11,410 bases of DNA from a candidate division NPL-UPA2 bacterium (GTDB lineage Bacteria > NPL-UPA2 > JAGMAN01), in the NCBI GenBank assembly GCA_021129695.1, contig JAJOKU010000080.1:1-11410 (forward strand). Reading direction: 5' to 3'. Positions 1 to 11,410 of the stretch are shown here, one piece after another (within the stretch, counting starts at the first letter, position 1; every line of letters begins with the position of its first letter). Under the pieces are notes generated by a model that searched no databases, was not told the DNA's origin, and saw only the letters and a list, made by a program, of their open reading frames with translations. A program made the position numbers and the translations under genes.

Positions 1-24
1 AATGGCTAAAATAAAATTTAGGGG

Positions 25-54
25 TTGACGCGCCCTTTCATAGATGAATATTTA
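25..54 (+). promoter_or_regulatory. Weak sigma70-like promoter candidate upstream of mraY
   Basis: A TTGACG box at 25-30 matches the -35 consensus at five of six bases. TATTTA at 49-54, 18 bases later, is only a poor -10. Transcription would start near 60 and leave about an 80-base leader before mraY. The site makes sense only if no intact gene reads through from upstream; all three forward frames are closed within bases 1-43, which fits. The -10 is weak and the site could be chance. Confidence 0.22.
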
Positions 55-172
55 CCTGGCTGTTCCCGCCATCTCCAGTGTAATTAAGGAAGGATTGGAG
101 AGTTTCAAGGCGCCGGCGATGAGGATGGAGGAAGTTATAAATGTTCTATCATCTCTATCCTGTTCTGCGTGA
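44..172 (+). pseudogene. Possible 3' remnant of murF
   Basis: An open frame of 42 codons from ATG 44 to TGA 170-172 overlaps the start of mraY by 32 bases in another frame. Its middle reads FKAPAMRMEEVINVL, which resembles the usual end of MurF (a KGSRxMRMEEV-like motif). murF is a very common gene immediately upstream of mraY. The frame is closed by TAG at 41-43, and no other forward frame is open in bases 1-43, so a full-length murF cannot run into it without a frameshift or deletion. It could be a decayed murF end, an assembly error at the window edge, or a chance frame. The resemblance rests on about a dozen residues judged by eye. Confidence 0.3.
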
Positions 173-1238
173 ATTTTTCTCTCCCTTTAATGTCCTGCGC
201 TACATCACCTTCCGGGCTGCCCTGGCCGCGGTAACCGCTCTCTTCTTGAGTCTTATCTTAGGACCTCTGGTCATAAGGAAACTGAGCAAGTTCAAAGTAG
301 GAGAGAGAATTGGCAAGGAAGCCTGCCCGGAGCTTCGCGCTCTTCATCGGGATAAGGAAGGGACTCCCACCATGGGCGGAGTTCTCATACTGTTGAGCCT
401 CCTCCTTTCCACCCTCCTCTGGACAGACCTTAGCAACAGATTCATTCTCTTAATTTTAGGAAGTACTGTCTGGCTGGGTATTTTAGGATTCATCGATGAC
501 CGGATAAAATTGGCTGAGGAGCGCTCCGGCGGGTTAAGGGTGGCCACTAAGCTTACCGGTCAGTTAGGCTTAGGACTGCTGATTGGCTTATATCTTTATT
601 ATCATCCCCTTCACCTCGAGCACGGAACGGAGATTGCCTTCCCCTTCTTCAAGAATCTATTCCTCCCCTTAGGCTGGCTTTACATTCCCTTCGTTATGTT
701 AGTCATTGTAGCTACCTCAAATGCAGTGAATCTCACCGATGGCCTGGATGGTCTGGCCATCGGCTGTGTGGCGGTGGCGGCGGCGGCCTATGCTGGGATA
801 AGTTATGTGTCTGGACATATTGGGTTCAGCGAGCATCTGAACATCGTCTACATCGTCGGCAGCGGGGAGCTGAGCATCTTCTGCGCCGCGGTCGTTGGAG
901 CCGGGCTTGGTTTCCTCTGGTTTAACAGCTATCCAGCCCGGGTCTTCATGGGAGACACTGGGTCCCTGGCTTTGGGTGGAGCCTTAGGAGTAGTGGCCAT
1001 TGTCATTAAACATGAGATATTGCTGTTAGTGGTGGGTGGAGTCTTCGTCCTGGAAGCCCTTTCGGTGATCATCCAGGTGGTCTCCTATAGGCTTCGGAAG
1101 AAGAGAGTATTCATGGTGGCACCCTTACATCACCATTTTGAACTGCGGGGCTGGGCTGAACCGAAGGTTATCGTTAGATTCTGGATCTTAGCCGTCATCC
1201 TGGCCCTGCTTAGTCTGAGTACCCTGAAACTACGATGA
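141..1238 (+). CDS. mraY: Phospho-N-acetylmuramoyl-pentapeptide-transferase MraY
   Basis: MraY moves phospho-MurNAc-pentapeptide from the UDP precursor to undecaprenyl phosphate in the inner membrane, giving lipid I, the first membrane step of peptidoglycan synthesis. The 365 residues are full length for the family and form a polytopic membrane protein. The N-terminus (MFYHLYPVLREFF, then FNVLRYITFR) is the classic MraY start. Active-site features are all visible: Asp119-Asp120 in GFIDDR, the NAVNLTDGLDGL motif at 194-205, Asp272 in FMGDTGS, and the triple histidine 330-332 in PLHHHFELRGW. The start is supported by GGAGG at 127-131, nine bases upstream. The next gene in many dcw clusters, murD, is missing; ftsW follows after 33 bases. 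Confidence 0.97.
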   Translation: MFYHLYPVLREFFSPFNVLRYITFRAALAAVTALFLSLILGPLVIRKLSKFKVGERIGKEACPELRALHRDKEGTPTMGGVLILLSLLLSTLLWTDLSNRFILLILGSTVWLGILGFIDDRIKLAEERSGGLRVATKLTGQLGLGLLIGLYLYYHPLHLEHGTEIAFPFFKNLFLPLGWLYIPFVMLVIVATSNAVNLTDGLDGLAIGCVAVAAAAYAGISYVSGHIGFSEHLNIVYIVGSGELSIFCAAVVGAGLGFLWFNSYPARVFMGDTGSLALGGALGVVAIVIKHEILLLVVGGVFVLEALSVIIQVVSYRLRKKRVFMVAPLHHHFELRGWAEPKVIVRFWILAVILALLSLSTLKLR

Positions 1239-1261
1239 CGATAGGCCTGTGGGCAGTGTAA
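1235..1261 (+). other. Nine-codon ORF overlapping the mraY stop where murD is expected
   Basis: ATG at 1235 overlaps the mraY stop codon (ATGA), the usual layout for a translationally coupled next gene. It reads MTIGLWAV and stops with TAA at 1259-1261. It may be the stub of a gene removed from this junction, since many dcw clusters carry murD here, or pure chance. Nothing in its eight residues identifies MurD. Confidence 0.15.
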
Positions 1262-1271
1262 TTTTTGACGA

Positions 1272-2414
1272 ATGAGGAAAAACGGTGAATTTTACGGGAT
1301 GAACAAAAGTAGTTGCCTGCTTTTTCTCCTTACCTTCACCTTAGCCGGCATCGGACTGGTGGCCATCTACTCTACCAGTGCAATTTCCGCTGGAGAGCGC
1401 TTCGGCGATAGCGCTTTTTTCTTGAAGCGGCAAATGCTCTGGATGGGATTGGGTTTAGCTTTTATGCTCTTGGCCATGGTGACTAAATATGAGCTCCTTA
1501 AGGTTTTGAGCAAACCATTACTTCTTCTGTCTGTGCTTCTTCTCATCATGGTTCTACTGCCTCAGTTCGGGAGAGAGGCGGGAGGAGCCAGACGGTGGCT
1601 GAGGGTGGGAGGATTTAGCATCCAGCCATCAGAGATGGCCAGGCTGGCCATCATCCTCTATCTTTCTGCGTATTTAGCCAGGAAACAGGACAGAGTCAAG
1701 GAACTTTGGCGAGGGCTGCTTGCGCCTCTATTAGTCTTAGGAGTGGTAACTGGACTTATCCTGCTTCAGCCAGATCTGGGAACCAGTCTCCTCATAGGGC
1801 TGGTGGCTCTTATACTCCTCTTCGTGGCTGGAGTGAGGCTCATTTATTTGGCCGGGATAGGCTTCTCTTCGCTGCCCGCTCTCTATCTCTTAATCACCCG
1901 GGTCCCTTACCGTCAGCGCAGAATCCTGGCTTTCCTGGACCCCTGGAAGGACCCAAGGGGAGTCGGTTATCAGATCACTCAATCATTTATGGCACTTGGT
2001 TCTGGAGGACTGAGTGGAATTGGTTTGGGAGAGAGCCGGCAGAAGCTATTTTATCTTCCGGCCGCCCACACTGATTTCATCTTCTCCATCATCGGGGAGG
2101 AACTGGGCTTCATAGGAACGGCGGCTATCCTCATTCTCTTTCTCATCTTCATCTGGACGGGGATGAGGATTGCTTATCGGGCCCCTGACTTATTTGGTCA
2201 CCTATTAGGGGTAGGGATTACCGCGGCCATTGGCTTACAGGCAATTATCAATGTGGGAGTGGCTACCGGCTCACTGCCCACCAAAGGAATCCCTCTTCCT
2301 TTCATCAGCTTTGGGGGCTCTTCCCTCCTCCTCAACATGGTAGGAGTGGGACTGTTGCTGAATATATCTCGAAATTCAGGAAATATAAACCACAGAGAGC
2401 ACAGAGAAAAATGA
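1272..2414 (+). CDS. ftsW: FtsW, SEDS-family septal peptidoglycan glycosyltransferase
   Basis: FtsW polymerises lipid II into glycan strands at the septum, working with a class B PBP (FtsI). The 380-residue frame has about ten membrane segments and SEDS hallmarks: ARRWLRVGGFSIQPSEMARLA near 110-130, QPDLGTSLLIG near 166-176, and HTDFIFSIIGEELGFIG, whose Asp268 corresponds to the catalytic aspartate of the RodA/FtsW family. RodA is the alternative, but the position between mraY and murG favours FtsW. The start is uncertain. ATG 1272 has no clear Shine-Dalgarno; ATG 1299 has GGTGA ten bases upstream and gives the more usual start MNKSSCLLFLL. The last residues, after LLNISRNSG, read NINHREHREK and come from a dispersed-type repeat, so the native C-terminus has probably been replaced or extended. 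Confidence 0.93.
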   Translation: MRKNGEFYGMNKSSCLLFLLTFTLAGIGLVAIYSTSAISAGERFGDSAFFLKRQMLWMGLGLAFMLLAMVTKYELLKVLSKPLLLLSVLLLIMVLLPQFGREAGGARRWLRVGGFSIQPSEMARLAIILYLSAYLARKQDRVKELWRGLLAPLLVLGVVTGLILLQPDLGTSLLIGLVALILLFVAGVRLIYLAGIGFSSLPALYLLITRVPYRQRRILAFLDPWKDPRGVGYQITQSFMALGSGGLSGIGLGESRQKLFYLPAAHTDFIFSIIGEELGFIGTAAILILFLIFIWTGMRIAYRAPDLFGHLLGVGITAAIGLQAIINVGVATGSLPTKGIPLPFISFGGSSLLLNMVGVGLLLNISRNSGNINHREHREK

Positions 2415-2497
2415 ATTACAGATGACCCTAAAGGGGTCATTGCGAGGCGTAGCCAAAGCAATGACAGTAGTGCTGTCACCTGTGTTTATCTGTGGTT
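2388..2497. repeat. MITE-like module: terminal inverted repeats enclosing three hairpins
   Basis: This fills the ftsW-murG gap and includes the end of ftsW. Outer arms are AACCACAGAGAGCACAG (2388-2404) and, on the other strand, AACCACAGATAAACACAG (2497-2480), imperfect copies of each other. Inside lie three consecutive hairpins: TGACCC/GGGTCA (2423-2428, 2434-2439), GTCATTGC/GCAATGAC (2436-2443, 2458-2465) and TGACAG/CTGTCA (2462-2467, 2473-2478). Neighbouring hairpins share bases, so they compete and cannot all form fully. No transposase is present. The outer arm and the TTGCGAGGC-type hairpin resemble dispersed repeats I have seen in many bacterial genomes, from memory only. It could affect mRNA folding or stability between ftsW and murG. 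Confidence 0.7.
2436..2465. repeat. REP-like hairpin
   Basis: Perfect 8-base arms GTCATTGC and GCAATGAC enclose GAGGCGTAGCCAAA, which itself holds a small GGC/GCC stem (2446-2448, 2452-2454) around GTA. This is the central and strongest hairpin of the ftsW-murG module. There is no T-tract on either strand, so it is not an intrinsic terminator. Confidence 0.65.
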
Positions 2498-2514
2498 ACG
2501 AAGTTTTCTTAATT

Positions 2515-2522
2515 GGTGGAAG
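2515..2522 (+). promoter_or_regulatory. Ribosome binding site that favours a TTG start for murG
   Basis: GGTGGAAG lies only three bases before GTG 2526 but nine bases before the in-frame TTG 2532. The spacing favours TTG, which would give MKILIVAGGTGGH, the canonical MurG N-terminus without the extra Met-Ala. Confidence 0.45.
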
Positions 2523-2525
2523 TCT

Positions 2526-3707
2526 GTGGCTTTGAAAATACTGATTGTGGCTGGGGGGACGGGAGGACATCTATTCCCTGGTCTGGTCATAGCTGAGAGG
2601 CTACTGCAAAGGGAAGTAGGATGTAAGATTACCTTTATCGGAAGGAGGCGAGGTTTGGAAGCTGAGACGGTGCCCAGGGAGGGATTTCCATATCTTGGCA
2701 TATGGGGCGAGGGATGGTCGGGGAAATCTCCGGTAAGGCTTCTTTCATCACTCCTGAAGACTGTCCTGGGTTTCTTCCAATCGCTCTACATCCTTTTAAA
2801 AGTTCGTCCAAATGTCGTCGTGGGAATGGGGGGATATTTAGCGGGGCCATTCGTCTTGGCGGCCTCTCTCCTTGCCCCGTTTAGAAATCTATTTCTAACG
2901 GGGCGAGGCTTTCACACCTTAATCCATGAGCAAAACCTGGTGCCCGGGATTACCAACCGCATCTTGAGCAGGTTTGTTGATGAAGTCAATGTAAGTTTTG
3001 CTGAGTCAAAGCCGTTTTTCCCAGAAGGGAAAACAGTCATTACCGGTAATCCGGTTCGTGGCGAAATCGCCCAGAGTGGAAAAAGGAAGAGCGAGAGCGC
3101 AAGGACGATATTAGTCATGGGAGGAAGTAGAGGGGCACACCGAATTAATGTGTCTATGTTGGAGGCAGTCAATTACTTGACACGTACACGTAAGAGTGCT
3201 GCACACACAGCCGAAGGCACAGCCGAGGCAGTGCCGGAGGCAAGCGAAGAGAAGATGGATTCCTATCGAATAATTCACTTGAGCGGCAAGGAAGATTATC
3301 AACTTATGGTAGAGGCTTATAAAGAGGCCGGGGTAGAAGCGCTGGTCCATCCTTTCCTTCATCGGATGGAAGAGGCATACGGCCAGGCTGACCTGGTCAT
3401 CTGCCGGGCGGGAGCCACTACCTTAGCTGAAGTTACTGCCTGTGGACTGCCAGCTATTCTCATCCCTTATCCATGGGCCACCCATGGTCACCAGGAGCAA
3501 AATGCCCGCTGGCTGGAAGGCAGTGGGGGAGCGGCGGTGATAAAGGACGGGGAGTTAACGGGAGAGCGCTTAGCCAGGACCATTTTAAACTTAATGGCCG
3601 AGGAAGGGAAATTAGCCCGGATGGCTGAGAATAGCCGTCGGTTGGGTAAGCCGACAGCAGGTGAGAAAGTGGTGGAAAGAATACTGCATCTAGCAAGAAA
3701 ATGTTAG
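2526..3707 (+). CDS. murG: UDP-GlcNAc--MurNAc-pentapeptide GlcNAc transferase MurG
   Basis: MurG is a peripheral GT-B glycosyltransferase at the inner face of the membrane. It adds GlcNAc to lipid I, making lipid II. Visible motifs are the N-terminal GGTGGH loop (10-15), IHEQNLVPGITNR, GNPVR, the second glycine-rich loop VMGGSRGAHRIN, HLSGKEDY, and the donor-binding stretch RAGATTLAEVTACGLPAILIPYP followed by HQEQNA. At 393 residues it is longer than the usual 355-370, and two loops account for this. One is APFRNLFLTGRGFHT (117-131), written by a palindrome, where relatives have a short turn before the IHEQN motif. The other is about 25 residues at 219-244, written by a repeat, just before RIIHLSGKEDY. 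Both keep the frame. The start may be TTG 2532 rather than GTG 2526. The last seven bases overlap murC. Confidence 0.96.
   Translation: MALKILIVAGGTGGHLFPGLVIAERLLQREVGCKITFIGRRRGLEAETVPREGFPYLGIWGEGWSGKSPVRLLSSLLKTVLGFFQSLYILLKVRPNVVVGMGGYLAGPFVLAASLLAPFRNLFLTGRGFHTLIHEQNLVPGITNRILSRFVDEVNVSFAESKPFFPEGKTVITGNPVRGEIAQSGKRKSESARTILVMGGSRGAHRINVSMLEAVNYLTRTRKSAAHTAEGTAEAVPEASEEKMDSYRIIHLSGKEDYQLMVEAYKEAGVEALVHPFLHRMEEAYGQADLVICRAGATTLAEVTACGLPAILIPYPWATHGHQEQNARWLEGSGGAAVIKDGELTGERLARTILNLMAEEGKLARMAENSRRLGKPTAGEKVVERILHLARKC
2870..2908. repeat. Palindromic element inserted in-frame in murG
   Basis: The left arm CCTTGCCCCGTTTAGAAAT (2870-2888) and right arm ATTTCTAACGGGGCGAGG (2891-2908) are near-perfect reverse complements, with one mismatch and one extra T, separated by two bases. 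The 39-base unit fills a loop of MurG that is short in relatives and adds about eleven residues (around 117-130) without a stop. This is what a palindromic element fixed inside a gene looks like. Whether other copies exist in the genome cannot be seen here. Confidence 0.65.
3186..3248. repeat. Short interspersed repeat, murG copy, split by 39 bases
   Basis: ACACGTAAGAGTGCTGCA at 3186-3203 is identical to 4378-4395 in murC. The CAAGCGAA that directly completes the murC copy appears here at 3241-3248, after 39 extra bases (3202-3240) rich in GCCGAGGC-type repeats. The repeat is read as TRKSAA. ACACGT is also doubled just before (3180-3191). It lies in a variable loop before HLSGKEDY. Confidence 0.65.
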
Positions 3708-5104
3708 CAGGAATTAAAAATATTCATTTTATTGGAATTGGGGGAGCGGGAATGAGCGCTCTGGCCCAGGTTTTACTGGAGATGGGCTATGGGGTGAGTG
3801 GTTCTGATATAAAGATGAGCTTGACTACCAAACGCCTTGAGGAGCGAGGAGTAGTGGTTTACCTCGGCCATGGGGGAAAGAACTTAGCTCAAGCCGATTT
3901 AGTGGTATTCTCCTCAGCCATTCCCTCCACCAATCCCGAACTGAAAGCCGCCCGACTGCGGGGTCTTTCCGTCATCTCCCGGGGAGAGATGCTGGCTGAG
4001 CTAATGAAAGACAGGAAAGGAATCGCCGTGGCCGGAACACATGGGAAGACAACTACCACCTCTATGGTCGCCTCTATCCTCTCCGAAGCCGCCCTCGACC
4101 CCACCATCGTCATTGGAGGGGAGGTAAATGACATTGGAGGAAATGCTAAACTCGGGCGGGGGTGCTACTTAGTAGCTGAGGCTGATGAGAGCGATGGCTC
4201 TTTCCTGAAGCTATCTCCTACCTTAGCCGTGGTCACCAACATTGAAGCCGACCACCTGGACTATTATGATAACATGCCTGCTATTATTGAGGCTTTTAGA
4301 AAGTTTATCGAAAAGGTCTCCAATGGCGGATGTCTGGTACTATCTGACCATCCAAATGTCAGGAAGATGAAAGCGAAACACGTAAGAGTGCTGCAAGCGA
4401 ACGAAAAGCGAAAAGCGAAAAACATTAACATATTGACCTACGGGATTGACGGCGAGTGTGACCTTATAGCCCAGGCAGTAAAGCTCCGGGGACTGGGGTC
4501 AGAATATGAGGTTTCTCTCCGGGGGGGAAGATTAGGCAGTATCAGGCTCGGGGTGCCAGGCAGACATAATATCTACAATTCGCTTGCGGCCATTGGAGTT
4601 GCCGCAGAGGTAGGGGTTAGCTTTGAGAAGATAAGCTCTGCCCTAACTAAGTTCCAAGGAGTCCAGCGGCGCTTTGAGATAAAGGGCGAGGTTAGGGACA
4701 TTGTAATAGTAGATGACTATGCTCATCATCCCACTGAGATAAGAGCTACTCTAAAGGCTGCCCGGCAGTGGAGAGGGAAGAGAATAGTTGGAATATTCCA
4801 GCCGCATCGCTATACCAGGACAAAATTTTTAAGAGAGGATTTCTCCTCAGCCTTCAAGGGGGCAGACTTCCTGGTTATAACTGATATCTATTCGGCTGGT
4901 GAGGAACCTCTGCCTGGTGTCAGCGGGCGGGATATATACGAGGCGGTTCGAGCCATTGGCCAGGAAAACGTTGAGTTCATTCCAGACAAATCAAAGATTG
5001 CTGAGCGGGTAATGACTATCCTTAAGCCCCGGGATACGGTGATTACTATGGGAGCGGGAGATATTGATACCGTAGCCGAGGAATTGGTGGAGAGACTTAA
5101 GTGA
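3701..5104 (+). CDS. murC: UDP-N-acetylmuramate--L-alanine ligase MurC
   Basis: MurC is the cytoplasmic ATP-dependent ligase that adds the first stem residue, L-Ala, to UDP-MurNAc. Its 467 residues are typical. The N-terminal nucleotide-sugar domain opens with IHFIGIGGAGMSALA (8-22). The central ATPase has the P-loop GTHGKTTTTS (112-121), EADESDGSF and TNIEADHLDYY. The C-terminal domain has RRFEIKG, then DDYAHHPTEI (Tyr340 to Pro344 within it), FQPHRYTRT, and ends ITMGAGDIDTVAEELV. HYAHHPT-type motifs separate MurC from MurD, MurE and MurF. A stretch near 226-241 (KHVRVLQANEKRKAKN) is encoded by a repeat and lengthens the loop before LTYGI. It starts inside the last codons of murG (ATGTTAG) with a weak ribosome site, implying coupling. 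Confidence 0.97.
   Translation: MLAGIKNIHFIGIGGAGMSALAQVLLEMGYGVSGSDIKMSLTTKRLEERGVVVYLGHGGKNLAQADLVVFSSAIPSTNPELKAARLRGLSVISRGEMLAELMKDRKGIAVAGTHGKTTTTSMVASILSEAALDPTIVIGGEVNDIGGNAKLGRGCYLVAEADESDGSFLKLSPTLAVVTNIEADHLDYYDNMPAIIEAFRKFIEKVSNGGCLVLSDHPNVRKMKAKHVRVLQANEKRKAKNINILTYGIDGECDLIAQAVKLRGLGSEYEVSLRGGRLGSIRLGVPGRHNIYNSLAAIGVAAEVGVSFEKISSALTKFQGVQRRFEIKGEVRDIVIVDDYAHHPTEIRATLKAARQWRGKRIVGIFQPHRYTRTKFLREDFSSAFKGADFLVITDIYSAGEEPLPGVSGRDIYEAVRAIGQENVEFIPDKSKIAERVMTILKPRDTVITMGAGDIDTVAEELVERLK
4371..4422. repeat. Short interspersed repeat, murC copy, with AGCGAAA tandem tail
   Basis: ACACGTAAGAGTGCTGCA at 4378-4395 matches murG exactly and continues as AGCGAA, matching murB (GAGTGCTGCAAGCGAA, 4386-4401 and 5400-5415). 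It is flanked by AAGCGAAA at 4371-4378 and a 7-base tandem AAAAGCG at 4404-4417. Here the repeat is read as HVRVLQA, a different frame from murG. It sits in a loop of the central domain that is short in most MurC proteins. Confidence 0.7.
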
Positions 5105-5105
5105 G

Positions 5106-6029
5106 ATGAGCTTGGCTAAAGAGATTAGCGAGATTGTGAAAGGCAGGATAAAATTCAATGAGCCGTTGAGTGAGCATACTTCATTGCGAATCGGCGGCCC
5201 AGCCGATTATTGGGTGGAGCCCAAAGATTTAGAGGATTTGAGAGCGGTCCTCCAGTTTGCTTCAACTAAGCGCCTACCCTGGAAGGTCTTAGGAGAAGGG
5301 ACGAATATCCTGGCCCGGGATAGAGGATTTCCAGGGCTGATTATAAGTTTGAGAGGGGATTCTTTCCAGAAGCTTGAATTTAATGAAGACACGTCTTACG
5401 AGTGCTGCAAGCGAAGGGTAGTGGCGGGAGCGGCAGTTCTCTTATCCAAGCTAATGTCAGAGGCAGCCGAGCGCGGCTTAGGAGGACTGGAATTTGCGGT
5501 TGGTATTCCCGGGACAGTGGGAGGGGCATTGGTCATGAATGCCGGAGCTCAATCGGCCTCGGTGGGAGATGTCACCCATTCGGTAAAGGTTCTCAATACA
5601 AGCAATGGAGTTTCTCTTCTAAAGAAGGATGCCCTTCGGTTTGGGTATCGCAGAAGCAACCTGGGGAAAGAGGAAGTGGTTTTAGAGGTGGAGATGAAGC
5701 TAAAGAAGAAAGATAAGAATGAGATTGATAATTTGATAAAGGATTATTTAAGTAAAAGAAGAGAAGCTCAGCCTCTCGACCAGCCCAGCGCCGGGTGTAT
5801 CTTTAAGAATCCATCTGACGTTTCAGCGGGAGAATTGATTGATAAAGCTAACTTAAAGGGCAGGAGGATAGGAGATGCCCAGATCTCCACCAAACATGCC
5901 AACTTCATCATCAACCGGGGGGAAGCTAAAGCAGAAGAAGTAATTAGTCTCGTGGAGACAGTCAGAGAAGAAGTCCTCAGGAAGATGGGGATAAGGCTGG
6001 AACCAGAGATTGAGATTATTGGAGAGTAG
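5106..6029 (+). CDS. murB: UDP-N-acetylenolpyruvoylglucosamine reductase MurB
   Basis: MurB is a cytoplasmic FAD enzyme that reduces UDP-GlcNAc-enolpyruvate with NADPH to UDP-MurNAc, the substrate of MurC just upstream. At 307 residues it matches the shorter type II enzymes. FAD-domain motifs are HTSLRIGGPADYWVEP, LGEGTNILARDRGFPGLII, and GGLEFAVGIPGTVGGALVMNAGA. The catalytic-domain arginine lies in FGYRRSNL, and the substrate-binding glutamate is in the tail EPEIEIIGE. In PSAGCIFKNP the residue at 231 is Cys where well-studied enzymes have the proton-donating Ser. The stretch TSYECCK near 96-102 is written by the interspersed repeat. One base separates it from murC; there is no strong ribosome site. 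Confidence 0.96.
   Translation: MSLAKEISEIVKGRIKFNEPLSEHTSLRIGGPADYWVEPKDLEDLRAVLQFASTKRLPWKVLGEGTNILARDRGFPGLIISLRGDSFQKLEFNEDTSYECCKRRVVAGAAVLLSKLMSEAAERGLGGLEFAVGIPGTVGGALVMNAGAQSASVGDVTHSVKVLNTSNGVSLLKKDALRFGYRRSNLGKEEVVLEVEMKLKKKDKNEIDNLIKDYLSKRREAQPLDQPSAGCIFKNPSDVSAGELIDKANLKGRRIGDAQISTKHANFIINRGEAKAEEVISLVETVREEVLRKMGIRLEPEIEIIGE
5389..5415. repeat. Short interspersed repeat, murB copy (variant)
   Basis: ACACGT at 5389-5394, then CTTAC, then GAGTGCTGCAAGCGAA at 5400-5415. Compared with murC it has three extra bases and one change in the middle, and the 16-base right part is identical. It is read as TSYECCK, the third of the three possible frames. It lies between QKLEFNED and RVVAGAAV, a variable loop of the FAD domain. 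Confidence 0.6.
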
Positions 6030-6977
6030 ATGCCGAAGGCGAATCAAATAGCTCAGAAAAAGATTGCCGTGCTTATGGGTGGGCCTTCCAGCGAGAGGGA
6101 GATCTCATTCAAGTCGGGAAGAGCGGTGGAGGAAGCTCTCCGGCGAAGTGGTCTAAATGTGGTGGCTATTGATGTGGATAAGGATATAGAGGAGAAGTTG
6201 AAAGAGAAAAGGGTGGAGGTAGCCTTTATCGCCCTTCACGGAAGATATGGGGAAGATGGGACCATGCAAGACCTGTTAGAATCCTTGGCCATTCCTTATA
6301 CTGGCTCCGGAGTGGAGGCTAGCCGCATGGCCATAGATAAGGTTGCCTCCAAAGAAGTTTTCTTAAGGGATAAGATACCCACGCCAGATTTCTACGTCTT
6401 GAAGAAAGAGGAGGAGGGAGAGCTCGTCATCTGTCAACTTCCCTGCCATTCGACCATAAAGATTCCCGTAGTCATCAAGCCAGCCCGAGAAGGGTCAACC
6501 ATTGGGGTATCAGTTGTTAAGAAGGAAGAAGATTTCCTGCCGGCATTGGATAAGGCTTTTCAGTACGATGATAAAATTTTAGTGGAAGAGTATATAGATG
6601 GAAGGGAGGTAACCGTTAGTATTTTGAATGGCTCAGCCTTACCTGTTATTGAAATCGTTCCTAAGCACGAATTTTTTGATTTCCAGGCCAAGTATACAAA
6701 CGGATTAACCGAGTTCAAGGTGCCAGCTCCTCTTACGAAGGAACTCTATAGCAGAACTCAAAAAATTGCTCTGCAAGCCCATCGAGCCTTAGGCTGTCGG
6801 GGTATGTCCCGGGTGGATATGAAGGTGAGCCGGGAGGGAAGACCTTATGTATTTGAAGTGAATACTATCCCAGGGCTAACCTCCGTCAGCCTTCTGCCGA
6901 GGGCGGCTCAGGCCACGGGGGTGAGTTTCCCCGAGCTCTGCCGCAAGCTAATCGAGATTGCCTTGAGGGGAAGGTAA
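6030..6977 (+). CDS. ddl: D-alanine--D-alanine ligase
   Basis: Ddl is an ATP-grasp ligase joining two D-Ala to make the dipeptide that MurF adds to the stem. The 315 residues are the usual size. Motifs in order: MGGPSSEREIS (16-26), ALHGRYGEDG (68-77), PYTGSG, VVIKPAREGSTIGV, VEEYIDGREVTV, AKYTNG with Tyr222, SRVDMK, and the metal- and substrate-binding end EVNTIPGLTSVSLLP (from Glu276). Tyr222 corresponds to Tyr216 of E. coli DdlB, which goes with D-Ala-D-Ala rather than D-Ala-D-lactate products, so no vancomycin-type resistance is implied. The ATG abuts the murB stop codon directly, with GGAGAG at 6021-6026 inside murB as the ribosome site. Confidence 0.97.
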   Translation: MPKANQIAQKKIAVLMGGPSSEREISFKSGRAVEEALRRSGLNVVAIDVDKDIEEKLKEKRVEVAFIALHGRYGEDGTMQDLLESLAIPYTGSGVEASRMAIDKVASKEVFLRDKIPTPDFYVLKKEEEGELVICQLPCHSTIKIPVVIKPAREGSTIGVSVVKKEEDFLPALDKAFQYDDKILVEEYIDGREVTVSILNGSALPVIEIVPKHEFFDFQAKYTNGLTEFKVPAPLTKELYSRTQKIALQAHRALGCRGMSRVDMKVSREGRPYVFEVNTIPGLTSVSLLPRAAQATGVSFPELCRKLIEIALRGR

Positions 6978-6978
6978 G

Positions 6979-7851
6979 ATGATCAGAAATGGTCGGATAA
7001 AGCAGAGGAAGAAGCTCAGGGAGCGCAGAAGAGAGAGAAGGAAGAAGCTCTTTAAAGGTTTAGGAAGACTGACTTTAATCCTTTCCTTTATAGTTGGACT
7101 TGCTTTAGCCGGGAAAAAGGTGGAGGATTTCCTTCGCAGCTCCCCTATCTTCCAGATTAAGGAAGTAAATTTTAAGGGAGCTACCTATCTTGAGCAGGGG
7201 GTTTTAGAGAACTTAGCCAATATCAAGTTGGGTGAGAATATATTCCAGATCAATTTAAAGAAAGTCCAGGAGCGTCTGGAAAGGCACCCTAAGGTTAGAG
7301 AGGCTTTGGTCTCACGAGGCTTTCCCAATGCGGTCACAGTTGATATTGTAGAGCGTGAAGCAGTGGCCCTCTTTGAAAGCGCCGGGGGAATCTATCCAAT
7401 TGATGGGGAGGGAGTTGTGTTGCCCCGCCCTGGGCAGGCTAATCCTCTCTCTCGTTCTCTTCCTCTCATTACCGGAGTGAAGCCGCACCCGACAGCAGGC
7501 GGAATGTATGAAGTGAAAGTGGGAGAGAAGCTTCAGTGGCCAGAACTGACGCTCGTTTTGGATCTGTTAGAGACACTCACCTCATCCGATCTAAAAATTT
7601 CTGAAGTGGATCTCCAACCGCAGGGGCCAGTTCTAAGATACAGGGAAACAAGTGTCTTATTGGGAGAGCTAAGTAAATCCGGCACCTTTCTGCGGAGCAC
7701 ATCTCAAGCGGCAGGGTATTCTAAAAAGATGTGGGATAAAGAGAGAAAGGTGAAAGAGTTAAAACTTATCCTATCTGATCTGGCTGAGAGGAAAGAGGAA
7801 GCAGAATATATAGATTTGAGGTTTACCAGACCAGTGGTGAAGCTTAAATAA
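6979..7851 (+). CDS. ftsQ: Cell division protein FtsQ/DivIB
   Basis: FtsQ is a single-pass membrane protein that recruits FtsB and FtsL to the divisome. This 290-residue protein has a very basic cytoplasmic N-terminus (residues 1-26), one membrane helix (about 28-45), and then a POTRA domain (about 57-130) starting FQIKEVNFKGATYLEQGVL and ending VDIVEREAVALFE. An FtsQ-type beta domain follows (PIDGEGVVLPRP, LPLITGV, ISEVDLQ, EYIDLRFTRPVV). Such proteins are poorly conserved, so the name rests on topology plus position between ddl and ftsA. The stretch around residues 230-250 looks like an extra loop before ELKLILSDL, and its DNA carries a 7-base inverted repeat. GAGGGGAAGG at the end of ddl is the ribosome site. 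Confidence 0.9.
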   Translation: MIRNGRIKQRKKLRERRRERRKKLFKGLGRLTLILSFIVGLALAGKKVEDFLRSSPIFQIKEVNFKGATYLEQGVLENLANIKLGENIFQINLKKVQERLERHPKVREALVSRGFPNAVTVDIVEREAVALFESAGGIYPIDGEGVVLPRPGQANPLSRSLPLITGVKPHPTAGGMYEVKVGEKLQWPELTLVLDLLETLTSSDLKISEVDLQPQGPVLRYRETSVLLGELSKSGTFLRSTSQAAGYSKKMWDKERKVKELKLILSDLAERKEEAEYIDLRFTRPVVKLK

Positions 7852-9089
7852 TGAAGAAGCAGGAATTTGTGGTTGGGTTGGACATTGGCACCACCAAGAT
7901 TTGTGCTATGGTCGGCCGTCGGGACGGGGATGGAGAGGCAGAGATAGTGGGAACTGGAGTTGCTCCTTCCAAGGGTCTTCGGAAAGGAGTAGTGATAAAT
8001 TTAGAGAGCACCATTGATTCAGTAGAAAGAGCTATTGAGAAAGCAGAAGAGGAGGCGGGAGTGGAGGTGTCCAGAGTCTTCACCGGAATAGCGGGAGGGC
8101 ACATCAGGGGCTTTAACAGCCGGGGGGTGGTGGGTATCTCCCGAAGTTCACGGGAAGTTAGTCGTAAAGATGTGGAAAGGGTGATCAATGCCACCAAAGC
8201 AGTAGCTATTCCTCTGGACCAGGAGGTCATCCATGTCATTCCTCAGGAGTTCACCGTTGATGACCAGGACGGGGTGAAGAATCCCATAGGGATGTCGGCC
8301 AACCGTCTGGAGGCAGAGGTTCATATCGTCACAGGAGCGGTCACTTCTGCCCAGAATATCATTAAGTCGGTGAACTGGGCTGGTTTTGAGGTAGAGGACA
8401 TCGTCCTCGGGCCCCTGGCCTCAGCAGAAGCCGTGCTCTCACCTGAAGAGAAGCGCTCGGGTGTGGTTCTCATTGATATTGGTGGAGGAACTACCGATAT
8501 GGTCATCTTCTCCCAGAGTAGTATTCGGCACAGTGAGGTCTTATCTTTGGGAGGAGACCATGTGACTAATGACATTTCAGTTGGGCTACGCACTTCTCCT
8601 CAGCAGGCAGAAGAAGTGAAAAAAGCTTATGGCTGTGCAACTGCCTCCTTAATTAAGAGGGAGGAGTTTTTCCGCTATCCGGGGGTGGGAGGCAGACGAG
8701 GAGGCAAGGTCTCCCTCTCCCAGCTCTGTGAAGTCATTGAGCCAAGAATAGAAGAGCTATTTAGCCTGGTCAGCTCTGACATAGATAGGACTGGTCTGGC
8801 CCACTCCATCTCAGCGGGAGTGGTCTTAACCGGAGGGGCTTCACTGCTTCGCGGTCTCCCGGAGATGGCTGAGCGGATATTGCGCCTGCCGGTCAGGCTT
8901 GGAAGACCCAATGGGAGGGTAAGAGGTCTGGGGAAAGGTAAGGATAGTCCCATCTATGCCACCGCAGTAGGACTGGTCCACTACGGTCTAACTTACCGAC
9001 AAGGGAAGAAGATGGCTCCCTTTAAGGGGCGAAACCTCTTCAGCCAGGTAGCCCTCAGGATGAAGGAATGGTTAGGGGAATTCTTTTAA
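7851..9089 (+). CDS. ftsA: Cell division protein FtsA
   Basis: FtsA is the actin-like ATPase that tethers FtsZ polymers to the membrane and recruits later divisome proteins. The 412 residues are full length. Actin-fold nucleotide motifs are visible: GLDIGTTK (9-16), LIDIGGGTTD (207-216, with Asp209) and VVLTGGASLLRGL near 323-335. The FtsA-specific 1C subdomain lies between them (about 85-165, SRKDVERVINA through GMSANRLEAEVHIV). The last residues, FSQVALRMKEWLGEFF, form the amphipathic membrane-targeting helix that separates FtsA from MreB and DnaK. The ATG overlaps the ftsQ stop by one base (TAATG), so it is probably made by reinitiation; the ribosome site is weak. Confidence 0.97.
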   Translation: MKKQEFVVGLDIGTTKICAMVGRRDGDGEAEIVGTGVAPSKGLRKGVVINLESTIDSVERAIEKAEEEAGVEVSRVFTGIAGGHIRGFNSRGVVGISRSSREVSRKDVERVINATKAVAIPLDQEVIHVIPQEFTVDDQDGVKNPIGMSANRLEAEVHIVTGAVTSAQNIIKSVNWAGFEVEDIVLGPLASAEAVLSPEEKRSGVVLIDIGGGTTDMVIFSQSSIRHSEVLSLGGDHVTNDISVGLRTSPQQAEEVKKAYGCATASLIKREEFFRYPGVGGRRGGKVSLSQLCEVIEPRIEELFSLVSSDIDRTGLAHSISAGVVLTGGASLLRGLPEMAERILRLPVRLGRPNGRVRGLGKGKDSPIYATAVGLVHYGLTYRQGKKMAPFKGRNLFSQVALRMKEWLGEFF

Positions 9090-9101
9090 AGGAGAAAGAA
9101 A

Positions 9102-10250
9102 ATGTTAGACTTTGAGGATGAATTAGACTATGAGGCTGATATAAAGGTTATTGGAGTAGGAGGAGGAGGGTCAAATGCCGTTGACCATATGGTGGAGGAT
9201 GGGCTTAATGGTATTGACCTTATTGCTGTCAACACTGATACTCAAGCACTAAGGAAGAGCATCTCTCCTCAGAAGATACAGATTGGTCAAAGGTTAACCA
9301 AAGGCCTGGGTTCAGGAGCGAATCCAGAGATTGGACGTAAAGCGGCTACGGAGAGTCGGGAAGAGATTGCCAGCACTTTAGCCGGGGCAGATTTAGTCTT
9401 CATTACCGCTGGATTAGGGGGAGGAACCGGAACGGGAGCTAGCCCGGTAATTGCTGAGGTGGCTGAGGAAGTGGGGGCATTGACGGTAGCCGTGGTTACC
9501 AGGCCTTTCCTTTTTGAAGGGCGAAAGCGTAGCCTCCGGGCAGAATCTGGCCTGAAGGAATTGGAGGATAAGGTTAATGCCCTTATCTGCATTCCTAATC
9601 AGAAGCTCTTCAGCCTGGCCGGGAGTGAGATCTCCTTCGTAGATGCTTTCAAGATGGCCGATAACATTCTCCTTCAGGGGATTAAAGCCATTTCAGACCT
9701 CATCACCGTTCCCGGGTTAATAAATTTAGACTTAGCTGATGTGAGAACCATCATCGCTGAAGCGGGAGGGACGCTGTTGGGAGTGGGTTTTGGAAGGGGA
9801 GTAGATCGGGCCAGGGACGCAACCCAGTCTGCCATTACCTGTCCACTCCTGGAGAAAGCAGATGTAGCCGGAGCTAAAGGAGTATTAATTAATATTACCG
9901 GTGGAGGCGATCTCAGACTGAAGGATGTAGATGAGGTAACAGCCGCTATTTACGAAATGGTTGACGCTAATGCCAATATCATCTTTGGGGCAGTCATTGA
10001 CCAATCTTTAAAGGACCAGATGAAGGTAACGGTTTTGGCTACCGGCCTTAGAGATGGCCCCGGGGAACAGCTCAGCCTTAAACTGGACAGCCCCGCAGGG
10101 TTGCCCCGGGTGGAGGCCGCGGCGCAGTCAAGGTCTACCCTCTTCAAGAGGAAGAGGCGCAAGAGGGTAAGCGTCCCGGAAGGATTTATTGAGGAACCAT
10201 CCTTGAACGATGATTTAGATATTCCCACATTTATCAGGTGGGGGAAATAA
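9102..10250 (+). CDS. ftsZ: Cell division protein FtsZ
   Basis: FtsZ is the tubulin-like GTPase that forms the division ring. The 382 residues include the glycine-rich GVGGGGSNAV (18-27), NTDTQAL, the tubulin signature GGGTGTG (106-112), and the T7 catalytic loop NLDLADV (208-214) with Asp210 and Asp213, which completes GTP hydrolysis in the next subunit. After the globular domain comes a short basic linker of roughly 50 residues, then DDLDIPTFIRWGK at 370-382, the conserved peptide that binds FtsA. It has one of the clearest ribosome sites in the operon (AAAGGAG at 9088-9094, seven bases before ATG), consistent with FtsZ being needed in the highest amount. Twelve bases separate it from ftsA. 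A structured non-coding module follows. Confidence 0.98.
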   Translation: MLDFEDELDYEADIKVIGVGGGGSNAVDHMVEDGLNGIDLIAVNTDTQALRKSISPQKIQIGQRLTKGLGSGANPEIGRKAATESREEIASTLAGADLVFITAGLGGGTGTGASPVIAEVAEEVGALTVAVVTRPFLFEGRKRSLRAESGLKELEDKVNALICIPNQKLFSLAGSEISFVDAFKMADNILLQGIKAISDLITVPGLINLDLADVRTIIAEAGGTLLGVGFGRGVDRARDATQSAITCPLLEKADVAGAKGVLINITGGGDLRLKDVDEVTAAIYEMVDANANIIFGAVIDQSLKDQMKVTVLATGLRDGPGEQLSLKLDSPAGLPRVEAAAQSRSTLFKRKRRKRVSVPEGFIEEPSLNDDLDIPTFIRWGK

Positions 10251-10263
10251 ATGTTTGCTCAGT

Positions 10264-10424
10264 CTCGGTTTACGCAGGATCGCTTGCCACACCCCGGCGA
10301 GGTGTGGCTACGCTCAGTTTTCTGCCCTCGCTCCCCCCGCCGCTTTGCTTCGCAAAGCGAAGCAAACCGAAGCAGCGGGGGACCATGCCCGCTCGGGCAT
10401 AAAAACGTCCTGCTTAAAACCGAG
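10264..10424. repeat. Structured module after ftsZ: terminal inverted repeats enclosing three hairpins
   Basis: The 248 bases between ftsZ and the preferred pgeF start hold no convincing gene. Outer arms CTCGGTTTACGCAGGA (10264-10279) and TCCTGCTTAAAACCGAG (10408-10424) are reverse complements with one gap and one mismatch. Between them are three hairpins. The first is GCCACACC/GGTGTGGC (10286-10293, 10301-10308). The second is a long nested one with outer CCCCCGC/GCGGGGG (10334-10340, 10375-10381) and a perfect 10-base inner stem TTTGCTTCGC/GCGAAGCAAA (10344-10353, 10357-10366). The third is ATGCCC/GGGCAT (10385-10390, 10395-10400). No T-tract follows the strong hairpins on either strand, so this is not a standard terminator. 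It may stabilise the ftsZ 3' end or reduce read-through into pgeF. No transposase is seen. Confidence 0.7.
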
Positions 10425-10488
10425 CCTTCGCACCTGATGTGTTAGGTGATGAAATAGGGATGGGTAAAATGGTTAATGCTTTGGAAGT

Positions 10489-10496
10489 GGAGGAGG
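10489..10496 (+). promoter_or_regulatory. Ribosome binding site that sets the pgeF start
   Basis: GGAGGAGG at 10489-10496 is the strongest Shine-Dalgarno near the gene; counting from its first GGAGG it is five bases before ATG 10499. Earlier in-frame starts (GTG 10439, ATG 10460, ATG 10469) have weaker sites, though AGGTGAT at 10444-10450 could serve ATG 10460. Confidence 0.5.
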
Positions 10497-10498
10497 AA

Positions 10499-11260
10499 AT
10501 GGAAGCAGAAAAGATTTCTTGGAAGGAGAGAGAAGGAATAAGATACCTCGTCTTTCCCCAGCTTGAGGGGACCGGCCTTGTCGTCCACGCCTTTACCTCA
10601 CGCCCACCCGACCTCGGGTTCGGGAGACGGCCCCGGGAGGAGATTCTCAAGAACAGAAGGCAGGTGTGTCATATTTTAGGGGTGAACTTTCTCTGTTTGA
10701 CCGCCGGGGAGCAGGTTCACCAAGCTGAGGTGAGCACTGTCGGCCGGGAGGATGAAGGAAGGGGAGCTTTGAGCCAGGAAGGGGCCATTCCTAAGGTGGA
10801 TGGCTCAGTCAGCAATGTGTCTGCGGTTCCTTTAGTCCTCTTCACAGCAGACTGTGTTCCTCTTTTCTTCCTCGACCCGGTCAAAAGGGCTATCGGCCTG
10901 GCCCATGCCGGCTGGAGAGGGACGCTGGCCAATGCAGCCGGGAAGGTGGTCAGCCAGATGAAGACTGCATATGGGACAAGACCAGAGGATCTCCTGGTCA
11001 CTTTAGGGCCTTCCATCGGCCCCTGCTGCTACCAGGTGGGAGAAGAAGTGCTTAGCCTTTTCCATCATCGTTTTTCTGATGGCCGGAGGTTAAATCTCTG
11101 GGAGGCTAACCGGGAGGAGTTACTCAGTGAGGGTGTCAAAGATGAGAACATCGTTAACTCCGAGATTTGCACCAGTTGCCACAGTGACATTTTCTTTTCC
11201 GAGCGCCGGGATGGCTCCCCCACCGGTCGTATGATGGCCCTTCTTATGCTCAGGTCTTGA
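10499..11260 (+). CDS. pgeF: Peptidoglycan editing factor PgeF (YfiH/YlmD, multicopper-oxidase-like fold)
   Basis: Members of this family were long called laccase-domain proteins. In E. coli PgeF removes wrongly made UDP-MurNAc-L-Ser; other members act on purine nucleosides. The three metal and catalytic residues are present: His74 in EQVHQ, Cys119 in TADCVPL and His136 in AHAGWRGT. GPSIGPCCYQVG and the C-terminal ICTSCHSDIFFSERRDGSPTG complete the family pattern. From ATG 10499 the protein has 253 residues; the frame is open back to GTG 10439, adding 20 acidic residues with no family match. The segment after HAFTSR is short (PPDLGFG) and lacks the long GGVS-type loop of many relatives. Its place next to ftsZ, as in Gram-positive clusters, fits a role in proofreading MurC products. 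Confidence 0.93.
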   Translation: MEAEKISWKEREGIRYLVFPQLEGTGLVVHAFTSRPPDLGFGRRPREEILKNRRQVCHILGVNFLCLTAGEQVHQAEVSTVGREDEGRGALSQEGAIPKVDGSVSNVSAVPLVLFTADCVPLFFLDPVKRAIGLAHAGWRGTLANAAGKVVSQMKTAYGTRPEDLLVTLGPSIGPCCYQVGEEVLSLFHHRFSDGRRLNLWEANREELLSEGVKDENIVNSEICTSCHSDIFFSERRDGSPTGRMMALLMLRS

Positions 11261-11285
11261 CCTTCTGGTTAAGCTGTGGTACATT
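11257..11285 (+). promoter_or_regulatory. Extended -10 sigma70-type promoter at the end of pgeF
   Basis: TTGACC (11257-11262, five of six bases) overlaps the pgeF stop codon. After exactly 17 bases comes TACATT (11280-11285), preceded by TGG, an extended -10 element. Transcription would start near 11292 and read off the right edge, so a new transcription unit probably begins here. Confidence 0.45.
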
Positions 11286-11297
11286 AAATAAGACGCG

Positions 11298-11410
11298 GTG
11301 CTCAAAAGCACAAAGGTGATTAGAGGAAGTCTTAAGGAACCAGTGGTTATATCGGTACAGGACTTTCGGACGCCTGGGCCAAAAGCGAATTTTGAAAAGT
11401 CAAAACCTGA
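11298..11410 (+). CDS. Possible N-terminal part of an unidentified gene, cut by the window edge
   Basis: A frame opens after TAA at 11289-11291 and stays open to the last base. From GTG 11298 it reads about 37 residues (VLKSTKVIRGSLKEPVVIS and on), basic and hydrophilic, with no recognised family. Support is the promoter candidate just upstream and the lack of stops. Against it, no good ribosome site precedes GTG 11298 or GTG 11316, and a frame of this length can be chance. The 5-base hairpin GTGCT/AGCAC (11298-11302, 11307-11311) sits at the proposed start. A non-coding leader is the alternative. Confidence 0.25.
   Translation, partial: MLKSTKVIRGSLKEPVVISVQDFRTPGPKANFEKSKP

Follow-up and report, generated by a model that had tools for sequence, protein, structure and literature searches.

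Elhai and co-workers, in 2008, reportedly described small dispersed repeats (SDRs) in filamentous cyanobacteria. SDRs are 21-27 nt long, belong to one clade, include self-nested copies and have been mobile recently; nested copies occur in some families and a shared predicted secondary structure in some, and the repeats are often embedded in heptamer arrays. RNA intermediates have been proposed for them, and to our knowledge the enzyme that moves them is not known and the mechanism is open. Passages of two papers (PMC3116915, PMC2884548) mention these cyanobacterial SDRs (Elhai et al. 2008). Rickettsia palindromic elements (RPEs), as presented in passages of three papers (PMC10969869, PMC2229807, PMC3733652), are inserts of 105-146 bp (one review gives about 150 bp) that have long stem-loops and lie in frame within unrelated, often conserved genes, where they are translated and tolerated. 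REP and REPIN sequences and the GTAG- and CGTC-tagged REPs, in the part of PMC3733652 that treats them, measure about 20-40 bp and are dispersed, sometimes within coding sequence.

The repeat analysed here shares with SDRs, at the level of general features, its unit size (21 and 24 bp against 21-27 nt), self-nesting (form B inside form B in murB of genome G001), confinement to one clade and recent mobility without a known enzyme. It differs from them in coming from another phylum, in residing mostly in frame within core genes, and in the absence of a shared fold, since no significant single-strand fold was found in the bare units (z-scores of 0.44 for form A and 0.16 for form B). Like RPEs, it occupies in-frame positions in ORFs that encode conserved proteins; unlike those palindromes, which span about 100-150 bp and have a long stem, it is a non-palindromic unit of 21 or 24 bp read in several frames. 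The size range, the dispersal and the presence in coding sequence recall REPs and REPINs. However, the present repeat is mostly coding rather than intergenic, has no tagged palindrome with a stem, and no linked transposase was found, a Y1 domain being present in one of three incomplete genomes with no element ends nearby. Of the hallmarks of MITEs, terminal inverted repeats are absent and no target-site duplication is visible, and whereas DNA uptake sequences evolve in resident sequence, this repeat arrives by insertion. By analogy, the element would work like cyanobacterial SDRs in size and nesting and like RPEs in its in-frame residence, without the folds that mark them. A literature search by topic, as opposed to sequence, and excluding subscription papers, found no paper on the element among those listed, and the words repeat, transposase, insertion, palindrom and mobile are absent from the paper on the NPL-UPA2 candidate phylum (PMC6305446).

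Results

A short repeat in three consecutive mur genes

The window, that is, the whole stretch of 11,410 nucleotides analysed, is contig C12 of genome G000 (909,787 bp in 167 contigs, 69.6% complete) and carries cell-wall and division genes in a row. Pfam named ftsW, murG, murC, murB and a laccase-domain gene at 10439; from their translations, we take other genes to be mraY, ddl, ftsQ, ftsA and ftsZ. Rfam returned no family at gathering score in the window. The gap between ftsW and murG contains a palindromic repeat, CATTGCGAGGCGTAGCCAAAGCAATG (2438-2463); a related repeat, CATTGCGAGG, forms an in-frame insert in the murB gene of a phylum relative, G007 (L105:2376, protein CHCEGQSPEAIS). A GC-rich palindromic stretch beginning CTTTGCTTCGCAAAGCGAAGC, in the gap 3′ of ftsZ (10256-10440), resembles another repeat. 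The mur features are as follows.

2526-3707, + strand: murG, host gene, 393 aa; Pfam Glyco_transf_28 and Glyco_tran_28_C
3180-3185, + strand: extra ACACGT before the murG copy, not in G002; slippage or a nested-insertion remnant
3187-3246, + strand: element A with filler in murG, reads TRKSAAHTAEGTAEAVPEASE; head 3187-3201, 39-bp filler 3202-3240, tail CAAGCG 3241-3246
3701-5104, + strand: murC, host gene, 467 aa; Pfam Mur_ligase, Mur_ligase_M and Mur_ligase_C
4379-4399, + strand: element A, bare 21 bp, in murC, between A and A; reads HVRVLQA
5106-6029, + strand: murB, host gene, 307 aa; Pfam FAD_binding_4 and MurB_C
5390-5413, + strand: element B, 24 bp, in murB; reads DTSYECCKR

An earlier note on this DNA had reported an identical 18-mer at 3186-3203 (murG) and 4378-4395 (murC) and a variant of it in murB, spaced by about 1.0-1.2 kb and with no additional copy in the window. 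The exact match, which arose in none of 200 shuffles, was borne out, and the spacing and the count proved correct. The kinship of the murB copy also stood, an independent search having recovered the three-copy family including murB 5397-5415; this copy is not a point-mutated variant, however, but a separate 24-bp form, B, recurring elsewhere in the genome. The protein readings do differ (TRKSAA in murG, HVRVLQA in murC, DTSYECCKR in murB). A genome-wide count of the 18-mer allowing up to three mismatches found 24 places (16 exact, both strands), against none for the reversed-pattern control. Together with the shuffles, this led us to reject chance as the origin of the repeat.

Alignment of filled sites with orthologues lacking the unit defined the lengths of form A (CACGTAAGAGTGCTGCAAGCG, 21 bp, found in murC and, with a 39-bp filler, in murG) and form B (CACGTCTTACGAGTGCTGCAAGCG, 24 bp, found in murB). 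The ends, CACG and AGCG, are not inverted repeats. Sixty-five copies were collected (A, 53; B, 12), which is less than a full census of the three genomes that carry the repeat. These three, the only ones among 98 genomes searched (the window's own, relatives and more distant ones), all belong to one genus: G000 itself and its sisters G001 and G002. They are fragmentary (140 to 170 contigs) and 69.6, 81 and 90% complete, G002 being the 90% one, and two of them are titled metagenome-assembled. With at most one mismatch, the 18-mer occurs at 22 places in G000, 26 in G001 and 6 in G002. The nearest proteins with a named source beyond the genus include some labelled Nitrospirae bacterium (those of G003, of the same order as G000) and some labelled candidate division NPL-UPA2. 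A scan of GTDB species genomes placed 23 of 25 matching stretches in two assemblies, taken to be G001 and G002: JAUWHM, labelled Nitrospirota bacterium (19 stretches), and JAGMAN, bacterium RS_15_20 (4 stretches). The remaining two, single matches in unrelated genomes of Porphyromonadaceae and Nanopelagicaceae, have no AAGCG end and were discarded. A viral origin was likewise rejected: the 16-mer core matches seven viral-contig stretches, which were taken as chance because none has the AAGCG end after the core. One 12.5-kb contig of G000 (C9, locus L162) holds about eight B sites, some doubled or tripled, in or near ispH, rph, rdgB and a ROK kinase gene, and gives 13 matches to the B tail.

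Filled and empty orthologous sites

Sixteen sites could be compared on both flanks in at least two of the three genomes, with flank identities of about 79-94%. Nine of them are polymorphic, another genome lacking precisely the inserted unit with a residual gap of exactly 0, and no target-site duplication is visible at these empty sites. The polymorphic sites are murC, murB, the inner murB copy, coaE site 1, rdgB, a ROK-family kinase gene, moeA (72-bp filled form), the gene at L174:481, and L174:1655, the weakest of the nine, with diverged flanks and a G before the gap in the empty genome. Seven sites (murG, fusA, ychF, coaE site 2, a response regulator, L174:1055 and a second ROK site) are filled in all genomes compared. 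Five comparison rows were set aside, three for negative gaps, one for a spurious 767-bp gap, and one an intergenic G001 site (L090) at which a different 45-bp sequence stands in G000. Presence differs both ways: at coaE site 1, G001 has the unit and G000 lacks it, whereas at murC G000 has it and G001 lacks it. These filled and empty sites, along with the nested copies, support the earlier suggestion of a short element, mobile or copied, that coding sequence tolerates.

At the murC site, G000 reads GCGAAA-(element A)-AACGAA and G001 reads GCGAAAAACGAA; exactly the unit is missing from G001 and G002, and the site is also empty in G003. In proteins drawn from a 5.8-billion-protein collection (P numbers), HVRVLQA is present in MurC P0003, a partial protein from a 1.7-kb metagenomic contig, and missing from P0002 (that of G002), which is 97.4% identical to it over aligned residues, as well as from P0004 and the nine next proteins, P0005-P0013. 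The murC element lies immediately 5′ of a degenerate AACGAAA/AGCGAAA heptamer run (4400-4425), and the B copy at L174:1655 is found within similar heptamers. MurB occurs in three states: empty (P0125, and P0126, which is that of G002), single (the window) and nested double (P0122, P0123, which is that of G001, and P0124). The site is without B in G002 and G003; in G001, a second B is nested in the first at CACGTCTTA^CGAGTG. Since the empty P0125 has the double P0122 as its closest protein (89.2% identity), murB states change repeatedly. The murC and murB states are thus homoplastic, P0003 being filled beside an empty G002 and P0125 empty beside a double P0122, so that gain of the unit, its precise loss and recurrent insertion at a single site are inseparable. 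The murG site is filled in G000, G002 and P0241, each with a different filler, and the insert is missing from all 12 next closest proteins (P0242-P0253).

At all three sites, then, the next closest proteins are without the added residues. To that extent the earlier placing of each copy in a variable loop is roughly right; it fails for the murC model, where the insert sits at a helix end and not in a loop. In AlphaFold2 models of MurC and MurG (mean pLDDT 89.6 and 89.4), the MurC insert (residues 227-233) lies in the low-confidence terminal part of a predicted helix (218-236), ahead of strand 243-249, and the MurG insert begins where helix 205-228 ends and continues into low-confidence coil that precedes strand 247-253.

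Target sequence

Removal of 11 of the 53 A copies (seven orthologous duplicates and four in one shared filler context) left 42 non-redundant sites. The base at −1 is A at 40 of these and G at the other two; where the right flank could be read (41 sites), A occupies +1 in 31 and +2 in 36, and G occupies +4 in 34. Ten pre-insertion sequences, nine from orthologues and one inferred (fabD filler), with L174:1655 excluded, have A at −1 in every case, G at +4 in eight, A at +1 in seven and A at +2 in five. On these counts, the preceding A and the G at +4 are the best supported features of the target, usually A^AARG.

Fillers and nested copies

Nineteen A copies hold 12-84 extra bp between GCTGC and AAGCG, every one of the 19 lengths being a multiple of three; at least three of these copies are in apparently non-coding places, and some are orthologous to each other. 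For three more A copies no length could be obtained: one contains N, another has an altered tail, and in the third no tail was found. The ychF site is bare in G000 and G002 and has a 51-bp filler in G001. One filler motif, also found in several other contexts, occurs 26 times in G000, 20 times in G001 and not at all in G002. The mirrored sequence was left out as a control for a 12-mer census, since a reversed string retains its repeats. Comparison of orthologues places the entry of B into B at TTA^CGAG and that of GC-rich filler into A at TGCA^AGCG; judging from the sequence, A appears to have entered filler at TGTGA^AACGG. Repeated B halves are present at loci other than murB. GC-rich filler was also seen within the context TACGGTGAAACA (or TACGGTAAAACA) ... 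GTAC, at L150, L154, L143 and L147; this second short context suggests that there may be more families of mutually nesting micro-elements.

Host genes, orientation and reading frame

Hosts in the three genomes include rpoD, fusA, aspS (twice), rplO, rplY, tmk, coaE (two sites), ispH, rph, rdgB, mfd, ychF, tig, murG, murC and murB. The fabD copy sits inside filler, and in tmk and in response regulators copies lie directly after or near the start codon. Once seven orthologous duplicates, five filler-context copies and eight intergenic or unnamed places had been dropped, 33 A sites in named or conserved genes remained, 30 sense and 3 antisense (mlaF, thrC, gspJ); with nine B sites added, the figures become 38 sense and 4 antisense. 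The gene and frame table behind these counts was curated by hand: one A gene has no family match but a G001 orthologue, another rests on a weak family match (E 1e-4), and the B part includes one degenerate ROK copy and omits two B places, L162:5825 (not scanned) and L162:7446, whose ORFs belong to no named family. Target-site frequency, taken on both strands of ten window ORFs, was rejected as the source of the sense bias, as it predicts merely 1.28 to 1 against 38 to 4 observed; the bias therefore reflects peptide selection or mechanism.

The 30 sense A sites read TRKSAAS (20), HVRVLQA (6) and (D/N)TKECCKR or similar (4). Both forms are stop-free in five of six frames, and their lengths are multiples of three. 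In the TAA-prone frame, all four copies carry the AAA variant; of the 26 copies in the remaining sense frames, 3 do (Fisher P=0.0013). Since AAA replaces TAA throughout that frame, the copies look translated, and the substitution pattern strongly suggests that they are read as 7- or 8-residue additions. The use of three sense frames, together with the antisense copies, agrees with the earlier view that the DNA, not a peptide, is what is conserved.

Discussion

The repeat is very probably a genus-specific, gene-free, selfish and translated mobile micro-element with two forms, A (21 bp) and B (24 bp). As filled and empty sites show, it inserts 3′ of an A, with a preference for A^AARG and no visible target-site duplication, and the elements themselves serve as targets (B into B, filler into A and, it appears, A into filler). 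Survival inside genes is possible because the length is a multiple of three and five of the six frames are free of stops; selection would presumably purge harmful copies.

The short, exact repeats, dispersed on both strands and largely genic, could also bring to mind a DNA uptake or recombination signal (DUS/USS- or Chi-like) built up by selection on resident sequence; an uptake or recombination sequence was one of two alternatives in the earlier note. That alternative did not survive the orthologue comparison: the copies are inserted units of 21 or 24 bp and not mutated resident sequence, some are nested, there are merely tens per genome, and among the genomes searched they are confined to one genus, which makes such a signal very improbable. 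It is scarcely credible that the repeat is a conserved peptide or domain motif spread via gene conversion. TRKSAAS is indeed the commonest reading, at 20 of 30 sense A sites, but three sense frames are used, antisense copies exist, and at each of the three window sites the residues are missing from the next closest proteins; we rejected a shared peptide on the grounds of the several frames and these proteins.

Within the reading as a mobile micro-element, the absence of terminal inverted repeats and of a duplication suggests that movement would rely on a trans-acting enzyme, whose substrate would most likely be a single-stranded or RNA form. Y1 (HUH)-type enzymes typically make no duplication, recognize a strand-specific target and insert 3′ of a fixed base. 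The element fits this pattern, and single-strand transposition on minimal ends, 3′ of a fixed base, by such a transposase acting in trans is a possible, if doubtful, route. A 234-aa ORF at L111 in G001 has the sole Y1 transposase domain among the three genomes and presumably resembles REP-associated Y1 transposases. Against its involvement, no element ends were found in its 3-kb locus, G000 and the 90%-complete G002 gave no Y1 domain, and the element has no stable hairpin. The sense bias (38 to 4, where target frequency predicts 1.28 to 1) would be explained if the element were joined into a transcript, copied back and recombined, a course in line with the RNA intermediates proposed for the cyanobacterial repeats. 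We consider this RNA-mediated route unlikely, as no reverse transcriptase domain was found in the three genomes (69.6, 81 and 90% complete) and selection against antisense peptides such as CSTLTC and LAALLRV would yield an equal bias. Both enzyme searches are limited in weight by the incompleteness of the genomes.

A more far-reaching interpretation, which we advance only tentatively, is that of a mobile unit of 7-8 codons that selection has shaped for being read in genes (a multiple of three, stop-poor, with an A^AARG target), that is moved unlike any described transposase, and that decorates a noticeable part of the core proteome, including the sigma factor RpoD, EF-G and ribosomal proteins. 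DNA of 21-24 letters, apparently inserted in dozens of genes in an uncultured bacterium, many of them normally essential, would be among the smallest mobile elements known. This genus, from a distant lineage, offers sites both filled and empty, nested copies, a rule for the target and statistics on orientation and frame, and the mechanism of mobility at about 20 bp is thereby made testable. The element would also represent a direct route for selfish DNA to place short peptides into essential proteins.
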